A DNA stretch of 64,000 nucleotides from Opitutus terrae PB90-1 (GTDB lineage Bacteria; Verrucomicrobiota; Verrucomicrobiia; Opitutales; Opitutaceae). The stretch's first letter is position 1; every line of letters begins with the position of its first letter. Below are positions 1 to 64,000 of the stretch, piece by piece. The notes under the pieces were generated by a model that ran no database searches, had not been told where the DNA came from, and was given only the letters and a program-made list of their open reading frames with translations. The position numbers and the translations under genes were made by a program. The stretch is from contig NC_010571.1 in assembly GCF_000019965.1 (NCBI RefSeq), forward strand, positions 1,426,001 through 1,490,000, written 5' to 3'.

Positions 1-2
1 CC

Positions 3-650
3 TTCGGGCTGAGCACGATGCGCGATCGGCACGTGCGGATCGGACGGGGAACGCTGCACTTCGAGTTTCGCGGCAAGAGCGGCAAGAACCACCAGATCGA
101 CCTGCACGATCCGCGACTCGCCGAGATCGTGCGACGCACGCAGGAACTGCCGGGCCAGGATCTCTTTCAATATGTGGACGACGACGGCGAGCCGCAAAAG
201 ATCGGGTCCGCCGACGTGAACGAGTATTTGCGCGAGATTGCGGGCGAGGAGTTTTCGGCGAAGGATTTCCGCACGTGGGCGGGCACGGTGCTCGCCGCGC
301 TGGCGTTGCGGGAATTGGGCCCGTTCGCGACCAAGGCGGAGGCGAAGCGGAATCTTGTGCAGGCGATCGAGCGCGTGTCGGGCCGGCTGGGCAATACTCC
401 GGCGGTCTGCAAGAAATGCTACGTGCACCCCGTCGTGCTGCAGAGCTACCTCGACGGCGTCACGCTGGAGCAGGTGAAAGCCAAAGCGGGCGCGGTGCTG
501 GCTTCCGCCGGGCGGAACGGCAACGCAGGGTTGAGCGCGGAGGAGAAGGCGGTGCTGGCGTTCCTGCAGCGCAAGTTGCCGACCACGGCGGAGCGCCTAG
601 CGAAGTCGATCCGGCAGGAAGCACGCAAACGCGGGCGCGGGTCCCGCTGA
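3..650 (+). CDS. DNA topoisomerase IB (poxvirus-like), 5' end outside window
   Basis: Type IB topoisomerase, which relaxes supercoils through a 3'-phosphotyrosine intermediate. The reading frame is open to the left edge, so the N-terminal third lies outside the window; about 215 codons remain against roughly 330-370 for the family. Visible family motifs are FGLSTMRDRHV at the edge, FRGKSGK (catalytic Lys/Arg region), DFRTWAGT and CKKCYVHP, whose Tyr is the expected nucleophile. The protein ends in a basic tail (KRGRGSR). Confidence in the family is high because the motifs occur in the expected order and spacing. Confidence 0.93.
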   Translation, partial: FGLSTMRDRHVRIGRGTLHFEFRGKSGKNHQIDLHDPRLAEIVRRTQELPGQDLFQYVDDDGEPQKIGSADVNEYLREIAGEEFSAKDFRTWAGTVLAALALRELGPFATKAEAKRNLVQAIERVSGRLGNTPAVCKKCYVHPVVLQSYLDGVTLEQVKAKAGAVLASAGRNGNAGLSAEEKAVLAFLQRKLPTTAERLAKSIRQEARKRGRGSR

Positions 651-670
651 GTTTGGCGCCGTCCCATGGG

Positions 671-695
671 TCCTATAGGTCGCATAGGACCTATA
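671..695. repeat. short palindromic repeat
   Basis: TATAGGTC (674-681) and GACCTATA (688-695) form an 8-bp stem around a 6-nt loop, within a longer run of TCCTATAGG-like words. It sits 20 bp past the topoisomerase stop. It could act as a terminator-like hairpin for either convergent gene, but there is no T-tract, so an extragenic palindromic repeat is the better description. Confidence 0.6.
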
Positions 696-708
696 AGTCT
701 CATCCGCC

Positions 709-945
709 TTACAGCGTCGCGATCTGGTCGAGTTGGTCCGCCACGCGTCCGATGATGCGATGCGCGACAAACAGCTGCCCGTGCTCCTGCGAGCGTTGCG
801 TCAGCGCCGGATCTTCCGCGACCGGAGCAAACGCCAGCACTTGGGCCGCCTCTTCTGCGGCCGCAGCCTCGCGCTGCTCGACGCGCTGCGTCACGGGCGA
901 AGCCATGACGGGGAAGCGAATCATGTTGTCAGCCGAGATCTGCAT
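709..945 (-). CDS. small hypothetical protein
   Basis: A 78-codon reading frame starting MQISADNMIRFP, convergent with the topoisomerase gene. The protein is rich in Ala, Glu and Gln (VEQREAAAAEEAAQ), has no signal peptide or membrane segment, and contains a short hydrophobic-amphipathic C-terminal half. I do not recognise a family. The second Met (MIRFPV) is an equally good start. It is kept because it fills an otherwise empty 390-bp gap and its composition looks protein-like rather than Arg/Pro-rich like an antisense shadow. Confidence 0.4.
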   Translation of the reverse strand: MQISADNMIRFPVMASPVTQRVEQREAAAAEEAAQVLAFAPVAEDPALTQRSQEHGQLFVAHRIIGRVADQLDQIATL

Positions 946-1040
946 TTGGGGCGGGCCGGGAGAACAAGGGAACTGGCGGCCGAAGTCAAACCTCGCCCGG
1001 ACCTGGCCCGGAAAATGCGGTAAACACCTTAACTGCTCTC

Positions 1041-1625
1041 ATGAAAATCGAGGCGCTTTCGGCCGAAACTGCAACCGGGCTGCTGCCAGATTTGGCGGTG
1101 GTGCTCATGGATGCCGTCCGGAACGGCGCGTCCGTCGGTTTTCTGGAACCGCTGGGCATGGAGGAGGCGAGCGCCTATTGGCGGAGGGTGATCGCGGAAA
1201 TCCCAGCGGGATTGCGCGTCCTGTTCGGCGCTTTCGACGGAGACGGGCGGCTGGTCGGCACCGCGCAGCTTGCGCTGGACGGCCGCGCGAACGGCCGCCA
1301 TCGCGCCGAGGTGCAGAAGGTACTCGTGCGTTCGTCCGCCCGGCGCCACGGCGTCGGCGCGCAGCTCATGTCGCGGATCGAAGCTGAGGCCGTTCACCGT
1401 GGCCGCCGGCTGCTGTTTCTCGATACGAGCACCGGCCCGGGTGGCGCGACCGACTTTTACGCGGCGTTGGGTTACACCTTCGTGGGTGGCATCCCGGAGT
1501 AGGCGGCCGATCCCGACGGACGGCTCGTGGGGAACGCGATCTTCTACAAACAGCTCGGCCCGCGGCTCACGGCGCTGGCCGCGTCGCTCGAACCGGAGCC
1601 CGCGGCAGCGTCGGGGAACAGCTGA
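1041..1625 (+). pseudogene. GNAT N-acetyltransferase interrupted by an in-frame TAG
   Basis: The first 153 codons encode a GNAT acetyltransferase (acetyl-CoA-dependent acyl transfer). The region VQKVLVRSSARRHGVGAQL is the acetyl-CoA loop (motif A), followed by LFLDTSTG and FYAALGYTFVGGIPE. A TAG at 1500-1502 then stops translation, but the same frame continues without another stop to a TGA at 1623-1625. The continuation reads AADPDGRLVGNAIFYKQL, which is the normal C-terminal strand of this GNAT subfamily (canonically IPxYAxDPDGxL...IFYKxL). One base change from a Tyr codon therefore removed the last strand. It may be a real pseudogene, a sequencing error or readthrough; the sequence alone cannot distinguish them. 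Confidence 0.72.
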
Positions 1626-1639
1626 GTCAAGTGTCGCGC

Positions 1640-2770
1640 TCAGATCAGCGCGGCTTCCGTCGTCGGATCGAAAAGATGCGCGTGGTCGAGGTCGAAGGTG
1701 ACTTTGACCTTTTGGTTGGCCTCGAAACGATCCGTCGGCCGCACGCGCGCGATGAACGGCGTCACGCCCGTGTTCAAATAGAGATACGTTTCGGCTCCCA
1801 TCGGCTCCGACACCTCCACCTTCACCTCCGCCGTGCGCGCCGGGTCCGCGTCCGGCAGCGTGAGCGCATCGTGCACGTTTTCCGGCCTAAGACCGAAGAC
1901 GACCGGCTGATCGACGCGGTCTGAGACCCGGCGGGCGAGGGTCTCGTTCAGCACGAGCGAGAGGGGCGCGCCGGTGGTGTTGGTCTCGACGAACGAGAGC
2001 GCGTTGCCTGTGCGCCGGATCGTGCCGCGAAAGAAATTCATTGGGGGCGAACCAATGAAACCGGCGACGAAGAGATTCGCCGGGCGGTTGTAGAGCGTGA
2101 GCGGCTCCGCCACCTGCATGATGTCGCCGTCGCGCATCACGCAAATCCGGTCGCCCATCGTCATCGCCTCCACCTGGTCGTGCGTCACGTAGATCATGGT
2201 GGCGCCGAGTCGCGCGTGGAGCTTCGAGATTTCCGTGCGCGTGGAGACGCGCATCTTCGCGTCGAGATTCGAGAGCGGTTCGTCGAAGAGGAATACCTTG
2301 GGCTTGCGCACGATCGCGCGGCCGACGGCGACCCGTTGCCGCTGGCCGCCGGAGAGCGCCTTGGGTTTGCGCTCCAGATACCCTTCCAGCCCGAGCAACG
2401 CCGCCGCCTCGCGCACGCGCGCCTCGATTTCCGCCTTGGGAAACTTCCGCAGCTTCAACCCGAACGCCATGTTCTCGTAGACGGACATGTGCGGGTAGAG
2501 CGCGTAGTTCTGGAAAACCATCGCGATGTCGCGGTCCTTGGGCAGCTCGCTGTTCACCACCTTGCCATCGATGCTGATCGTGCCGCTGGTGATCTCCTCG
2601 AGCCCGGCGATCATCCGCAGCGTGGTGGACTTGCCGCAGCCCGACGGACCGACCAGCACCATGAACTCGCGATCCTCGATCGTCAGGTTGATGCCCTTGA
2701 CGGCAGGCACGCCCGGACCGTTTTTCTCGGGGTAGGTTTTGACGAGGTTTTCGATGAGGACTTTGGCCAT
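1640..2770 (-). CDS. ABC transporter ATP-binding protein, UgpC/MalK/MsmK type
   Basis: A 376-residue ATPase that would power carbohydrate import from the cytoplasmic side. It shows the Walker A motif GPSGCGKST (residues 41-49), the Q-loop [11 protein letters not shown], the signature [14 protein letters not shown] (from 139), Walker B VFLFDEP (159-165), D-loop SNLD and the H-loop TH (196-197). A C-terminal TOBE/OB region contains GLRPENVH. The MAKVLIENL start at 2770 matches the family N-terminus; upstream codons in frame do not. No permease or binding protein is adjacent, so it probably serves unlinked sugar permeases, as MsmK does in other bacteria. That role is inferred. Confidence 0.94.
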
Positions 2771-2917
2771 GGGGAATCGGCGCGGCAACCGACGGCCGCC
2801 GAGTGAGCGCCAGCAGGAGAACGACAAAGTCTGGCGTGCGCAATCGCGCAGCGACGCTCCGCGCCGGGGTGCAGCTCGCTATCCAAAGGGGGAATCCAGG
2901 CCCGAACCGCTCGCGCG

Positions 2918-3571
2918 CTACGGTGTCGGAGGCGTGTCAGCCTCGCCAAACGGCGCGGTGCGCCAGTTGAACAAGATTGAGAGCATCCGGAAAACGAACG
3001 TGATCGCGATGGCGATCAGCGCGGCGCGCGTCGCCGGCACGCCAACCCAGGCGGTGAGAAACACGAAGACGACTCCGCCGGCGAGCGCCGTGAGCACGTA
3101 GAATTGGCCGGGCTTGAAGACCAAAGGCTCCTCGCGCGTGATCAGGTCGCGGAGCAGGCCGCCGCCCGCCGCGTTCACGACGCCGACCAGCAGTGCGGCG
3201 GGCACGGCCAGCCCGGCCGTCAGCGATTTCTGCGTGCCGAACACCGCGTAGGCGCCGAGCCCCACCGCGTCGATCACAGCGATGGTTCGCCGAAAACGTT
3301 TCACGTGACCGCCGACGAGCGCGCCGAGTAGCGTGGCGAGCGTGATGACCTGGATGTAGCGGTCATCGGTCAGCAGCGGCGTCGGCCGTCCCGTCTGAAT
3401 GAACACGCCGTCGCGGAGCAGCGCGCCACCGATGCTCGATGCCAGCGCCAGGAAGAACACCCCCACGATGTCGTAGCGGCGTTGCATGCCGGCGAGCGCA
3501 CCGGTGATGGCGAACGCGAACGTTGCGCCGAGATCGAACCAGACAGGCAGATGGAAGGTGACCGGGGCCAT
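2918..3571 (-). CDS. TRIC channel / UPF0126 (YicG-like) membrane protein
   Basis: A 217-residue integral membrane protein with about seven hydrophobic segments arranged as two similar halves. Each half carries the family hallmark of a Gly-rich helix followed by a charged loop: ALASSIGGALLRDGV and GVVNAAGGGLLRDLITRE. Bacterial TRIC homologues are homotrimeric monovalent-cation channels; the physiological role of the UPF0126 branch is unsettled. The start MAPVTFHLPVWFDLGATFAFA at 3571 puts the first helix directly at the N-terminus, as is usual. Longer in-frame starts reach into the upstream palindromic repeat and were rejected. Confidence 0.9.
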   Translation of the reverse strand: MAPVTFHLPVWFDLGATFAFAITGALAGMQRRYDIVGVFFLALASSIGGALLRDGVFIQTGRPTPLLTDDRYIQVITLATLLGALVGGHVKRFRRTIAVIDAVGLGAYAVFGTQKSLTAGLAVPAALLVGVVNAAGGGLLRDLITREEPLVFKPGQFYVLTALAGGVVFVFLTAWVGVPATRAALIAIAITFVFRMLSILFNWRTAPFGEADTPPTP

Positions 3572-3640
3572 GGGCAAAAACCGCAGGGTGACGGGTGGGG
3601 TGCCGACGCGCGAGCCGGTTTGCGCGAAGACGCGTGCTGG

Positions 3641-3722
3641 GCGCGTCCACTTTGCCGACATGGGCCGGACGGCATGCCGCGGGGCACCGGCGTCTCGCCC
3701 ATAGGCTTGCGGAAAACCGGGA
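3641..3722 (-). repeat. dispersed palindromic repeat A, diverged copy
   Basis: Read on the minus strand this segment has the same order of words as the copy at 6876-6966: a TTTTCCGCAAGCC-like flank, TGGGCGAGACGCC, a GTGCCCCGCGGCA centre, and GGCCCATGTCGGCAAA. Substitutions have weakened the stems. It occupies the gap between the TRIC gene and asparaginase; nothing else was recognised in 3572-3932. Confidence 0.7.
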
Positions 3723-3932
3723 TGCGCCTGCGTGCTCGGCGTTCGGGACGAGACCCTGCCAATGCGGCTGCGCCGAGGACTCCTTAGCCGGAACCGTGCA
3801 GTTGAACCCTCCTTTCGCGGCAATCGACCCACCACGTGGAGGAGCCTGATGTCCTCATCGGGCTTCAGGCGCGTCCCTCGCAAACCAGCCCGGCGAGGAC
3901 GTCGGGCTGCCCCGTCGACTGCGCCGTTCGGC

Positions 3933-4952
3933 TTAGTAGGTGAAAAAGATCTCCTGCACCGCGCGCGGATCAGGAGTCTTCGTCAGGGCGAGCATCAACA
4001 GTACACGGGCTTTTTGGGGATTCAGTTCGTCCGCAGCCACGAAGCCGTGGCGGTCGTCGTCGATCTCGATGTTGCGCTCCACCACACCGCCGCCGGTGCG
4101 CGAGCTGCGCACGATCACCACGCCGCGCTGCGCCGCATCGGCGGCCGCGCGCAAGGCGCGGGCGTTGAGATTCCCGTCGCCGACGCCGGCGATCACGATC
4201 CCGCGCGCGCCGGCTGCAACCGCCGCGTCGATCAACTCGCGGCCCATCCCGGCATAGGCGTAAACGATATCGACTCGCGGCAGCTCGGATCGGCCCGCGA
4301 CGGAAAACTCGCTCGTGCAAGTGTGCCGGCGCACCGGCGGCGCATAGAGGTGCAGCCGGCCGGCGTTGACGACGCCCGCGAGTCCGCGATGCGTGGCGCG
4401 AAACGTTCCGAGCTGCGTGGTGTTCGTCTTCGCCACCTCACGCGCGAAGTGAATCTCGTCGTTCGCCACCACGAGTACGCCGCGGCCGTGGGTGTCGGGA
4501 TGCGCCGCGACGGCGACGGCGTTGTAGAGGTTCATCGGGCCGTCGGCGCTGATCGCCGTCGCCGGTCGCATTGCCCCGACCAGCACGACGGGTTTTGCAC
4601 TGCGCACGACCAGGTTCAGGAAGAACGCGGTCTCCTCCATCGTGTCGGTGCCGTGCGTCACGACGATGCCCGCGATGTCCGGCTGCGCGAGTGCGGCCTC
4701 GGTGCGGGCGGCGAGTTGGAGCCAGACGCCTTCGTCCATGTCCTGGCTGCCGATCGCGGCTACCTGCTCGACGTCGAGCCGGGCGAGTGTTGCGAGCTGA
4801 GGCACAGCTGCGACGAGCGCGTCGATCGAGAACGCCGCGGCGTGGTAGCCGCGCGCGACGGCGTCGGTTTGTGCGCCTGCGATGGTGCCGCCGGTGGCGA
4901 GCAGCCGGATCCGGGGAAGTGGAGCGGAGGAGGCTGAAGGGGTCCCGGTCAT
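3933..4952 (-). CDS. L-asparaginase / glutaminase, type I/II fold
   Basis: A 339-residue asparaginase that hydrolyses L-Asn to Asp and ammonia. The two catalytic threonine segments are clear: LLATGGTIAG (Thr in TGGTIAG, residues 20-26) and VVTHGTDTMEETAF (HGTDT at 100-104), followed by GAMRPATAISADGPMNL. No signal peptide is visible at MTGTPSASSAPL, so a cytoplasmic location is likely unless the true start lies elsewhere. It is a single gene with no amino-acid transporter next to it. Confidence 0.95.
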   Translation of the reverse strand: MTGTPSASSAPLPRIRLLATGGTIAGAQTDAVARGYHAAAFSIDALVAAVPQLATLARLDVEQVAAIGSQDMDEGVWLQLAARTEAALAQPDIAGIVVTHGTDTMEETAFFLNLVVRSAKPVVLVGAMRPATAISADGPMNLYNAVAVAAHPDTHGRGVLVVANDEIHFAREVAKTNTTQLGTFRATHRGLAGVVNAGRLHLYAPPVRRHTCTSEFSVAGRSELPRVDIVYAYAGMGRELIDAAVAAGARGIVIAGVGDGNLNARALRAAADAAQRGVVIVRSSRTGGGVVERNIEIDDDRHGFVAADELNPQKARVLLMLALTKTPDPRAVQEIFFTY

Positions 4953-5090
4953 CGCCGCGATCCTGCACAGCCTGCGCCGGAAGAAAACTCCGAACCGCCG
5001 AGTCAGCTCATGCTCCTCCTCTCCGGCCCCTTCGCGTCACCTCTCTCTCCGTTGCCACGGGCCACCTTGCCGCCGTCCGAACCCTCTCGC

Positions 5091-5131
5091 CTCCAGGCTA
5101 GTTTCACGTAATACGTGAAACTAGCCTGGAG
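5091..5131. repeat. perfect 20-bp-arm palindrome, left copy
   Basis: CTCCAGGCTAGTTTCACGTA (5091-5110) is followed by a single A and then its exact reverse complement (5112-5131). The right arm ends in GGAG, which doubles as the ribosome-binding site of the gene starting at 5138. A transcript starting upstream could fold this into a hairpin that hides the start region; as DNA it is also an ideal dimeric operator. The 29-bp core recurs at 5632-5660. Confidence 0.93.
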
Positions 5132-5137
5132 GTGAGC

Positions 5138-5497
5138 ATGAACAATTCGATCCATCCGAAGCTCGACGTGCCAATGGTGATGGCCGACGGGCTCATTGAA
5201 GTCGCGCGCGAGTTGACGCGCTTAGCGAATGCAAAAATCACGGCACGCCGGCGGCATCGTCGCGGGGCCACGCTCCGTCCCGGAATAGATACTCCGATGT
5301 GGAATGCGCTGGCGCTTGCCGCCCGTGGCGCGCTGCGGAAATACGGTGAGAAATCGCAACTCGGGCGAATCCTCGGCGTGCCGCCGCAACGGGTGCATGA
5401 GTTTTTGATGTCTCGAGCCGCGATGCCCGACGCGGAGCGGACCCTCCTGCTCCTATGCTGGTTGGCACAGCGTCGCTCCCACGGGGCGGTGGGCTGA
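5138..5497 (+). CDS. small putative HTH protein bounded by palindromes
   Basis: A protein of about 119 residues, family not recognised. The middle is very basic (KITARRRHRRGATLR). The C-terminal half reads like a helix-turn-helix: SQLGRILGVPPQRVHEFL, then AERTLLLLCWLAQRR as an amphipathic, possibly dimerising helix. ATG at 5138 is preferred over the in-frame GTG at 5132 because GGAGG (5128-5132) lies 5 nt before it. The gene sits between the palindromes at 5091-5131 and 5632-5660. DNA binding and autoregulation through the palindromes are inferences. Confidence 0.7.
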   Translation: MNNSIHPKLDVPMVMADGLIEVARELTRLANAKITARRRHRRGATLRPGIDTPMWNALALAARGALRKYGEKSQLGRILGVPPQRVHEFLMSRAAMPDAERTLLLLCWLAQRRSHGAVG

Positions 5498-5631
5498 TGT
5501 TGGGATAACGACGAAGGCCGCGAGGACTCTGAAAAAGGGCAGCGCCGGGTGCCAAAGCAGACGCCACGGGTTTGGGCGGCAGCAGCGCTTGGTGAGCTCC
5601 TTGGAGCGCGGAGCAGCCGTTGGGCTCGCGG

Positions 5632-5660
5632 GCTAGTTTCACGTATTACGTGAAACTAGC
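5632..5660. repeat. palindrome, right copy (inverted relative to left)
   Basis: GCTAGTTTCACGTA (5632-5645), a T, then TACGTGAAACTAGC (5647-5660). The left copy has A at the centre and this one T, so the two copies are in inverted orientation, like terminal inverted repeats. Matching is limited to the 29-bp core plus one or two flanking bases. It also lies about 75 bp upstream of the leader peptide of the threonine dehydratase gene. Confidence 0.9.
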
Positions 5661-5735
5661 TTGGCCCCGACGCGAGACTGCGGGCTCGACAAGGACGGGG
5701 GAGCGCGTTCTCCTGTCCGCCTGCCAAAAGCCACG

Positions 5736-5810
5736 ATGAACCACAGCGTGATGATTGCCGCCGTGATTATGATTCGCCCCTTCTCAGGGCGGCGGCGCGT
5801 GGCTGTGTAA
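5736..5810 (+). CDS. Ile/Val-rich leader peptide of threonine dehydratase
   Basis: A 24-codon reading frame whose first half is MNHSVMIAAVIMIRP: three Ile and two Val in nine residues (positions 5-13), in front of a branched-chain amino-acid biosynthetic gene and a terminator. This is the layout of classical ilv leader peptides, where ribosome stalling at Ile/Val codons controls downstream termination. No strong Shine-Dalgarno is visible (AAAG at 5727-5730 is the best candidate). The assignment rests on codon content and position, not on homology. Confidence 0.7.
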   Translation: MNHSVMIAAVIMIRPFSGRRRVAV

Positions 5811-5870
5811 ACTAAAATCAAACCACTCTCTCCCGAAGCCCTGAGCATCCCGCTCAGGGCTTTTTGTTTT
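5783..5870 (+). promoter_or_regulatory. transcription attenuator of threonine dehydratase
   Basis: The terminator stem pairs 5836-5846 (AAGCCCTGAGC) with 5852-5862 (GCTCAGGGCTT), with a 5-nt loop and a T-rich run to 5870. A competing segment, CTCAGGGC at 5783-5790 inside the leader peptide, is exactly complementary to GCCCTGAG (5838-5845) and would form an antiterminator. A ribosome that reaches the leader stop (5808) covers 5783-5790 and lets the terminator form. One stalled at the Ile/Val codons (5748-5774) leaves that segment mostly free. Confidence 0.75.
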
Positions 5871-5873
5871 TCC

Positions 5874-6872
5874 ATGAAAAAGCCCTCCCTGACTCTGGAC
5901 GATGTCGAAGCCGCGCGCGCACGCCTGGCTGGCTGCGTGCGCCGCACGCCCTGTCATCTGGCGCCGGCGATTATGGAGCAGACGGGCATGCGCGTGTGGC
6001 TGAAGCGCGACGATCTCCAGCACACCGGCTCATTCAAGGAGCGCGGCGCGCGCCACGCGCTGCTCTGCCTCAGCGCCGCGGAGCGCGCGCGGGGCGTGGT
6101 CGCGGCGTCCGCCGGCAATCACGCGCTCGGGCTCGCGTTCCACGGCGCCACGCTGGGCGTGAAAGTGATCGTGGTCATGCCCACGGTCGCGCCTGCGGTG
6201 AAGATCGCGCGCTGTCGCGGGCTCGGCGCGGAGGTGGTGCTGCACGGGCGCACGTTCGATGACGCGCAGGCGTTCGCGCGCGTCTTCGCGCAGCGCTGCG
6301 GTGCGACGTATGTGCATCCTTTCGACGATTTGCGCGTGATCGCGGGGCAGGGCACGCTGGCGCTCGAGGTGCTGGAACAGGCGCCGCAGCTGGACACGAT
6401 CGTGGTGCCCGTCGGCGGCGGGGGATTGCTCGCCGGCGTGGCGACCGCGGTAAAAGCCCTGCGGCCGGACGTGCGCGTGATCGCCGTCGAGCCGGAGAAC
6501 GCCGCATGCTTCCTGGCGGCGTGCGTGCGCGAGCGCGTCGCTCCGGCCGCGGTGTTGCCGACGCTGGCGGACGGCTTGGCGGTGGCGCAGGTCGGCGCGC
6601 TGACCTACCAACTGGCCGCGTCACGGGTCGACGACGTCGTCACCGTTAACGAAGACGAACTCGCCGCCGCGATCCGGCTGCTGGCGCGTCGCGCAGGCGT
6701 CGTGGCCGAAGGCGCGGGCGCCGCCGCCGTCGCCGCAGTGTTGGCCGGCAAGGTGACGGGCGCCGCGCTCGTGCTCCCGATCACCGGGCGGAACGTAGAC
6801 GCGCGTCGGCATGAACAGATCGTGATGGCCGGAGAGGACGAGCCGGCGATCGCCGAGCCGCGCGCCGCCTGA
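5874..6872 (+). CDS. ilvA: threonine ammonia-lyase (threonine dehydratase)
   Basis: A 332-residue PLP enzyme converting threonine to 2-oxobutanoate, the first step of isoleucine synthesis. The PLP lysine is Lys55 in HTGSFKERGA; the phosphate-binding loop is GGGGLLAG (181-188); SAGNHALG (79-86) is the conserved Asn loop. The C-terminal ACT-like regulatory domain of long biosynthetic IlvA is absent, so by size it resembles the short TdcB type. The upstream Ile/Val attenuator nevertheless argues for a biosynthetic role. The ATG lies only a few bases after the attenuator T-tract, with no clear Shine-Dalgarno. Confidence 0.92.
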   Translation: MKKPSLTLDDVEAARARLAGCVRRTPCHLAPAIMEQTGMRVWLKRDDLQHTGSFKERGARHALLCLSAAERARGVVAASAGNHALGLAFHGATLGVKVIVVMPTVAPAVKIARCRGLGAEVVLHGRTFDDAQAFARVFAQRCGATYVHPFDDLRVIAGQGTLALEVLEQAPQLDTIVVPVGGGGLLAGVATAVKALRPDVRVIAVEPENAACFLAACVRERVAPAAVLPTLADGLAVAQVGALTYQLAASRVDDVVTVNEDELAAAIRLLARRAGVVAEGAGAAAVAAVLAGKVTGAALVLPITGRNVDARRHEQIVMAGEDEPAIAEPRAA

Positions 6873-6875
6873 CGG

Positions 6876-6966
6876 GGCGCATCTCATTTTCCTGCAAACC
6901 CACGGGCGAGACGCCCGTGCCACGTGGCATGGGCGTCCCGCCCATGTCAGAAAAATGAGAGGCGCC
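6876..6966. repeat. dispersed palindromic repeat A, full copy
   Basis: A large imperfect palindrome. Outer arms GCGCATCTCATTTTCCTG and its near complement (6876-6894 with 6948-6966) enclose two tight hairpins, CACGGGCG/CGCCCGTG (6901-6919) and ATGGGCG/CGCCCAT (6929-6945), around a GCCACGTGGC centre. One frame spells MGGTPMPRGTGVSPVG. It lies just past the threonine dehydratase stop and may terminate transcription, but the multi-copy occurrence marks it as a repeat family. Confidence 0.88.
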
Positions 6967-7031
6967 CGCCTGAACGCCACCGCCGGCTTGGCGCCCGCCG
7001 CGCAACGTGATCCACTGTCGCGTCGCACCCC

Positions 7032-8477
7032 ATGAGCGTACGCGAGAAGACCCTTCCAGTGGAACCAGCGCCGGCGGCGACGCAGCCGGCGCACGACAAG
7101 GAAATCGGCTGGCTGCCCGACTGCGTTTACACGGGCGACAAGTTTGAAACAGGGCTGGCATTCTTCGCCGACGCGACTGGCCGAATCACCCGCTTCACGC
7201 GCGAGTCGGCGGATCTCTCGCGGGCGAAGCGGCTGCCGGGGCAGGCGGCCCTGCCCGGGATGGTGAACACGCACGCGCAATCGTGGCAGCGCGTGTTGCG
7301 CGGCCGGTTCGAGCTGCGACTGCGCAGCGACCGTGAAACCCTCGGTGACTGGACGGAGCGGCTGGCGTTGGCGCTCGGGCGACTCACGGCAGACGATCTC
7401 TACGACGCCGCGCGACTCGCGTTTCTGGAAATGTTGGCCACCGGGATCACCTGCGTGGGCGAGGCGCACACGCTGCAGCGCGCGGCGGACGGCGCGCCGT
7501 GGCCCGAGCCGCATCTCGGGGCCCGCGCGATTCTGCGGGCGGCACGCGACGTCGGCGTGCGGATCTGTTTGCTGAATGGTTTTTCGAATCGCGCGGATTT
7601 CGGACAACCGGCGGGCTCGGGTCCGGCCCGCGGCCTGACGCCGACTGCGGAGCAGTTCCTCCAGGAATCCGATAGTCTGCGGGCGCACATCGAAAAAAAC
7701 CTGCCGGGCGACGAAGCTTGGTTGGGCGTGACCGTGCGCGGACTTGGCACGGCGCCGCTCGAGATGATGAAGACCGTCGCCGCGTACGCGCACGCGAAGC
7801 GGCTGCGGTTACACGTCGTGCTCGGCGCCTCAGCACACGAGGCCGCGGCCTGTGTCGCCGAATACGGTCGCACGCCGGCCGTGCTGCTCGGCGAGCACGG
7901 TTTGCTCGACAAGCGCTTCGTGGCGGTGCACGGCGTGCATTTGAGTGCGGAGGACGTGCGCGCGATTGGCGCGGCGCGGGTGACGGTCTGCGCGTGCCCC
8001 GCGGCGGCGGCGCAGCTCGGCGAAGGCAGCCTCGCCGCGGACCAGCTGCTCGCGACGGGGGCGACGTTCGCGTTGGGCACCGATGGTCCGCTGCAGAGCA
8101 GCGTGCTCGATCAGGCGCGGGCGATCGAACTGCTGCTGCGCAGCCAATCCGCTCGCGCCGTGGGGCTGCGCGGCGATCTCGCCGCCGCGCTCTGGCAGAT
8201 GGCGACGTCGGCCGGCGCGCGCAGCCTCGGCGCGCCGGGCGGAGCGCTGGAGGTCGGTCGACCGGCGGACTTTTTCACCGTGAATCTGTTCGATCCGGCG
8301 CTGGTCGGTGCGGCGCCCGAGCAGTTGCTGGCGGCGATGGTGTTCGGCGTGAGTCCGCGCGCGGTGCGCGAGGTGTGGGTGGGGGCGCGCCAACGGATCG
8401 GGCAGTGGCGGCATCCGGCGCAGAGCGGAATCGTCGCCCGGTTCGCGGAACTGCAGCAGCGGCTCTGGTCGGTGTAA
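7032..8477 (+). CDS. HutF-like amidohydrolase (formimidoylglutamate deiminase family), HxH motif altered
   Basis: A 481-residue amidohydrolase-superfamily protein closest in layout to formimidoyl-L-glutamate deiminase. The N-terminal beta-sandwich leads to LPGMVNTHAQSWQR, where the family normally has LPGMxNxHSHAFQR: His81 is present but the second metal His is Gln83. Other expected positions are present: HVVLG, VHGVHLSAEDV, and the Asp of ALGTDGPLQS, followed by PADFFTV near the C-terminus. No other hut genes are adjacent. The changed ligand makes the ancestral reaction doubtful; it could be a degenerate or repurposed deaminase. Confidence 0.75.
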   Translation: MSVREKTLPVEPAPAATQPAHDKEIGWLPDCVYTGDKFETGLAFFADATGRITRFTRESADLSRAKRLPGQAALPGMVNTHAQSWQRVLRGRFELRLRSDRETLGDWTERLALALGRLTADDLYDAARLAFLEMLATGITCVGEAHTLQRAADGAPWPEPHLGARAILRAARDVGVRICLLNGFSNRADFGQPAGSGPARGLTPTAEQFLQESDSLRAHIEKNLPGDEAWLGVTVRGLGTAPLEMMKTVAAYAHAKRLRLHVVLGASAHEAAACVAEYGRTPAVLLGEHGLLDKRFVAVHGVHLSAEDVRAIGAARVTVCACPAAAAQLGEGSLAADQLLATGATFALGTDGPLQSSVLDQARAIELLLRSQSARAVGLRGDLAAALWQMATSAGARSLGAPGGALEVGRPADFFTVNLFDPALVGAAPEQLLAAMVFGVSPRAVREVWVGARQRIGQWRHPAQSGIVARFAELQQRLWSV

Positions 8478-8595
8478 GCGCGCGGAAGAGCGGACGCGAA
8501 GCGCGGAGGGGGTTTCGCCGAGGCGCCTCCCGGTCGGCGGTGAGAGTTGGCGAGGGAGGTTTGAGAAAACGTACGGGGCGGCGCGGAGCGCCGTC

Positions 8596-8614
8596 CACGG
8601 GCGGGACGCCCGTG
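8596..8614. repeat. repeat A, half copy (single hairpin)
   Basis: CACGGGCG (8596-8603) and CGCCCGTG (8607-8614) around GGA form the first hairpin of repeat A, followed by CCACGGGGT instead of the full centre. It lies between the HutF-like gene and the nucleotidyltransferase gene. Confidence 0.8.
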
Positions 8615-8669
8615 CCACGGGGTGCGCGGAGCGTTGACCGCGTGCGCGGATCGCTTCTGCATCGCGCGG

Positions 8670-9563
8670 ATGCAACCCACGCTTCTCGTTCTCGCCGCCG
8701 GCATGGGCTCGCGCTATGGCGGGCTCAAGCAGATCGATCCGGTCGGTCCGGCGGGCGAGACGGTGCTGGATTACGCGGTGTTCGACGCGTTGCGCGCGGG
8801 TTTTGGCCGCGTGGTGTTCGTTATTCGACGTGAATTCGAGCCGCTCTTCCGCGAGCGGATCGGCGCACGTTACACGCATCGCGTCCCGGTCGATTATGTG
8901 TTCCAGGAGATGAGTGATCTGCCCGCGGATTACCGCGTGCCGGTCGGGCGCGAGAAGCCGTGGGGCACGGGCCACGCGGTGTGGTGCGCGCGCGGGGCAG
9001 TGCGGGAAAACTTCGCGGTGATCAACGCGGACGACTTCTACGGCGCGCCGTCCTTGGCGGCGCTTGCGCAGTTCCTGCAAGAAACGCCGGCGTCCAGCCC
9101 GGCGCCCGCGCGGTTCGCGATGGTGGGATTTCAGCTCGCGAATACGCTGTCGGAGCACGGCGCGGTGTCGCGTGGGGTGTGCACGACGAACGCGGCAGGC
9201 GAGTTGACCAGCATCACGGAGCGCACCGGCATCATGGCGGGCGACGTGGGACGCGGCGCGGCGTTTTCCGGCGCGGAGACGGTGTCGATGAATTGCTGGG
9301 GATTCACGCCCGCGGTTTTTCGCGGGCTCGACGAGCAGCTGCGCGAATTCCTGGCGGCGCACGGCACGGAGCCGAAAGCGGAATTTTATCTGCCGGCAGC
9401 GGTCTCGACGATGACCGCGCGCGGGCAAGCGGTGGTCCGCGTGCGGCCCACCGACAGCGCGTGGTTTGGCGTGACCTATCGGGAGGACAAGCCCCGGGTC
9501 ATGGCCGCGATTGCGGACCGCGTGCGGCGCGGCGAGTATCCCGCGCCACTTTTCTCCTCATGA
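8670..9563 (+). CDS. NDP-sugar pyrophosphorylase-like nucleotidyltransferase
   Basis: A 297-residue GT-A-fold nucleotidyltransferase expected to activate a sugar phosphate with an NTP. The N-terminal nucleotide-binding loop is LVLAAGMGSRYGGLKQ, with the typical Gly-rich stretch and Arg/Lys; PWGTGHAVW and the metal-binding INADDFYG follow. The start at MQPTLLVLAAG (8670) places the loop at residue 5 as in the family; an upstream in-frame ATG at 8622 would add an unrelated Arg/Cys-rich tail. It overlaps the next gene by the ATGA arrangement, so the two are translated together. Confidence 0.85.
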   Translation: MQPTLLVLAAGMGSRYGGLKQIDPVGPAGETVLDYAVFDALRAGFGRVVFVIRREFEPLFRERIGARYTHRVPVDYVFQEMSDLPADYRVPVGREKPWGTGHAVWCARGAVRENFAVINADDFYGAPSLAALAQFLQETPASSPAPARFAMVGFQLANTLSEHGAVSRGVCTTNAAGELTSITERTGIMAGDVGRGAAFSGAETVSMNCWGFTPAVFRGLDEQLREFLAAHGTEPKAEFYLPAAVSTMTARGQAVVRVRPTDSAWFGVTYREDKPRVMAAIADRVRRGEYPAPLFSS

Positions 9564-10414
9564 AGCTCAGCCGATCCGATGCCGATGTTTTCCTTCCGCG
9601 CGCCGATGGCAGTATGGCGGAACAAGCGCTTGCGCGGACGACGCACCTCTGCGTCGTCGCGCATCAGGACGACCTCGAGATCATGGCGCACCATGGCATC
9701 GCGGCGTGCTACGGCCGGCGCGACCAGTTTTTCACCGGGGTGGTGGTGACCAACGGCTCCGGTTCGCCGCGCGCCGGCGCGTATGCGAGTTTCACCGACG
9801 CGCAGATGATCGACGCGCGGCGGCAGGAGCAGCGGCGCGCCGCGGAGCTGGGCCGCTACAACCTGATGCTGCAGCTGGCGCATCCGAGCGCGGATGTGAA
9901 ACGGCCCGGCCACGCGGGGGTGCACGAGGACCTCGCGCAGATCTTCGGCGCGTGCACGCCGGAGATCGTCTACCTGCACCAGCCGGCGGACAAACACGAC
10001 ACGCACGTCGCGGTGTTGCTCCGCTGCCTCGAGGCGATCCGCGCGCTTCCCGCCGACCGGCGGCCGCGGCGGGTCGTCGGCTGCGAAGGCTGGCGGGATC
10101 TCGATTGGCTGGCGGATGAGGACAAGATCGGGCTCGACGCGAGCGCGCAGCCGGAACTCGCGCTGGAACTGATCAAGGTGTTCGACTCGCAGGTGGCGGG
10201 CGGCAAGCGCTACGACCTCGCCGCGCTCGGCCGGCGTCGCGCGAATGCCACGTTCCACACCTCGCACGCGACGGATGCGGCGAGCGCGATCACCTGGGCC
10301 ATGGATCTGACGCCGCTCGTGGCCGACGCGACGCTATCGGTGCGCGAGTTCACACTGACGCATGTCGAGAAACTCCGCTGCGACATTGCGGCGCGCATCA
10401 CGCGGCTGGAGTAG
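9560..10414 (+). CDS. PIG-L family deacetylase
   Basis: A 284-residue protein of the LmbE/PIG-L zinc deacetylase family. The first metal motif is AHQDDLE (family AHPDD-E), and QPADKHDTHVAV supplies the third His region (family HPDHxxV). These enzymes remove acetyl groups from N-acetylglucosaminyl substrates. Its ATG overlaps the stop of the nucleotidyltransferase gene (ATGA at 9560-9563), so a shared amino-sugar pathway is likely, though the substrate cannot be read from sequence. MKLSRSDADVFLP is the only start that keeps the coupling. Confidence 0.85.
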   Translation: MKLSRSDADVFLPRADGSMAEQALARTTHLCVVAHQDDLEIMAHHGIAACYGRRDQFFTGVVVTNGSGSPRAGAYASFTDAQMIDARRQEQRRAAELGRYNLMLQLAHPSADVKRPGHAGVHEDLAQIFGACTPEIVYLHQPADKHDTHVAVLLRCLEAIRALPADRRPRRVVGCEGWRDLDWLADEDKIGLDASAQPELALELIKVFDSQVAGGKRYDLAALGRRRANATFHTSHATDAASAITWAMDLTPLVADATLSVREFTLTHVEKLRCDIAARITRLE

Positions 10415-10439
10415 CGCGGGCGCACGATCGCAAAATGTG

Positions 10440-10460
10440 GCCGGAGTCAATGACTCCGGC
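10440..10460. repeat. extragenic palindrome after PIG-L gene
   Basis: GCCGGAGTCA (10440-10449), an A, then TGACTCCGGC (10451-10460): a perfect 10-bp inverted repeat in the 66-bp gap between convergent genes. There is no T-run, so it is more likely a REP-type element than a strict intrinsic terminator. Confidence 0.75.
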
Positions 10461-10480
10461 TACAACGACGCGTGCTCGTA

Positions 10481-11011
10481 TCAGCTCTTTTGTTCGTCGA
10501 GCACCTTCAGCACGTCGGCCGCCTGCTGCTCGGTCGAGGCGCTGTAGTCCGCCCACACCACCTTGCCGTCCTTGATCAGGTAAGCCTGACGCGTGGCCAG
10601 CTGCGTGGCGGGGATGTGCGGCACGCCGAACGCCTTCAGCACCGTGTCGTCGGTGTCGGCGATCAGCGTGAACGGAAACTGGTATTTCTCCTTGAATGCC
10701 TTTTGCGCGGCCACGTCGTCGTGGCTGACGCCAATCACCGCGACGCCCTTTTTGGCGAGCGTTTCGTACGCATCGCGCAGCGAGCAGCCCTGCTTCGTGC
10801 AACCGGCTGTGTCGGCCTTCGGGTAGAAATATACCAGCGTGTAGGGCTGCTGCTTGTAGACGTCGGCGAAGGCGAGCGGCGTGCCCGCTTCCGTGGTCCC
10901 GCTCACCGCGGGCGCCTCGTCGCCGACCTTGAGCGGTTGGGAGCGGGCGAAAACGGAAAGGAAGGTGGAGAGAAACATGAGCGCGAAGAGGGAGGTGGTG
11001 CGGAGATTCAT
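10481..11011 (-). CDS. secreted Bcp/AhpC-type peroxiredoxin
   Basis: A 176-residue thioredoxin-fold peroxidase reducing hydroperoxides. The N-terminus MNLRTTSLFALMFLSTFL is a signal peptide ending near FARSQ, so the protein should act outside the cytoplasm. VYFYPKADTAGCTKQGCSLRD holds the peroxidatic Cys71 and, five residues on, the resolving Cys76 of atypical two-Cys Bcp proteins. The start at 11011 is chosen because it begins the signal peptide; a longer frame upstream has no such logic. Confidence 0.9.
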   Translation of the reverse strand: MNLRTTSLFALMFLSTFLSVFARSQPLKVGDEAPAVSGTTEAGTPLAFADVYKQQPYTLVYFYPKADTAGCTKQGCSLRDAYETLAKKGVAVIGVSHDDVAAQKAFKEKYQFPFTLIADTDDTVLKAFGVPHIPATQLATRQAYLIKDGKVVWADYSASTEQQAADVLKVLDEQKS

Positions 11012-11202
11012 GGCGTCGGCAGTATTTCCCGATGGGCCCGAATCGCAAGTGGCGCGACGGACACATGACGCAGCAAAAGTTCCATCTAAATCGCGCGCCC
11101 GCGGTGAATTTGGCCGAGGAACTTTCCGGAAAACCGCGGTCACACCCATCCCGATTTCGCGGCTGCGCAAGCAGCGGCGGAGTCAGCTACAGACCATAAC
11201 AC

Positions 11203-11862
11203 ATGAAACAGAACACCAACTTGAAATCACTCCTCATCGCCATGACGGTCGCGCTCGGTGCGGTCGCCACGGCCCAGGCACAGGACGCCAACGTGGCGGT
11301 GCCGAATCCCGCCGACACGATCACGTCGGGCGGGCTGATCGGCTCCCGTTACACCCAGGTCGAATACAACTACATCGACCTGAGCGGCAGCGGTCCGTCG
11401 CACGCGAACGGCTTCGGCGTCACCTTCAATCAGCCGGTGAACGCGAATTTCGACGCGAGCCTGAACTACGATTGGGCCCGCGCAAAGTGGGCGGGCGTCC
11501 GCGGCACGGACCAGGTCTTCGAAGTCGGCGCCACGGCCTACACCACGCTCGCGTGGGGCCGGCCTTACGCGATGGCCACGGCCGGCTGGGACTGGCAGAA
11601 GGTCGGCGGGCTGCGCGACGACTCGTTCATTTATCGCGTGGGCGTCGGCATGGAGTTCCTGGCGGCGCCGCAGTTCTCGGTGACGCCGTTCGTGAACTTC
11701 GTTCGCGCGACGGGCTTCAACGCGAACGAATACGAGATCGGCGCGAAGGCGACGTATCGCGTCAATGCGAGCTGGAGCGTCACCGCCCGGGCGCAATACG
11801 AGGCCGTCGAGGATGACGACGACTCGGCCGAATACTCGATCGGTCTGAACTATCACTTCTGA
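11203..11862 (+). CDS. outer-membrane beta-barrel protein (OmpA/porin-like small barrel)
   Basis: A 219-residue protein with a clear signal peptide (LLIAMTVALGAVATAQAQ) and alternating hydrophobic/polar strands rich in Tyr, Trp and Phe. It ends in SIGLNYHF, a terminal Phe typical of the outer-membrane insertion signal. About eight strands can be counted by eye, so a small barrel is likely. No enzyme motif is visible. The gene stands alone and ends at a strong terminator. Confidence 0.82.
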   Translation: MKQNTNLKSLLIAMTVALGAVATAQAQDANVAVPNPADTITSGGLIGSRYTQVEYNYIDLSGSGPSHANGFGVTFNQPVNANFDASLNYDWARAKWAGVRGTDQVFEVGATAYTTLAWGRPYAMATAGWDWQKVGGLRDDSFIYRVGVGMEFLAAPQFSVTPFVNFVRATGFNANEYEIGAKATYRVNASWSVTARAQYEAVEDDDDSAEYSIGLNYHF

Positions 11863-11912
11863 CCGACCGCCTGAGCGTTCCTCCTGGTGTCCAGCCTGGG
11901 AGGTCCGCGACG

Positions 11913-11946
11913 AGCCACAGCGCCCTGGGCGCTGTGGCTTTTTCTT
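11913..11946. terminator. intrinsic terminator between convergent genes
   Basis: AGCCACAGCGC (11913-11923) pairs with GCGCTGTGGCT (11929-11939) around a 5-nt loop, followed by T residues. It lies between the barrel gene and the convergent pqiA-like gene and can serve the former; on the minus strand the arm is not followed by a T-run. Confidence 0.88.
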
Positions 11947-11949
11947 CGC

Positions 11950-12453
11950 TCAGTCGGCATGCTCGAGCAGTTGCGCGACGAGCGAGGACGCGAGCTGCGT
12001 GGCGATCACCGAAAAGGTGAAAAGATACAGTCCGGCGCCGACCTCCATCTGGGCCACGGCGGCGGATTTCATCGCGACGATCAGGATGGCGACGACGAAA
12101 ACGTCGAGCATCGACCACTTGCCGAGGCTCGCCACCCAACGATGCAGCCGGCGGACGCGCGTGAGGTTGTGCTCGCGTTCGGCCCAGATGATCGCGAGCA
12201 GTCCGAGCTTCACGCACGGGAACACCAGCGTGAACAGCGACAGCACCGCGAACAGGAAGTATTCGCGCTCGTGAAACAGCGTGAGGATGCCGCCGACCAC
12301 CGAGATCGCGTCGTCGAACACCCAGAATTTGGTGACGCGGAAAAACGGCACGAAGACGCCCGCGCCGAACAGGAGGAAGGCGGCCGCCAACACCCACGGC
12401 ACGCTGCGGTGGATGGCCGAAGGGGAAATCCGGCTGAAGCTGGAAGTGGACAT
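11950..12453 (-). CDS. paraquat-inducible protein A (PqiA/LetA-like)
   Basis: A 167-residue membrane protein with four hydrophobic segments and the family sequence GKWSMLDVFVVAILIVAMK. PqiA/LetA proteins are inner-membrane partners of MCE-domain lipid-transport proteins. Here it is short (one PqiA domain) and has no MCE partner next to it. It is convergent with the barrel gene. The family call is firm and the function is by analogy only. Confidence 0.9.
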   Translation of the reverse strand: MSTSSFSRISPSAIHRSVPWVLAAAFLLFGAGVFVPFFRVTKFWVFDDAISVVGGILTLFHEREYFLFAVLSLFTLVFPCVKLGLLAIIWAEREHNLTRVRRLHRWVASLGKWSMLDVFVVAILIVAMKSAAVAQMEVGAGLYLFTFSVIATQLASSLVAQLLEHAD

Positions 12454-12927
12454 GGCAAGAGTGCGTGCCGCGGCCCGCGGGCGCGCGCAACGGACATAGC
12501 GCAGATGACACGGTTCCGCGCGGCCGGCGGTCGCGGGCGGCGACGCGCTCGAACAGTCGCCGGCTGCGAGGCGGCGGCTGGTATTTTCCCGGAACTTCGC
12601 GATTGCCGCCCGACACTAACCGGCGTGCGTTCCAGTTCTCCAGACCCGGCGTGTCGAGGTGGCCGCCGGTTTTCGCGTTTGATCGGTGGCGCCAGTGATG
12701 GCGGTCATCCCCGGCCGCATCCGCTCGCCGGCCGATTCGGCCGGAGGTGAGTCCGGCGGCCGCCTGCACCGACGGTGAAGCCGCCCGCGACGTGCGCCTC
12801 CGCGCAAGCTTGCCATAACCCGAGCAGGAGGCTTGTCATAGCCCCCTTTTTCACGGAGAAACGCTGACCTTTTCCCTCGCGCCATCCTCCCGGCCTGTCT
12901 GCATTTTCCTACAAATAGATTCCCGTC
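12454..12927. other. 474-bp intergenic region, no gene recognised
   Basis: This gap between the divergent pqiA-like gene and the delta-60 gene holds no convincing coding frame. GCTTGCCATAACCC and GCTTGTCATAGCCC (about 12808-12844) form a short imperfect direct repeat, followed by a CCCCTTTTTC run and a slightly AT-richer stretch (CTACAAATAGATT) just before the delta-60 start, where its promoter or leader probably lies. Confidence 0.5.
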
Positions 12928-15900
12928 ATGCCCATTGCTTCTGTTTTTCGCCCCGTGCTGCTCGTCCTGGCCCTCTGCGGGGCAGCTTTGTTTCCACCGG
13001 CGGTGCTGGGCCAAGTCATGGGCTCGACAGCGGCGGACGGGTTCAACCCCAACGTCGACGGCACCGTCTACGCCGTCGTGATCCAGCCCGACGGCAAGGT
13101 GCTGGTCGCGGGTAACTTCACGGCGATTCAGCCAACGGGATCGTCCCGGCCGATCCCGCACGCCAATATCGTGCGACTGCTGCCCGACGGGCGCGAGGAC
13201 GGCACGTTCAACGTCAACGTCAACGGCCAGGTCAGCGCGCTGATCCTGCAGCCGAATGGCCAGATTGTGATCGGCGGCAAGTTCACCTCCGTCGCGGGCG
13301 TGACGCGCCGCCGGGTCGCGCGCCTCAACGCCGACGGTTCGCTCGATGCGACGTTCGATCCCAACATCGAACCCCGCACCGCGGACGAGGGCGGTTCACT
13401 TACGCCGGAAGTGACGAGCCTGCTGCTCCAGTCGGACGGCAAGCTCGTCGTTGGCGGCGGGTTCAAGGCGGTGCAGCCGAACGGCGCGGCGACGTTCACG
13501 CTCCGCAACCGGCTCGCGCGATTCAACAGCGACGGCACGCTCGATGCGGGCTTCGATCCCAACGCGAACAACATGGTGCTGTCGCTCGCGCTGGAGCCCG
13601 ACGGCCAGATTCTCGTGGGCGGCGGCTTCACCACGCTGCAGCCCAACGGCGCGGCCGCGACCACCGCGCGCAAGCGCATCGCGCGGCTCAACGTCGATGG
13701 TACCGTCGATCCGACATTCGATCCGCAGGCGAACAACGCCGTATCGGCGATCCAAGTGCTGCCCGGCGGAAACATCCTGATCGGCGGCACGTTCACGGGC
13801 CTGACCCCGAACGGCGTCACGCTCGACGCGTCCGCCGGCGCGATGACCCGGTTGGCGCGGTTGAACGCTGACGGCACGCTGGTCACGAGCTTCTCTGGTT
13901 TTGCCGACGGGCCGGTCTCGGTCATCACGCTGCAGCCGGACGGCGCGATCCTGGTGGGCGGGTCCTTCACGGCCGTGGGCAACGGCTCGTCCAGTTATGT
14001 CGGCCGGCTGCTGCCGAATGGCGTACTCGATACGACCTTCCTGCCGGGGCCAAACTACGCCGTCTACGCGATCGCCGTGCAATCGAACGGCTCGGTGCTG
14101 CTCGGCGGCGCCTTCCTGACGCTGCGCGGACAGGGGCGGACGTCGGTCGTCCGCAATCACCTCGCGCGGGTTTCGTTCCGCGGCGCGCTCGACACGGATT
14201 TCCGGCCCGACGTGAACGGCCGCGTACGTTCGCTGATCAAGCTGAGCAACGGCCAGTGGCTCGTGGGCGGCACGTTCACCAGCATCGCCGGCCAGACGCG
14301 CAACGGCGTGGTGCTGCTGAACGCCGACGGCAGCATCGATCCGCGGTTCAAGGCCGACATCAACGGCCCGGTGATCTCCGCCGTGCAGGTTAGCGCCACG
14401 CAGATCATCGTGGGCGGCTCCTTCACGCGGATCAACACGGTGGCGCGCCCGTATCTCGCGAAACTGAATCTCGCCGACGGATCGGTGGACGAGGCGTACA
14501 GTCCCGCGCCGAACAACCAGGTGAACGCGATGGTGCTGCAGGGCGACGGCAAGCTGGTGATCGGCGGCGCGTTCACGACGCTCAGTCCGTTCAGCACGAC
14601 CGAGCCGGTGTCGCGCAACTGCCTCGCGCGGCTCAACGCCGACGGCTCGGTCGATCTCGCCTTCAAAGCGCAGGCCAACGACGCGATCGTCGCGATGGCT
14701 GCCGCGTCCGACGGCCAGATCCTCATCGGCGGACCGTTCTCGACGGTGGTGGGCAGCGCGGACACGCGCGCGACCACCCGCTACGGACTCGCGCGGCTCA
14801 ACGCCGACGGCGCGCTCGACACCGGCTTCAACCCGAACGTCAACGGCACGGTGGCCGCGATCGTCGTGCAGTCGGACAACAAGATCGTGTTCGGCGGTGC
14901 GTTCGCGGTGCTCGCGCCCAACAGCGATACCACCGCCACGACCCGCAACAATCTCGCGCGGGTCGAAGCCGACGGCAGTGTGGACAAAACCTACGACCCG
15001 AATCTCAACGGCCAGGTCAGCACGCTCGCGCTGCAGGCCGACGGCAAGGTGGTCGCGGGCGGCCGGTTCTCGGCGCTGAAGCCGAACGGCATCGCCGACG
15101 GCTACGAGCGCAACTACGTCGCGCGGATCAACACCGACGGTACGCTCGACCAGGATTTCAATCTCTACCTCGACACGACGATCGGCAACGAGGTGATGGG
15201 CCTCGCGATCGCGGCCGACAACAAGATCGTCGTCGCCGGGACGTTCGCGCAGGCTGGCGTCAACGCGGTGCCGCGCTCGCGCGTGCTGCGCGCGGAGGCG
15301 AACGGCGCGATCGACACGAGCTTCAGCGCCGACCTCAGCACGATCGGCGGCGCGGACATCCGCGCGATCACGCAGCAGTTCGGCGGCGCGGTGATCGTCG
15401 CCGGCAACTTCGCCGGGTTCGGCGGCACGAGCGGCGCGAACCTCGCGCGCTTCTATGCCGACAGCACGCCGGACACGAGTTTTGTGCCGAGCTTCAACGG
15501 CCCGGTTTACGCCATGGCCGAGTCGCCGGCCAAGGGGCTGCCGGTCGCGACGCAACGCAGCGGCTTCGCCTGGTTCGAGACGAACGGCGCGCTGCGCAGC
15601 GGCTTCCATTTCAGCTCCGAGGTGACCTCCATCAGTTCGATTCGGGCGGTGACGGTCGACTCGAATGGCAAGATACTCATCGCGGCGACCTTCGACCTCG
15701 GCGGCAATTCCCGCTCGCTCGTTCGTTTCAATCCCGACGGCACGATCGACTCGACCTTCACGCCGGTAACCACCACCGGCACGGCGTCGAGCGGCACGAG
15801 CACCGGCACGATTTATGTGATCCGGCCTTTGGCGGACGGGAAAATTCTGATCGGCGGCTCGTTCAGCGCCATCAACACAACTTCACGCAACTTCCTCGCG

Positions 15901-18900
15901 CGGCTCAACGCCGACGGCCAGCTCGACACCTCCTTCGTCGTCTCGCCGGACAACGAGGTCTATTCCCTCCTGATGCAGTCGGACGGGAAGCTCGTCGTTG
16001 GCGGCAACTTCTCCTCGATCACGGCGAGCGGCGCCTCGACGGCCGCCGGGCGCAACGGCATCGCGCGGCTCAACGTGGATGGCACGCTCGACACCGGCTT
16101 CTATCCAAACCCGAACGGCCAGGTGCAGGTGATCCTCCCGGTGGCGGACGGCAAGCTGCTGATCGCGGGCGGCTTCTCCGGACTGTATCCGAACGGCACG
16201 ACCACGGTCGTGGATCGCAGCTTCGTGGCGCGGCTCAACTCCGACGGCTCCGTTGACACCACCCTCGACCTCGACGCGAACAGCTTCGTCAGCGCCGGCG
16301 TGCTTCAGCCCGATGGCAAGATCGTCCTCGGCGGGTATTTCACCACCATGGGTGGCACGACGCGCAACTATGTCGCGCGGCTCAAGGCGGACCAGACGCT
16401 GGACGACACCTTCAATCCCAACCCGAATGGCATCGTCAGCACGGTTGCGCTCCAACCGGCGGACAACAAGATCGTCCTCGGCGGCACCTTCACCGCGCTC
16501 CAGCCCGGCGGCACGACCTACAACGCCTCGCTCGCGACGCCGCGCAACCGGCTCGCGCGGCTCAACAGCGACGGCACGGTGGACCCGCTGTTCAATCCGA
16601 ACGTCGACGGGCAGGTCACCGCGCTTGCGGTTTACACCGATGGCTCGCTCATCGCGACCGGTGCGCTCACGAACGTGCAGCCCTCGGGCTCGCTGATGGT
16701 CGGCGGCGCGTTCACCCAGATCAACGGCACGCCGGCGAACAACTTCGCCAACATGAGCAGCGATGGCTCGATCAGCACGGCGTTCCTGCCGAATCCAAAC
16801 GGCGCGGTCAACGCCCTGCTCACGATCGCGGACGGTCGCACGGTCGTCGCTGGCGCGTTCACCCAGATCGCCGGCGCGACGCGCAACCGGGTCGCGCGCT
16901 TCAACACTGACGACTCGCTCGACGCGAACTTCAATCCGAACGTCAACGGCGAGGTGCTCGCGCTCGCGCTCGAGCCCGACGGCGACCTGCTCATCGGCGG
17001 CGATTTCACGCAAGTCGGCGGAGTTGCGCGCAACAAGCTCGCGCGCGTCAAGGCCGACGGCAGCCTCGATGCTTCGTTTGCCCCGACAGTGCCCGGCGCG
17101 GTCAGCGGTCTCGCGGTCGACGCGAGCGGCCGCATCGTGGTCCTCGCGGCTGGCAGCGGCGTGCGCAGCGTACTTTTGCGGCTCACCGCGGATGGCGCCG
17201 CAGATCCGAGCTTCACGACCGTCAGCAGCGCGACCGCCATCAACTCGTTCGCTTTGCAGACCGACGGCCGGATCGTGGTCGGCGGCGCCTTCACCAGCAT
17301 CGCCGGTGAGACGCGCAACTACGTCGCCCGCTTGAACGCGAACGGCACGATCGATCCCACGCTGACCTCGAACCCGAACGGGGAGGTGACCGCCGTGCTG
17401 CTCCAGCGCGACGGCAAGGTGGTGATCGGTGGACGGTTCAACCAAGTCGACGGCTTGGCGCGCGCCGGTCTCGCGCGCATCGCCACGACTTCGTCGAACA
17501 CGGGCGCCGTGGCCTTCACGACGAATGCCGCGCGCAACGCCGTTACCTGGGTGCGCTCGGGCGTGGCGCCGGAAATTTCCAGCGCGTATCTCGAAACGTC
17601 GGCGGACCTCGCCACTTGGACGACGCTCGGCCAGGCCACCCGCGTGCCGAACTCGACCAACTGGCAGGTGACCGGCGTCACGCTGCCGACTGATCCAACC
17701 ACTCCGGTTTACGTTCGCGCCAGCGCGATCGTCGGTTCCAACCCGCAAAGCTCGACGGGCTTGATCGAGGCGCAGGGGCGCCTGAGCGCGGCCCTGCCGA
17801 GCATCACCAGCGCGGGCGTGGTCGCGGCAGCGGCGGGATCGAATTTCCTCTACGCGGTCACGGCGACGGAAAGTCCGACCACCTATGTGGCCAGCGGACT
17901 GCCACCGGGGCTTGCCATCAATTCCGCCACCGGCCTGATCACGGGCACGCCGACGCAAACCGGCACTTACAATGTCGTGGTGGGTGCGACCAACGCCGCG
18001 GGCACCGGCACCGCCACGATCACGGTGGTCGTAGCCGACGGTACGACCCAAACGAGCCGCGTGACCAATCTCTCCGTCAACACGCGAATCGTCGCGTCGA
18101 ATACAGTGGTCATCACCGGCTTCGTGATTTCCGGCACCGGGGCGCAGACGGTGGTGTTGCGCGCGGTCGGCCCGGGTCTGACCTCGCTGGGCGTGAACGG
18201 CGTGCTCGCCACGCCGCAGCTGCAGCTCTTCAACTCGAATGGCCAAACGCTGCTGACCAACGGTCGGTGGGGCGGCGCCAGCCAACTCACGACGGAGTTC
18301 GCGCGGCTTGGCGCTTACCCGCTCAACGCCGACAGCGAGGACGCGGCCGTGATCGTCACGCTTACGCCCGGCGTCTACACGATGCACGTGGGCGGAGAGA
18401 ACGGGGCCACCGGCACCGTGCTCGCGGAGGTCTATGACGCCTCGGCCACGCCGCCGCCCGCGAACCAGCCGAAGCTGGTGAACATTTCCGCGCGCGGCGT
18501 CGCTTTGGCCGGGCAACCCATCACGGGTGGCTTTGTCATCGCCGGCCAGACCAGCCGGCAGGTGCTGATCCGCGGCGTCGGCCCGGGCCTCACGGCGCAG
18601 CAGGTGCCCGACGTGCTCGCGAATCCGAAGCTCACGCTCTATCGAATCCAATCCGGCAACGCGACGGTCATCGCCCGCAACGACGACTGGCAGACGCCCG
18701 AAACGGCCGTGCAGGATTATCCGGGTTCGACCGGCGCGGCCATCTCCGCAGCCGCGACGACCACCGGTGCGTTTGCGCTGAACTCCGGCAGCAAGGACGC
18801 GGCGATCCTCGTCACGCTGCCGCCGGGCGTCTACACCGCCGAGGTTAACGGCGCGGATGGCGGCATCGGCGCCGCCATCGTGGAAGTCTACGAGCTGCCG

Positions 18901-18903
18901 TAA
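12928..18903 (+). CDS. giant delta-60 repeat protein with Ig-like and C-terminal repeat domains
   Basis: A 1991-residue secreted protein. A signal peptide (PVLLVLALCGAALFPPAVLGQ) is followed by roughly 25-30 tandem units of about 55-60 residues from position 30 to about 1530. Each contains a core like ALQPDGKVLVGGxFT and ARLNxDGSLDxxFxPN, which is the delta-60 signature predicted to form a beta-propeller-like structure. Then come a linker, a putative Ig domain (SGLPPGLAINSATGLITGTP), and two related C-terminal segments sharing the words FVI, VLRAVGPGL / VLIRGVGPGL and PGVYT. A surface or secreted structural role is likely; no enzyme motif was seen. It is a lone transcription unit. Confidence 0.93.
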   Translation: MPIASVFRPVLLVLALCGAALFPPAVLGQVMGSTAADGFNPNVDGTVYAVVIQPDGKVLVAGNFTAIQPTGSSRPIPHANIVRLLPDGREDGTFNVNVNGQVSALILQPNGQIVIGGKFTSVAGVTRRRVARLNADGSLDATFDPNIEPRTADEGGSLTPEVTSLLLQSDGKLVVGGGFKAVQPNGAATFTLRNRLARFNSDGTLDAGFDPNANNMVLSLALEPDGQILVGGGFTTLQPNGAAATTARKRIARLNVDGTVDPTFDPQANNAVSAIQVLPGGNILIGGTFTGLTPNGVTLDASAGAMTRLARLNADGTLVTSFSGFADGPVSVITLQPDGAILVGGSFTAVGNGSSSYVGRLLPNGVLDTTFLPGPNYAVYAIAVQSNGSVLLGGAFLTLRGQGRTSVVRNHLARVSFRGALDTDFRPDVNGRVRSLIKLSNGQWLVGGTFTSIAGQTRNGVVLLNADGSIDPRFKADINGPVISAVQVSATQIIVGGSFTRINTVARPYLAKLNLADGSVDEAYSPAPNNQVNAMVLQGDGKLVIGGAFTTLSPFSTTEPVSRNCLARLNADGSVDLAFKAQANDAIVAMAAASDGQILIGGPFSTVVGSADTRATTRYGLARLNADGALDTGFNPNVNGTVAAIVVQSDNKIVFGGAFAVLAPNSDTTATTRNNLARVEADGSVDKTYDPNLNGQVSTLALQADGKVVAGGRFSALKPNGIADGYERNYVARINTDGTLDQDFNLYLDTTIGNEVMGLAIAADNKIVVAGTFAQAGVNAVPRSRVLRAEANGAIDTSFSADLSTIGGADIRAITQQFGGAVIVAGNFAGFGGTSGANLARFYADSTPDTSFVPSFNGPVYAMAESPAKGLPVATQRSGFAWFETNGALRSGFHFSSEVTSISSIRAVTVDSNGKILIAATFDLGGNSRSLVRFNPDGTIDSTFTPVTTTGTASSGTSTGTIYVIRPLADGKILIGGSFSAINTTSRNFLARLNADGQLDTSFVVSPDNEVYSLLMQSDGKLVVGGNFSSITASGASTAAGRNGIARLNVDGTLDTGFYPNPNGQVQVILPVADGKLLIAGGFSGLYPNGTTTVVDRSFVARLNSDGSVDTTLDLDANSFVSAGVLQPDGKIVLGGYFTTMGGTTRNYVARLKADQTLDDTFNPNPNGIVSTVALQPADNKIVLGGTFTALQPGGTTYNASLATPRNRLARLNSDGTVDPLFNPNVDGQVTALAVYTDGSLIATGALTNVQPSGSLMVGGAFTQINGTPANNFANMSSDGSISTAFLPNPNGAVNALLTIADGRTVVAGAFTQIAGATRNRVARFNTDDSLDANFNPNVNGEVLALALEPDGDLLIGGDFTQVGGVARNKLARVKADGSLDASFAPTVPGAVSGLAVDASGRIVVLAAGSGVRSVLLRLTADGAADPSFTTVSSATAINSFALQTDGRIVVGGAFTSIAGETRNYVARLNANGTIDPTLTSNPNGEVTAVLLQRDGKVVIGGRFNQVDGLARAGLARIATTSSNTGAVAFTTNAARNAVTWVRSGVAPEISSAYLETSADLATWTTLGQATRVPNSTNWQVTGVTLPTDPTTPVYVRASAIVGSNPQSSTGLIEAQGRLSAALPSITSAGVVAAAAGSNFLYAVTATESPTTYVASGLPPGLAINSATGLITGTPTQTGTYNVVVGATNAAGTGTATITVVVADGTTQTSRVTNLSVNTRIVASNTVVITGFVISGTGAQTVVLRAVGPGLTSLGVNGVLATPQLQLFNSNGQTLLTNGRWGGASQLTTEFARLGAYPLNADSEDAAVIVTLTPGVYTMHVGGENGATGTVLAEVYDASATPPPANQPKLVNISARGVALAGQPITGGFVIAGQTSRQVLIRGVGPGLTAQQVPDVLANPKLTLYRIQSGNATVIARNDDWQTPETAVQDYPGSTGAAISAAATTTGAFALNSGSKDAAILVTLPPGVYTAEVNGADGGIGAAIVEVYELP

Positions 18904-18942
18904 GCTGTCGCGGCGCGACGCCGTCCCTGAACGTTCTTCCCA

Positions 18943-18973
18943 GGGCGGATCTTCGGATCCGTCCTGTTTTTTT
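18943..18973 (+). terminator. intrinsic terminator of the delta-60 gene
   Basis: GGGCGGATC (18943-18951) and GATCCGTCC (18956-18964) pair (one G-U) around a TTCG tetraloop, followed by TGTTTTTTT. It is placed 40 bp after the stop codon. Confidence 0.92.
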
Positions 18974-19051
18974 AGCGTCGGTCACGCAGGCATTGGCCGA
19001 CGTTCACGCAGAATGTTCATCGTGGCAGCGGATGGTGGGCCACCTCTTTTT

Positions 19052-19118
19052 AGGTGGAGCGCGTTGCCCTCAACGCGCTGGTTGGGTTGCAGCGTCTTGA
19101 GGGCAAGCCGCTCCACCT
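19052..19118. repeat. dispersed repeat B (stem-loop), full copy
   Basis: AGGTGGAGCG (19052-19061) pairs with CGCTCCACCT (19109-19118), and inside it TTGCCCTCAA (19064-19073) pairs with TTGAGGGCAA (19097-19106). The left half recurs at 39136-39164. Downstream (19170-19210) lies a run of CTACCGC/CTACTGC-like words up to the sialate esterase stop. Confidence 0.8.
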
Positions 19119-19213
19119 TGAGTGGTCAGCCCTCGCTCGAACTGAGAGTTCAACGCACGCTGTTGCGCCCTGCCTACCGCTTACCGCCTACTGCCGACTA
19201 CCTGCCGCCTGCT

Positions 19214-20737
19214 TCACCAATCATCCGACCGAAACGGCGCGGCGGGCAGGCCTGCGCCGTCGTAGAGGTTCGCCACGGGCGCGTTGCTCCACGCGTAACG
19301 CACTGCGACGGGCTGCTTCACTTTCGGCGAGGTGACGAGGAGGGTGCCGCGATCGATCTTCGCGCTCGCCGCATGGAAAATCTTGTCGGACCCGGCGAGC
19401 TCGAGCGATTGCACCGGCTGCCCGTGCGCCACGAGTCCGCCGCCGGCGTGCGTGAAGCGCACGCGCATCGCGGCTCCTTCGGGCACCGCCTCCGCGAACA
19501 TCGGCCCGATCGCGTCGCCCGGAATTCCGTAGACCTGCACCTTCGCGAGCTGCGCCAGCCGGCGGGAGAGCTCGGCCTTGCTCTTCGGATGAATATCGTC
19601 CGGGTCGCCGACGTCGATCGCCACTGCCATGGCGGTGTTCGGCAGCTCGAGCGCATGGGTTTGCGCCTCGCGCAGCCGCGCCCACTGCCGGCCGCCCGGA
19701 TTGTCATCGGCGTAGTCCGGGATTTGCACAAAGAGGAAGGGCAGGGCCTCGTCGCCCCAGTTGGCGCGCCACGTGCGAATCATCGCGGGAAACAGCTCGG
19801 CATATTCCGCGGCGCGGCCGACGTTTGACTCGCCCTGATACCAAACGAAGCCACGCAGCGCGCACGGGCGTAGCGGTGCGATCATCGCATTGTAGAGTCC
19901 ACCCGGCCGGCGCGGCGAATCGTCGCTCGCCGGCGGCTGTGGCCACGGCAGCGGATTCTTGGTCTTCGTGGCGCGCGCCTGCTCCTCGGCTTTTTGCCAC
20001 GCTTCCATCTCGGCCGGATAACGCGCGACGCGCTCCGGCGGCCATTCACTCTTCGCCTGCTGCCAGCGCGCTTCCATCGCGGCACCCACCGACGTCGACT
20101 GGCGGGCCAGGTCGCTCATCCACGCCTCAATCTCCGTGCCGCCCCAGGAACTGTTGATGATCCCGACGGGCACGCCGAGTTTGCGGTGCAGCTCGCGCGC
20201 GAAGAAATATCCGATCGCCGAAAAGTCGCCGACCTTGTCGCGCAGCGCCGGCTGCCACCCGCTGGTCTTCGCGGTCTCCGCGGGTTGGCTTGCGACGGCG
20301 CGCTCGATCTTTAGTTGCCGGACGAGCGGCAGGTCGACGGCGGCGAGCTGCCGCTCGTCCTCGCGCAGCAGCGCGACCGGCCACTCCATGTTCGATTGAC
20401 CGGAGACCAGCCAGACTTCGCCGACGAGCACGCCTTTCACCAGCACGGTTTCCTTCCGGCCGGACACCACGAGATCAACCGGCTCTGCGCTTGCGGGCTG
20501 CGATTCGAGCAACACGATCCAACGGCCGTCGGCGGCCGTGGTGCTGCGGACGATCTGCGCGCCGAAAGAGACGGTGATCTTCTCGCCGGCCGCGGCGCGG
20601 CCCCACACCGGCACCGGCCGGTCGCGCTGCAGCACGGCCCCGTCGCTGAACACCGGAGCGAGCGTGATCTCCGCGGACGCGAGCGATGCCATGAGCGCGG
20701 AGGTAAAGCTAATCCGCAGGAGCCGTCTGATTCTCAT
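19214..20737 (-). CDS. sialate O-acetylesterase-like SGNH hydrolase
   Basis: A 507-residue secreted esterase. A signal peptide (LLRISFTSALMASLASA) is followed by LAPVFSDGAVLQRDRPVPVWG. SGNH blocks then follow: WLVSGQSNMEW (Ser nucleophile), GIINSSWGGTEIEAW, GFVWYQGESNVGRAAEY and, near the end, DVGDPDDIHPKSKAELSRRLA with the catalytic Asp/His. Members deacetylate acetylated glycans. The MRIRRLL start at 20737 overlaps the UvrC stop by 29 bp on the same strand, implying coupled translation with uvrC, an unexpected partner. Confidence 0.9.
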   Translation of the reverse strand: MRIRRLLRISFTSALMASLASAEITLAPVFSDGAVLQRDRPVPVWGRAAAGEKITVSFGAQIVRSTTAADGRWIVLLESQPASAEPVDLVVSGRKETVLVKGVLVGEVWLVSGQSNMEWPVALLREDERQLAAVDLPLVRQLKIERAVASQPAETAKTSGWQPALRDKVGDFSAIGYFFARELHRKLGVPVGIINSSWGGTEIEAWMSDLARQSTSVGAAMEARWQQAKSEWPPERVARYPAEMEAWQKAEEQARATKTKNPLPWPQPPASDDSPRRPGGLYNAMIAPLRPCALRGFVWYQGESNVGRAAEYAELFPAMIRTWRANWGDEALPFLFVQIPDYADDNPGGRQWARLREAQTHALELPNTAMAVAIDVGDPDDIHPKSKAELSRRLAQLAKVQVYGIPGDAIGPMFAEAVPEGAAMRVRFTHAGGGLVAHGQPVQSLELAGSDKIFHAASAKIDRGTLLVTSPKVKQPVAVRYAWSNAPVANLYDGAGLPAAPFRSDDW

Positions 20738-22241
20738 CGGAAGCGTCCACGTTTGGCGCAACCGGCTCCGGTTTCCGAGCGAGAAACGCGTGCAGCTCCG
20801 CCGCGAGCTTTGGGCCGAAACCCTCGACTTCGCCGATCTCTTCGATGGAAGCCGCGCGCAGCCGGTCAATACTGCCGAAATGCGCGAGCAGCGCGGCCCG
20901 TCGCACGGGCCCGAGGCCCGCGAAATCGTCGAGCACGCTTTCACGGATTTTTTTCGACCGGAGCACGGCGTTGTAAGTGTTCGCGAACCGATGCGCCTCG
21001 TCGCGCACGCGTTGCAGCAGGTTCAAACCCGGATGGTTCAGCGGCAGGTTGAGCGGCGGCCGCTCGTCGACGAAGAAGATGGTCTCGTGCTTCTTCGCGA
21101 GCCCGATGATCACGGGTGGGGTGAGGTCCGCGGCGACGAACGCCTTGATCGCCGCGCCGATCTGACCGCGGCCGCCGTCGATCACGACGAGATCCGGAAA
21201 CGAACGGCCTTCCTCGGCGAGCCGCCGATACCGACGGCCCACGACTTCCTCCATCGCGCGGAAGTCGTCGTTGCCAATGAAGCTCTTGATCTGAAAACGA
21301 CGGTAGTTGTCCTTGTCCGGCCGGCCGTTCGCGAAGTGGACCATCGAGGCGACCACGAACGTCCCGGAGATGTGCGAGATGTCGAAGCATTCGATCGTGC
21401 GCGGCGGCGGCCGGGCGAGCGCCTCGCCCAGCGCGCGAAGCGCCTCCTCGTCGACGTTGGGTCGGGTGGGATCGATCCGCTCGAACCGGCGTGTCTTCGC
21501 GAGTGTTTCCTCGAGGGCGAAGATGACGTCGCGGAGTTCCGCGGCTTTTTCGAACAGCTGCTTGGTCGCGGCTTCCGCCATCTCGGCGCGCAGCGTCTCG
21601 AGCCATTCGCGCGACTTGCCTTCGAGGAAGGCGCAGGCGTCGTCCACGCGCCGCCGGTAGGCCTCGGGCGTGACGTGCAGCATGCCGCCGTAGATTTCCT
21701 GGCGCACGTCGTCGTAAAGCTGCCACGTGCCGTCGGCAAGTTTGTGCGGCGTGCCATCGCCGAGCAGGATGCCGAACTGCCGGCGCATTTGCGCGAGGGT
21801 TTTGCGCAGCAGCCCGCTGTGCGCGAAGGGGCCGAAGTAGCGCGAGCCGTCATCCTTTTTGAGGCGCGTGAGCCGGAAGCGCGGCAGTTCCTCGCGCAGG
21901 TCGACACGCACGAGCAGGAAACGCTTGTCGTCGGTGAAATCGGTGTTGTAGCGCGGGCGCCACTGCTTGATCAGCTTGCCCTCGAGCAGCAGCGCCTCGG
22001 GCTCGGATTTCACCTCGATCGTGTCGAAATCATGGATCAGCGGGATCAGCGCGCGAATCTTCGGCTGCATCACCGTGCGGGCGCGGCCCTGTTGAAAATA
22101 GGATGAAACGCGTTTCTTCAGGCTGCGCGCCTTGCCGACGTAAAGGATTCGCCCGAGCCGGTCTTTCATCAGATACACCCCCGGCTTGTCAGGGAGCTGC
22201 CGAACCTTCTCCTTGAGATTTACCGGGGCGGTGGCTGGCAT
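20709..22241 (-). CDS. uvrC: excinuclease ABC subunit C, short form without Cys cluster
   Basis: A 510-residue UvrC, about 100 shorter than the usual 600-610. It has the GIY-YIG nuclease (KPGVYLMKDRLGRILYVGKA, residues 19-38), a UVR helix (TKQLFEKAAELRDVI, 227-240), the RNase-H-like endonuclease start ECFDISHISG and a C-terminal helix-hairpin-helix (GPVRRAALLAHFGSIDRLRA). The region around 155-200 normally carries four Cys (RPCLLYQIGRCxAPC); here it reads LADGTWQLYDDVR with no Cys, and the whole protein has only two. UvrC makes both incisions in nucleotide excision repair. Confidence 0.95.
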   Translation of the reverse strand: MPATAPVNLKEKVRQLPDKPGVYLMKDRLGRILYVGKARSLKKRVSSYFQQGRARTVMQPKIRALIPLIHDFDTIEVKSEPEALLLEGKLIKQWRPRYNTDFTDDKRFLLVRVDLREELPRFRLTRLKKDDGSRYFGPFAHSGLLRKTLAQMRRQFGILLGDGTPHKLADGTWQLYDDVRQEIYGGMLHVTPEAYRRRVDDACAFLEGKSREWLETLRAEMAEAATKQLFEKAAELRDVIFALEETLAKTRRFERIDPTRPNVDEEALRALGEALARPPPRTIECFDISHISGTFVVASMVHFANGRPDKDNYRRFQIKSFIGNDDFRAMEEVVGRRYRRLAEEGRSFPDLVVIDGGRGQIGAAIKAFVAADLTPPVIIGLAKKHETIFFVDERPPLNLPLNHPGLNLLQRVRDEAHRFANTYNAVLRSKKIRESVLDDFAGLGPVRRAALLAHFGSIDRLRAASIEEIGEVEGFGPKLAAELHAFLARKPEPVAPNVDASDENQTAPAD

Positions 22242-22277
22242 TTTCCCAGAATCGGTCTAATCTCCCCGCTCGCAAGT

Positions 22278-23609
22278 ATGGTTTCATCCGTTCATGGCGA
22301 GAGTCCCCGCAAGCCCGTGCGTCAGGTTCATTACGAGCTGCTCACGATCGGCGACGAGCTCCTGCTCGGGCTGACGACCAACACGCATCTGGCGTTTTTT
22401 GGGCAGCAGCTCGGACGGCGCGGAGTGACGCTTCAACGCTGCGTAACGGTGACGGACGACGCCGAGGCGATCGCGCGGCAGTTTCGGGAAACGTGGCCGC
22501 GGTCGGACGTGGTGTTCACCACCGGCGGACTGGGTCCGACATGTGACGATCGCACCCGAGAGGTGCTCGCGGCGGTGCTGGGGCAGAAGCTGGTGTTCGA
22601 TGCTGCGATCGAGCACGCGATTCAGGAGCGGTTCGCGGTGTTTGGCCGCAAGATGACGCCGAACAATCTCAAGCAGGCGTATCGCTTCGAGCGCTGTGAA
22701 GTGCTGCCGAACCCGAACGGCACCGCGCCGGGGCTCTGGGTCGAGCAGGACGGCCGCGTGCTGTGCATGCTCCCCGGGCCACCGAACGAGATGCAGCCGA
22801 TGGTGCTCGACCAGGTTTTTCCGAAGCTGGCGAAGATGGGATTGCTCCTCGAGCGCGAGGCATATGTGCAGATTCGCACGGCGGGCGTGGGCGAATCCGC
22901 GCTGGAAACGAAGCTGCAGCCGATTTTCGATCGCTACGGCGGTGCGCTGAACGTGGCGTATTGCGCGCACCTCGGCATGGTCGATTGCCGGATCAGCTCG
23001 GCGAACGAAGGCTTGTCGGCCGCGCAGCTCGAGGTGATCGCGCGCGAATGCGGCCGGCTGCTCGGCGAGGACGTTGCTACCTACGGCCACGATTCGCTCG
23101 CGAAGGTCGTAAGCGAACTGCTGCGCGTACAGGACAAGCGACTCGCCGTCGCGGAGACCGGCACGGGCGGATTGCTGGCGAGCGCGCTCAACGAGATCAG
23201 CGGGGCGTGCAAGTTTTTCGCCGGCGGCGTGGTCTGCTGCTCGAACGACGCGCGGATGGAATTGCTCGAGGTGCCGGAGTGCCTGCTGTTGCAGCATGGC
23301 GCCGTCAGCGCGGAGTGCGCCGTCGCGATGGCCACGGGCGCGGCGGAGCGGCTCGGCGCCGACTATGGTCTCGCGGTGACCGGTTTCGGCAGCGAGACGA
23401 CGGGCCCGGGCGGAAATCCCGTCGGCACCACGTTCATCGCGCTGCATGCGCCGCATGGCGTGTGGTCGAAGAAGTTGAATTACCCGGGCTCGCGGTCGAC
23501 GGCGCGGATCCGCGCGGTGCACGCCGCGCTCGACTGGCTCCGCCGTGAGCTGCTGCGCGTCGCCTCCGGCGCCGTGGCGCCCACGCGCCGCAGCGGCGTG
23601 ATGCAGTAG
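22278..23609 (+). CDS. cinA: CinA family protein (MoCF-like domain plus PncC-like domain)
   Basis: A 443-residue full-length CinA. The N-terminal molybdopterin-binding-like domain shows ELLTIGDELLLG and FTTGGLGPTCDD and acts as an ADP-ribose pyrophosphatase in studied members; MLPGPPNEM follows. The C-terminal NMN-deamidase-like domain has AVAETGTGGLLASALN and HGAVSAECAVAMATGAAE. In most family members the first of these is AESCTGG, so the Ser and Cys are Thr and Gly here. It is divergent from uvrC, 36 bp apart. Confidence 0.92.
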   Translation: MVSSVHGESPRKPVRQVHYELLTIGDELLLGLTTNTHLAFFGQQLGRRGVTLQRCVTVTDDAEAIARQFRETWPRSDVVFTTGGLGPTCDDRTREVLAAVLGQKLVFDAAIEHAIQERFAVFGRKMTPNNLKQAYRFERCEVLPNPNGTAPGLWVEQDGRVLCMLPGPPNEMQPMVLDQVFPKLAKMGLLLEREAYVQIRTAGVGESALETKLQPIFDRYGGALNVAYCAHLGMVDCRISSANEGLSAAQLEVIARECGRLLGEDVATYGHDSLAKVVSELLRVQDKRLAVAETGTGGLLASALNEISGACKFFAGGVVCCSNDARMELLEVPECLLLQHGAVSAECAVAMATGAAERLGADYGLAVTGFGSETTGPGGNPVGTTFIALHAPHGVWSKKLNYPGSRSTARIRAVHAALDWLRRELLRVASGAVAPTRRSGVMQ

Positions 23610-23869
23610 ACCCCATTCACGCAGCGGCTTGTCCGCAGGCGCACGGCGCGCCACCCGCCGAATTTTCGTGCGCCGCCCGTCTCCACGAGCGTGGGGTGTC
23701 TTGCTCGCGTTTATGACGCGACCGGTGCCGTATCCGCAGGGTGGGACGCTGTGGTGCACGCGGTTCGGGCTTTTTCCAGGGAAGATTTTGTGAGAGTTAT
23801 CGGGCACCCCCAACCCCGCGGCGACTGAGGCTCTCTCTGACGCGGCGCGGTTCAACCAACCTCCCCCCC

Positions 23870-24439
23870 ATGCATGCCCTGCTCTCCCTCTGGTTGCCGA
23901 TCCTGCTCAGCGCAGTGGTCGTGTTCGTGATCAGTTCACTGATTCACATGGTCATCAAATGGCACGCGCCCGATTACCGCGGCTTTGCCAACGAGGAGGC
24001 CGTGCGCGCCGCGATTCGCGCCGGCAATCCCACGCGGGGTCGGTACGTGATCCCGTATTGCAGCGACATGAAGGAAATGGGTGGCGAGGCGATGATGCAG
24101 AAATATCGGGAGGGACCGGTGGGGCAGGTCATGCTCGCGCCCGCCGGTGCCCCGAACATGGGTCGATTACTCGGTCAGTGGTTTCTTTTCACCGTGGTCG
24201 TTACCGTCGTCGCGGCGTTTCTGGCGACGCAGCTCTTCGGCCTCGACCCCGCTCGCGCCCGCGCGGCGGCCAAACTGGTGGGTGCGGTCAGCTTCATCGC
24301 CTACGGGTTCGGCACGATCACGGAGTCGATCTGGTCAGCGCGGCCGTGGTCCTCGAGCGCGAAGTATCTGCTCGATGCGGCGTTCTACGGCGTGGGCGCC
24401 GGACTCGTTTTCTACTGGCTCTGGCCCGAAGTCGGTTGA
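23870..24439 (+). CDS. hypothetical inner-membrane protein
   Basis: A 189-residue protein with an N-terminal helix (LWLPILLSAVVVFVISSLIHMVI), a soluble middle (NEEAVRAAIRAGNPTRGRYVIPYCSDMKEMGGE) and three further helices to the C-terminus, including ITESIWSARPWSSSAKYLLDAAFYG. I do not recognise an assigned function, although the layout looks like a conserved family. The ATG at 23870 follows a C-rich stretch without an obvious Shine-Dalgarno; 23610-23869 upstream holds nothing recognisable. Confidence 0.75.
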   Translation: MHALLSLWLPILLSAVVVFVISSLIHMVIKWHAPDYRGFANEEAVRAAIRAGNPTRGRYVIPYCSDMKEMGGEAMMQKYREGPVGQVMLAPAGAPNMGRLLGQWFLFTVVVTVVAAFLATQLFGLDPARARAAAKLVGAVSFIAYGFGTITESIWSARPWSSSAKYLLDAAFYGVGAGLVFYWLWPEVG

Positions 24440-24577
24440 CCGGCTTTAGGCGAGGTGGCGGTGCCGCGCGGCGAATCGGTCGCCACGATCCGTCCACGTG
24501 ACCAGCGTCAGCGCGGGTTACGAAGGTGAGTGGTTGCGTCGCTCTGCGGGAGCCGCATCGTTCACCGTGCACCTACG

Positions 24578-25699
24578 ATGCGGACGGCCCTTCTGACCAA
24601 GACCACACTCGCGGTGCTCGGCATCGAGCTCGCGGGGTGTGCAACCACGCGGACCACCACGACGGGCACCGCCAGCGCCACCCGCCCCGAACTGAGCTAC
24701 GCGATCGGCGCGGACGTTTCCTTCCTCCGTCAAGCCGAGGCGCGCGGCGTGAGATTCAAGGACGACGGCGTGGCCAAACCGGGGCTGCAGATCTTCCGCG
24801 ATCACGGCTACAATTGGATCCGGCTCCGGCTCTTTCACACGCCATCGACGCAGCCGCGACCGTTGCCGAACGATCTCGCCTACACGATCTCGCTCGCCCA
24901 GGACGCGAAGGCGCTCGGGTACAAGTTCCTCCTCGATTACCACTATTCCGACACGTGGGCTGATCCGCAGAAGCAATTCCCGCCGAAAGCCTGGGAAAAC
25001 CTGTCGACGGCGGAGTTGATCCAGGCGGTGCACGACTACACCCGCGACACAATCGCGGCGTTGCGCGACGCCGGCGTCATGCCGGACATGGTGCAGATCG
25101 GCAACGAGATCACGCCCGGCATGCTTTGGCCGCACGGCAAGCTGCCGGAAAACTGGGACACGTTTGCTGCGCTGGTGAAAGCCGGTATCCGCGGAGTGGA
25201 CTCCGGGCGCGGCGATGCACCGCGGCCCCTGATCATGATCCACATCGACCAGGGCGGGAATCGCGCCCGCACGCAGGCGTTTTTCGACCCCCTGCTGCAG
25301 CGCGGCGTCGAGTTCGACGTGATCGGGCAGTCGTATTACCCGTGGTGGCACGGTTCGCTGCTGGAACTGCGCGACTGCCTCGCGTTCACGGCGGAGCGCT
25401 ACCGCAAGGACATCATCCTGGTGGAGGTGGCCTACAACTGGCGGCCGGCGGAATATCGCGACCGCCCCGCGCCGTTTCCCGAGACGCCGGAGGGCCAGCG
25501 GGAATTTCTCGAGGAGGTGCAGCGCGCGGTGCTCGCGACGCCGCACGGCTTGGGCAAAGGCGTGTTCTGGTGGGAACCGGCGGTCGCCGGCTTTCTCAGC
25601 CGACGCGGCATGTTCGACGATGACGGCAACGCGCTGCCGGTGATCCGCGTGTTCGACAAATACACGCGCGGCAAGGTCCCGCAGCGGCAGCAGCCTTGA
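24578..25699 (+). CDS. GH53 endo-beta-1,4-galactanase, lipoprotein
   Basis: A 373-residue arabinogalactan endo-1,4-beta-galactosidase, hydrolysing galactan side chains of pectin. A lipoprotein signal ends at LAGC with Cys21 as the lipidated residue. The TIM barrel shows IGADVSFLRQ, the acid/base Glu177 in VQIGNEITPGMLW and the nucleophile Glu283 in IILVEVAYNWRP; GVFWWEPA is near the C-terminus. ATG at 24578 is chosen because it begins the lipoprotein signal. The GH28 and DUF1080 genes at 34.6-36.9 kb act on related plant substrates. Confidence 0.95.
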   Translation: MRTALLTKTTLAVLGIELAGCATTRTTTTGTASATRPELSYAIGADVSFLRQAEARGVRFKDDGVAKPGLQIFRDHGYNWIRLRLFHTPSTQPRPLPNDLAYTISLAQDAKALGYKFLLDYHYSDTWADPQKQFPPKAWENLSTAELIQAVHDYTRDTIAALRDAGVMPDMVQIGNEITPGMLWPHGKLPENWDTFAALVKAGIRGVDSGRGDAPRPLIMIHIDQGGNRARTQAFFDPLLQRGVEFDVIGQSYYPWWHGSLLELRDCLAFTAERYRKDIILVEVAYNWRPAEYRDRPAPFPETPEGQREFLEEVQRAVLATPHGLGKGVFWWEPAVAGFLSRRGMFDDDGNALPVIRVFDKYTRGKVPQRQQP

Positions 25700-25731
25700 G
25701 CCGGGCGCGGCGGGTTGTTCCGCCACAGGCC

Positions 25732-26307
25732 TCAGACCCTCAGCACGCCGCGAAAACCGCGGCCGCTGTAGTAGGACTGCGCGCCGTTGTGGTACACGAA
25801 CACGCGGCCAAAGCGGCGATCGCCGAAAATCGCGCCGCCGAGTTTCCGGATCTCCGTCGGAGTCCTCAGCCAGCTTGAGGATTTGGTGTCGAACTCTCCC
25901 CGCGTCTGCAGCTCGCGATACTGGTCTTCGGTCAGGAGCTCGATGCCCATGGCTGCCGCCATCTCGACCGCGCTGGTCTTCGGTTTGTGTTCCTTCCTGG
26001 AATCGAGCCCTTCCGGATCGTAGCAAACGCTGGTGCGCCCCGCCGGACTTTGCGGCGAGCAATCGAAGAAAAAGTATTCACCAGTCTTGTCGTCCCGACC
26101 GACCACGTCCGGCTCACCGCCGGTGCGTTCCATTTCATGCAGCGACCAAAGCTTCTGGGGGTTGGCCTGCAGCCTCACTTTCACGTCGGCCCACTTTATG
26201 CCTCGGTGGCGGTCGGGATTCTGATCAAAACGGCTGCTTAAGATCGTGAGCAGCTCGTCGCTCTGCTGCGGAGCCAACGCCTTCTTCGTGCCGGGGGTGG
26301 TTTTCAT
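25732..26307 (-). CDS. DUF4256 domain protein
   Basis: A 191-residue cytoplasmic protein matching the DUF4256 pattern: LLTILSSRFDQNPDRH, KLWSLHEMERTGGEPDVVG, EYFFFDCSPQSPAGRTSVCYD and a C-terminal RRFGRVFVYHNGAQSYY. Function is unknown for the family. It is convergent with GH53, and the start at 26307 (MKTTPGTKKALAPQ) follows a 200-bp gap from the divergent small gene at 26510. Confidence 0.85.
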   Translation of the reverse strand: MKTTPGTKKALAPQQSDELLTILSSRFDQNPDRHRGIKWADVKVRLQANPQKLWSLHEMERTGGEPDVVGRDDKTGEYFFFDCSPQSPAGRTSVCYDPEGLDSRKEHKPKTSAVEMAAAMGIELLTEDQYRELQTRGEFDTKSSSWLRTPTEIRKLGGAIFGDRRFGRVFVYHNGAQSYYSGRGFRGVLRV

Positions 26308-26509
26308 GCAGAAAAGAATCCGCCCAGCGAACGGCGGGCGCCGCCGGGAGCCAGAACAGATCACGTCATCTCGACCCATGACGGCCAAATCGCTCGCGCG
26401 GACGGGCCGGATACCGGCGCGATGTGTCGACGATTCGGAACCGCCGGCGCAACGTCTGGTCCGTGGTGATTCCGGCTTCGACGAGAACCGCACAGCGGAG
26501 GAAACTTTT

Positions 26510-26836
26510 ATGAATACTCATTCTTCGACTCTCGACAGCCGGCAAGCACGTGAACAGGTGATGGAAGACTTGCGGGCGCTGGTGGCTGATGCCGATTTGC
26601 TCGTACGCGCGACGGCGGGCGACGTCAGCGAAAAGGCCGGTCAGGCGCGGGAACGCCTGGCGGCCACCTTGGAACGCGCGAAGGCGAGCTATATCGACCT
26701 CCAGGAACAGAGCTTCCGTGCGGCGCGACAAGCGCTGAGCAAAACGGACGAGACGATCCGCACCCATCCTTACGAATCGCTTGGCGTCGGTTTCGGGCTG
26801 GGATTGCTGGTCGGGTTTTTGCTGAGGCGAAAATAA
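26510..26836 (+). CDS. DUF883/ElaB-YqjD-like membrane-anchored protein
   Basis: A 108-residue protein. It has a long charged helix (AREQVMEDLRALVADADLL to KASYIDLQEQSF), then RTHPYESLGVGFGLGLLVGFLLRRK, a single C-terminal glycine-zipper membrane helix. ElaB/YqjD proteins anchor to the inner membrane and bind ribosomes in stationary phase in E. coli; the role here is by analogy. GGAGG (26497-26501) eight bases before the ATG settles the start. Confidence 0.9.
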   Translation: MNTHSSTLDSRQAREQVMEDLRALVADADLLVRATAGDVSEKAGQARERLAATLERAKASYIDLQEQSFRAARQALSKTDETIRTHPYESLGVGFGLGLLVGFLLRRK

Positions 26837-27038
26837 CCGGGCTGGCGGATCCGTCAGGAACCCCGGGCGGCGGGCCGGGGGAGCGTGGGCCTCCTGCCCG
26901 CACGAAATCGAAGCCGCCGAGGGCGGCCGCGTTCCCACGCACGCGTCCCCATAAGCGTGGCTCGTGACGTACGGCCTGGCCTATGACCGGCCCGGGGCTA
27001 CGGGCCCTCAGCTCCGGACTTCCCGCGCCGATGCCCCG
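26837..27038. repeat. intergenic region with GC-rich inverted-repeat words
   Basis: Between two convergent genes lie GAGCGTGGGCCTCCTGCCCG, AAGCCGCCGAGGGCGGCC and GGGAACGCG-like complements, then GGCCCGGGGCTACGGGCCC. The style matches the other extragenic repeats of the window, but I found no second copy here. It probably provides termination in both directions. Confidence 0.4.
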
Positions 27039-28961
27039 TTACATGTGCTCCTCGTAGGTGATGTCGATCTTCGCGAGGAACGCCTTCTTCTTGGCGGCGC
27101 CTTGGAACCGAATGCTGTGGGTGAGTTCGTCGTACACGTAGCCGTTCTCCGCGTCGGGCCGCACTTCGTCGCCGTCGACCAGCACGCGCAGGCTCTTGCG
27201 GTAGAGCGTTGCACCCGGCGCAACCGGATCGAGCGCGACCGCGACGGTCTCGGCGATACGATCACCGAGCGCGGCGAGCGGCCCGGAAAAGTCGCTCTCG
27301 ATGTTGAGCACGCTCCCGCCCGTGAGCTCGGCGGCGCGGCGGTGCGAGATGTTGTTGGGTGACACCACCGCGTGCATCTCGAGCTTTCCGCGTTTGTTCC
27401 CCTTCGCGATGATGAACGGGCGCAAGACCCAGTAGTTGATGTAGCCGTCGAGCGTCTGGCGTTTCTGCGGGTTGCGCGCGTTGTATTGCTTGAGCAAGTC
27501 GGGCAGCTTGCCGTTCTCGATCCACTCGGCCTCGCGCTTGCCGTCGGCTTGTTCCTTCCAGGTGGCCATGCGGGTTTCCTCCTCGTCCATGAAGAAAACC
27601 ACGATCGTGGGCGCTTCCGGACGGAGGAACGCGTGCTCCTTGTTGTAATAGCCGGCGACGAAATTGTACACGGAGGTGAACGCGGTGCGGTTGCTGTCGC
27701 CGTTTGTGCCGACCTTGACGAGTTCGGAGAAAATGCCGTCGGGCGTGCGCGGCGTGACCCACGGCTGATCCATCACCGGTAGCGTCACGAGTGTGCCGTT
27801 GCTCGCGACACGCTTGGTCGTCGTTTTCGGCCGGCCGCGGCGGTCGAGCACCGGCTGGCCGGCGCGGTTGAGCTGGATCGAACGGACCTCCTTGAAAAAC
27901 TGCTGGTCGGCGCGCGAAAACCGCGGATCCGCGTCCACGAAGTCGGTCGTGAGCACGCCGATGCGGTAGTCGAGATCACGCGTGTGAAAGAGCTGCCGAA
28001 ACCGGCTCAGGTTGGCGGCGATCCGGCTCTGGTGCGCCGCCATCGAGGGCGAATTGTTGATGACGAACACGAGATCCACCTCGCGGCTGCGCGAGCGATC
28101 GACCACCACGTGCTTCACGGTGCGGATCGGCTCGACGTGGACTGAGACGACGTTTTCCGCGCCCAGGTGGGGATTGGCCTCGTCGACGGTGTAGTAGCGG
28201 AATCGGTCCTCGCCGATGAAACCGGGATTCGGCGCGTAGGTGAGCTGGCCCGTAAGCCGGTCGAGCTTCGCGGTGCCGTTCTGCGGCTTGGCCTTGTCGT
28301 CGAGCAGGTACGCAACCTTCGGCGGGGCGATGCCCACGCGGTCGGCCGGCGTGAGGAAATCCTCGTGGCTCGGAACTTTTTGGGTGACGGGCTGGTTGGG
28401 GCGAGTGGAGAGGGCGACCTCCTGCACTTTTAATGAGCGTTCCCGGGTCGCCTCGACGTCGAACCTCTGCAGCATTACCGGCGGCGGCGGTTTCACCGCG
28501 AGCACCACCGTGTTCTTGAACACGAGCCCCGACGTTTCGTTGCGCACCGTGTAGTCGAACGAGTCCTCGCCGGCGTAATCCTCCTGCGGCCGATAGACAA
28601 AATAGCCGAGCCGCGAGGTCTTGGTTTTGAAAAAGTCTGCCTCCTCGCCGGCGCTGGCGAGGCCCACCCGGCCATGCAACGGTTCAGCCGTGATCGTGTA
28701 GACCAGATCGTTGCGCGTGTCGGCGCTGAGAATCTCCGGGGCGACGGTCAGCTGCCCATACACGCCGGTGTTCTCCGATTCGAACTCCATCGGCGTGGTC
28801 GAAACGATGGCTTCGTTGTCGCTCTGCGCCGCGCGGTCGCCGGCCGGAGCGGGATCGGCTGCGGACGTGGGCGGCTCGGCGGCGAACACCGGGCCGATCG
28901 TCAGCAGCAGCGCCAAGCCGGGAACGCGGAGCCATTCGCGGCGGATGATGTCGAGGCTCAT
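27039..28961 (-). CDS. secreted VWA-domain protein with cadherin-like repeats
   Basis: A 640-residue exported protein. A signal peptide (LALLLTIGPVFAAEPP) precedes two Ig/cadherin-like repeats, recognisable by YFVYRPQEDYAGEDSFDYTV and LTYAPNPGFIGEDRFRYYTV. A von Willebrand A domain begins at EVDLVFVINNSPSMAAHQ. The MIDAS-type motif is NNSPS rather than DxSxS, so metal binding is weakened. The domain contains a long insert and IVVFFMDEEETRMATW. The start at 28961 (MSLDIIRRE) is preferred to 28985. It is likely an adhesive or structural surface protein; partners are unknown. Confidence 0.8.
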   Translation of the reverse strand: MSLDIIRREWLRVPGLALLLTIGPVFAAEPPTSAADPAPAGDRAAQSDNEAIVSTTPMEFESENTGVYGQLTVAPEILSADTRNDLVYTITAEPLHGRVGLASAGEEADFFKTKTSRLGYFVYRPQEDYAGEDSFDYTVRNETSGLVFKNTVVLAVKPPPPVMLQRFDVEATRERSLKVQEVALSTRPNQPVTQKVPSHEDFLTPADRVGIAPPKVAYLLDDKAKPQNGTAKLDRLTGQLTYAPNPGFIGEDRFRYYTVDEANPHLGAENVVSVHVEPIRTVKHVVVDRSRSREVDLVFVINNSPSMAAHQSRIAANLSRFRQLFHTRDLDYRIGVLTTDFVDADPRFSRADQQFFKEVRSIQLNRAGQPVLDRRGRPKTTTKRVASNGTLVTLPVMDQPWVTPRTPDGIFSELVKVGTNGDSNRTAFTSVYNFVAGYYNKEHAFLRPEAPTIVVFFMDEEETRMATWKEQADGKREAEWIENGKLPDLLKQYNARNPQKRQTLDGYINYWVLRPFIIAKGNKRGKLEMHAVVSPNNISHRRAAELTGGSVLNIESDFSGPLAALGDRIAETVAVALDPVAPGATLYRKSLRVLVDGDEVRPDAENGYVYDELTHSIRFQGAAKKKAFLAKIDITYEEHM

Positions 28962-29328
28962 GGTGGTTAAGAGTATGCGGCGCATAACTCAGTCCGTCAT
29001 GTCATCCGCCGCTGGGTTCCGCAAAGCTTCAGTGGCGACCTGCTCGTCGGTGGCGCTCTGGCCAACCATACCCGCCAGTTCCGGCAGGGCCCGGACCTCT
29101 CGCAAGTGTCCTTCATCGGGATGCGTTCGAGTGGCCGGTCGCGCGAGATCACGTCGGGCCTCCGCTTCACAACCCCGAGTTGCCGGCCGCTGCCGGCGAC
29201 GGTCCGGCCGCCGAAGGACCACATTTGAAGACGAACTGCGGGGGGTTGGGCGCGCCTTTCCCGCATCCTTCCCCGGGAAACTGCTCGGCTCTGGACTCCG
29301 CGGTCGCGGCCCGAGACGCTCCGCCTCC
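28962..29328. other. 367-bp divergent intergenic region
   Basis: This region separates the VWA gene (leftward) from the MFS gene (rightward) and should hold both promoters. No convincing sigma-70 pair, operator or small gene could be seen. Long frames cross it, but they are Arg/Ser-rich and unsupported. Confidence 0.5.
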
Positions 29329-30576
29329 ATGTCTTCCTGGCTCCGCCACACGCGACAGCTCTTCCAGCAACCCGGCTTTACCGGTTTGCTCGCGGCGACC
29401 TTCGCGCTGGGCATGGGCTTTTCGTTCGTCTTTCCGTTCCTCTCGCTGTGGGGCACGCAGGCGGTCGGATTCACGCCTTTTCAGTTCGGCGTGTTCATGA
29501 CGCTGACGTCGCTCAGTTCCGTGTGCGTCACCACGCTGCTCGCCCGCTGGTCCGACACGCACGTGCCCCGCAAGGTGATGCTGTTGCTCGGCAGCGCGTC
29601 GGGCGTGCTGGGCTACACCGGGTTTGCGCTCACGCGCCAGCCGCTCGTGCTGGTCGGGCTCGGCGTGACGCTCGTGGCGTTCGCCTCAATTTGTTTTTCC
29701 CAATTGTTCGCCACGGCGCGCGACTGGTTCGCCGTCGAGGGGGAGGTCACCTCCGATGTGGCGATCACGTTGAGCGTGGTGCGGGTGTGCTTTTCGTTCG
29801 CGTGGACCGCAGGCCCCGCGCTCGGCGCGGCGATTGTCGCGCACTTCGATTTCGTCGGGCTCTTCGCCGGGGCTGCGGCCCTGTATCTGCTGTTTCACCT
29901 CGGCGTGTGGCGGTTCGTGCCTTATCAACGCCGCCCGGCGCACGTGGTCGCCGCCGCCGGACGCGTCTCCGTCTGGCGAACACTCCGGCGGCCCGATCTG
30001 CTCGGCTACTTCGTCGCGTTCGTGCTGGTTTTCGCGGCGTTCGCGATGAACATGATGAATCTGCCGCTCGCGATCACCCACGAGCTTGGCGGCACCGCGG
30101 GGGATCTCGGTCTGGTGTTTGCCGTGGGGCCGGCGGTGGAAATTCCGCTGATGTTGTGGTTCGGCCAGCTCGCCGCGCGGGGACACCAGCTGGTGTTGAT
30201 TCGGCTCGGCGGCTGCACCAGCGCGCTCTACTTCGTTTTGCTCTTCACCGCCACGGAGGTCTGGCACGTGTGCCTGATGCAGATGCTGAGCGGCATGTCG
30301 CTCGCGATCGTCGGCAACGTCGCGATCACGTTTTTCCAGGATCTGCTGCCCGAACAGCCCGGCTTGGCGACCACGGTCTTCGCGAACTCCTCGAGTCTCG
30401 GCAATCTCGTCGGTTACGTCGCGTTCGGTGCGCTCGCGACGCCGCTCGGCTCACACGGGCTTATCGGCGCCTGCGCGCTCATCGCCATTGTCGCGAGTCT
30501 CGCGCTGCTTTGGCTCCGCCCGGGCCGGCCGGCCCCGGCCGCTGCAACCGTTCCTGTAGGAATCGCGCGACCCTGA
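29329..30576 (+). CDS. MFS exporter, sugar-efflux (SetA-like) type
   Basis: A 415-residue 12-helix major-facilitator protein. The N-terminal half has LLARWSDTHVPRKVMLLLGS, the cytoplasmic loop 2-3 motif in the GxxSDxxxRR family form. The overall pattern (SDVAITLSVVRVCFSFAWTAGPALGA, PLMLWFGQLAARGHQ) resembles sugar efflux transporters. The start at 29329 (MSSWLRHTRQLFQQPGF) fits the family; a much longer in-frame extension lacks hydrophobic segments and was rejected. The substrate cannot be assigned. Confidence 0.87.
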   Translation: MSSWLRHTRQLFQQPGFTGLLAATFALGMGFSFVFPFLSLWGTQAVGFTPFQFGVFMTLTSLSSVCVTTLLARWSDTHVPRKVMLLLGSASGVLGYTGFALTRQPLVLVGLGVTLVAFASICFSQLFATARDWFAVEGEVTSDVAITLSVVRVCFSFAWTAGPALGAAIVAHFDFVGLFAGAAALYLLFHLGVWRFVPYQRRPAHVVAAAGRVSVWRTLRRPDLLGYFVAFVLVFAAFAMNMMNLPLAITHELGGTAGDLGLVFAVGPAVEIPLMLWFGQLAARGHQLVLIRLGGCTSALYFVLLFTATEVWHVCLMQMLSGMSLAIVGNVAITFFQDLLPEQPGLATTVFANSSSLGNLVGYVAFGALATPLGSHGLIGACALIAIVASLALLWLRPGRPAPAAATVPVGIARP

Positions 30577-30710
30577 AGTTCGCCGGAACCGTCCGGTACT
30601 CCCGGGAACCAGTGCGGGCGGCGCAACGCGGCGGACTCGCAGGCCTCCGTTGCTGCGCGGACGACAATTCGTGCGCGCTCCGCCGCTTCCGGCGGGGCGT
30701 GAGCGCAGGC

Positions 30711-31928
30711 TTACTTTCCGCCGCTTCTTGCGCCGCGCGCCGCGGCTACGCTCGTGGGATCATGGCCCGCGACGGTGCAGATGACACGCGCGCCCTTGTC
30801 CTCGTAGGTGGCGTTGTAGGTGCCGCCGGCCGGACACACGGGCATGGCCGGTACGAATTTTCCCGCGCCGGTCACATCGGACCAGGCGTCCGCACCCTTG
30901 CCCTCCTCGAGCTGATATTGGTCGAGTGCCGCTGCGAGCTGCCGCTGGTTGTTCACGCAGGCGATCGCCTGCGAACGCTGCCGAACCTTTTCAAACGCCG
31001 GAATCGCCATCGCCGCGAGCAGCCCGATGATCACCACGATCAGCAGCAGGCTCGCCAACGGGCCGCCCTGCCCGACGTTTCCGCCGGGTAGAAACAGCGC
31101 GAAAAAGTACGCGAAGGGATTCCGCCCGGGGCTGCGTATCGCGCGGTCGTCCGTCAACGCCATCAGTTCTGTCACGCGCCGTGACAGCGTCGGATACGTC
31201 GAGGTGAGCTCATGCAACGAGACGAAGAATCCGCGCTCGGAGGCGTGCTGACTTGCGAAAGCGGCGGCGTTGAGCTGCGGACCATGCTCGCGTCCGCCAC
31301 TCAGCACCAGCATCGCGCGCACGGCGGCATTCACATCCTGCGCCGCATAGGCGCCGAACCGGTCGCAGGAAGTCTCCCACGCGCGGCGGTAGGCCGGGCC
31401 GATGAGGGGAAAGAACAATCCCGGCGCGAGAAAGATCTGCTTCAAAATATGCCGGCTCTGAATGTGCCCCAATTCGTGGCCGAGGATGAAACGCATTTCC
31501 GGCGACGCCGGTCCGAGCGCCTCCAGAAAGTCCGAATACACCACCACGAAATCACGCCCGGCAAACCGTGTGGCGAACGCGTTGAGCAGTCCGCCGGATT
31601 GCAGCACATACAGCGCCGGCACGTCGCGCACGCCGAGCTTCTGGCAGACGTCGCGCAGGCTCGCGTCGAGTTCCGGCAATTGCTCCGGTCCGACCCGCAC
31701 CGCCTCGGCCCGCAGGTAAGCCGTCAACAGTCCGTTGCCGAGCCAGAGGAAGAAGCCGAAGATCACCGCATAGAACAGCCCGATCATCGTCACGGCCAGC
31801 GCGAGCCAAACGAGGATCGACAGGATGAGGACGATGACGAACCGGCTGGCTTCCTTCGGGACGGTGAGGTTCGCAGGCGTGAGCCCGACGGGAGCCGTCG
31901 GCGCGAGGGGCGGGGGTTGGGGTGTCAT
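30711..31928 (-). CDS. M48-type zinc metalloprotease fused to a prepilin-like domain
   Basis: A 405-residue fusion. Two N-terminal membrane helices (31-70) precede an M48 peptidase with HELGH (His151, Glu152, His155) and a downstream WETSCDRFGAYAA supplying the third-ligand region. From about residue 291 there is a type IV pilin-like helix, LASLLLIVVIIGLLAAMAIP, followed by AFEKVRQRSQAIACVNNQRQ and CPAGGTYNATYED. This is the pattern of Verrucomicrobial pseudopilins but without the Gly-Phe prepilin cleavage site at a free N-terminus. A membrane-tethered quality-control protease is likely; the pilin-like tail may anchor or recognise pseudopilins (inference). Confidence 0.85.
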   Translation of the reverse strand: MTPQPPPLAPTAPVGLTPANLTVPKEASRFVIVLILSILVWLALAVTMIGLFYAVIFGFFLWLGNGLLTAYLRAEAVRVGPEQLPELDASLRDVCQKLGVRDVPALYVLQSGGLLNAFATRFAGRDFVVVYSDFLEALGPASPEMRFILGHELGHIQSRHILKQIFLAPGLFFPLIGPAYRRAWETSCDRFGAYAAQDVNAAVRAMLVLSGGREHGPQLNAAAFASQHASERGFFVSLHELTSTYPTLSRRVTELMALTDDRAIRSPGRNPFAYFFALFLPGGNVGQGGPLASLLLIVVIIGLLAAMAIPAFEKVRQRSQAIACVNNQRQLAAALDQYQLEEGKGADAWSDVTGAGKFVPAMPVCPAGGTYNATYEDKGARVICTVAGHDPTSVAAARGARSGGK

Positions 31929-32135
31929 GGGGAGAAAAAGCCGGCAAAGCGGCCCGCGCCGAATCGATGGGTTGCATCGGAGCGACCACAGCGGAGGTCC
32001 GCGCACGTCGCGGGACGCGACGGGTTCCTAGTGGAGCGTTGTACAGGCTGGCAATGGAAATGCCCGTCTGCCCAGCCCACGCACGGGCGCGGGCGCGTCG
32101 GCGCCGCGCGATCGCCGTCCATGCCCTCGGTGCGC

Positions 32136-32777
32136 TCAGGCGGCGGCGAGTCGAGGCAGGATCATCTCGATCGCGCGCTCGGCTGCCGCCAGCGAATGCG
32201 GATGGGCGGCCTGGTCCGCGACCGAATCCGCTACCCGCACAAAGCGCACGTCGGTCAGACCGATGAAGCCCAGCGCCGCCGTAAGATGCGGTTCGACCAG
32301 ATTGAGATGGGCCAACGCGCCGCCCGGCAGCATCACGCCATCACTGGCGGCGGTCATGACCACCACGGGCTTCGGAGCCAGAAGCGCACGATAAGGCACC
32401 GCAGCATCGCCCGTAAGCGCGAAGCTGCGCCCAACGCGCACGATCTGGTCGACATAGGCCTTGAGCTGCGCCGGCAATCCAAAGTTGTAGACCGGTGCGC
32501 CGATCACGACCGCATCCGCGGCCGTCAGCTCATCGAGCAGTTCGTCGCTCGCCCGCAGCACCGCCTCGCGGACCGTCGCCGGCGTGTCGGGCGCGGCGAA
32601 AGCTGCGACAATCCACGGTTCGTTGATCGTAGGTGGAGGATTAAGCGTGAGGTCGCGCTGGACCACGACGGCGTCGTGATGCACGGCGGACCACGCTTCG
32701 GCGAAGCGTGACGTGAGCCGGCGCGTGAGTGAACGCGTAACGCGGCCGCTGCTGTTCAGAACGAGAAGAGTTTTCAT
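32136..32777 (-). CDS. azoR: FMN-dependent NADH-azoreductase
   Basis: A 213-residue flavodoxin-like quinone/azo reductase: LLVLNSSGRVTRSLTRRL at the FMN phosphate site, GAPVYNFGLPAQLKAYVDQI and VVMTAASDGVMLPGG at the isoalloxazine site. These enzymes reduce quinones and azo dyes with NADH and protect against thiol-reactive quinones. The HxlR-type regulator gene lies just upstream on the same strand, with a palindrome between them, so quinone- or electrophile-responsive control is likely. Confidence 0.93.
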   Translation of the reverse strand: MKTLLVLNSSGRVTRSLTRRLTSRFAEAWSAVHHDAVVVQRDLTLNPPPTINEPWIVAAFAAPDTPATVREAVLRASDELLDELTAADAVVIGAPVYNFGLPAQLKAYVDQIVRVGRSFALTGDAAVPYRALLAPKPVVVMTAASDGVMLPGGALAHLNLVEPHLTAALGFIGLTDVRFVRVADSVADQAAHPHSLAAAERAIEMILPRLAAA

Positions 32778-32833
32778 GCGCGGCAGGATAGCCCCGCGCC
32801 CGCCGATCTGCTTCGTCTCAAAAAAATGAGTCG

Positions 32834-32849
32834 CTCACTGAAAAGTGAG
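32834..32849 (-). promoter_or_regulatory. probable HxlR operator upstream of azoR
   Basis: CTCACT (32834-32839) and AGTGAG (32844-32849) flank GAAA: a perfect 6-bp inverted repeat in the 101-bp gap between hxlR and azoR, 57 bp before the azoR start. HxlR/YodB-type dimers bind such sites in azoreductase promoters. The assignment is positional. Confidence 0.6.
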
Positions 32850-32878
32850 TGCCTGCGGCGCCGCCGCGCCGCTGGATC

Positions 32879-33274
32879 TCAGCGCCCGGCCGCCGGCACG
32901 CGGCAGGTAACCACCACGGGCGCGCGTTTGCGTTGCGCGAGGTATTCCGTGCCCCACGCGTCCAGTTGCTCCATCACGCCGGACAGTTTCGCGCCGAACG
33001 CGGTGAGCGCATATTCCACGCGCGGCGGGATTTCGGGGAACACGGCCCGCGATACCACGCCGTCCGCCTCGAGCTGGCGGAGCTGAACCGTCAGCGCCTG
33101 CGCGGTGATCGCACCGAGCGCCGTCTGCAGCTCGCCAAAGCGTTTAGCCCCCGTCGCAAGCTGGAACAGAATCGAGGGCTTCCAGCGGCCGCGCACGACG
33201 TCGATCGCTGCGCGCACCGGGCAGTTGTCCTGCAAGGGATCGATCTTTTGTTCGTAGCGCGCGAGCGAGCTCAC
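32879..33274 (-). CDS. HxlR/MarR-type winged-helix regulator
   Basis: A 131-residue HxlR-family regulator: DNCPVRAAIDVVRGRWKPSIL (with the conserved Cys and the family GxWxxxIL), RFGELQTALGAITAQALTVQLRQLEADGVVSR as the winged helix, and PRVEYALTAFGAKL. The single Cys in the NCPV motif is the usual thiol sensor. It is located directly upstream of azoR on the same strand and likely represses it until oxidised or alkylated. Confidence 0.93.
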   Translation of the reverse strand: MSSLARYEQKIDPLQDNCPVRAAIDVVRGRWKPSILFQLATGAKRFGELQTALGAITAQALTVQLRQLEADGVVSRAVFPEIPPRVEYALTAFGAKLSGVMEQLDAWGTEYLAQRKRAPVVVTCRVPAAGR

Positions 33275-33362
33275 TCCACAGCGATATGCGCGGATGGCGC
33301 AGACACAAATCGCGCATGGGGCCCAACGGCGTCATAACCCCAGGGGCCCGGCGATGGAGGTT

Positions 33363-34154
33363 TCAGCGCGCGATGCGCCCGAGCCGAACACCCAGCGGCC
33401 ATGTGATCGTGCGGCGCGCCTGTGGCTTGCCCCAAACCTGCGCCAGCTCGGCCGCGAAGGGGATCAGCGGGTCCTGGCCCCGCGCCTCGACGTAGCGCGT
33501 GCGCGCCGACCAGGTGCTGAAATACCCGAGCAGCTGCTCCAGCGTCCAATGCGCCTCCATGCGCAACGTCGGCGCGGGCAATTCCGCGAACGGAAACGGC
33601 AGCGTGCGATAGCCCGCCTCCACCAGTTCACGCGAACGCGGCCAGTAAGGTCCGAGCACGCCGCCGTAAAATTCCTGGACGAGCCCGTTCACCTCGCCGC
33701 CTTCGATTTCATTGATGCCGTAGCACCACACGGCCAGCAGTCCGCCGGGCTGCAGCACGCGTTTCACCTCTGCGTAGAACCGCGGCAGATCGAACCAGTG
33801 CAACGCCTGCGCGACCGTCACGAGCCCGGTCGACCGCTCCGCCAACCGCGAGTCTTCCGCGAGCGCCACCCGATAGTCGATGTTCGGCAACCGCGCCGCC
33901 GAGGTGATTTGTTCGACGCTCGCGTCCGTCGCCACCACGCGGGCAAACCGCCGCGCGAGTTCGACCGACGCCTGACCGTTGCCGCATGCACAGTCCCACA
34001 CGGTCGTATCGCGCGCCTCGAGTGTCGCCAACAGGTCAAACAGCGCCGCCGGATAGTGCGGCCGGAAGGTCGCGTAATGCGCCGCCACCCCCGAGAAGAG
34101 ATCCTGAAACTTCGGTGGCGTCGGCGCGTTCACGGCGCTCGGATCCTGCAGCAA
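33363..34154 (-). CDS. class I SAM-dependent methyltransferase
   Basis: A 263-residue Methyltransf_11-type enzyme. Motif I is TTVWDCACGNGQASVELARRF, motif II is RVVATDASVEQI, and GLVTVAQALHWFDLPRFYAEV is the family post-motif (ALHWFD), as in SAM methyltransferases acting on small molecules and in yeast Tmt1/Crg1-like proteins. The substrate is unknown. It lies upstream of hxlR on the same strand with an 88-bp gap, so probably a separate unit. Confidence 0.88.
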   Translation of the reverse strand: MLQDPSAVNAPTPPKFQDLFSGVAAHYATFRPHYPAALFDLLATLEARDTTVWDCACGNGQASVELARRFARVVATDASVEQITSAARLPNIDYRVALAEDSRLAERSTGLVTVAQALHWFDLPRFYAEVKRVLQPGGLLAVWCYGINEIEGGEVNGLVQEFYGGVLGPYWPRSRELVEAGYRTLPFPFAELPAPTLRMEAHWTLEQLLGYFSTWSARTRYVEARGQDPLIPFAAELAQVWGKPQARRTITWPLGVRLGRIAR

Positions 34155-34265
34155 CGCGCGTCACAAATCAGCCACAAATGCGCCGCGGGGCCGAGACCAG
34201 CGGGAGCCTCGAGCTTGCGGCCATTCCCGGCGACATCTGTCGCCTTCAGCTCTCCATTCTCGGTC

Positions 34266-34493
34266 TCAGCCTTTCGGCGCGCCTCTGCCGGTTTTCTTCT
34301 GCAACTCGTCGATGCGTCGCGACGCCTCGGCCTTCGTGAGTTTTTCGTCGAACGGCTCCTTCGCTTCGTCGCTGAGTGTCTTCAGATAAGACTTCTGTGC
34401 GCCCGTCATCGGTTCGTCGCCGGTCGTCCATTCCGACGGATCCTTTTCGGTGTTCGAGGTGGTCGTCGCCGGGGTCTTCTGATTCTTGCTCAT
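34266..34493 (-). CDS. DUF3072 domain protein
   Basis: A 75-residue hydrophilic protein: DEPMTGAQKSYLKTLSDEAK and DEKLTKAEASRRIDELQKKTG are the DUF3072 signature (a SAP-like or HeH-like small fold). The N-terminal third is Thr/Ser/Asn-rich and probably disordered. ATG at 34493 (MSKNQKTPATT). Function unknown. It is divergent from the DUF1080 gene at 34623. Confidence 0.9.
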   Translation of the reverse strand: MSKNQKTPATTTSNTEKDPSEWTTGDEPMTGAQKSYLKTLSDEAKEPFDEKLTKAEASRRIDELQKKTGRGAPKG

Positions 34494-34622
34494 GCCGTCA
34501 ATGAACCACCGCCGGAGCGGCGGTTCCTCGGTGAGCTCCCGAAAGTCACCGCCGGCCCCTTCGGGGGCAGTCGGCCGCTCGGTGGGGTTGCACGCCTTTT
34601 CCGGATCCGGCAGCGTCGCGGC

Positions 34623-35297
34623 ATGCACCTTCTCCTGCGACCGGCGCACCTGGCTACGTGGGCGGCTCTGACGTGGGTTGCCCCGACTGCGATCGCGTCG
34701 GAGATCGACGCCTTGCGGATCGACGCCTGGGAGTTCGTCAGCCCGGCCGCCACATCCATCGAGGCGGTGGTCACGCCCACGGCAGACGGCAGCTGGCAAC
34801 TCGCCGGACAGCCCATCGGGTATTTGCAGACGCGCGTGAGCTACACGAACTACGAACTGCACGCAGAATGGCGGTGGACCGCGAAGCCGGGCAACGCCGG
34901 GATCCTGCTGCACATCGATTCGGGGCCGATCGATCGCAAGACGTGGCCACGTTGCCTGCAGGTGCAGACCAAACACAGCCGCGCCGGCGACGTGCTGCCG
35001 ATGGCGGGCGCGCGGTTCGCCGAGCCGTTTACCAGCCCGCCCGATGCGAAAACGCCGCAACTCGACCGTCAGGCGGCGAGCAGCGAAAAACCTGCGGGCG
35101 AGTGGAACGCGTGCGACATCACCTGCCGCGAGGGCACGGTGGATGTCTGCATCAACGGCGTGCGGCAAAACCGCGTGAGCCGCTGCGTGCCGGCGACGGG
35201 CCGGATCGGTTTCCAATTCGAAGGCGCGCCTTACGAGCTGCGGAACGTGCGGATCGAACCCGAACCGCATTCGCCGGCCGTCCCCCCGCAGCGCTAG
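34623..35297 (+). CDS. DUF1080 (3-keto-disaccharide hydrolase-like) secreted protein
   Basis: A 224-residue jelly-roll protein with a signal peptide (HLLLRPAHLATWAALTWV ending near IASE). The concanavalin-like fold is shown by YTNYELHAEWRW, PGNAGILLHI, CLQVQTKHSRAGDV and GEWNACDITC, with TGRIGFQFEGAPYELRNVRI at the end. Some DUF1080 members hydrolyse 3-keto-glycosides. The stop codon overlaps the stop of the convergent GH28 gene inside the palindromic word CTAG (35294-35297). Confidence 0.9.
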   Translation: MHLLLRPAHLATWAALTWVAPTAIASEIDALRIDAWEFVSPAATSIEAVVTPTADGSWQLAGQPIGYLQTRVSYTNYELHAEWRWTAKPGNAGILLHIDSGPIDRKTWPRCLQVQTKHSRAGDVLPMAGARFAEPFTSPPDAKTPQLDRQAASSEKPAGEWNACDITCREGTVDVCINGVRQNRVSRCVPATGRIGFQFEGAPYELRNVRIEPEPHSPAVPPQR

Positions 35298-36940
35298 GTG
35301 GATGGACGCGCGGGCCAGCCGGACACGTCGCGCAACACCACCGCTTCGCCTTGCGTCGGCGCTGCTGCACGGAAGCCGTCGAACGCTGAGAGGCTGACGC
35401 GCTCCAGTACCACGCGCGGGCGAGCGTCCTCGCGCGCGAAGCCGTAACTCACGTCCCGCACCGTCAGGTTTTTCACGTCGCGCGCGTAGAGCGCCGACGC
35501 TGGCAGCAGGCCGAACATACTCGGCTCGGGATAACTCTTCGCCCGCAACGGCACCGCGAGCGGCTCGCGTGGACCGGTGACGCCGGGTTCGTCGCCGCGC
35601 AGGAAGAAGCTGTTCACCAGCTCGGCCGGTTGCGCGCGCACCTGTTCGAGCGTGATCCCGCCGCGAGACTGCACCTGCACACCGTCGAGCACGACGTCTT
35701 CGATCGGATGGTCGGGCAACCCTGCGAGCAGGATCGGAAACCGTCCGTCGGCGCCGCTCACGCTCACCTGGCTGATCTGCACGCGCCGGATTGCTCCCAC
35801 CGGTGTGCCCTTCGGGCCGCGCGCGCGCGCGCCGAGCCGCAGGAAAATCGGCGCGTTCGCGATCTCGCGCATGGCCAGGTTCGACACGACGACATCCTCG
35901 ATCACGCCGCCATCGACCGTCTCGAGGGCCAGCCCGCGCGATCGTTCGAACACGCAGTTGACGATCGCGATATTGCGGAACCCGCCGCTCGACTCGGTGC
36001 CGAGCTTGATCCGGCCGGTGGGGCCGTCGAGGTCCGGGGCATGCCGGAGCGTGCGGCGAAAACTCCCGTCGAGTAGCGAGCCGATGTCGAACCCGCTGAC
36101 GAAACAGTTCACGATCGTGACGTTCTCACACGGCCGCGCCTCACCCAAGGCATAGCTGCTCTTCAGCACGATCGCGTCATCGTTCGGCGCGTTGACGCTG
36201 CAGTTGATGATGCGGACGTTGCGGCACGTGTCGATGTCCAGTCCGTCGCGGTTGGTATCCACGCGCAGTCCATCGATCGTGAGGTTGTCGACACCGGTCG
36301 CGAGCAGCGCGAAATGGCCGCCATTCAGGAGGGAGAAATCGCGCAGCGTCACGTTGCGGCAAAGCTTCAGGCCGATGGCTTTGTTCGCGTAGCCGTCGGT
36401 GGCATGCGGATCCGCAAGCCGCGGATCCGGCGCCGGCTCCGGGGCGCCCGCCGGGATCGGGTCGGGCGCAAACACGATCGGCGGCCGTGCGCCCTCATCC
36501 ACGGTGCCGTCCGGGCCGCAGTCGCGCGGCCCGCCGCCGTAGGCGAGGTTCTTCACGAGGCCGCGCCCATCGATCCGGCCGGTGCCGGTGATCGCGATGT
36601 TTTCCAAACCCTCGCCCCAGATCAGGCTGTTGTGCCAGTGGCTGTGGCCGAAATCCTGATACTGCCGTACGTCGCCCCAATCGTTGGGCTCGGGCGCATC
36701 GTAGCCCCCGGCTCCCGCCGAGGGTGTCGCCGCGAGCAGCGTCGCGCCCGCGTCCAGGTGCAGCGTGAGCTGGCTCCGCAGCCGGATCGAGTAGCTCAGA
36801 TACGTACCCGCCGGCAGCCGCACCGTGCCGCCGCCCGCGGCGGCCGCCGCGGCGATCGCCGCGTTGATCGCTGGCGAATCAAGGGTGACGCCGTCGCCTT
36901 GGGCGCCGAAGTCGCGTACATTGAACTCGGTGGAGGACAT
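35294..36940 (-). CDS. GH28 polygalacturonase/rhamnogalacturonase-like hydrolase
   Basis: A 548-residue right-handed beta-helix enzyme acting on pectin. The N-terminus NVRDFGAQGDGVTLDSPAIN is typical of GH28. Active-site strands are NRDGLDIDTC (NTDGxD position, Thr replaced by Arg), NAPNDDAIVLKS (the DD pair), and KLGTESSGGFRNI where canonical enzymes have GHG. Such bacterial variants are usually exo-acting or act on rhamnogalacturonan. There is no signal peptide at MSSTEFNVRDFG, so it is predicted cytoplasmic unless exported otherwise. Confidence 0.92.
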   Translation of the reverse strand: MSSTEFNVRDFGAQGDGVTLDSPAINAAIAAAAAAGGGTVRLPAGTYLSYSIRLRSQLTLHLDAGATLLAATPSAGAGGYDAPEPNDWGDVRQYQDFGHSHWHNSLIWGEGLENIAITGTGRIDGRGLVKNLAYGGGPRDCGPDGTVDEGARPPIVFAPDPIPAGAPEPAPDPRLADPHATDGYANKAIGLKLCRNVTLRDFSLLNGGHFALLATGVDNLTIDGLRVDTNRDGLDIDTCRNVRIINCSVNAPNDDAIVLKSSYALGEARPCENVTIVNCFVSGFDIGSLLDGSFRRTLRHAPDLDGPTGRIKLGTESSGGFRNIAIVNCVFERSRGLALETVDGGVIEDVVVSNLAMREIANAPIFLRLGARARGPKGTPVGAIRRVQISQVSVSGADGRFPILLAGLPDHPIEDVVLDGVQVQSRGGITLEQVRAQPAELVNSFFLRGDEPGVTGPREPLAVPLRAKSYPEPSMFGLLPASALYARDVKNLTVRDVSYGFAREDARPRVVLERVSLSAFDGFRAAAPTQGEAVVLRDVSGWPARPST

Positions 36941-37058
36941 GCAGGAAAAGAGCGAGCGGGGCCGGCCTCATGCCGGCGGAGTCGCGGTCAGATGAAGCCG
37001 CAAGCAGCGATGGGGCAAAACGACCGCAAGGTCAGACCGTCCGAGACGAGCGCCGGCC

Positions 37059-38036
37059 TCACCGCGCCGCGGGCTCCAGCAGCACCTTGCCCGTCGTCGC
37101 CCGGCCCTCGAGCGCGCGGTGCGCGTCGGCCGCGCCAGCGAGGGGAAACTTCGCCCCGATCCGCACGTGGAGTCTGCCCTGCGTGATCCAGCTGAACAGA
37201 TCCTGCGCGCGGGAACGCAACTCGTCGGGGGTCGCGATGTAGGCCTGCAGCGTCGGCCGCGTGAGATAAAGCGAACCTTTCTGCGAAAGAAGGAGCGGGT
37301 TGAATGGCGGCACCGCGCCGCTGGCATTGCCAAAAGTCGCCAGCAGTCCGCGCGGTCGCAGGCTGTTAAGCGAGCCTTCAAACGTGCTCCGGCCCACGCC
37401 GTCGTACACCACGTCGACGCCGCGACCGCTCGTGAACGCGCGCGCCGCGGCGGTGAAATCCTCGCGCGTGTAGACGCACACCGCGTCCGCGCCCGCGCGG
37501 CGGGCCAGCTCCGCCTTTTCGTCGCTGCCGACCGTCGCCAGCACGCGCGCACCGCGCATTTTGGCAATCTGGATCAACAGCAGCCCGACACCGCCGGCGC
37601 CTGCATGCACCAAGGCCGATTCCCCCGGCTTGAGCGGCCAGGTATCGCATGCGAGATAATGCGCCGTCATGCCCTGCAGCAGCACCGCGGCCGCGAGTTC
37701 GCTGCTCACGTGCCCCGGCACCTTGACCGTCTGCGCCGCCGGCACGATCGCCTCTTCAGCATACGCGCCTTGCACGGCCGTGCTCCCGACCCGTTCGCCG
37801 ACGCGAAAGCCGGAAACACCCGCACCGAGGGCGGTGACGACGCCCGCCGCCTCCTGGCCGAGCGTGTGCGGCAACGGCACGGGGTAGAGCCCGCTGCGTT
37901 TGTACGTGTCGATGAAATTCACCCCGATCGCTTCGACGCGGAAACGAAGTTCCCCGGCGGCAGGCTCCGGCGCGGGAATGTCGTCAACGCGCAGCTGATC
38001 CGCTCCACCTGTCTCGTGCACTCGAATGGCGCGCAT
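37059..38036 (-). CDS. NADPH:quinone oxidoreductase (zeta-crystallin-like MDR)
   Basis: A 325-residue zinc-free medium-chain reductase. The N-terminal GroES-like part has GVNFIDTYKRSGLYPVPLP and LGQEAAGVVTALG. The Rossmann part has ALVHAGAGGVGLLLIQIAK (nucleotide loop) and GVDVVYDGVGRSTFEGSL. These are the family signatures of QorA, which reduces quinones with NADPH. It is a lone gene with a 118-bp gap to the GH28 gene upstream. Confidence 0.94.
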   Translation of the reverse strand: MRAIRVHETGGADQLRVDDIPAPEPAAGELRFRVEAIGVNFIDTYKRSGLYPVPLPHTLGQEAAGVVTALGAGVSGFRVGERVGSTAVQGAYAEEAIVPAAQTVKVPGHVSSELAAAVLLQGMTAHYLACDTWPLKPGESALVHAGAGGVGLLLIQIAKMRGARVLATVGSDEKAELARRAGADAVCVYTREDFTAAARAFTSGRGVDVVYDGVGRSTFEGSLNSLRPRGLLATFGNASGAVPPFNPLLLSQKGSLYLTRPTLQAYIATPDELRSRAQDLFSWITQGRLHVRIGAKFPLAGAADAHRALEGRATTGKVLLEPAAR

Positions 38037-38167
38037 AGTGTTTCCAGCGAATCGAGTCGGGACGCGGAGTCAAAACCGCGCGCGGCTCCGACCACAGCAC
38101 GCGCGGACGGCGGGTGGGGCGGGAGACAAGCGGGCGGCGCGACGGAGCACCGAACGCGGCCGCTGCC

Positions 38168-38317
38168 TCAGCGGTGGTTCTGCGCGTTCTCCTGAATCTT
38201 CTCACCCGCCCGCTCCACATCCTTGCCGGCGCCCTGCATGGTGTTGCAGCCGGCATTGACGAGCGCGATCAGCGCCGTGGCGAGGAGGATCAGCGAAAGG
38301 GATTTTTTGTGGTTCAT
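38168..38317 (-). CDS. entericidin-type small lipoprotein
   Basis: A 49-residue lipoprotein: MNHKKSLSLILLATALIALV is the signal, with lipidated Cys24 in NAGCNTMQGAGKD. The mature part of 26 residues (VERAGEKIQENA) is an amphipathic helix, as in EcnA/EcnB. Entericidins are membrane-active toxin/antidote peptides in enterobacteria; in other phyla their role is unproven. The start at 38317 gives the correct signal. Confidence 0.9.
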   Translation of the reverse strand: MNHKKSLSLILLATALIALVNAGCNTMQGAGKDVERAGEKIQENAQNHR

Positions 38318-38453
38318 GGCCGGCAAAGATCCGCGTGCAGGTGGAGAAGTGCCATCGGGGCGCGCCCCGGACGACGGCTGCGCGATCCCCGGTGCAGGGC
38401 TCCGTCGGACGCTGTGATCCACGTCGCCGGCGGCGGTACTTTTCTCTGCGGTA

Positions 38454-38987
38454 CTAACCGACGGCCCACTTCGTCATCAACGCGCCGCTGGCGCCGCTCA
38501 GCGGATCGGCTTTGGGCCGCGGCACCTTCGCGATCCGTTCATCGGCCGCGGGCCGCTCGCCGGGTTCACCGCGGAGCAGATCAGCGCTCTGCCCCTCCGG
38601 ATAACCGCCCACGACGTGGAAATCGGAACTCGCGCCAAGATTCTGGTGCACGGTGCCGGCCGGCAGCACGATCATGTCGCCGGCCTGGACGACGAGCGTT
38701 GCCCCGGTTTTGTCACCGAGCCGCAAGGACGCCTGGCCGCGATAAACGCCGAGGACCTCGTGCGCCGTGCTGTGATAGTGGGGAAAATCATAGACACCAT
38801 AGCGCCAGGCCGCGCGCCAGCCGTGCTTGGGCCACGTGTCCTCGAACCAGCGGGCAAGCGCCTCGGGCTCGCGCGCGCCAGCGGGGTCCGCGGCGTGCTT
38901 GTAGACGAGCACGGGCAGCGTGGGATTGTTCGGAATGGCGCCGGCATCGGCGAACGTGAACGTGAGAACTTCGGGTGCGTCGGCCAT
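38454..38987 (-). CDS. cupin-domain protein (YjlB-like)
   Basis: A 177-residue single cupin. Motif 1 is FPHYHSTAHEVLGVYRG (two His and Glu for metal) and motif 2 is QAGDMIVLPAGTVHQNLG (final His). The leading segment, LPVLVYKHA to WFEDTWPKHGW, is typical of the YjlB-type cupins, whose substrate is unknown. Start at MADAPEVLTF (38987). Confidence 0.88.
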   Translation of the reverse strand: MADAPEVLTFTFADAGAIPNNPTLPVLVYKHAADPAGAREPEALARWFEDTWPKHGWRAAWRYGVYDFPHYHSTAHEVLGVYRGQASLRLGDKTGATLVVQAGDMIVLPAGTVHQNLGASSDFHVVGGYPEGQSADLLRGEPGERPAADERIAKVPRPKADPLSGASGALMTKWAVG

Positions 38988-39084
38988 GCGCGGACCATGC
39001 GCCACTCACGCCCGTGCGCAAGGTGTTGCGCGCGCTCTCAACGCGCGCTTCGACCCATCGCGTGACCTTAACGGTGCCTGCGAG

Positions 39085-39103
39085 CGCGGGCGTCTCGCCC
39101 GCG
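39085..39103. repeat. repeat A-like hairpin, diverged
   Basis: CGCGGGCG (39085-39092), TCT, CGCCCGCG (39096-39103). On the other strand this reads GGGCGAGACGCCC, the same core as at 6903-6916. Confidence 0.65.
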
Positions 39104-39135
39104 TTGATTCGTTGGGCGTGCGAGCGGCTGGCCGC

Positions 39136-39164
39136 AAGGTGGAGCGAGTTGCCCTCAACGCGCT
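39136..39164. repeat. dispersed repeat B, left half
   Basis: AAGGTGGAGCGAGTTGCCCT continues with CAACGCGCT and differs from 19051-19079 at very few positions, 20 kb away. A shorter piece (CTCAACGCGCGCTTCG) lies at 39035-39050. The rest of 39006-39268 holds no gene. Confidence 0.78.
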
Positions 39165-39268
39165 TTCCCCATGGCAACCCGCCCGCTTCAGCGATTCCCG
39201 CTCGTAGTCGGCTCGCCGAGCCCGGCTACACTGCTCTCAGCTCTCGGCTCTAGACTCTCAGCTTCGCC

Positions 39269-40177
39269 TCACCCCAGCAGGTTCTTCAGCGCCGCGAGGT
39301 ATTTCTCCTGGGTGCGCTGGATCACCTCGGCCGGGAGCCGCGGCGCCGGAGGCGATTGGTTCCATTTGATCGCGAGCAGATGATCGCGCACGAATTGTTT
39401 GTCGTAGCTCGGCGGCGACTGGTTGGGCGCGTAGCGATCCGCGGGCCAGTAGCGCGAAGAATCGGGGGTGAGCACCTCGTCAATGAGGATGAGATTGCCC
39501 GCGGCATCCGTGCCGAACTCGAACTTCGTGTCGGCGAGAATCATTCCCGCCTGCTTCGCGCGGTCATGGCCAAATTTGTAGAGCGCGAGGCTCGTCGCCT
39601 TCACCTTGTCGTAGAGCGCGGCGCCGATCGCCGCGGCGCCCTGCGCGTCATTGATCGGCTCGTCGTGCTGGCCCTTCGGCGCCTTCGTCGTCGGCGTGAA
39701 GATCGGCTCGGGCAGTTGGTCGGCCTGACGCAACCCGCCGGGCAGCTTGATCCCGCAGACCTCGCCGGTCTTTTGATAGGAACTCCAGCCGCTGCCGACG
39801 AGGTAGCCGCGGACCACGCACTCGATGGTGAGCGGTTTCAGTTTGCGGACGACCATGCTGCGCAACTGCAGGTCGCGGGTGAGTTGGTATTTGTTGGCGA
39901 GCAAGCCCGGTTGATCAGGCAGCAGGTGATTCGGGATGAGCTGACTCGTCTGCGCGAACCACCAGTTGCTCATCTGGGTGAGGATCGCGCCCTTGCCGGG
40001 GATTCCGTCCGGCAGGATCACGTCGAACGCCGACAACCGATCGGTGGCGACGAGCAGGAGTGCGTCGCCGAGATCGAAGATTTCGCGGACCTTGCCCGAC
40101 GCGATGCGGGGAAACGGCAGGTTGATGGTGGTGACGGCTTGTTGGGGGAGGGCAGAAACGATGTCTTGGAAGTTCAT
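39269..40177 (-). CDS. purC: phosphoribosylaminoimidazole-succinocarboxamide synthase
   Basis: A 302-residue SAICAR synthetase of the longer, yeast-like type (bacterial short forms are about 240). The ATP-binding part has [20 protein letters not shown] and [20 protein letters not shown]; the CAIR/aspartate side has [20 protein letters not shown] and PIFTPTTKA; then [12 protein letters not shown] and [15 protein letters not shown]. It condenses CAIR with aspartate in purine synthesis. It is transcribed away from the tRNA. Confidence 0.97.
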
Positions 40178-40368
40178 GGGGAGCGGGTGGCTTGCGTTAA
40201 GAGGCGCGATCGATGGCCGTCGTCAACCGGGAACAACTTGGCCGTGGGACGACGGCTCGATTTGGGGCCAAAACCGGATCCGGGCGAATCCAATTTTACA
40301 GGATGACGCCGCAGAAAATTGCCTTGCACGGGGTGTTCGGGGCCGTAGCTTGCCCGGCTCCGCGGTTA

Positions 40369-40446
40369 GTCCCCATCGTCTAGCCCGGCCTAGGACACCA
40401 CCCTTTCACGGTGAGAACCGGGGTTCGAATCCCCGTGGGGACGCCA
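40369..40446 (+). tRNA. tRNA-Glu (anticodon TTC)
   Basis: The acceptor stem GTCCCCA pairs with TGGGGAC (40436-40442), the discriminator is G, and the CCA is encoded (40444-40446). The anticodon loop CTTTCAC gives TTC at 40404-40406, and the T-arm is CCGGGGTTCGAATCCCCG. The outermost anticodon-stem pair looks mismatched (C-A). A possible promoter is TTGCAC near 40325 with GTAGCT 15 bp on. The tRNA marks the left edge of the accessory region. Confidence 0.96.
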
Positions 40447-40451
40447 ACTTA

Positions 40452-40485
40452 CGAAGGCGCTAATTTTCAACGATTAGCGCCTTCG
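40452..40485. terminator. strong hairpin after tRNA-Glu
   Basis: CGAAGGCGCTAAT (40452-40464) and ATTAGCGCCTTCG (40473-40485) form a perfect 13-bp stem with an 8-nt loop, 6 bp after the tRNA. Only scattered T residues follow, but the stem is the likely end of the tRNA transcript. Confidence 0.8.
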
Positions 40486-40646
40486 ACGTTTTCGGCGGTG
40501 GTGAAAGTTAGACACCCAGTAAGACAAACTTCGCCGATGTAGCCGAGTTTTTTCGATGTAGCGGAGACAGCTCTTTCACGCGACTTCCAACGCTTTGGAG
40601 TGGCCGGTTTGCAGTCGGAAAGTCGTTTGCCGGGCAACGAATCACG

Positions 40647-40841
40647 ATGGTTCTTGTGACGCGCGCCAGAGCCATGAACCCAACCCCCCTCCGGTATCTC
40701 GGCAAGGATCAGGTCACTTCCGCGGTCGTCGCGCAGCTGCAACGTGACGTCGATCCCGCCACGAAACAGGAGTTGGCGAAACTCGCGCCCAAAATGGCGG
40801 CCTGGCTCCGCCCGTTCATTCAACAAATCACGGCCTCCTGA
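40647..40841 (+). pseudogene. C-terminal remnant of a DUF6088-like (AbiEi-type) protein
   Basis: Sixty-four codons whose second half (PLRYLGKDQVTSAVVAQL, then KQELAKLAPKMAAWLRPFI) looks like the C-terminal tail of DUF6088 proteins, which are type IV antitoxin-like. Upstream in frame (from 40512) there is open sequence with no family resemblance, so only the tail seems to have survived. The identification is by remembered pattern and is uncertain. It overlaps the end of the convergent gene at 40820. Confidence 0.45.
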
Positions 40842-41116
40842 TCATGGACTCCATCCTCAGACTCAACGCTGCTGTAGCGCCCGGTGAAGAAACGCAGCAC
40901 ATCCCCCAGAAACGTGCCGGACCACACCACGAAATAGACGGACGAAGGGAGCCTCCCGGCAGCGGCCAAGCCGCCGGCCGCGATGGTGAACACGGTCACC
41001 GGAATCAAAATGGAGGAGAGCACGAACGCCTCCCGCGACGGCCACGCCGAACAGCACCCACGCAGTGCGTCTCCGTTTTGCGAAATCCGTTCGAAGACGC
41101 TGATCACGCGGCTCAT
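40820..41116 (-). CDS. small membrane protein, coupled to upstream gene
   Basis: A 98-residue protein with one or two hydrophobic stretches (AFVLSSILIPVTVFTIAAGG and SSVYFVVWSGTFLGDVLRFF) and a charged C-terminus. The second stretch faintly resembles the DedA pattern, but the protein is too short for a whole DedA protein. ATG at 41116 overlaps the TGA of the upstream gene (ATGA), so both are translated together. Function unknown. Confidence 0.6.
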   Translation of the reverse strand: MSRVISVFERISQNGDALRGCCSAWPSREAFVLSSILIPVTVFTIAAGGLAAAGRLPSSVYFVVWSGTFLGDVLRFFTGRYSSVESEDGVHDQEAVIC

Positions 41117-41301
41117 TCCTGTTTCCGCATGTCCCCAAAGACGGCAATCTGCGCGGCCCAAAGGCGGAGTTCCGGGGCAATCTCGCTCGCGGCGGCGTAA
41201 CGATTTTTCCGCTTGTGAACTAGCTGCGTGAGGCGCCGGGCAAGAACATCCGGCCTCTCACCCGAGCGGCGCGACTGGGGTTTCGATGTCGGCGGGGTCA
41301 T
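41113..41301 (-). CDS. small basic hypothetical protein
   Basis: A 62-residue protein, MTPPTSKPQSRRSGERPDVL, then a helix-rich basic part (RRLTQLVHKRKNRYAAAS). No known domain is seen. It is the first gene of a two-gene unit that shares the 145-bp divergent promoter region with the XRE regulator gene (41447). Its reality is supported by the ATGA coupling to the next gene. Confidence 0.55.
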   Translation of the reverse strand: MTPPTSKPQSRRSGERPDVLARRLTQLVHKRKNRYAAASEIAPELRLWAAQIAVFGDMRKQE

Positions 41302-41322
41302 AACAGCCGCAGGCTCAAAAAG

Positions 41323-41375
41323 AATGTTCCGATTTGCAAGCTTTTATTCCAATAATTAGCACTTTTCGGAACATT
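41323..41375. promoter_or_regulatory. inverted-repeat operator in divergent promoter
   Basis: AATGTTCCGA (41323-41332) and its exact complement TCGGAACATT (41366-41375) are separated by 33 bp of AT-rich DNA (TTTATTCCAATAATTAGCAC) that probably contains a promoter. It lies between a leftward small-gene pair and the rightward XRE operon, so it is most likely the binding site of that XRE protein. Confidence 0.7.
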
Positions 41376-41446
41376 GTTCGATTCAACGCTCGCTTTACTC
41401 TAGCTCGATTGACACTGCGCTAATTCAGCGCCACAGATCGCATCCA

Positions 41447-42214
41447 ATGACTCTCGGAAGGAAAATTGCCGATGCGCGCCAAGCGCGCGGCTGGTCACAG
41501 GAAAAACTAGCGGCAGAGCTCTTGCTCGCGGCAAAAACGAAGAAGTTCCAAGGGCTCAAGATTCCCAAGCGGTCGCTGAGAACCTGGTTGGTGAAATTAG
41601 AACGAGAGCAGCTGAGGCGCGAGCTGAGCGAATCTACTCGAGACTGGCTGGCCGCCGTCCTTGGTGAAAACATTAATGAGTTCCGCGCGCTCCCCCTCGT
41701 TTCGCAGAAGGCCGACGAGGCCCGGGACGAACCGCAACAGTTCCCGTTCGAAGAACTGTGGGTGTTTTCTTCGCGACCCATCGAAGTCCGGGACCCCATG
41801 TACGCGCGTAAGATGGCCCCTCTGTTCGAAAACCCGGAGCGCCGCATCGTCTATTTTGTGCCTGATGTGAAGATTGCGGAGCAATTGAAAGGAGCGCTGA
41901 CGCAAGCGATCGGCCGCGAACTAGACACTCTGTCGATAGTGCTGACGGAGGCAGTGCTGCTCGCCCCGCATTGGATCTTGCGGCACCGAGGAAGACGCGG
42001 CGAGGCCCCAATCGTCGAGGGTTACATCGAACTCCAGTCAAGCCGGCGCGAGGAGATCGAGCGAACGTTCCTCCGATTGCCGCAGGAGCACGTCAACAAT
42101 GTGATCGGCGTCTTCCAGACCCTCGGCGTGCTGGACGTCGATTTCCGCTACAAACCACCGTCAGCGCCGATAGCGGGCAAGACGGGCCTGCCGCACCTAT
42201 CAGTATTTATTTAG
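41447..42214 (+). CDS. XRE-type transcriptional regulator with unknown sensor domain
   Basis: A 255-residue protein. The N-terminal helix-turn-helix reads MTLGRKIADARQARGWSQEKLAAE with an insert before PKRSLRTWLVKLE. A C-terminal region of about 170 residues (ELWVFSSRPIEVRDPMYARK to GVFQTLGVLDVDFRYKPPSA) resembles no sensor I know. It starts a three-gene operon with the transporter (12-bp gap) and the methyltransferase-like gene (2-bp gap). An autoregulatory or ligand-responsive role is inferred from the inverted repeat upstream. Confidence 0.8.
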   Translation: MTLGRKIADARQARGWSQEKLAAELLLAAKTKKFQGLKIPKRSLRTWLVKLEREQLRRELSESTRDWLAAVLGENINEFRALPLVSQKADEARDEPQQFPFEELWVFSSRPIEVRDPMYARKMAPLFENPERRIVYFVPDVKIAEQLKGALTQAIGRELDTLSIVLTEAVLLAPHWILRHRGRRGEAPIVEGYIELQSSRREEIERTFLRLPQEHVNNVIGVFQTLGVLDVDFRYKPPSAPIAGKTGLPHLSVFI

Positions 42215-42226
42215 CCAAGGAAACGT

Positions 42227-42901
42227 ATGGAACAGGAACCCAAGCTTCCGGCAAAAACAACCACCTTTATCTGGCTGCTCAGCGTCCACACCAGCCTGCT
42301 GATTGCCAGCAATGCGGGCGGTGCGAAGATGATCGCCGTGTTCGGCGGCCTTGCAGCATCGGCTACAGTTTTCAGCTACAGCATGACTTTCCCGATCTGC
42401 GACATCGTGAACGAGCTCTATGGGAAACGCGCGGCGCGCCTGCTGGTGAACGTCGGCTTGGCGGGCCTGGTCGTTTCCGTCTGCTTCTTCCAGGTTTCGA
42501 TCTGGGCACCGCCCGCATCCTTCTGGAAAGCGCAAGACGCCTACGTCACCACTCTGGGTCTGGGGCCTAGAATCTTGCTCGGAGGCTGGCTATCGTATTT
42601 AGTCGGGAATCACGTTGATGTGATCGTCTTCCATTGGATAAAGCGATACACTGGCGAGAAGCACTTCTGGATCAGGAAGAACTTGAGCACGGCGGTCAGC
42701 CAGGCGCTGGATACGGTTATTTTCATGACGATCGCCTTTTACGGCGTGTTCCCAATCGCGTCGGCCATCCCTGGACAGTATCTCCTGAAGTTCGCGGTGG
42801 CGCTAGTCTGCACGCCGCTTAGTTATCTTGTGCTCTCAGTTGTCAGGCGCTCGCTCCAAAACGATGCAGCTTCCGCCGCTCCTCAGGTTGCAGCCACCTG
42901 A
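42227..42901 (+). CDS. VUT/YhhQ-type transporter (queuosine-precursor transporter family)
   Basis: A 224-residue membrane protein with about six helices. The conserved family region is SLLIASNAGGAKMIAVFGGL followed by SMTFPICDIVNELYGKRAAR, corresponding to the TNIxxxKxxxxFG and PLTxxxxDxxxEvyG blocks of YhhQ. YhhQ imports 7-deazaguanine precursors (preQ0/preQ1) in E. coli; substrate identity here is inferred from family membership. GGAAACG lies before ATG 42227. No queuosine biosynthesis gene is nearby. Confidence 0.85.
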   Translation: MEQEPKLPAKTTTFIWLLSVHTSLLIASNAGGAKMIAVFGGLAASATVFSYSMTFPICDIVNELYGKRAARLLVNVGLAGLVVSVCFFQVSIWAPPASFWKAQDAYVTTLGLGPRILLGGWLSYLVGNHVDVIVFHWIKRYTGEKHFWIRKNLSTAVSQALDTVIFMTIAFYGVFPIASAIPGQYLLKFAVALVCTPLSYLVLSVVRRSLQNDAASAAPQVAAT

Positions 42902-42903
42902 CC

Positions 42904-43668
42904 ATGGCACACCGAGAATTTGTCGGGGAGATCGCAAAGCTTCTCCGTGTCCCCGCGGAGCAGATCGAGCGACGGGTGGATCGCTACAATTCTGATTTCT
43001 CTGCCTACGGCAACGAAGTCTACGAGGAAATCGAGACGCGAGTTGCTCACTGGGTTAACTTTATGGAAGGCGGATGGTTTCAGCGCCGGCTGGATATGCC
43101 AATCCGCATTGCACCGCATTTCGACGTAGTGGTGGATATCGGATTCTCGTCGCCCTATTATTATATGCAACCCGGTTTGGCGGCGTGCAAACGGCCGAAG
43201 TTCGTATTTGTAGACAAACACGATTCTGCGGTGACGTTCTACGATGCGTTGGTGGAGTTCTACCAATTAGGCGAGACGCGAAAACGGGACATTGTCGTTA
43301 AAGCAGACATTGAGTTGCCCAGCGATACGGCGAAGGTAGCGAAAGCTGTTTGCGGTTTGCATCCAACATCATTGCTCGTAGTGGCAAGCGAGGTTCTTGA
43401 ACACCTGACCCACGATGAACCGTTCTGGACAATGGTCGAAAATTTCAAAATGGCCGAAGGCGAAGCCAGCAAGCGTGTCTACGTGACGCTGCCTATTGGA
43501 AGAAAGATCCCATCTCATATGATGGAATTCAGAACACCCGAGGCGGCAAAAAAATACGCGGCCGAGCGCATGAACATCATCGAGGAGGCTGTTTTCGCTC
43601 CACTAAGCGAAGAGCTTAGCAGCCCGTTTCTTGAGGCCTGTTACTGCGCGCTAGGATCGCCGCGGTAG
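42904..43668 (+). CDS. methyltransferase-like protein, third gene of the XRE operon
   Basis: A 254-residue protein with a Rossmann-like middle: HFDVVVDIGFSSPYYYMQPG occupies the motif I position but lacks the usual GxGxG. FVFVDKHDSAVTFYDALVEF fits motif II, and LVVASEVLEHLTHDEPFW is a good match to the EVLEHL post-motif of class I methyltransferases, followed by KRVYVTLPIGRKIPSHMMEF. The N-terminus is helical. Degeneration of motif I makes SAM use uncertain. The 2-bp gap from the transporter implies joint function. Confidence 0.7.
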   Translation: MAHREFVGEIAKLLRVPAEQIERRVDRYNSDFSAYGNEVYEEIETRVAHWVNFMEGGWFQRRLDMPIRIAPHFDVVVDIGFSSPYYYMQPGLAACKRPKFVFVDKHDSAVTFYDALVEFYQLGETRKRDIVVKADIELPSDTAKVAKAVCGLHPTSLLVVASEVLEHLTHDEPFWTMVENFKMAEGEASKRVYVTLPIGRKIPSHMMEFRTPEAAKKYAAERMNIIEEAVFAPLSEELSSPFLEACYCALGSPR

Positions 43669-43768
43669 GTGTGCACAGGGGCGGTTTGGGCGCTGCTGTC
43701 GGTTCCATATTTCGCTTCGGCGATCACCAGTAACGTTAGGCATGCCTGCTGCCAACAAACCCGAGCGA

Positions 43769-43990
43769 TCAATGCCGAGCGCTCAGCCCGCGCTCCAGCG
43801 CCGCTGCGATGAACCCTCGATGCGGCTCACACAGACTCGGCGGACCAGGCACGGACCCGGCGGTCGGGTTAGTGGCGGGTTTTGCCGCGGACGCATACCG
43901 CTTCACAGTCTCCCGATCCACGCCCAACTCGCGCGCGACTCGTCGCTGGGACCAGCCGCGCTGCGTTAATGCGATGATCGTTGGGGTCAT
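43769..43990 (-). pseudogene. IS21-family IstA transposase, N-terminal remnant
   Basis: The minus strand encodes MTPTIIALTQRGWSQRRVAR and then ELGVDRETVKRYA, the N-terminal helix-turn-helix of IS21 IstA, continuing to HRGFIAAALERGLSA before the frame breaks. Only about 70 of the usual 400-500 residues remain and no istB is present. Its 5' end abuts the ISL3 fragment at 43990. Confidence 0.8.
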
Positions 43991-44108
43991 GGGCGCCAAC
44001 TTCGTGGCGGCCACGCGCGCCGCCGCGCCGCAGGCGGCGATCGTGCACGACCGCTTTCACGTCTCGCAGCATTTGAACGACGCCGTGGACAAGACGCGGG
44101 TTCGCTAG
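43989..44108 (+). pseudogene. ISL3-family transposase, internal fragment
   Basis: In the plus frame GANFVAATRAAAPQAAIVHD continues with RFHVSQHLNDAVDKTRVR and a stop. This is the DDE_Tnp_ISL3 block (AxPxAAIVHDRFHVxKxLNxAVDKVR), including the catalytic Asp region. About 40 residues remain. Together with the neighbouring IS21 remnant it shows successive insertions and decay at this spot. Confidence 0.78.
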
Positions 44109-44125
44109 CCAAGGTAGCTATAAAA

Positions 44126-44647
44126 TCAACCCTCCACCTTTTCCCGGTTAGCGTAGTCGAGATAATCGAGCATTAGCGCTCGTAAGTGCCACCACGCTCG
44201 CAGCACCAGACTCAATGCGCCCGCCGACGCTCCAAAGGCTACTGTCGTTGCAAACGGGTGCTTAACTGCGCTTAGAAGGAGTTGGCATACGGCCGTACCG
44301 AGGCACGAGACGACGCTCCATACGAGGAATTCAGTCAAATTTCGGAGCGGCTGGTTACGAGCACCAACCTTTTCGACGCCATGCTGCTGCACCGCGATCC
44401 GGTACCACTCGTCATACTCTCTCTTCTGGAACAATCCCTCTTGAAGCCGCGTGATGACGAAAGTCTTGGTCGTTAGCAAAAACGATCCAAGTGTCAGAAA
44501 GCCTGAGAACAAGTAGCCACGAATGTCGTTGTGAAACTCGACGATCTCTCCCCACCAAGTGCCACACGCGATCGCCGAGATCACGAACCCAATGCACCAC
44601 GTGGCCAACAGCGGACTACGTGCTCGTGCCGACGGGTGAGGCAACAT
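44126..44647 (-). CDS. 4-TM membrane protein, second gene of a two-gene unit
   Basis: A 173-residue protein with four hydrophobic segments (LLATWCIGFVISAIACGTWW; GYLFSGFLTLGSFLLTTKTF; LTEFLVWSVVSCLGTAVCQL; FATTVAFGASAGALSLVLRA). A cytoplasmic loop (RLQEGLFQKREYDEWYR) lies between helices 2 and 3. Its start overlaps the end of the 332-residue gene by 32 bp, so translation is coupled. I do not recognise the family. A membrane effector paired with a soluble sensor is plausible in this setting but unproven. Confidence 0.75.
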   Translation of the reverse strand: MLPHPSARARSPLLATWCIGFVISAIACGTWWGEIVEFHNDIRGYLFSGFLTLGSFLLTTKTFVITRLQEGLFQKREYDEWYRIAVQQHGVEKVGARNQPLRNLTEFLVWSVVSCLGTAVCQLLLSAVKHPFATTVAFGASAGALSLVLRAWWHLRALMLDYLDYANREKVEG

Positions 44648-45614
44648 AGGCTTTTGGGTTTAACATCTTAGCGACCCGAGGGGTAGCGGCCGTTCCGATC
44701 AGCCGTTTGACCATAGCGGAACCTTCCAGCATCGCGGCAGGATTGAGCAGGTCTATTTGCATCCCTTGCGCGGCTTCGTCAAAGTCGAGCTCGTCGAACG
44801 CTTCTTTATTCGAGACTAGGTTAATGATCTCGAAACGGCCGTCGGCTGTTTCCCCTTCAACGCGCACCCGCCAAGGGTTCTTTTTCGACACGACGTCCTT
44901 AATGCCTTTCTTGAGGCGGTCTACCTTAGTCTCTTTATCATATCCGAATACGAGGGCGACTCTATTCGCATCCTGTGACAGCGCGCCCATATGGCGCACG
45001 CCTATATTGTCATCACGGAACCGCACGGTCACGTTCCGGATGTGAGAAAGCGAGTCGACCAAGGTCGAAAACCCTTCTTGTCGAACGACGACCTCATGCA
45101 CTAGTGACCAAGTAACTGCATTCCTCTCTGCTCGTAGTCGTTTTTCATCCCACATCTGGGCCTCGGCGCGATCACCAAGAGCGTGGTACAAATGCAGTAT
45201 GTGCGCGCTCACTACTTTTGCACAAAGGTGACCGAAAGCTTCGACCCATGTAGAATGATGGTAGTATTGATAGATACCGTTGCCAGTGGTCGGATCGAGC
45301 AAGAAAAAGTTGACCTCAACTAGCTTGCTGCCGTCCTCAAGCTCCTTTGCGCTGAGCGTGATCTTCCCCTCCTGCTTTGACACCTGACAGAACCGTGTCT
45401 GGTCCTTCACCTTCAACACGACACCTAACCAGTGCTGGCCACAATCGCTAAGCGCAAACAGCATTCCGTCCCATTCCCCAAGTTTGCCAGTTTCGAGGGC
45501 ATTCTGGAGCAGCGCCATTCGCCGCTTCGACTCGGCCTCGAGTATCGTGCGGAGCTCAGCAAAGCTGCCTGTACCGTTGAAACTCCAGTTGAAGCCCAGG
45601 ACGCGCACCTTCAT
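44616..45614 (-). CDS. unrecognised 332-residue soluble protein, first gene of a two-gene unit
   Basis: No family identified. Visible features are a beta-rich N-terminus starting MKVRVLGFNWSFNG; GQHWLGVVLKVKDQTRFCQV; VNFFLLDPTTGNGIYQYYHH, a striking aromatic motif; and a charged helical second half with NVTVRFRDDNIGVRHMGAL. No signal peptide or membrane helix. Codon use is less GC-biased than in core genes. It lies downstream of the DISARM-like operon on the same strand (243-bp gap) and overlaps the 4-TM gene. It could be part of a defence module; homologue neighbourhoods would tell. Confidence 0.7.
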   Translation of the reverse strand: MKVRVLGFNWSFNGTGSFAELRTILEAESKRRMALLQNALETGKLGEWDGMLFALSDCGQHWLGVVLKVKDQTRFCQVSKQEGKITLSAKELEDGSKLVEVNFFLLDPTTGNGIYQYYHHSTWVEAFGHLCAKVVSAHILHLYHALGDRAEAQMWDEKRLRAERNAVTWSLVHEVVVRQEGFSTLVDSLSHIRNVTVRFRDDNIGVRHMGALSQDANRVALVFGYDKETKVDRLKKGIKDVVSKKNPWRVRVEGETADGRFEIINLVSNKEAFDELDFDEAAQGMQIDLLNPAAMLEGSAMVKRLIGTAATPRVAKMLNPKAYVASPVGTST

Positions 45615-45857
45615 TCAAGTAGGCTAATACCAATACGCTGCGCTAGACAAGTCCCATAGTGAGGTGGCGATGACGATTGACTGAACGGCTTCATAAGCCA
45701 CCTTTCCGCAGGCGCCGCGTCGATGGCTCTCGGATCGAAGCGAGTTCGCCTCGTGCGGACGGGCGGAGGTTCTAGCGCCGATGCCTCCGGTCGAAACCTC
45801 TCGTGCGCCAGCGATGTTGCGCGCGCGAAAGCCTGGGAGCTGTTGACCGCTGTCGAG

Positions 45858-47690
45858 TTAATTTAGCGTCAGCTTCTTGATCCCACGGCGGCGGGCTTGA
45901 TCCATATACAGAGGCTTCAGGTGCGGCGCGGAACCGTTCACATACGCCGCAACAGCCGCTCCAATCGCGAGCACGTTCTTCGCAGAATTATTGGTCAAGG
46001 CACCGGCAGTGGCCACTCGCGCGGGCTTGATCTGCCGCGGCACACATTCGAAGACGGCGTCCACCGCAATCGCGTTTTTTTCGTTCTTCGCGAAATCTTT
46101 TTCGTTTTCCGAATGCACGACTGCGACACTGACGACCTTCCAAGCAGAATCACGGAGCGCGTCGCCGATCGCCTGCCACGCGAGGATCTTCGAATCGTGG
46201 AATGTGAGAAGCATGCGCCCGCTCCGTTTGAGCGTCCTACGGGTTTCGGCAAAGATGGCCGTCAGCCGTGTCACATATTGTTCGTGGGAGCAACCGAGGT
46301 GGCGGTTCGGCACCGCTTCATCGTTTTCGACCCGATCGTCCCAATTCAAGCCGAGGGCTTGGGCGAAGACGCGGAATAGGCGCGATAGTTCGGCGTACTG
46401 GATGCTGTCGTAATACGGCGGGTCGGTGATCACAAGATCAACCGAGGCGTCGGCCATAGGTTGCGCTACACTCGACCCGCAGGTGACGGTGGCTTTGTCC
46501 GAGCCAGGGAACCACTGCGCGGCCTTGACCGCCTGGGCCAACCGGCGAGGCAGCGTGCCGCGCCCCATGGCAGCGGCGGGATTGGTTTCCGCAGTCAGGA
46601 ACGAGCGGGTGTAGTGATGGTTCGAGGTCACCTCGTACACTTTGCGATACTTGGGATCCCAGCGACAGGCGTATCCCGCCATCTCGGCGAACCCGGCGAC
46701 GGCCAGAAGCAGGCGCTGGCGCACGGGCACCGATAGCTCTTCTGCATCCAAAGCCGAAAATGCCTCGTCGAGCATTGCGAGCTGACGGTCGGGGAACAGC
46801 TCTGCCCATTCCACAAAACCGCCGCGCTGCAGGGCGGCGGTCTCACCTTTGCCCGGGATTCGTTTCGCCAGCTTGGCGGCAATCGCGCTTTGGCGTCGTG
46901 ACGGAGTGCCGCCGACAGTCGACGGGTGCAGTTCAAGTTTTCGATTCTTTTGCACTACCGACAGCACCGGCTTCCAAGTGGCGGTCTGGAGTGCCTCTGG
47001 GGTCAGCGGATTTTTCGTCGCGCACTGGGCGCACATTACGACAAGGTTTTCGATCCGTTTTTCGTCCGGGCGGTCCGTGAATTCGTGGTGGCAGACGTTG
47101 CAGCGCGCGGGCCCTTCCGGCCAGTGGTCGTGCTGGACCGTGCCGCAAGCCGGGCAACCGAACCAACCGGCGCTCGGTTCGGCGACGATTCGCCGGTCGA
47201 GCGCAAGCAAGCGCGTCGGAAATAGATAGTTGGTGCCGCCACAAGCCGGGCAGGTGCAATGGCGGACGTGGAGGCAGCTCAGCAGTTCCTCTTGGCCGTC
47301 GACTTGGTACAGCTGGCGGCCGAGCCGGTCGAGTCGCTCGATCAGGCGGGTCGCGGCCTGTTCCAGCAGGACCGGATCGACCGGCTGCAAAGTGGTCCGC
47401 AGACCAAACGCCGCCCACGGATTCACGTCCTGTGCGTGCACGACCAGTCCGCGCCGGGCGGCTTCCACGGCGACGGTCCCACCGCCCGCCATTGGGTCCG
47501 AGACGACGATAGCCTGGCCCAAGACCTTGCGGCTTTGATCGAGCAGTGCACCAATCAAAGCATGCGATCGGCGGGCCCACCAGCGGTAGGTCGAGATCGT
47601 GGGCGAGTAATGTTCTCGATTGCGCTGCTCCCGCCGTACCTTCCGTGAAAGAGCCCTCCATTTGAAGTTGCGATGAAGAATAAGACGCAT
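45858..47690 (-). CDS. drmMI: DUF1156/COG1743-type adenine DNA methylase (DrmMI-like)
   Basis: A 610-residue adenine-specific DNA methylase with zinc ribbons. The N-terminal DUF1156-like part shows REQRNREHYSPTISTYRWWA. The SAM motif is DPMAGGGTVAVEAARRG. Cys pairs follow (CPACGGTNYLF, CPACGTVQ, CNVCHHEF, CAQC). The catalytic motif VITDPPYYDSIQY is of the DPPY type. In DISARM class 1 such an enzyme marks self DNA. It starts 1 nt after the DrmB stop, the last gene of the operon. Whether it is orthologous to the described DrmMI needs a search. Confidence 0.8.
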   Translation of the reverse strand: MRLILHRNFKWRALSRKVRREQRNREHYSPTISTYRWWARRSHALIGALLDQSRKVLGQAIVVSDPMAGGGTVAVEAARRGLVVHAQDVNPWAAFGLRTTLQPVDPVLLEQAATRLIERLDRLGRQLYQVDGQEELLSCLHVRHCTCPACGGTNYLFPTRLLALDRRIVAEPSAGWFGCPACGTVQHDHWPEGPARCNVCHHEFTDRPDEKRIENLVVMCAQCATKNPLTPEALQTATWKPVLSVVQKNRKLELHPSTVGGTPSRRQSAIAAKLAKRIPGKGETAALQRGGFVEWAELFPDRQLAMLDEAFSALDAEELSVPVRQRLLLAVAGFAEMAGYACRWDPKYRKVYEVTSNHHYTRSFLTAETNPAAAMGRGTLPRRLAQAVKAAQWFPGSDKATVTCGSSVAQPMADASVDLVITDPPYYDSIQYAELSRLFRVFAQALGLNWDDRVENDEAVPNRHLGCSHEQYVTRLTAIFAETRRTLKRSGRMLLTFHDSKILAWQAIGDALRDSAWKVVSVAVVHSENEKDFAKNEKNAIAVDAVFECVPRQIKPARVATAGALTNNSAKNVLAIGAAVAAYVNGSAPHLKPLYMDQARRRGIKKLTLN

Positions 47691-47691
47691 G

Positions 47692-49554
47692 CTACATCCT
47701 CCAATAGCCGGATACGTTGGGGCCGAACGGCACGAGGGCCGGGCCGTGTTGCGCCACCGTGCCGCCGAACAAGACGGCGCGGGACAATTCACGGTTGAAC
47801 TCGGTGCAGTTAAATTCGCGATGCAGGCAGCCGACGCACGCGCCGCCTTCCTCACTGCAGAAAGGGTCCAGCACGCAATCGCCGCCCTCGTCGAGGGCGC
47901 TGCGTAACCAGCGGTCGATACCCTGCTCGAACAACGTGAGGAGCCCGCCGACCCGCGTATCGGTGTACCGGCTGGCATACAGGACGCAGGCTATACCCTC
48001 GGGAATCAGATACTCGCCGATACTCTGGGCGGCATACCCGCTCCATTCGATGTGGCGCAGGAGGACATGGCTTATCGAATGCACCAAGGTTCGCACGGCG
48101 CTCGCGGCCGGTTGCTGGAACAGGGGATCGTTCCGGCGCAGGCCCAATCCGGGCACCTCGCCATACAGCCGTGCCCAAGCCTCCTCGTTTGTCGCGAGCG
48201 GCGCCGTGGGCAGCAATTGATTTTGCTGGAGCCAGCGGACAACCCGCTGGGGATCCAACTGGAAATAGATCGCCTCGGTTTCGGCGACTACAGCATAGAG
48301 CGGCGTCCGGCGATTGTATTGCGGAAAAGGGTTCAGAATGGTCTGGTTCGGGTCCGCCTTGATGCGGGTGAAGCCGACCGCGGCGAGACCGATCGGAAAA
48401 CCATCGAGCGCCCGCAACTCGGCCAGGCCCAGGCGCTCGCGAGCCCAGATTTGGATATCGCGTAAGCGGCGCTCGTGCGGTTCGTCGCCCCGATTCGCGG
48501 CCCGTTGCGCCGCCGCGTCGATCGTCAGAGTCGCGACATTGTCGAGGACGGCAACCTGTTCGAGGAGTCGGCGACTGACACGGAGGGTTTGCGGCGTGGC
48601 GCCCGGCACCAACCGCAACATCCGATCGGCTACAGCGGCGCCGGCGTGACGCGCCGTCCGCCGGGCGGTATATTCTCGGACTCGGGGATTATCAGGTGCG
48701 AGGGCCGCGAGGTCGCGAAAGGCGGCCGCCACCATGGGATCCTCATCGCTGGTACTGCCAGCCGCCATCGCGTCCCGCACGGGGGTTGCGAGGAGACCCC
48801 AAATGCGCGCGAGAACCCATGGCCGGGCTTCCGGCCCGGAGAGCCGCGCCATGTCGTCGTGCGGAAAATTGATGAATGGAGCGATTTGGGGCTTAAACAC
48901 CGCCGGATCGGTGACGGGCAAGAAGCGTAGTCGCTTCTCCGAGGGATCTTCGGTCCCGAGCAGGCTGTAGGAACAGTTGCACGGCGTTTGGCGCAACCGG
49001 GCTACTTCCGCCCCAGCGCATTGCCGGCAGCGCCACCGCGCGGTGGTCACGCGGCCGGTATCATCGAAATAGAGGCTAGTGGTCCCGTGGATGGAGCAGC
49101 CCTCGCGCTGCACAAACATTTCATCGAGCCGACCGCACTGATGCGCCTGAACGAACGGCATCTGTTCCAGTTTCCCGCCGCAGCCCACCAGGGGGCACTG
49201 ACCGGGAGTCGCGGTCGAACGCTGCAGGTCCCGGAGGCGGTAGACCCGTCCGCAGCGCGGACAGCGCAACGCCGTTGGAAACGGCTCGAACTTTACGCCG
49301 GTCGGCTCACCGACGAAATAGTTACGCGCGAGATCGTCCGCATTGCGCACGGCGGGAAACGCTTGTCGCTGCCAGTCGTTCGGCCACTGGTTGAGCATGT
49401 CGCCTACGACCTCGGCCAACGCCGCCCGGTTGATTTGGCCCAAGGCGCTGAGTTCGATCATGGTCACGCGGCAATGGCCGTATTCATCGTGCGCAAAGAC
49501 CGCGCCCGGCAGATATCCGTAGAGAATCTGAACTTTGCCCCGGTTGAAATTCAT
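47692..49554 (-). CDS. drmB: DUF1998 protein (DrmB-like)
   Basis: A protein of about 620 residues. The N-terminal half has a zinc-finger-like region (CPRCGRVYRL, CPLVGCGGKL, CSIHGT, CRQC). The C-terminal DUF1998 domain has RTLVHSISHVLLRHIEWSGY, then DTRVGGLLTLFEQGID and the Cys cluster CSEEGGACVGCLHREFNC. DrmB partners DrmA in binding and remodelling invading DNA in DISARM. ATG at 49554 follows the DrmA stop by 2 bp; an alternative start at 49575 would overlap it. Confidence 0.85.
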   Translation of the reverse strand: MNFNRGKVQILYGYLPGAVFAHDEYGHCRVTMIELSALGQINRAALAEVVGDMLNQWPNDWQRQAFPAVRNADDLARNYFVGEPTGVKFEPFPTALRCPRCGRVYRLRDLQRSTATPGQCPLVGCGGKLEQMPFVQAHQCGRLDEMFVQREGCSIHGTTSLYFDDTGRVTTARWRCRQCAGAEVARLRQTPCNCSYSLLGTEDPSEKRLRFLPVTDPAVFKPQIAPFINFPHDDMARLSGPEARPWVLARIWGLLATPVRDAMAAGSTSDEDPMVAAAFRDLAALAPDNPRVREYTARRTARHAGAAVADRMLRLVPGATPQTLRVSRRLLEQVAVLDNVATLTIDAAAQRAANRGDEPHERRLRDIQIWARERLGLAELRALDGFPIGLAAVGFTRIKADPNQTILNPFPQYNRRTPLYAVVAETEAIYFQLDPQRVVRWLQQNQLLPTAPLATNEEAWARLYGEVPGLGLRRNDPLFQQPAASAVRTLVHSISHVLLRHIEWSGYAAQSIGEYLIPEGIACVLYASRYTDTRVGGLLTLFEQGIDRWLRSALDEGGDCVLDPFCSEEGGACVGCLHREFNCTEFNRELSRAVLFGGTVAQHGPALVPFGPNVSGYWRM

Positions 49555-49556
49555 GG

Positions 49557-52500
49557 CTAGCGCTGCCCGAACCAACGTAACTCGCGATAATCCATGGCGG
49601 CATCGTCCGGCCGGAACGGCACCGGCACATCGACATCCCGCAAGCTGCTCATCGGTTTGGGCTCGAAGAGTTCGGTGAGGTCCTGGTGGTTGGGCGTGAG
49701 GATTTCCAACAAGAACCGCTGCCAGTCACGTTCCAGCGCTTCGGTCATTTGGGCTTCGAGCGAGAGGTCGTAGCGGGAGTCGCCCAAGGCGTAACTGGCG
49801 AAGAGCGCCTCGCGCAGGGCATCGCGCGACAGCGGGGCCGCTCCGGCTGACATGCCGCGGCTCACCCACCGGAGGCGCTCGGGTTTGCTTCCGTGGAGCG
49901 CGTTGAGGTATCGCCCATAAAGGGAGCCCAGCAGGACGCCGGGAAAACTGCGGTTCACGGCGGCGCGTGCGAAACGATTGACCGGCACGGGCAAGACCAT
50001 GCGGTCGAGGTGGCGATGGAACTGGGGGAATCTGTCATAGATGGAGCTCGCGCGTAACGAGTAGCGCGGGAGAATCGCTAGAACCAGCCCGACGTGCTGG
50101 CGCCCCGAGCGACTCGACACTTGAATATAGTTGGCTACCTGTTCCGGAATGCGCTCCAGGAACATCAGGTTATAGTACTCGACGTCGACGCCGTGGCTGA
50201 TGACGTCCGTAGCGACAGTCGCATCCAAATGATCCGCCGCCGCCCACGGAGTTTGCGATTCGGCCCGCTTCACAGTCGTCGAGATTTCCTTCAGCGTGGA
50301 ATGGCCGGAGAGATATTTGACGTTGAGGTCACGCACGCCGCCCGGGCGCAACCCGCTGCCGGCTTTCGCACTGTCCTGCTCGAACCGTTGGGTAATTCGT
50401 ACCCCGCTGTCGCGCTTGCCGACATACGTGAGCGTGCGGGAATAGAAGGCCAACAGTTCTCGGATTTCGGCTTCGCTAGTCGCCTCCAAGACGAGCCGGC
50501 GACCGTGCGCCACCGGGTCGGATTGCAGTTCATTAATCGCTTCGTGTAGAATCTCTGCACAGCGTGCGACGGCATCCGCCGGACGAAGGAAGGGCGGACG
50601 GAAGGCCGTGAAGATGCGCGCCGTCTTGGCCGGAGCGTCGGCGGCGCTCGATTCGCGTTCCACGGTCGCGTAGAAATTCTGGTCGAGCGAATAGCCCCGG
50701 TTGGGAAAGCGCCGGACGGCCCGGACCCCATAGATTTGACGCGCTTGGTGCACGTAGCCGGCGATGGTGGCGGTCGCGGCGATGATTTTGGCCGGCTGGC
50801 CGGTTGACGCGCGTTCATTGGCCCGAACCATGGTCTCGTAATGGCCGGCAAATGCGCCCAACTCTTCCTGCAGCAGGTGGAGTTCGTCCTGAATATGCAG
50901 TGCCGGCGCTGGATCGTGCGGAACTACCGGCACCCGGTGGGCGCGGGGAGTGGCCCTGGTGTTGTTCGAATTACAACCGAAGACCGTGCACCATTCGCCG
51001 TTGCCAAATCCATGTTCCGGGTTGGCACAGCGCCACTGCGGGCCGAGCCACAGAGTCGCGACTTCCGCGCGGTAGGCGATCGCCGCCACCTTATCAATCG
51101 TGCCGACCAGCAACGTGGGCTGAAACCGGTAGATTTCGTCGTCACTAATATAGACCGGCAATTCGACGTGACAATGGCCGCAGACGTGCCGAATGCGCTC
51201 GTTGGTTCGATCGACTTGGATGGCAACTTCACCCTCGCGCCGGCAGGCCGGACAGTCCGGAATCAGGAGGAGGCGCTCGCGCTGTCTTTCGTCGGACTCC
51301 AGCCGGTCAAAGATCCATGAGCCAAGGCGGTTGGGCGTATTGCTCGAGCCGACAAAATAGCCGAGCGAAAATCGGTCGCCCAAGCGACCGCGCGTGCGCT
51401 CAAGGTCTCGCCGCTGGAGTTCGATGAGCCAGACCGTGCGCATCGCCCGCTGCAATTGCTGCACGCTTAACATGCGCAGCGGAAAACGTAGCCACGCCGT
51501 TACGCCGAAGTGCTTACCCCGAAGCCGGTCGTACAGGGCGGCGCAGCCGACAAGGCCGAGATACGCCTCCGTCTTGCCGCCGCCAGTGGGAAACCACAGC
51601 ACGTCGGCCCGATCAAGGATGTCCGACCAGTCGTGAACGGTACCGGCGGGCCATTCTGCCGAGGTCCGGCCTTCGCGAACCAAGAGCGAGGGAAGCTGTG
51701 AAACGATGAAGACGATCTGGAAAAGTCGCCACGCGGGATAGCCGCTATCGGCGAAAGCCCGATTCATGGCCTGGAATGCGGTGAGAAGCCGCTCATCTGC
51801 GTGGAGCGCGGCGATACCGGCACTAAAATCGCCGATCTCGGCACGGAATGCGGCGAGGTCGTTGTCGCAGGCGGCAAGAGCATCGGGCGGCAGGCCGAGC
51901 GCATTGTTGCCGATGATCCGGTCCGTCCAATCGCGTGCGTAGTCGTGCATCGCACCGTGAATCGCTTCCAGGACTGGAAACGGGTTATCGGCCAAGTCGC
52001 GGTAGCGTGCGACCACGCGCTCCTGTGTGCGCGTTCGTGGCTGCTCGTAGCGGGCGAGCGCCCGAGTACGGATCGATCGGCGGTCAGCGGAAACCTCCGT
52101 ACCGGCGTTGCGCCCGAGCGCGTACACATTGCGGTCGTATTGATAGTCGTCGGGTACGGGCAGAAGTTCGATGGGAATGAGCGAGCCCGAAACGACGGTC
52201 ACCCCGACCTCGGTGTCGTAGAGTGAGCTGAATTGATCGTTTGAGGGTCGATCGAGGTCGCGGCGCGAGTTGTTGCAAAGATGGACCTCAATCCGTAGCC
52301 CGCCCGCGATCGGCTGCGCCCGCACCCGCACGCTGACGCGAAGGTTGGGCACCTCGGCCGGGCCGCGCCAAGCCTGCAAGAAACGCTGGAACGCTGCCTC
52401 GTTCTGCAGGGCGCCGACCGGCACGACGCGATTCCCTTCAAATTTTCGCAAGGTGCTGGGGTCATCCCGCAGTTGGCTGACTAGCTGCGTGAAAACCCCT

Positions 52501-53126
52501 TGGACTTGCCCGTCGTCGACCGCGGTGGTGGCAACGCCCGCCGCGAGGCGGAAGGTGACGGCGGGAAGGTCGAGCACATGACGGTGCAGCTTTTCGACTA
52601 AGGACACCGATGCGCGCTCGCCGGGAGTCGCGACATCCGTGGGACGGTTGCCGAGTTCCAAGCGTTGGCTGGCGTAGTCGGGGAAATGTCGGGAGTACAC
52701 CGTGCATCGCGCGGCTACCCGCAGCACGACCTCGCCCGCGTCGGAAGCGACGGCGACCGCAAGTCCAAGGGCGGAAGGCGGTCGGCGGGCGGCATCTTCC
52801 CGGAGCGCGAAAGGCTCAACCGGCGGTTCCGGTTCGGCCTCACCTTCCACGGCAGCCGGCGCGGGGGCTCCGCGGGCCGGACGCGCGGCGCGAGGCGCCG
52901 GGCGAGCGACGTCCGGCAGATCGGCGCGCGCTTCGGGGACGACCACCTCCTCCGGTTGCTCTTCAAGATCGGCCTCCGCAGTCCAGGGCGCCAGGACGCC
53001 GAGCTGGCAATGATCACTTGGCTGGGTGCGGAGGATTTCCGTTTCGTGTCGGCCGGCCAGACGGTCTTCCAGCCGCTGGACGAGATAATCCAGCAGGCGT
53101 TTTTCGTCGGCGTAACGGATCGGCAT
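49557..53126 (-). CDS. drmA: SF2-type helicase with zinc-binding insert (DrmA-like)
   Basis: A 1189-residue helicase. Walker A is VLWFPTGGGKTEAYLG and Walker B is HIQDELHLLQEE (DELH). Motif III is IAATATIAGY and motif VI is QVSSRSGRQHVG. A zinc-ribbon insert (CPACRREGE to CGHCHVEL) lies between Walker A and B. A long N-terminal region (about 500 residues) has an Ala/Pro-rich linker (PRAARPARGAPAPAA). MPIRYADEKRLLDYLV at 53126 is the start; frame upstream of it overlaps the preceding gene and is Arg/Gly-rich. DrmA translocates on DNA in DISARM. Confidence 0.87.
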   Translation of the reverse strand: MPIRYADEKRLLDYLVQRLEDRLAGRHETEILRTQPSDHCQLGVLAPWTAEADLEEQPEEVVVPEARADLPDVARPAPRAARPARGAPAPAAVEGEAEPEPPVEPFALREDAARRPPSALGLAVAVASDAGEVVLRVAARCTVYSRHFPDYASQRLELGNRPTDVATPGERASVSLVEKLHRHVLDLPAVTFRLAAGVATTAVDDGQVQGVFTQLVSQLRDDPSTLRKFEGNRVVPVGALQNEAAFQRFLQAWRGPAEVPNLRVSVRVRAQPIAGGLRIEVHLCNNSRRDLDRPSNDQFSSLYDTEVGVTVVSGSLIPIELLPVPDDYQYDRNVYALGRNAGTEVSADRRSIRTRALARYEQPRTRTQERVVARYRDLADNPFPVLEAIHGAMHDYARDWTDRIIGNNALGLPPDALAACDNDLAAFRAEIGDFSAGIAALHADERLLTAFQAMNRAFADSGYPAWRLFQIVFIVSQLPSLLVREGRTSAEWPAGTVHDWSDILDRADVLWFPTGGGKTEAYLGLVGCAALYDRLRGKHFGVTAWLRFPLRMLSVQQLQRAMRTVWLIELQRRDLERTRGRLGDRFSLGYFVGSSNTPNRLGSWIFDRLESDERQRERLLLIPDCPACRREGEVAIQVDRTNERIRHVCGHCHVELPVYISDDEIYRFQPTLLVGTIDKVAAIAYRAEVATLWLGPQWRCANPEHGFGNGEWCTVFGCNSNNTRATPRAHRVPVVPHDPAPALHIQDELHLLQEELGAFAGHYETMVRANERASTGQPAKIIAATATIAGYVHQARQIYGVRAVRRFPNRGYSLDQNFYATVERESSAADAPAKTARIFTAFRPPFLRPADAVARCAEILHEAINELQSDPVAHGRRLVLEATSEAEIRELLAFYSRTLTYVGKRDSGVRITQRFEQDSAKAGSGLRPGGVRDLNVKYLSGHSTLKEISTTVKRAESQTPWAAADHLDATVATDVISHGVDVEYYNLMFLERIPEQVANYIQVSSRSGRQHVGLVLAILPRYSLRASSIYDRFPQFHRHLDRMVLPVPVNRFARAAVNRSFPGVLLGSLYGRYLNALHGSKPERLRWVSRGMSAGAAPLSRDALREALFASYALGDSRYDLSLEAQMTEALERDWQRFLLEILTPNHQDLTELFEPKPMSSLRDVDVPVPFRPDDAAMDYRELRWFGQR

Positions 53127-53137
53127 CGCAGGAGTGG

Positions 53138-55576
53138 CTATAGTTGAGTTGAAACCTTGGCAATCTCCCGCGATTCGAGCGCGTGCATGACTTCCTCGAC
53201 CTCGGAGTCCAAAGCCTCGGCCGTGCGCAGGGCCTGCTCGAAACGCTGCCCGCGCGAGAGGCTCTTCAAGGCGGCGCGGAGCTGGCGCCCCAATTTGCGC
53301 CGATTGACCCGTTCCTCGTGGATGCTGCGGAACGTAGCGTGCATGTCTTGATCGTCGCGATACACCTCCGAGAGCGTGGCGACTTGCTTGAAATCCGCCT
53401 CTTCCCGCGGCGCGAGGCACTCGCCCTCGTCGTCGCGTTCGTTGCCGAACCAAGCGGAGAGGGCCTGCTGGCCGACGGAGATTTTGCCCTCGAGTTTGTT
53501 GAAAATCAGTCCCGGCAGGCCAGCGAAACGCTGATAAACGCGACTCTTGGCAACCTTCCAGCGTTCCAAGTGGGCGGTATTGAGCGCCGGCCGCCGACGG
53601 TCGGCCACTTCGCACAGGCGCTCAAACAGGGAGTCGCAATCGTCGTCGAGCAAGGTGACGAGGAAATCGCCAGCCGCAACCTGGCGGACCGGCACGCGGA
53701 CCAGCTTCTCGGTTTCCGGCCGGTAGATGTCGACGAGGCTGCGCCCCGGGAATGCAATCCTACCGCCGTCGACAAGGTCCAGAATCACCGCGCCACGCGG
53801 GGCGGGCGGGGCCGTTGTTGCGGAAACCCGGATCGGGGCCTCCGGCGGCGCATCGTCCACGGCCGTCCAGTCTGCGTCGAGCGACGTGTCGGGCAATTCC
53901 ATTGCTCTCGTCAGCGGCGGGATCGCTGTCGACGTATGAATCGTGACCGTGGGGGCTTTCCAAGCCGGCCCGGCGCTCGAACCGACGGTGAGTTTGAGCT
54001 GCAGGGCCACCTTCGAGCGATGCCCGTTGGCCATGGGCTGCCAACGGTTGTAGGAGCGTTCAAGTCGCTGACGATCGCGGACCCCTTCGGTGGGATAAGC
54101 GATCACGTGAATCTCCTGGCTATTGAAGAGATCGAGATAACGGTAGCGACTCGAACGCGCTGACGTGAGCAGCGTGATGCGCGAATTGCCCTCGGCAACG
54201 CGTTTGGCTTCCTCGCGCTGCGGCATGACCGTAATGGTTCCCTCATCGATCGCGACCGCCAGATCGGCGTCCAGTTCGGCGAGGCGCGACGCTAGCAAGG
54301 GAGCCTCGCTTTCGGTCGGAGTGACGATACGAATCGGCACATCGCGTCGTTCGGTGAACTCGTCGAGCGCGTCGATCAGCCGGAAAAACTTTGGCGGTGC
54401 CCCGGCATTGGCGAGCCTTTCGTAGGCGGCAGCGAGTGCGTCAACGAGGCTCACCCAGTGCAGAGCGAGATAATGACGCAGGTCGCCGTTGGCAGTCGGG
54501 GACGCGCGCCTGAGGGCCTCTATCCGATCCTTGAGCCGAAGTCCCAAGCGGGAATTGCGCCAGGATCGTTCCGCCTGTTCCAGCGGCACGGTCAGGGCTC
54601 GGGCGGCGGACAGCGCCGCCCACGCTTCCACGATCTCGGGCGGCGTGACACTGCCGCCGAGGCGCGTGGCCTCCGACAGGAGGCGCTCGGCTTCGCCAAA
54701 TTTCTCGTCCAGTGCCGCGTCGGCCGTAAGCCAATAACTGCGCGGCCCCCAAGCGGGCAACGGAAATGCGTTCGGCTTGAGAAGGCGGTGGACCCCTTCC
54801 ATGGCCGGAATGTCCCAGAGCCAGGTCATTCGGGCCCTTTCGCCGTCGAGTAGGGCCTCGTGCGGAGGCGCAATGATGATCCGCAGTGGAATCTGCTGTA
54901 GATCGTGGTGAGCCAACAACGCGGGCAGATGCTGCAGGGTGCGTGGGTGGCTAGCGTCAATCACCATCGCGCGGAGCCCGCGAAGCGTCGGACCACCCTG
55001 CAAGGCGCGGCCGGGATTGGCCACGAGGAGGTTCTTCCAATGGCGGCCGGGACTCGCCGGAAGTGAAATGATGTTGAACACGCTAGCGATGTCGGAGTTG
55101 CTCACTCGAACCGCCGCGAAATGCGCTCTGGCGTCGACAATCTGCTGCGTCACAAAGAGCAGGCCAGCGGGGCCGGATTGGTAAGGATGGCGGAGATTGT
55201 GCTCCAACTCGGCAAAGGCGACAGCGAGCAACGTCTGACGTGCCTTGGTGGGCGTCGCCTCCGGATGCACGAGTGCGAGCTCCGTGGGCGGCGTCGCCTT
55301 ACGGGCGAGCAGAGCCAGCACGGCATCGGCGCTGGCGAGGGCGTCGTTCGCCGCCCCAGTGGCACTGCCCCGAAACGGAATGTGACCAGCCAACAGCCGC
55401 CCTTCGAGCGAGTCTGTTTTGTCGCGCAGCGATTTAAAGGCGTTCAGCCACATGATATCGAAGCTGGATCGTGCTGGCGGATTCGGCTGCGATTGGAGTT
55501 GCCCCGGTGTGAGGCTGGAATTCTGAAAGTAGCGATGAGCGTCGGCGAAGGCGATGCTAAAGCGCATCAACTGCAT
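53138..55576 (-). CDS. 812-residue first gene of the DISARM-like operon (DrmE-like candidate)
   Basis: A large soluble protein without recognised catalytic motifs. LLFVTQQIVDARAHFAAVRV and RAMVIDASHPRTLQHLPALL look like alternating beta-strand/helix repeats of a helicase-like fold with Walker motifs missing. RITLLTSARSSRYRYLDLFN and QEIHVIAYPTEGVRDRQRLE resemble C-terminal SF1/SF2 core strands. The protein ends with a helical region (RGQRFEQALRTAEALDSEV). Its size and position directly upstream of drmA (11-bp gap) resemble DrmE of class 2 DISARM; this is an inference. No phospholipase-D HKD motif, so it is not DrmC. Confidence 0.6.
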   Translation of the reverse strand: MQLMRFSIAFADAHRYFQNSSLTPGQLQSQPNPPARSSFDIMWLNAFKSLRDKTDSLEGRLLAGHIPFRGSATGAANDALASADAVLALLARKATPPTELALVHPEATPTKARQTLLAVAFAELEHNLRHPYQSGPAGLLFVTQQIVDARAHFAAVRVSNSDIASVFNIISLPASPGRHWKNLLVANPGRALQGGPTLRGLRAMVIDASHPRTLQHLPALLAHHDLQQIPLRIIIAPPHEALLDGERARMTWLWDIPAMEGVHRLLKPNAFPLPAWGPRSYWLTADAALDEKFGEAERLLSEATRLGGSVTPPEIVEAWAALSAARALTVPLEQAERSWRNSRLGLRLKDRIEALRRASPTANGDLRHYLALHWVSLVDALAAAYERLANAGAPPKFFRLIDALDEFTERRDVPIRIVTPTESEAPLLASRLAELDADLAVAIDEGTITVMPQREEAKRVAEGNSRITLLTSARSSRYRYLDLFNSQEIHVIAYPTEGVRDRQRLERSYNRWQPMANGHRSKVALQLKLTVGSSAGPAWKAPTVTIHTSTAIPPLTRAMELPDTSLDADWTAVDDAPPEAPIRVSATTAPPAPRGAVILDLVDGGRIAFPGRSLVDIYRPETEKLVRVPVRQVAAGDFLVTLLDDDCDSLFERLCEVADRRRPALNTAHLERWKVAKSRVYQRFAGLPGLIFNKLEGKISVGQQALSAWFGNERDDEGECLAPREEADFKQVATLSEVYRDDQDMHATFRSIHEERVNRRKLGRQLRAALKSLSRGQRFEQALRTAEALDSEVEEVMHALESREIAKVSTQL

Positions 55577-55906
55577 TCACGCTTATCTATCCAATGTTCT
55601 CATGCCCGGTCCAGAGCGTCGGTAGCGGGCCACGCTGCTTGCCTCGACTGCGAGGCGAAGCACACCTGTTTTGTGCCTAACGGTCGTTTGCCGAAGACTC
55701 GGCGCGTTTCGAGGATGGAGGCGTGGGGTTCTGGGTAACTCCTGTGCGCCAGGCTGGGTTCAGTTTGTATTCGACGTGGCGGTCCAGCGAAACGGCTTGG
55801 CTGTGGATCGAACGGAGACGGTCGGCGAACCCCCGTGCCGCGACCTGGCTGCAGCATGCACGTGCTCCAAGACTCACGAGAAGTGCGTCTGCTTCAGCCG
55901 GGCAAG
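55577..55906. other. 330-bp intergenic region upstream of the DISARM-like operon
   Basis: Holds the promoter region of the leftward operon (AT-rich GGATAGATAAG on the minus strand just before the 55576 start) and the 3' end of the kinase gene transcript. No gene, repeat or attachment site was recognised in it. Confidence 0.45.
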
Positions 55907-57946
55907 TCAGCGCCCCGGTGAAATAGGAAGCGATGCTTGAAACACCGCCCCTTGTTCTCGTGCGAGGTCGGCCCTAATCGCGCCGCCGTGTGCCCGAACA
56001 ATCTCATGGCAGATCGCGAGGCCAACGCCGACGCCGAGAGGTTTTCCGTTCGACATGAATGCTTCGAAAAGCCGATTTCGGATCTCCGGCGGCAACCCCG
56101 GTCCGTTGTCCGCAACCTCGATCACCACACAGGTAGCGTCGTCCCGTGTCCTGATTTCGATAGTTCGATCCGCGTCTCGGCGCATGACTGCTTCAGACGC
56201 GTTTTTGAGGAGATTGATGAGGACTTGGCGGATGGCGTTCGCGTCCATCGCTAATTCGGGGGACGCTGCGTTGAGCTTCGTGACAAGTTTAATTCCGCTC
56301 TCTTCAGCGCGAGGTCTCCACATCGTCGCGGTCTCTTCGATGGCCTTGTGGAGGTCTGCTCGTTGGAAGTTGTAGGTCCTTGGCCGCGACAAATCCAAAA
56401 GCTGCTGGGCGAGCGATTCGACCCGTTCGGCTTCTTTTGGCACGATCTCGGCAAAGTCGGCGAGAAACGTCTTGTCGTCGATCTTCTCTGGCAGGAGTTG
56501 AGAGAAGGACTTCAATGTCGCCATCGGATTTCTCAGCTCGTGTAGCACCTTCACACCCAAGCGTCCGATCGAAGCCAGCTGCTCAGCCTGTTGCGCTTGC
56601 AGGGAGAGCTTAGCGCGGGTGAACAGCGACTCCGCGACGTTCGCCAGTTCGCGCAACAAGCGGATCTCCGGATGAGTATAGGGGAGGTTGGATTCCCGTG
56701 CTCCGAAACCCACGATCAAAGCTGGCTCTCGAGTCGTCCACCGCGGTGCAACGATCACGTCGAGCTTCGCCTGCGCGAGAAATCGCTGGATGATTGTAGC
56801 GTCGGTACCCGCCGACATGCGACCGAGTGCCGCGGTTGACGCCCAGCCGTCACGCAGGAATCCGGTTTCCCGAAGCGCCGAAATCGGAAGCTCAGCGGTG
56901 CGCCCCGTATACTTCTCCCCGTGCTCGGTCAGGATCTCGACGAACGAGCAATCCGCGAACGATCGAAGGATCGGCTCGAAACGCCGGACGAGTCGATCCG
57001 GGTGAAGCTCGGCACATGCAACCTGATGAAGCTCGGCCACCGTTGCGGCGGTCTTGTGCTCGGCCTTCAGCTTGAGCCATCCCCGGAGCTTGTCGTCGGC
57101 GTAGCCGAGTAAAAGGAATGAAGCGCCGATGATCGTGGCAGTGACGAAAGGGCTTTCCTCCTTACTTGATAAAACGTGGAGCAGAAAAGCGGCGATGAGG
57201 CCGACCAACCCGATCACGATGATGCGCTCCATGATCGAGAGCACGACTTGGCCGCTGTGGTAGACGCGGCGAGAGGTCACGCTCCATGCACTCACCGCGA
57301 AGACCAAGTAGACGATGTAGGAGAAGAATCGTGTGAGCGGATGGATGCCTGGGAGGTCGGGCCACGTCGCGTAAACCGTTTCGACGAGCACGGCGACCAG
57401 ACTGAGATAGCCGAGCGCGATGGTGATGAACCTGAACTCAAGTCTGCGCAGCCCAGACAAACGCGGCGCGACGATGATCGCAGAAATGCAGACGGCGAGC
57501 TGGCCGGCAAGCATCGGCAAAAAATAGAGATAGTAGAGCGGTCCTTGCTGAACGTTTCCCGGGAGACTGTCGTCGGGTTTGAATCCTTGGGTGAACGGGA
57601 ACCAGAAAAGAAATCCGGAGAGAATGATCCAAGGTGACAGCTTGATGAGCAGGTTTCGTCGCGACGAATAGCGCCCTGAAACGACGTAGTAGCACACCCA
57701 CACCATGAGGGGGCTCAACAACCCAATAAGCGCGAACTTCAGGCGAACCCACGGCAGCGGATTGGACGTGCGGTCGATGAGATAAAGCGCGCCCTGATGT
57801 TTCGCGATGAGCTGCGCGGAGAAGATCAGGACACTGAGAAAGCAGACGGTCGCCACCGCTTGGTTGATCGGACGCTGGATATTCAAGCGCAGCGCGCCGA
57901 TGCCGACTCCCAACATCACGACGGCAGTGAGCAGGGGGTAAAACAT
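55907..57946 (-). CDS. multi-TM sensor histidine kinase with GAF-like domain
   Basis: A 679-residue sensor kinase. About eight N-terminal membrane helices fill residues 1-290. A GAF-like region follows (CAELHPDRLVRRFEPILRSF to VAPRWTTREPALIVGFGARE), then HisKA with the phosphorylated His in KVLHELRNPMATLKSFSQLL, and HATPase_c with QVLINLLKNASEAVMRR (N box) and EVADNGPGLPPEIRNRLFEA (G1). The layout resembles PrsK-type kinases. No response regulator is directly adjacent; the nearest are at 58879-60851 on the same strand, beyond the divergent YdcF gene. The signal is unknown. Confidence 0.9.
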   Translation of the reverse strand: MFYPLLTAVVMLGVGIGALRLNIQRPINQAVATVCFLSVLIFSAQLIAKHQGALYLIDRTSNPLPWVRLKFALIGLLSPLMVWVCYYVVSGRYSSRRNLLIKLSPWIILSGFLFWFPFTQGFKPDDSLPGNVQQGPLYYLYFLPMLAGQLAVCISAIIVAPRLSGLRRLEFRFITIALGYLSLVAVLVETVYATWPDLPGIHPLTRFFSYIVYLVFAVSAWSVTSRRVYHSGQVVLSIMERIIVIGLVGLIAAFLLHVLSSKEESPFVTATIIGASFLLLGYADDKLRGWLKLKAEHKTAATVAELHQVACAELHPDRLVRRFEPILRSFADCSFVEILTEHGEKYTGRTAELPISALRETGFLRDGWASTAALGRMSAGTDATIIQRFLAQAKLDVIVAPRWTTREPALIVGFGARESNLPYTHPEIRLLRELANVAESLFTRAKLSLQAQQAEQLASIGRLGVKVLHELRNPMATLKSFSQLLPEKIDDKTFLADFAEIVPKEAERVESLAQQLLDLSRPRTYNFQRADLHKAIEETATMWRPRAEESGIKLVTKLNAASPELAMDANAIRQVLINLLKNASEAVMRRDADRTIEIRTRDDATCVVIEVADNGPGLPPEIRNRLFEAFMSNGKPLGVGVGLAICHEIVRAHGGAIRADLAREQGAVFQASLPISPGR

Positions 57947-58067
57947 CGATCCGCCTCCGGGTTGAACCGATCTGGCCTACCGCCCAATCCGCGCAGGCCG
58001 CAACGGCGCCAACGATGAAGTTGTTCTTTGACGAAAGGCGGTCGGATTCATTGCGTGGTGGAACACT

Positions 58068-58859
58068 GTGAACCGCTCGCTGTTGAATCGTTCCCCCGGT
58101 GAGTCATGTGGCGGATTCATTTCCACGCCGGCCCTGATCCTGCTGCTCATCCTCGGGATCGTCGCAGTCGCCGCGATCCGGCGCTGGGATATGGTGCTTC
58201 CGCTGGCGGTCGTTTGCGTCGCCGTGTTCATCCTGGTGGGCAACGGCTTTCTTACCCGGCTGCTTGCGCGCTCATTGCAGGAGCGAGCGTTCTTCCAAAA
58301 GCCGCAAGACTTCGGAGGAGTATCAGTGATTGTTCTGCTCGGTGATGGCCACATTGTGGAACGCGGTTCGGGCGAGGCTCTGCCGGGATGGCTGGCGTAT
58401 TCTCGCATTGAACGGGCGTGTGAACTCTACCGTTCTGCGACCGCGACCGGGGCCGCATGCCGACTGATCGTAACTGGAGACGACATCAGCGACCTCGGCA
58501 CTGCAAAGGAACCCGTATACGTGCAGCGGCTGCGTGCGCTGGGCGTGCCTGTCGGGGATATCCGAGTGGAAGGGAAAGGACGGAACACGTATCGGCAGGC
58601 GGAACTGACGAGTGAAATCCTGAAGAGTGAGCGGTATGATCGCATTTTCATGGTTACGTCAGGGCTGCACATGAAGCGCGCCTTGCGCTATTTTCGTAAT
58701 TTCGGCGTGCGCGCGATTCCCGTGGCGTCCGATTACGTCATCGGGAACATCACGCTTCTCCCGTTGGGTTCAAATCTCGCGATCGCTGATATTGCTCTCC
58801 ATCAATACGCGGGGCTGGCGCGGCTTTGGATCTACAATGCTCTGAAATGGAATAACTGA
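58068..58859 (+). CDS. YdcF/DUF218 membrane protein
   Basis: A 263-residue protein. Two N-terminal helices (ALILLLILGIVAVAAI; LAVVCVAVFILVGNGFL) are followed by a DUF218 domain: VSVIVLLGDGHIVERGS, CRLIVTGDDISDLG, GRNTYRQAELTSEIL and FMVTSGLHMKRALRYFRNFG. The SanA/YdcF/ElyC family acts in envelope physiology, and the domain is thought to bind a nucleotide-like ligand. It lies between divergent and convergent two-component genes; no operon partner. Confidence 0.9.
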   Translation: MNRSLLNRSPGESCGGFISTPALILLLILGIVAVAAIRRWDMVLPLAVVCVAVFILVGNGFLTRLLARSLQERAFFQKPQDFGGVSVIVLLGDGHIVERGSGEALPGWLAYSRIERACELYRSATATGAACRLIVTGDDISDLGTAKEPVYVQRLRALGVPVGDIRVEGKGRNTYRQAELTSEILKSERYDRIFMVTSGLHMKRALRYFRNFGVRAIPVASDYVIGNITLLPLGSNLAIADIALHQYAGLARLWIYNALKWNN

Positions 58860-58878
58860 TGCAGCCGCTGTCGGGCGG

Positions 58879-60084
58879 TCATTCGGCGGTGGGAACCAAT
58901 AGCTGCAACGAGAGAAGATTTTCGGGAGAAACGTGAACGACAACGGTGTTTCGTTCCTCACCCAGACTGAGGCTGATCATGTGCAGGTTTCCCGTTCGCG
59001 GGTCGTCAGGGTGAGCGTGAATCTGCCGGCGAATCTGCTCCAGGCTTCGCATCACCTGCCCTGCCCGCCAGTCGAAGCAGACGTAACCCAGCGCCCTGGA
59101 TCGCGCTGGCCGATTGAACACGAGATGCTGCGCGCCGAGGCGGGCTAAGTGGTGTTCCAGATCGGGGATGAAATCGGTTCTCAGCAATACCCGCGTGTCG
59201 TTCGGCGACGAGGCGAGGCAAAACTCGGTCGTGTGCCGTAGAGCGGTCAAAAGCCTGATAGGCGACGCCTCGGCCAACAGCGGCTGATGCAGTCCGGAAA
59301 TCTGCACCGATTTCTTTTGCGCAGACCAGACTGTCGCTGCGGCGAAACGCTTCCTCAGAATCTCCAGCGTGGCGTTGACGTCAGCGCGAGCCCACCGGTC
59401 CCCTACCGTCTGAGGCTCCGCAAACGGTCCTTCCAGAAACGCGGTCATATCCGCGAGCATGCGCGAAACGACTCGGCCGTTCTCCGACGCCGTGTCCTGA
59501 AGGAGCCGGTGATCGATCGCTGGCGGGACCGCGCACCAGACTTCAGCGAACCCTGCTATCGCTGTGAGCTGATTCCGTAGCGAGTGCAGCATCGCCTTGT
59601 AGCATTCGGCCGCCGAAAGTTCGTCCTCGACCGACCCGAGGGTCTGTTCGAGCCGCCGTGACGCATCGGCGCTGGACGCGGCGTCGCGACTGAGCTGTCT
59701 CCGGCTACGCGTCTCAGCGATGCCGGAGCGGAGCACTTCACGTAGCTCCTGTACGGACGTTTTGCTCTTGATGACGCGACGAAAGGCCCGGAGTTCGATC
59801 GCGTCTTCCGCGATCTCGATCGACGTATCGCCGGTGCGGATGATGACCGCCAGATCCTTGTCGAACGAGCGTACGGCGCGGATAAACTCCACGCCGTTCA
59901 GCGGCATTTCCGGCATGTGGATATCGATCACGGCCGCGTCCACCTGCTGTTCGTTAAGGTAGTCGAGCGCTCGCAGCGGATCAGAAAAATCCACGACCTT
60001 GCCGATCGGTTGAAGCGTAGCTCGCAGCGCGAGAATCTGCGGGCGTTCGTCCTCCAGCACCAAGATGATCGGTTCGCTGTTCAT
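58879..60084 (-). CDS. receiver domain fused to degenerate histidine kinase/phosphotransfer domain
   Basis: A 401-residue protein. The receiver domain (1-120) has acidic residues Glu11/Asp12 and phospho-acceptor Asp54 in AAVIDIHMPEMP. A linker helix leads to MLHSLRNQLTAIAGFAEVW, a HisKA-like helix with the His. The C-terminal region should be an ATPase, but no N box or DxGxG is visible, so it probably cannot bind ATP. It could be a ChpT-like phosphotransfer protein. Its start overlaps the stop of the upstream regulator gene by ATGA (60081-60084), so the two are coupled. Confidence 0.8.
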   Translation of the reverse strand: MNSEPIILVLEDERPQILALRATLQPIGKVVDFSDPLRALDYLNEQQVDAAVIDIHMPEMPLNGVEFIRAVRSFDKDLAVIIRTGDTSIEIAEDAIELRAFRRVIKSKTSVQELREVLRSGIAETRSRRQLSRDAASSADASRRLEQTLGSVEDELSAAECYKAMLHSLRNQLTAIAGFAEVWCAVPPAIDHRLLQDTASENGRVVSRMLADMTAFLEGPFAEPQTVGDRWARADVNATLEILRKRFAAATVWSAQKKSVQISGLHQPLLAEASPIRLLTALRHTTEFCLASSPNDTRVLLRTDFIPDLEHHLARLGAQHLVFNRPARSRALGYVCFDWRAGQVMRSLEQIRRQIHAHPDDPRTGNLHMISLSLGEERNTVVVHVSPENLLSLQLLVPTAE

Positions 60085-60851
60085 CGCGGTACGACGTACT
60101 CCGCCGCAGCTGCCGCGTCCGCCGATATGCGCCAGCCAACGCGGAGCACAGGCGTGACGTAAGGCGAGAGATCGATTCCGGCCGCACGATACATCCGGCG
60201 TAATACGTAGAGGTATTGGTCGAGTGACTTGCTGTTGGTATTCGCATCGGCGCCCCAGACGGCGTGAATCAAATCATTTCGAAGGACGAGCGCGCCCGCG
60301 TGACGCGCGAATCCCTGCAGGATGCCAACCTGTTTTGCCGATAGCTGAAGAGCGGTTCCGTCAGGAAAAGTCGCTCGCATGTCTGGATGAATGACCGCCC
60401 CGGCGAACTCGAAGGCAGCCGGAGGAAGGTGCATGCCATCGAGCTTCGGCTGCCGGGCGGACAGATCATGACCGCGTGAAAGCTGGCGTTCGATCCGGGC
60501 GGCCAGCTCCGAAAACCGGAATGGTTTACGAAGGAAATCATCGGCCCCGGCTGCCAGTGCCTCGATGCACAAGCCATCGTAGTCGTGCGCAGACGTCGTG
60601 ATCACTGGAAAGCCCTCCCCGCAAGTTCGCCAACTCCGGAGCATGGCGAGACGGGCCGAGAGCTCGGGCCCGTAAGCCAGATCGATCACCGCCGCGTCGA
60701 TGTTCTGTCGGCCGAGTAGTCCGGAGGCCTCCTTGATGCTGCCCACCGGGTGGACCGCGTAGCCGAACACACGCTCGAACAAGGCGAGGAACGCGAGATG
60801 GATGTCGCGATTGTCTTCCAGGAACAGGAGGTGCCGTCGACTCTTGCCCAT
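60081..60851 (-). CDS. OmpR-family response regulator
   Basis: A 256-residue regulator. The receiver domain (1-120) has Glu12/Asp13 and phospho-acceptor Asp57 in AAVIDLAYG, and the switch Lys in DDFLRKPFRFSEL. The winged-helix output domain has LSAKQVGILQGFARHAG, ALVLRNDLIHAVWG and SKSLDQYLYVLRRMY. It is the first gene of a two-gene operon with the receiver/pseudo-kinase gene (ATGA overlap). The multi-TM kinase on the same strand may be the input, but the pairing is not shown by sequence. Confidence 0.92.
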   Translation of the reverse strand: MGKSRRHLLFLEDNRDIHLAFLALFERVFGYAVHPVGSIKEASGLLGRQNIDAAVIDLAYGPELSARLAMLRSWRTCGEGFPVITTSAHDYDGLCIEALAAGADDFLRKPFRFSELAARIERQLSRGHDLSARQPKLDGMHLPPAAFEFAGAVIHPDMRATFPDGTALQLSAKQVGILQGFARHAGALVLRNDLIHAVWGADANTNSKSLDQYLYVLRRMYRAAGIDLSPYVTPVLRVGWRISADAAAAAEYVVPR

Positions 60852-61110
60852 TCATGTACCGATCACCGGCGGCAGAGCCTTCGCAAATTCGCTGCGCGAT
60901 TTGAATCCGTTTTGAACAGGCCGCGACGGTTTGGTTTTTGCCTTGGCGCGTCCTAGGTGGAGAGATCGTTGTCAATCCATCCCGACTGACATCCGAGATT
61001 TCCCGATCCCACTTTCCTGCTGTGTTCGCAGAACATCAGGCACTGAGAGAGGACGCTGGCCGGCAAAGGCCGGACGCGAAAATCCATCGATCTATAACCG
61101 AAGGATAACG

Positions 61111-62274
61111 ATGATCGCGTTCCTGAGAGAACCCGGGCCGCAGTTCGGAGTGCGCGACTTTCGCGCGCCGATTGATCTGAAATTGCTCCGGAAACAGCAC
61201 TCGCAGCTCGTCGCGATCCTCAAGGAATTGGGCGCGCAGGTTAAGCTGATCCCAGCGTCGCCGGATCAACCCGATGGCGTGTCTGTCGACCATGCCGCCG
61301 TCGTCCTGCCGGAGGTGGCGGTGATCACGCAGCCGCGCGGGCTCTCCCGCGAGTCGGAGGTCGAAACCATTGCCACGGCGTTGGCCAACCACCGGCCGAT
61401 CGTGCGGATTGTCGCGCCGGCATGCCTGGACGGTCGCGATGTCGTGCGGATCGGACGCACGCTTTTCGCCGGCATTTCGCGCCACACCAGCGCGGAAGGC
61501 ATCGCCGAATTCGCCGGAACTATCGAACCCTACGGCTACGAGGTGCGGACGGTCGAAGTCCACGGGTGCGCTCATCTCAAGTTCGCCTGCACCTTCGTCC
61601 CGCCCCATTTCCTGGTGGCGAATACCTCATGGGTGGATGGCAACACCTTCGGAGATCTGGTTCTGATCCCGGTCGATGAAGGCGAGCCCTTCGCCGCCAA
61701 CACGCTCACGGTCGCTGGCACGACGCTGGTGAGCGAGGCGTTTCCGAAAACGGAGCAACGTCTCCGGGATGCCGGCATCGTGACGCGGGGCGTACAGGTG
61801 TCCGAGTTTCACAAGGCTGAAGCAGGGCTGACGGGCCTCTGCCTGATCTTGGAGCCGCGCAGCGTGCGTCCCGCGAACGCGCCGGTGGGCCTCAGATTCG
61901 TGCGGGCGCCGCGTGCGTCGGCGAACAACGGCCATTTTGCCCAGGCCGTCGTCCACGCGGGAATTGTGTATGTCGCGGGTCAGTTGCCCATCGATCCAAA
62001 AACAGGCCGGCCCGTGGAGGGCGCAGCCGAGCAACAAACCGAGCAAGCCCTGCGCAATGTGGCCACGGTTCTCACCGAATCGGGCAGTTCGCTCGCGCGC
62101 GTGCTACGCGTGACGCTTTATGTTTCCGACCTCAAAACATTGGACGGCGTGAACGCCGCTTGCGCCCGAGTTTTCGCGGGACACCGGCCGGCGCAATTCG
62201 TGGTCCCGACGAAACCCTTGCAGCAGGGTTGTCTCGTCGCGGCGGAGGTCATCGCCGCCGTTGCAGCTGAGTAG
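61111..62274 (+). CDS. dimethylargininase-like (DDAH) protein fused to a RidA-like domain
   Basis: A 387-residue fusion. Residues 1-255 are an amidinotransferase-fold domain of the DDAH type: MIAFLREPGPQFGVRDF, VDHAAVVLPEVAVITQPRG, a catalytic-His segment VHGCAHLKFACTFVPPH, and the catalytic Cys in AGLTGLCLILEPRSV. Residues about 265-387 are a RidA/YjgF domain (VVHAGIVYVAGQLPIDPKTG, LRVTLYVSDLKTLDGVNAAC). The RidA substrate Arg (usually in PARSxVxV) is replaced: HRPAQFVVPTKPLQQG. DDAH hydrolyses methylarginines. The AAGGA at 61101 supports the 61111 start. Confidence 0.85.
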   Translation: MIAFLREPGPQFGVRDFRAPIDLKLLRKQHSQLVAILKELGAQVKLIPASPDQPDGVSVDHAAVVLPEVAVITQPRGLSRESEVETIATALANHRPIVRIVAPACLDGRDVVRIGRTLFAGISRHTSAEGIAEFAGTIEPYGYEVRTVEVHGCAHLKFACTFVPPHFLVANTSWVDGNTFGDLVLIPVDEGEPFAANTLTVAGTTLVSEAFPKTEQRLRDAGIVTRGVQVSEFHKAEAGLTGLCLILEPRSVRPANAPVGLRFVRAPRASANNGHFAQAVVHAGIVYVAGQLPIDPKTGRPVEGAAEQQTEQALRNVATVLTESGSSLARVLRVTLYVSDLKTLDGVNAACARVFAGHRPAQFVVPTKPLQQGCLVAAEVIAAVAAE

Positions 62275-62284
62275 CCGCCTGACG

Positions 62285-62569
62285 TCACGGGTCCATCCGC
62301 TGGCCCTGACGCTCGGTCATTTTCTGCGTGACGCTTTGGGTTTGCTGCAATTCCCGACGCGCGCGGGCGCGCGTGATGATCGCCTCCGCTTCCTTCGCGT
62401 CGCCGGCGGTTTCCACCCACGCTTTGACCTCGTGCTTGGTGCGGATGTGATCGGCCGGCCCCATTTCCCGCACTCTCAGTCGGTCGGTGATGACCTTCAC
62501 GGGGTCAGGTTGATTGCGCAGCGTCAGCAAGTTTGCCGCGCTGGGATCCGGGGTTTCGTTCGTATTCAT
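62285..62569 (-). CDS. small hypothetical protein next to a coupling ATPase
   Basis: A 94-residue hydrophilic protein (MNTNETPDPSAANLLTLRNQ, EVKAWVETAGDAKEAEAIIT, then a basic helix RARARRELQQTQSVTQKMTE). No known domain recognised. It starts 12 bp after the coupling-protein stop on the same strand, so it belongs to that operon and may be a conjugation accessory protein. It is convergent with the DDAH/RidA gene, 10 bp apart. Confidence 0.65.
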   Translation of the reverse strand: MNTNETPDPSAANLLTLRNQPDPVKVITDRLRVREMGPADHIRTKHEVKAWVETAGDAKEAEAIITRARARRELQQTQSVTQKMTERQGQRMDP

Positions 62570-62581
62570 CGGGAATCGGAA

Positions 62582-64000
62582 TCAAATGGTGGCGCCGCGC
62601 GGGCGAAGCCGGACCTTCTTGTAACCGTTGGTGCAGTGGCGAACGATCGCTGTGTGGTCGGACAGGTTGCGAAATTCGTGTGGCTTGATCCGGAATTCCT
62701 CGGCCCGGGAATACGTGTACGCGGTGTGGTCGAGGTGCACGGTCCGGCTGGCCCGCTCGACCCAGCGCTTGCCGAGTGCGTTCGCGCAGCGGAAGGCGTC
62801 GGCTTCGGACGCCGCGCGATACATGAAAAGGTTCTTTAGGTTGAGCGCGAGCACCTCGGCCTGTTCTTTCGTTTGCGGCGGAACGAGCGATTCGAACGCC
62901 TGGGCGGAAACGATGAGCATGAGGAGGCAATCCCGCAACCGGTCCACGACGTTGAAATCGCTCGTGCCGTCGAAGCTGGCCGTGATGGCCGTCTGGAACT
63001 CGTCACCGACGTAAATGAGCTGGTTCAGCGCGTATTTTCGCCAGCCAGGAAGGGCGTACCGCCGCAGAGCGTGGCGGTACAGGAGCAGCTTCATCACCGT
63101 GAAAATGTACTGCCGCTCGGTGGTGAAATCCTGCGGCACGTCAACGCACAGGATCTTTCCCTTGTCCACGTCGGCCACGCAGCAGGTGTCGGGTGCGTTG
63201 CTGCTGAAGACCTCGGCCACTTCGGGCGTGCCGAGATATTCCAGGTAATTTTGCGAGGTGCCGATCTCGCCGGCGCGCTGCTCCTTCGCCTCGTGCTTCA
63301 GGTAGGTTTGCTCCAGCACTTCCGCCAACTGGATCCGGCGCGGGGTCGGCTCGAGCTCCGTGAGCTTGTCCAGCGCCGCTTTAAGCTCCTTTTCGGACGT
63401 GAGGAGCATGTAGGCATTGGTCGCCGTTGCGGGGCGTTTCAGGTCCGTCAGGAGTTCGAGCGCCCGGCCGATGTGGGCCGCGCCTTTGATCTTAAAGAAG
63501 CTGCGCTCGTCCTTCGGATTGAGCGCCGCGGCCGTGTCCACGAGGATCCGGGCGCGCGTGGTGAAGGGCAGCCGTACGTCCCCGGTGACGTTGAGCCGGT
63601 GCTGAGGCTCCCCGGGCGGATCATCCAGCGCCCGTGGATGCAGTCGAATCAGGTCGTGCTCGCGACCGCACTTTTTGGCGAGCCACTCGATGAAAAACCA
63701 TTCGTCGCCCTTGTTGGCCATCACGATTCCGCCGAGGTGCGGATTGCGTTTCATGAGCGCCGTGAGCAGGCCGTTCATGCCGGTCGTCTTCCCCGAACCC
63801 GTGTCGCCGGTGAAGAAAAAGTGCCGGTTCGCCTTGTCGCGCGTCCACTGAAACCGCGCGAATTTCAGGACGATTTCCCATCGATCGGCGACGATTTCGC
63901 CGTGCGGATCGCGCACGAATCGGTTCCGATCGGCGAAGAGAAACAGGCTCGCCGCGATCACGCAGACGGCTCCGCCGACCGGCCAACGCCATGGATCCGA
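62582..64000 (-). CDS. TraD/VirD4-like type IV coupling ATPase, 5' end outside window
   Basis: The frame is open to the right edge; about 472 residues are present. The first visible residues form a membrane helix (GGAVCVIAASLFLFA). Walker A is FFFTGDTGSGKTTGMNGLL; the later blocks GKILCVDVPQDF and QLIYVGDEFQTAITASFDG are the Walker B region of coupling proteins, followed by LRDCLLMLIVSAQAFESLV. Coupling proteins deliver a relaxosome to a type IV secretion channel. This suggests that an integrative or conjugative element extends to the right. Confidence 0.85.
   Translation of the reverse strand, partial: SDPWRWPVGGAVCVIAASLFLFADRNRFVRDPHGEIVADRWEIVLKFARFQWTRDKANRHFFFTGDTGSGKTTGMNGLLTALMKRNPHLGGIVMANKGDEWFFIEWLAKKCGREHDLIRLHPRALDDPPGEPQHRLNVTGDVRLPFTTRARILVDTAAALNPKDERSFFKIKGAAHIGRALELLTDLKRPATATNAYMLLTSEKELKAALDKLTELEPTPRRIQLAEVLEQTYLKHEAKEQRAGEIGTSQNYLEYLGTPEVAEVFSSNAPDTCCVADVDKGKILCVDVPQDFTTERQYIFTVMKLLLYRHALRRYALPGWRKYALNQLIYVGDEFQTAITASFDGTSDFNVVDRLRDCLLMLIVSAQAFESLVPPQTKEQAEVLALNLKNLFMYRAASEADAFRCANALGKRWVERASRTVHLDHTAYTYSRAEEFRIKPHEFRNLSDHTAIVRHCTNGYKKVRLRPRGATI

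Follow-up and report, generated by a model that had tools for sequence, protein, structure and literature searches.

Transcription of the ilvA gene of Opitutus terrae PB90-1 is very probably controlled by classical ribosome-mediated attenuation that responds to isoleucyl-tRNA. The gene lies in a 64,000-nucleotide stretch of DNA, the whole of which we call the window, and the genome that harbours it is a single contig of 5,957,605 bases. The evidence is sequence-based and consists of the anatomy of the upstream region, its conservation, the joint change of a leader segment and a terminator arm, and the placement of codons; from these we infer that in the cell the leader is translated, ribosomes stall, and transcription either ends at the terminator or reads through it. 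The ilvA step is probably raised when isoleucine runs short in these cells, because relatives keep the leader and a switch of the same kind precedes cimA in other relatives. The features of the region are as follows.

5686-5714, plus strand: promoter-like element, TCGACA (5686-5691), a 17-nt spacer and TCTCCT (5709-5714)
5736-5810, plus strand: leader ORF MNHSVMIAAVIMIRPFSGRRRVAV, 24 codons with the stop codon TAA at 5808-5810; leader present in 25 of 25 loci
5754-5756, 5766-5768 and 5772-5774, plus strand: putative regulatory Ile codons ATT, by Ile enrichment in leaders and placement relative to segment 2
5757-5762, plus strand: segment 1, GCCGCC, 5' arm of the protector, pairing with GGCGGC at 5788-5793 or 5791-5796 (RNAalifold, 18 loci)
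5783-5790, plus strand: segment 2, antiterminator strand CTCAGGGC, within the leader ORF; TCAGGG in 18 of 18 type-1 loci
5836-5871, plus strand: intrinsic terminator, 11-bp stem AAGCCCTGAGC/GCTCAGGGCTT (5836-5846/5852-5862), loop 5847-5851, T-run 5861-5871
5838-5845, plus strand: segment 3, GCCCTGAG, partner of segment 2 within the terminator 5' arm
5874-6872, plus strand: ilvA, short threonine dehydratase of 332 aa with a PALP domain only

The initial annotation had described a 24-codon frame with three Ile and two Val among nine residues, and the frame reads exactly so, with V-M-I-A-A-V-I-M-I at codons 5-13. The 11-bp terminator and T-run that it placed just upstream of the ilvA ATG are also there: the T-run, which contains one G, ends 2 nt short of the ATG at 5874, and the stem ends 11 nt upstream of it. 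CTCAGGGC occurs without mismatch both at 5783-5790 and, in a terminator arm, at 5853-5860; the segment 5852-5860 noted earlier is one base too long. In the leader, this strand is complementary to GCCCTGAG of the terminator 5' arm (5838-5845). The leader/arm duplex of the window amounts to -17.3 kcal/mol, and when the leader segment was dinucleotide-shuffled, 6 of 500 versions were equally good. The fold of the region 5700-5885 has -61 kcal/mol (z -2.75, 1 of 200 shuffles equally good), while the leader half folded alone is unremarkable in the window. The 1:2 protector is part of the RNAalifold consensus of 18 loci, with no double changes. Its hairpin is strong in some loci; the window copy is no better than shuffles (z -1.14, 25 of 200) and loses to the 2:3 pairing at equilibrium. 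The predicted transcription start from the promoter-like element is about 15 nt upstream of the leader ATG, both the -10 element and the start site being putative. T[CG]GACA is found some 40-50 nt upstream of the leader ATG in 17 of the 18 type-1 loci, L020 having TTTACA. No Shine-Dalgarno sequence of the window leader ORF was seen by eye.

A search of 252 Opitutaceae genomes yielded at least 24 orthologues of the short IlvA (L007-L030, 58-72% identical), making 25 loci with the window's own copy. An orthologue in G217 (58% identical), cut by the contig start, was left out of the upstream reading, as were, from the analysis, eight distant loci from a search for related loci in genome contigs. 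In all 25 loci, script-based detection found an Ile-rich leader frame and a terminator, and since both occur in every locus examined, which we consider decisive, the observation goes beyond chance. The layout of ilv-type ribosome-mediated attenuation that had been proposed from the window, with leader, Ile codons, terminator and antiterminator segment, recurs in 25 of 25 loci. Conservation of the leader codons and of the alternative pairing had been named at the outset as the comparison to make: both are conserved, and leader and arm co-vary. Several of the features that characterize ilv-type attenuators are present, namely an ORF with a cluster of Ile codons, an intrinsic terminator between the ORF and the gene, suitable codon placement and, as predicted from the sequences of types 1 and 2 described below, an antiterminator sharing the 5' arm of the terminator.

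Three stem types can be told apart among the leaders. TCAGGG(C) goes with GCCCTGAG in 18 loci (type 1) and CCCGGGC, or a near variant, with GCCCCGGGC in five (type 2); the remaining two loci have a third, GC-rich type (type 3). When leaders and arms are swapped among types, leaders of types 1 and 2 do best with arms of their own type (type 1, mean -15.4 vs. -12.4 and -13.6 kcal/mol; type 2, -15.5 vs. -10.8 and -12.8 kcal/mol); the two type-3 leaders pair with their own arms no better than with type-2 arms (-12.9 vs. -13.5). The number of dinucleotide shuffles, out of 500, that equalled the real segment was 2-45 in type 1 (18 loci), 18-175 in type 2 (five) and 56-68 in type 3 (two). Taken one at a time, the loci surpass shuffles by a modest margin, and the pooled signal of the predicted leader/arm pairing is clear. 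In particular, permutation of the arms among 63 loci (the 57 of an alignment called A5 plus seven loci of other families, 64 in total, less L110, which had no terminator by the script rule) changed the mean from -15.25 (matched) to -12.83 kcal/mol (permuted), and none of 5000 permutations was equally good. When each distinct arm core was represented once (12 loci), one of 5000 was equally good. The permutations ignore relatedness, and several of the 12 distinct arms have the CCTGAG core in common. The terminator stem on A5 has 55 cells with double changes vs. 16.6 in shuffles. For the 2:3 pairing, column pair counts were no better than those of a slide of +1, which equalled or beat them on some measures; we therefore prefer the swap and permutation tests. 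Since pairing in a shifted register is also open to the CCGGG types, these counts do not decide the matter.

Two loci seem to show the leader in other states. At L098/L160 (G101:C115:11153-11288) there is an apparent relic of an ilvA leader, with the leader stop lost, the terminator decayed and no short ilvA downstream. At L112 (G239) most Ile codons of the leader are replaced by Leu and Val (LLLVVVLII) and the downstream ilvA frame is shortened; a change of specificity and decay are both possible.

The codon content of the leaders bears on the amino acid that is sensed. As background we used eight large frames of the window standing in for genes. Among the 618 internal codons of the 25 ilvA leaders, 113 (18.3%) are Ile, as compared to 4.4% in the window genes, and the less-used ATT is favoured, the ATT:ATC ratio being 85:28 in leaders vs. 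35:193 in genes. Ile occurs at 7, 5, 11, and 12 codons upstream of GGG in 16, 15, 14, and 12 of the 18 type-1 leaders, respectively. Val makes up 47 of the 618 codons (7.6%) vs. 8.8% in window genes, and the two Val positions of the window leader are Val in 9 and 2 of the 18 type-1 leaders. Hence, of the Ile/Val attenuator suggested by the initial annotation the Ile part stands, and we set aside a joint Ile/Val specificity, as Val is not enriched and one of its two positions is rarely kept. The sensed amino acid would thus be mainly isoleucine; Val may play a minor part. The ilvA leaders (window 5736-5810 and L007-L030) are rich in Met as well, with 48 of 618 codons vs. 1.2% in window genes, which isoleucine sensing does not account for; the leaders of cimA described below have no such enrichment (9 Met in 755 codons).

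The placement of the Ile codons was compared with ribosome geometry by folding the type-1 leaders through segment 3 while barring from pairing the 32 nt that a ribosome would cover. Over the 18 type-1 loci, the mean probability of the 2:3 pairing was 0.90-0.99 for A-site positions from 13 to 5 codons upstream of segment 2, 0.48 at 4 codons upstream, and at most 0.01 from 3 codons upstream to 7 downstream; it was 0.54 at the stop-codon region (+8) and 0.58-0.61 at -16 to -14. Of the 76 Ile codons in these loci, 74 are at -12 to -4, including 16 at -4 that are only half effective in the footprint model (0.48), and none are at -3 to +8. In this model, the placement fits a switch that is on when the ribosome stalls at Ile codons and off when it moves on. 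For the window itself, the probability of the antiterminator, folded up to segment 3, is 0.77 without a ribosome, 0.69 with a ribosome at the stop codon, and 0.80, 0.80, and 0.49 with stalls at the three Ile codons; if only 2:3 pairs are counted, it is 0.85 at the stop codon and 0.96 with a ribosome on codon 2. The means over the 25 loci are 0.76 at the best Ile codon, 0.50 at the stop codon, and 0.42 without a ribosome. As the window leader prefers the 2:3 pairing at equilibrium without segment 4, even when free of ribosomes, the off state there would depend on kinetics, and equilibrium folding of this leader gives no explanation of it.

We propose the following sequence of events. With ample charged tRNA-Ile, the ribosome would pass the Ile codons and either cover segment 2 or leave it to segment 1; segment 3 would then pair with segment 4, and RNA polymerase would halt just upstream of ilvA. 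When isoleucine is short, the ribosome would stall at the ATT codons, occupying segment 1, so that CTCAGGGC (segment 2) could pair with GCCCTGAG (segment 3), no terminator would form and ilvA would be transcribed. After release of the ribosome, the off state may be secured by the 1:2 hairpin, which is made earlier, and by rapid synthesis of segment 4, as in other attenuators.

Related leaders precede a second gene. CimA and threonine dehydratase are two known entries to 2-oxobutyrate. A covariance model of the 25 ilvA leaders (R1) was run over the Opitutaceae, giving counts that are lower bounds. Of the 40 stretches fetched, 33 precede a protein starting with a variant of KIYDTTLRDGTQGEGISFSV, which is citramalate synthase by TIGR00977. 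The match was found in 32 of these 33 genomes, the exception being G112, where the copy is cut at the contig end; in L079 and L087 cimA was placed by the TIGR00977 coordinates. The cimA leaders resemble MTTTRIIADIIIIARQPGQDDAA, and Ile constitutes 182 of their 755 residues, with at least four in each of the 33. Eleven more R1 matches are directly upstream of CimA by coordinates (G005, G007, G019, G021, G029, G090, G092, G107, G118, G119, and G157), and two more cimA leaders (G016 and G017) were found with a second model, R2, built from 57 leaders. Both A5 and R2 took in 32 of the 33 cimA leaders, L085 (near-identical to L084) being left out along with L113. Overall, cimA leaders occur in at least 46 relatives. 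The remaining seven R1 stretches are L082 and L088 (upstream of a small IlvM-like protein), the relic L098, L102 and L111, L112 (ilvA of G239), and L113 (a long IlvA).

The two leaders were not seen together. The ilvA leader is present in 26 genomes, that is, the 25 and G239, whose leader (L112) is rich in Leu and Val; 21 of the 26 have CimA. In 20 of these 21, no R2 match was found and no cimA leader was visible; in the 21st, G075, the contig begins at the cimA upstream region. Hence, between the 26 genomes with ilvA leaders and the at least 46 with cimA leaders there is zero overlap among the 252, for which the chance is 0.004 if the genomes are assumed independent, which they are not. Both kinds of genomes occur within genera g17 and g44. 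Among genomes with no detected ilvA leader, 24 of 26 cimA upstream regions were leaderless (six, then 18 of 20), these 26 having been chosen as lacking a seen full-length R1 match upstream of cimA. This leads us to reject a strict rule by which each genome has one leader; what holds is "not both" rather than "always one". We give about even chances to a broader reading, that a widespread isoleucine-leader family of the Verrucomicrobiota's own, which would be ribosome-mediated, guards the entry to 2-oxobutyrate, at ilvA in some lineages or at cimA in others and never at both, and that in the window's own clade a leaderless cimA with a plain promoter is accompanied by an inducible second route, a leader-run IlvA with no feedback domain. 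Many of the leaderless cimA genes (L116-L129, L136, and L175-L192) have a promoter-like element similar to CTCCCTTGCCA about 40 nt upstream of the ATG, and with it a very short untranslated leader.

R2 was also applied to the class (384 genomes) and to the phylum (387 genomes), and 22 returned loci were read. Seven of these precede IlvA in other families; the weakest of their leaders, L151, has two Ile. Six of these IlvA proteins have 405-423 aa (f35, f47, and f30) and one has 333 aa (f60). One locus precedes ilvD (G046), with a Leu/Ile/Val leader and a gene scoring 708.4 of 644 bits with NF002068. Four precede acetolactate synthase genes of family f77, in another class: the gene of L169 matches TIGR00118 (622.1 of 538.35 bits), and those of L168, L171, and L172 were assigned by eye. 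The leaders of L169, L171, and L172 have 10-12 Ile as counted by script, e.g., MSGSFVVSIAIAIAIIISIIISVIIITPPGMA in L169; the Ile leader of L168 was read by eye. Two more, L154 (G050) and L155 (G150), precede a protein of about 100 aa that is IlvM-like by eye, the L154 protein having no NCBIfam match. The rest are the G101 relic, L167, and six apparent chance terminators (L156, L158, L159, L161, L162, and L170).

Some leader-like regions fall outside these groups. L082 and L088 (both of genus g39), like L154 and L155, have a leader and a terminator upstream of a protein of about 90-110 aa that resembles the acetolactate synthase small subunit by eye; Pfam ACT_5 was matched by the L082 protein only, with E 0.09, and the L088 protein had none. 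In L102 and L111 (genus g41), a leader-like frame (MNNITATTTIMMTKAITLRAGGTRRN in L111) and a terminator stand upstream of a 126-135-aa protein, for which the L111 copy gave no Pfam match; Thr, Ile, Met, and Lys are products of the aspartate family. At L167 (G723), the R2 match has a leader-like frame MNDRTTIQITRLWPGRRRSV and a terminator upstream of a gene that by eye is translation-factor-like, not ilv. In the window's own genome, the second ilvB (L166, G000:C1:189615-191279, minus strand) is preceded by a strong terminator and a leader rich in Val, MILSGKRALSISAALVAVVVVAPFGTRGS; no leader was seen at ilvD or the first ilvB, and none that was convincing at leuA.

The short IlvA proteins are similar to each other in size, 22 of 25 having 330-361 aa; L007 extends to 415 aa, L008 has an internal stop, and L027 starts outside the match. 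In a tree that leaves out L008 (in-frame TAG) and L027, the 23 short IlvA form one clade (95/94), separate from the ACT-type IlvA under a midpoint root. A Pfam scan, which among the short IlvA covered the window's own 332-aa protein, gave no match to the ACT domain. The next IlvA matches below the short clade (L031-L035, 50-53% identical, of ACT-type length) have no R2 match in five of five cases. Attenuation as a general substitute for a lost ACT domain is rejected, as six of the seven leader-bearing IlvA in other families of the class have 405-423 aa and are thus of ACT-type size. The window's own genome also has a 404-aa IlvA, whose ACT matches are just below the cut-off and which has no R2 match, and a CimA without an ilvA-type leader. 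Because of this leaderless ACT-type IlvA and CimA, the short enzyme is not the sole route.

The regulation suggests that the short IlvA serves isoleucine biosynthesis, and the related leaders upstream of cimA and other ilv genes add to this. The chief alternative is a catabolic enzyme, or one whose main substrate is different, with an Ile leader that tunes something besides isoleucine synthesis. Indeed, the protein is below every curated cut-off among the 25 NCBIfam matches listed: the best, PRK07334, gave 348.7 of 496 bits, the TdcB equivalog NF006389 302.8 with a cut-off of 453, and the IlvA equivalogs TIGR01124 and TIGR01127 276.2 of 411.3 and 327.2 of 378.75 bits, respectively. In addition, its nearest solved structure is the catabolic threonine dehydratase 2gn0, followed by other threonine dehydratases, and the genome has another IlvA and CimA. 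Still, related leaders precede cimA, longer IlvA, ilvD, and ilvB, and isoleucine shortage would not be expected to raise a catabolic enzyme, so we consider a catabolic role unlikely. Choosing among several threonine dehydratases is a recurrent problem of annotation with which an Ile leader helps: since the leader would read isoleucine directly, it would mark which threonine dehydratase, or which route to 2-oxobutyrate, a genome uses for isoleucine.

The leader could also act mainly on translation, the hairpin hiding the ilvA ATG, which has no Shine-Dalgarno sequence, and the antiterminator freeing it. In the window, the stem is 11 nt and the T-run 2 nt from the ATG, and they are similarly close in L014, L016, L019, L022, and L024. 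However, the loci read have a T-run after the hairpin, and the gene starts some 40-107 nt further on in L025, L026, and about a dozen cimA loci, which means that the start cannot be hidden in all cases; we regard this explanation as improbable, more so than a catabolic role. Transcription attenuation is also preferred, by a wide measure, over another class of RNA overlapping the terminator. T-box and riboswitch RNAs likewise employ terminator/antiterminator pairs, but the sole match in the window at the Rfam gathering score is a tRNA at 40369-40443, nothing is near the cut-off at 5650-5900, and the antiterminator strand sits in a conserved ORF. We therefore rejected membership of the leader in Rfam or T-box families, having no covariance-model match, and this possibility appears very remote. 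It is hardly credible that the hairpin ends an unrelated short transcript beside an accidental frame, for although short frames are common and the fold of the window's leader half is unremarkable, all 25 loci keep the Ile-codon frame, the segment and the terminator, which speaks strongly to the contrary, and related leaders stand upstream of cimA.

The ilvL/ilvGMEDA and ivbL/ilvBN attenuators of E. coli have runs of branched-chain codons, a protector, an antiterminator, and a terminator upstream of isoleucine/valine genes. The predicted attenuator resembles ilvL and ivbL in having a leader peptide with branched-chain codons, an antiterminator, and a terminator upstream of an isoleucine-pathway gene. 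Unlike them, it guards a single ilvA (or cimA) gene and its Ile codons dominate; the transcript is probably very short upstream of the ORF and without a Shine-Dalgarno sequence, and no relation to Rfam families was found. The actinobacterial ilvB leaders are similar in being short ORFs with Ile, Val, and Leu codons that overlap a terminator; their mode of action is called unclear, and codon substitutions in Streptomyces are cited as having no effect (PMC1262725). Neither ilvA nor threonine dehydratase nor citramalate occurs in the main text of the same paper (PMC1262725). In Listeria and Staphylococcus, leader-peptide attenuation of branched-chain genes has been reported; these leaders, like ours, are outside Proteobacteria, and they differ in phylum and in acting beside CodY (PMC5864092, PMC5794164). 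The leader peptides of hisS and hisZ in Firmicutes belong to the same class of mechanism, with histidine instead of isoleucine, and place attenuation outside Proteobacteria and Actinobacteria; as of 2010, according to that paper, leader-peptide systems had been shown only in those two phyla, ermC excepted, to which Firmicutes were then added (PMC2965389). Verrucomicrobia, Opitutus, Akkermansia, ilvA, and citramalate are not named in its main text (PMC2965389). Among the literature matches listed, assessed by title or start of abstract and with subscription papers outside the scope, there was no report of leader attenuation in Verrucomicrobiota or upstream of cimA, and priority is uncertain. 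The present results provide comparative evidence for leader-peptide attenuation in Verrucomicrobiota and for attenuators upstream of citramalate synthase. Judged by comparison of sequences, a known mechanism appears firmly supported; the place where it occurs is unusual, and its distribution is informative.

Upstream of the leader, the window has a perfect, REP-like palindrome containing TTTCACGTAWTACGTGAAA at 5632-5660, with another copy at 5102-5120. We considered it as an ilvA operator and rejected this, as it is one of 37 genomic copies and 23 of the 24 orthologue loci lack its core. The 37 sites (one with a mismatch) are often paired at about 65-270 bp; the two window copies, 535 bp apart, flank a 121-aa frame (5132-5494) with no NCBIfam match. 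The CGTAWTACG core of the palindrome is present also in L190 and in L022, where it falls outside the leader region.
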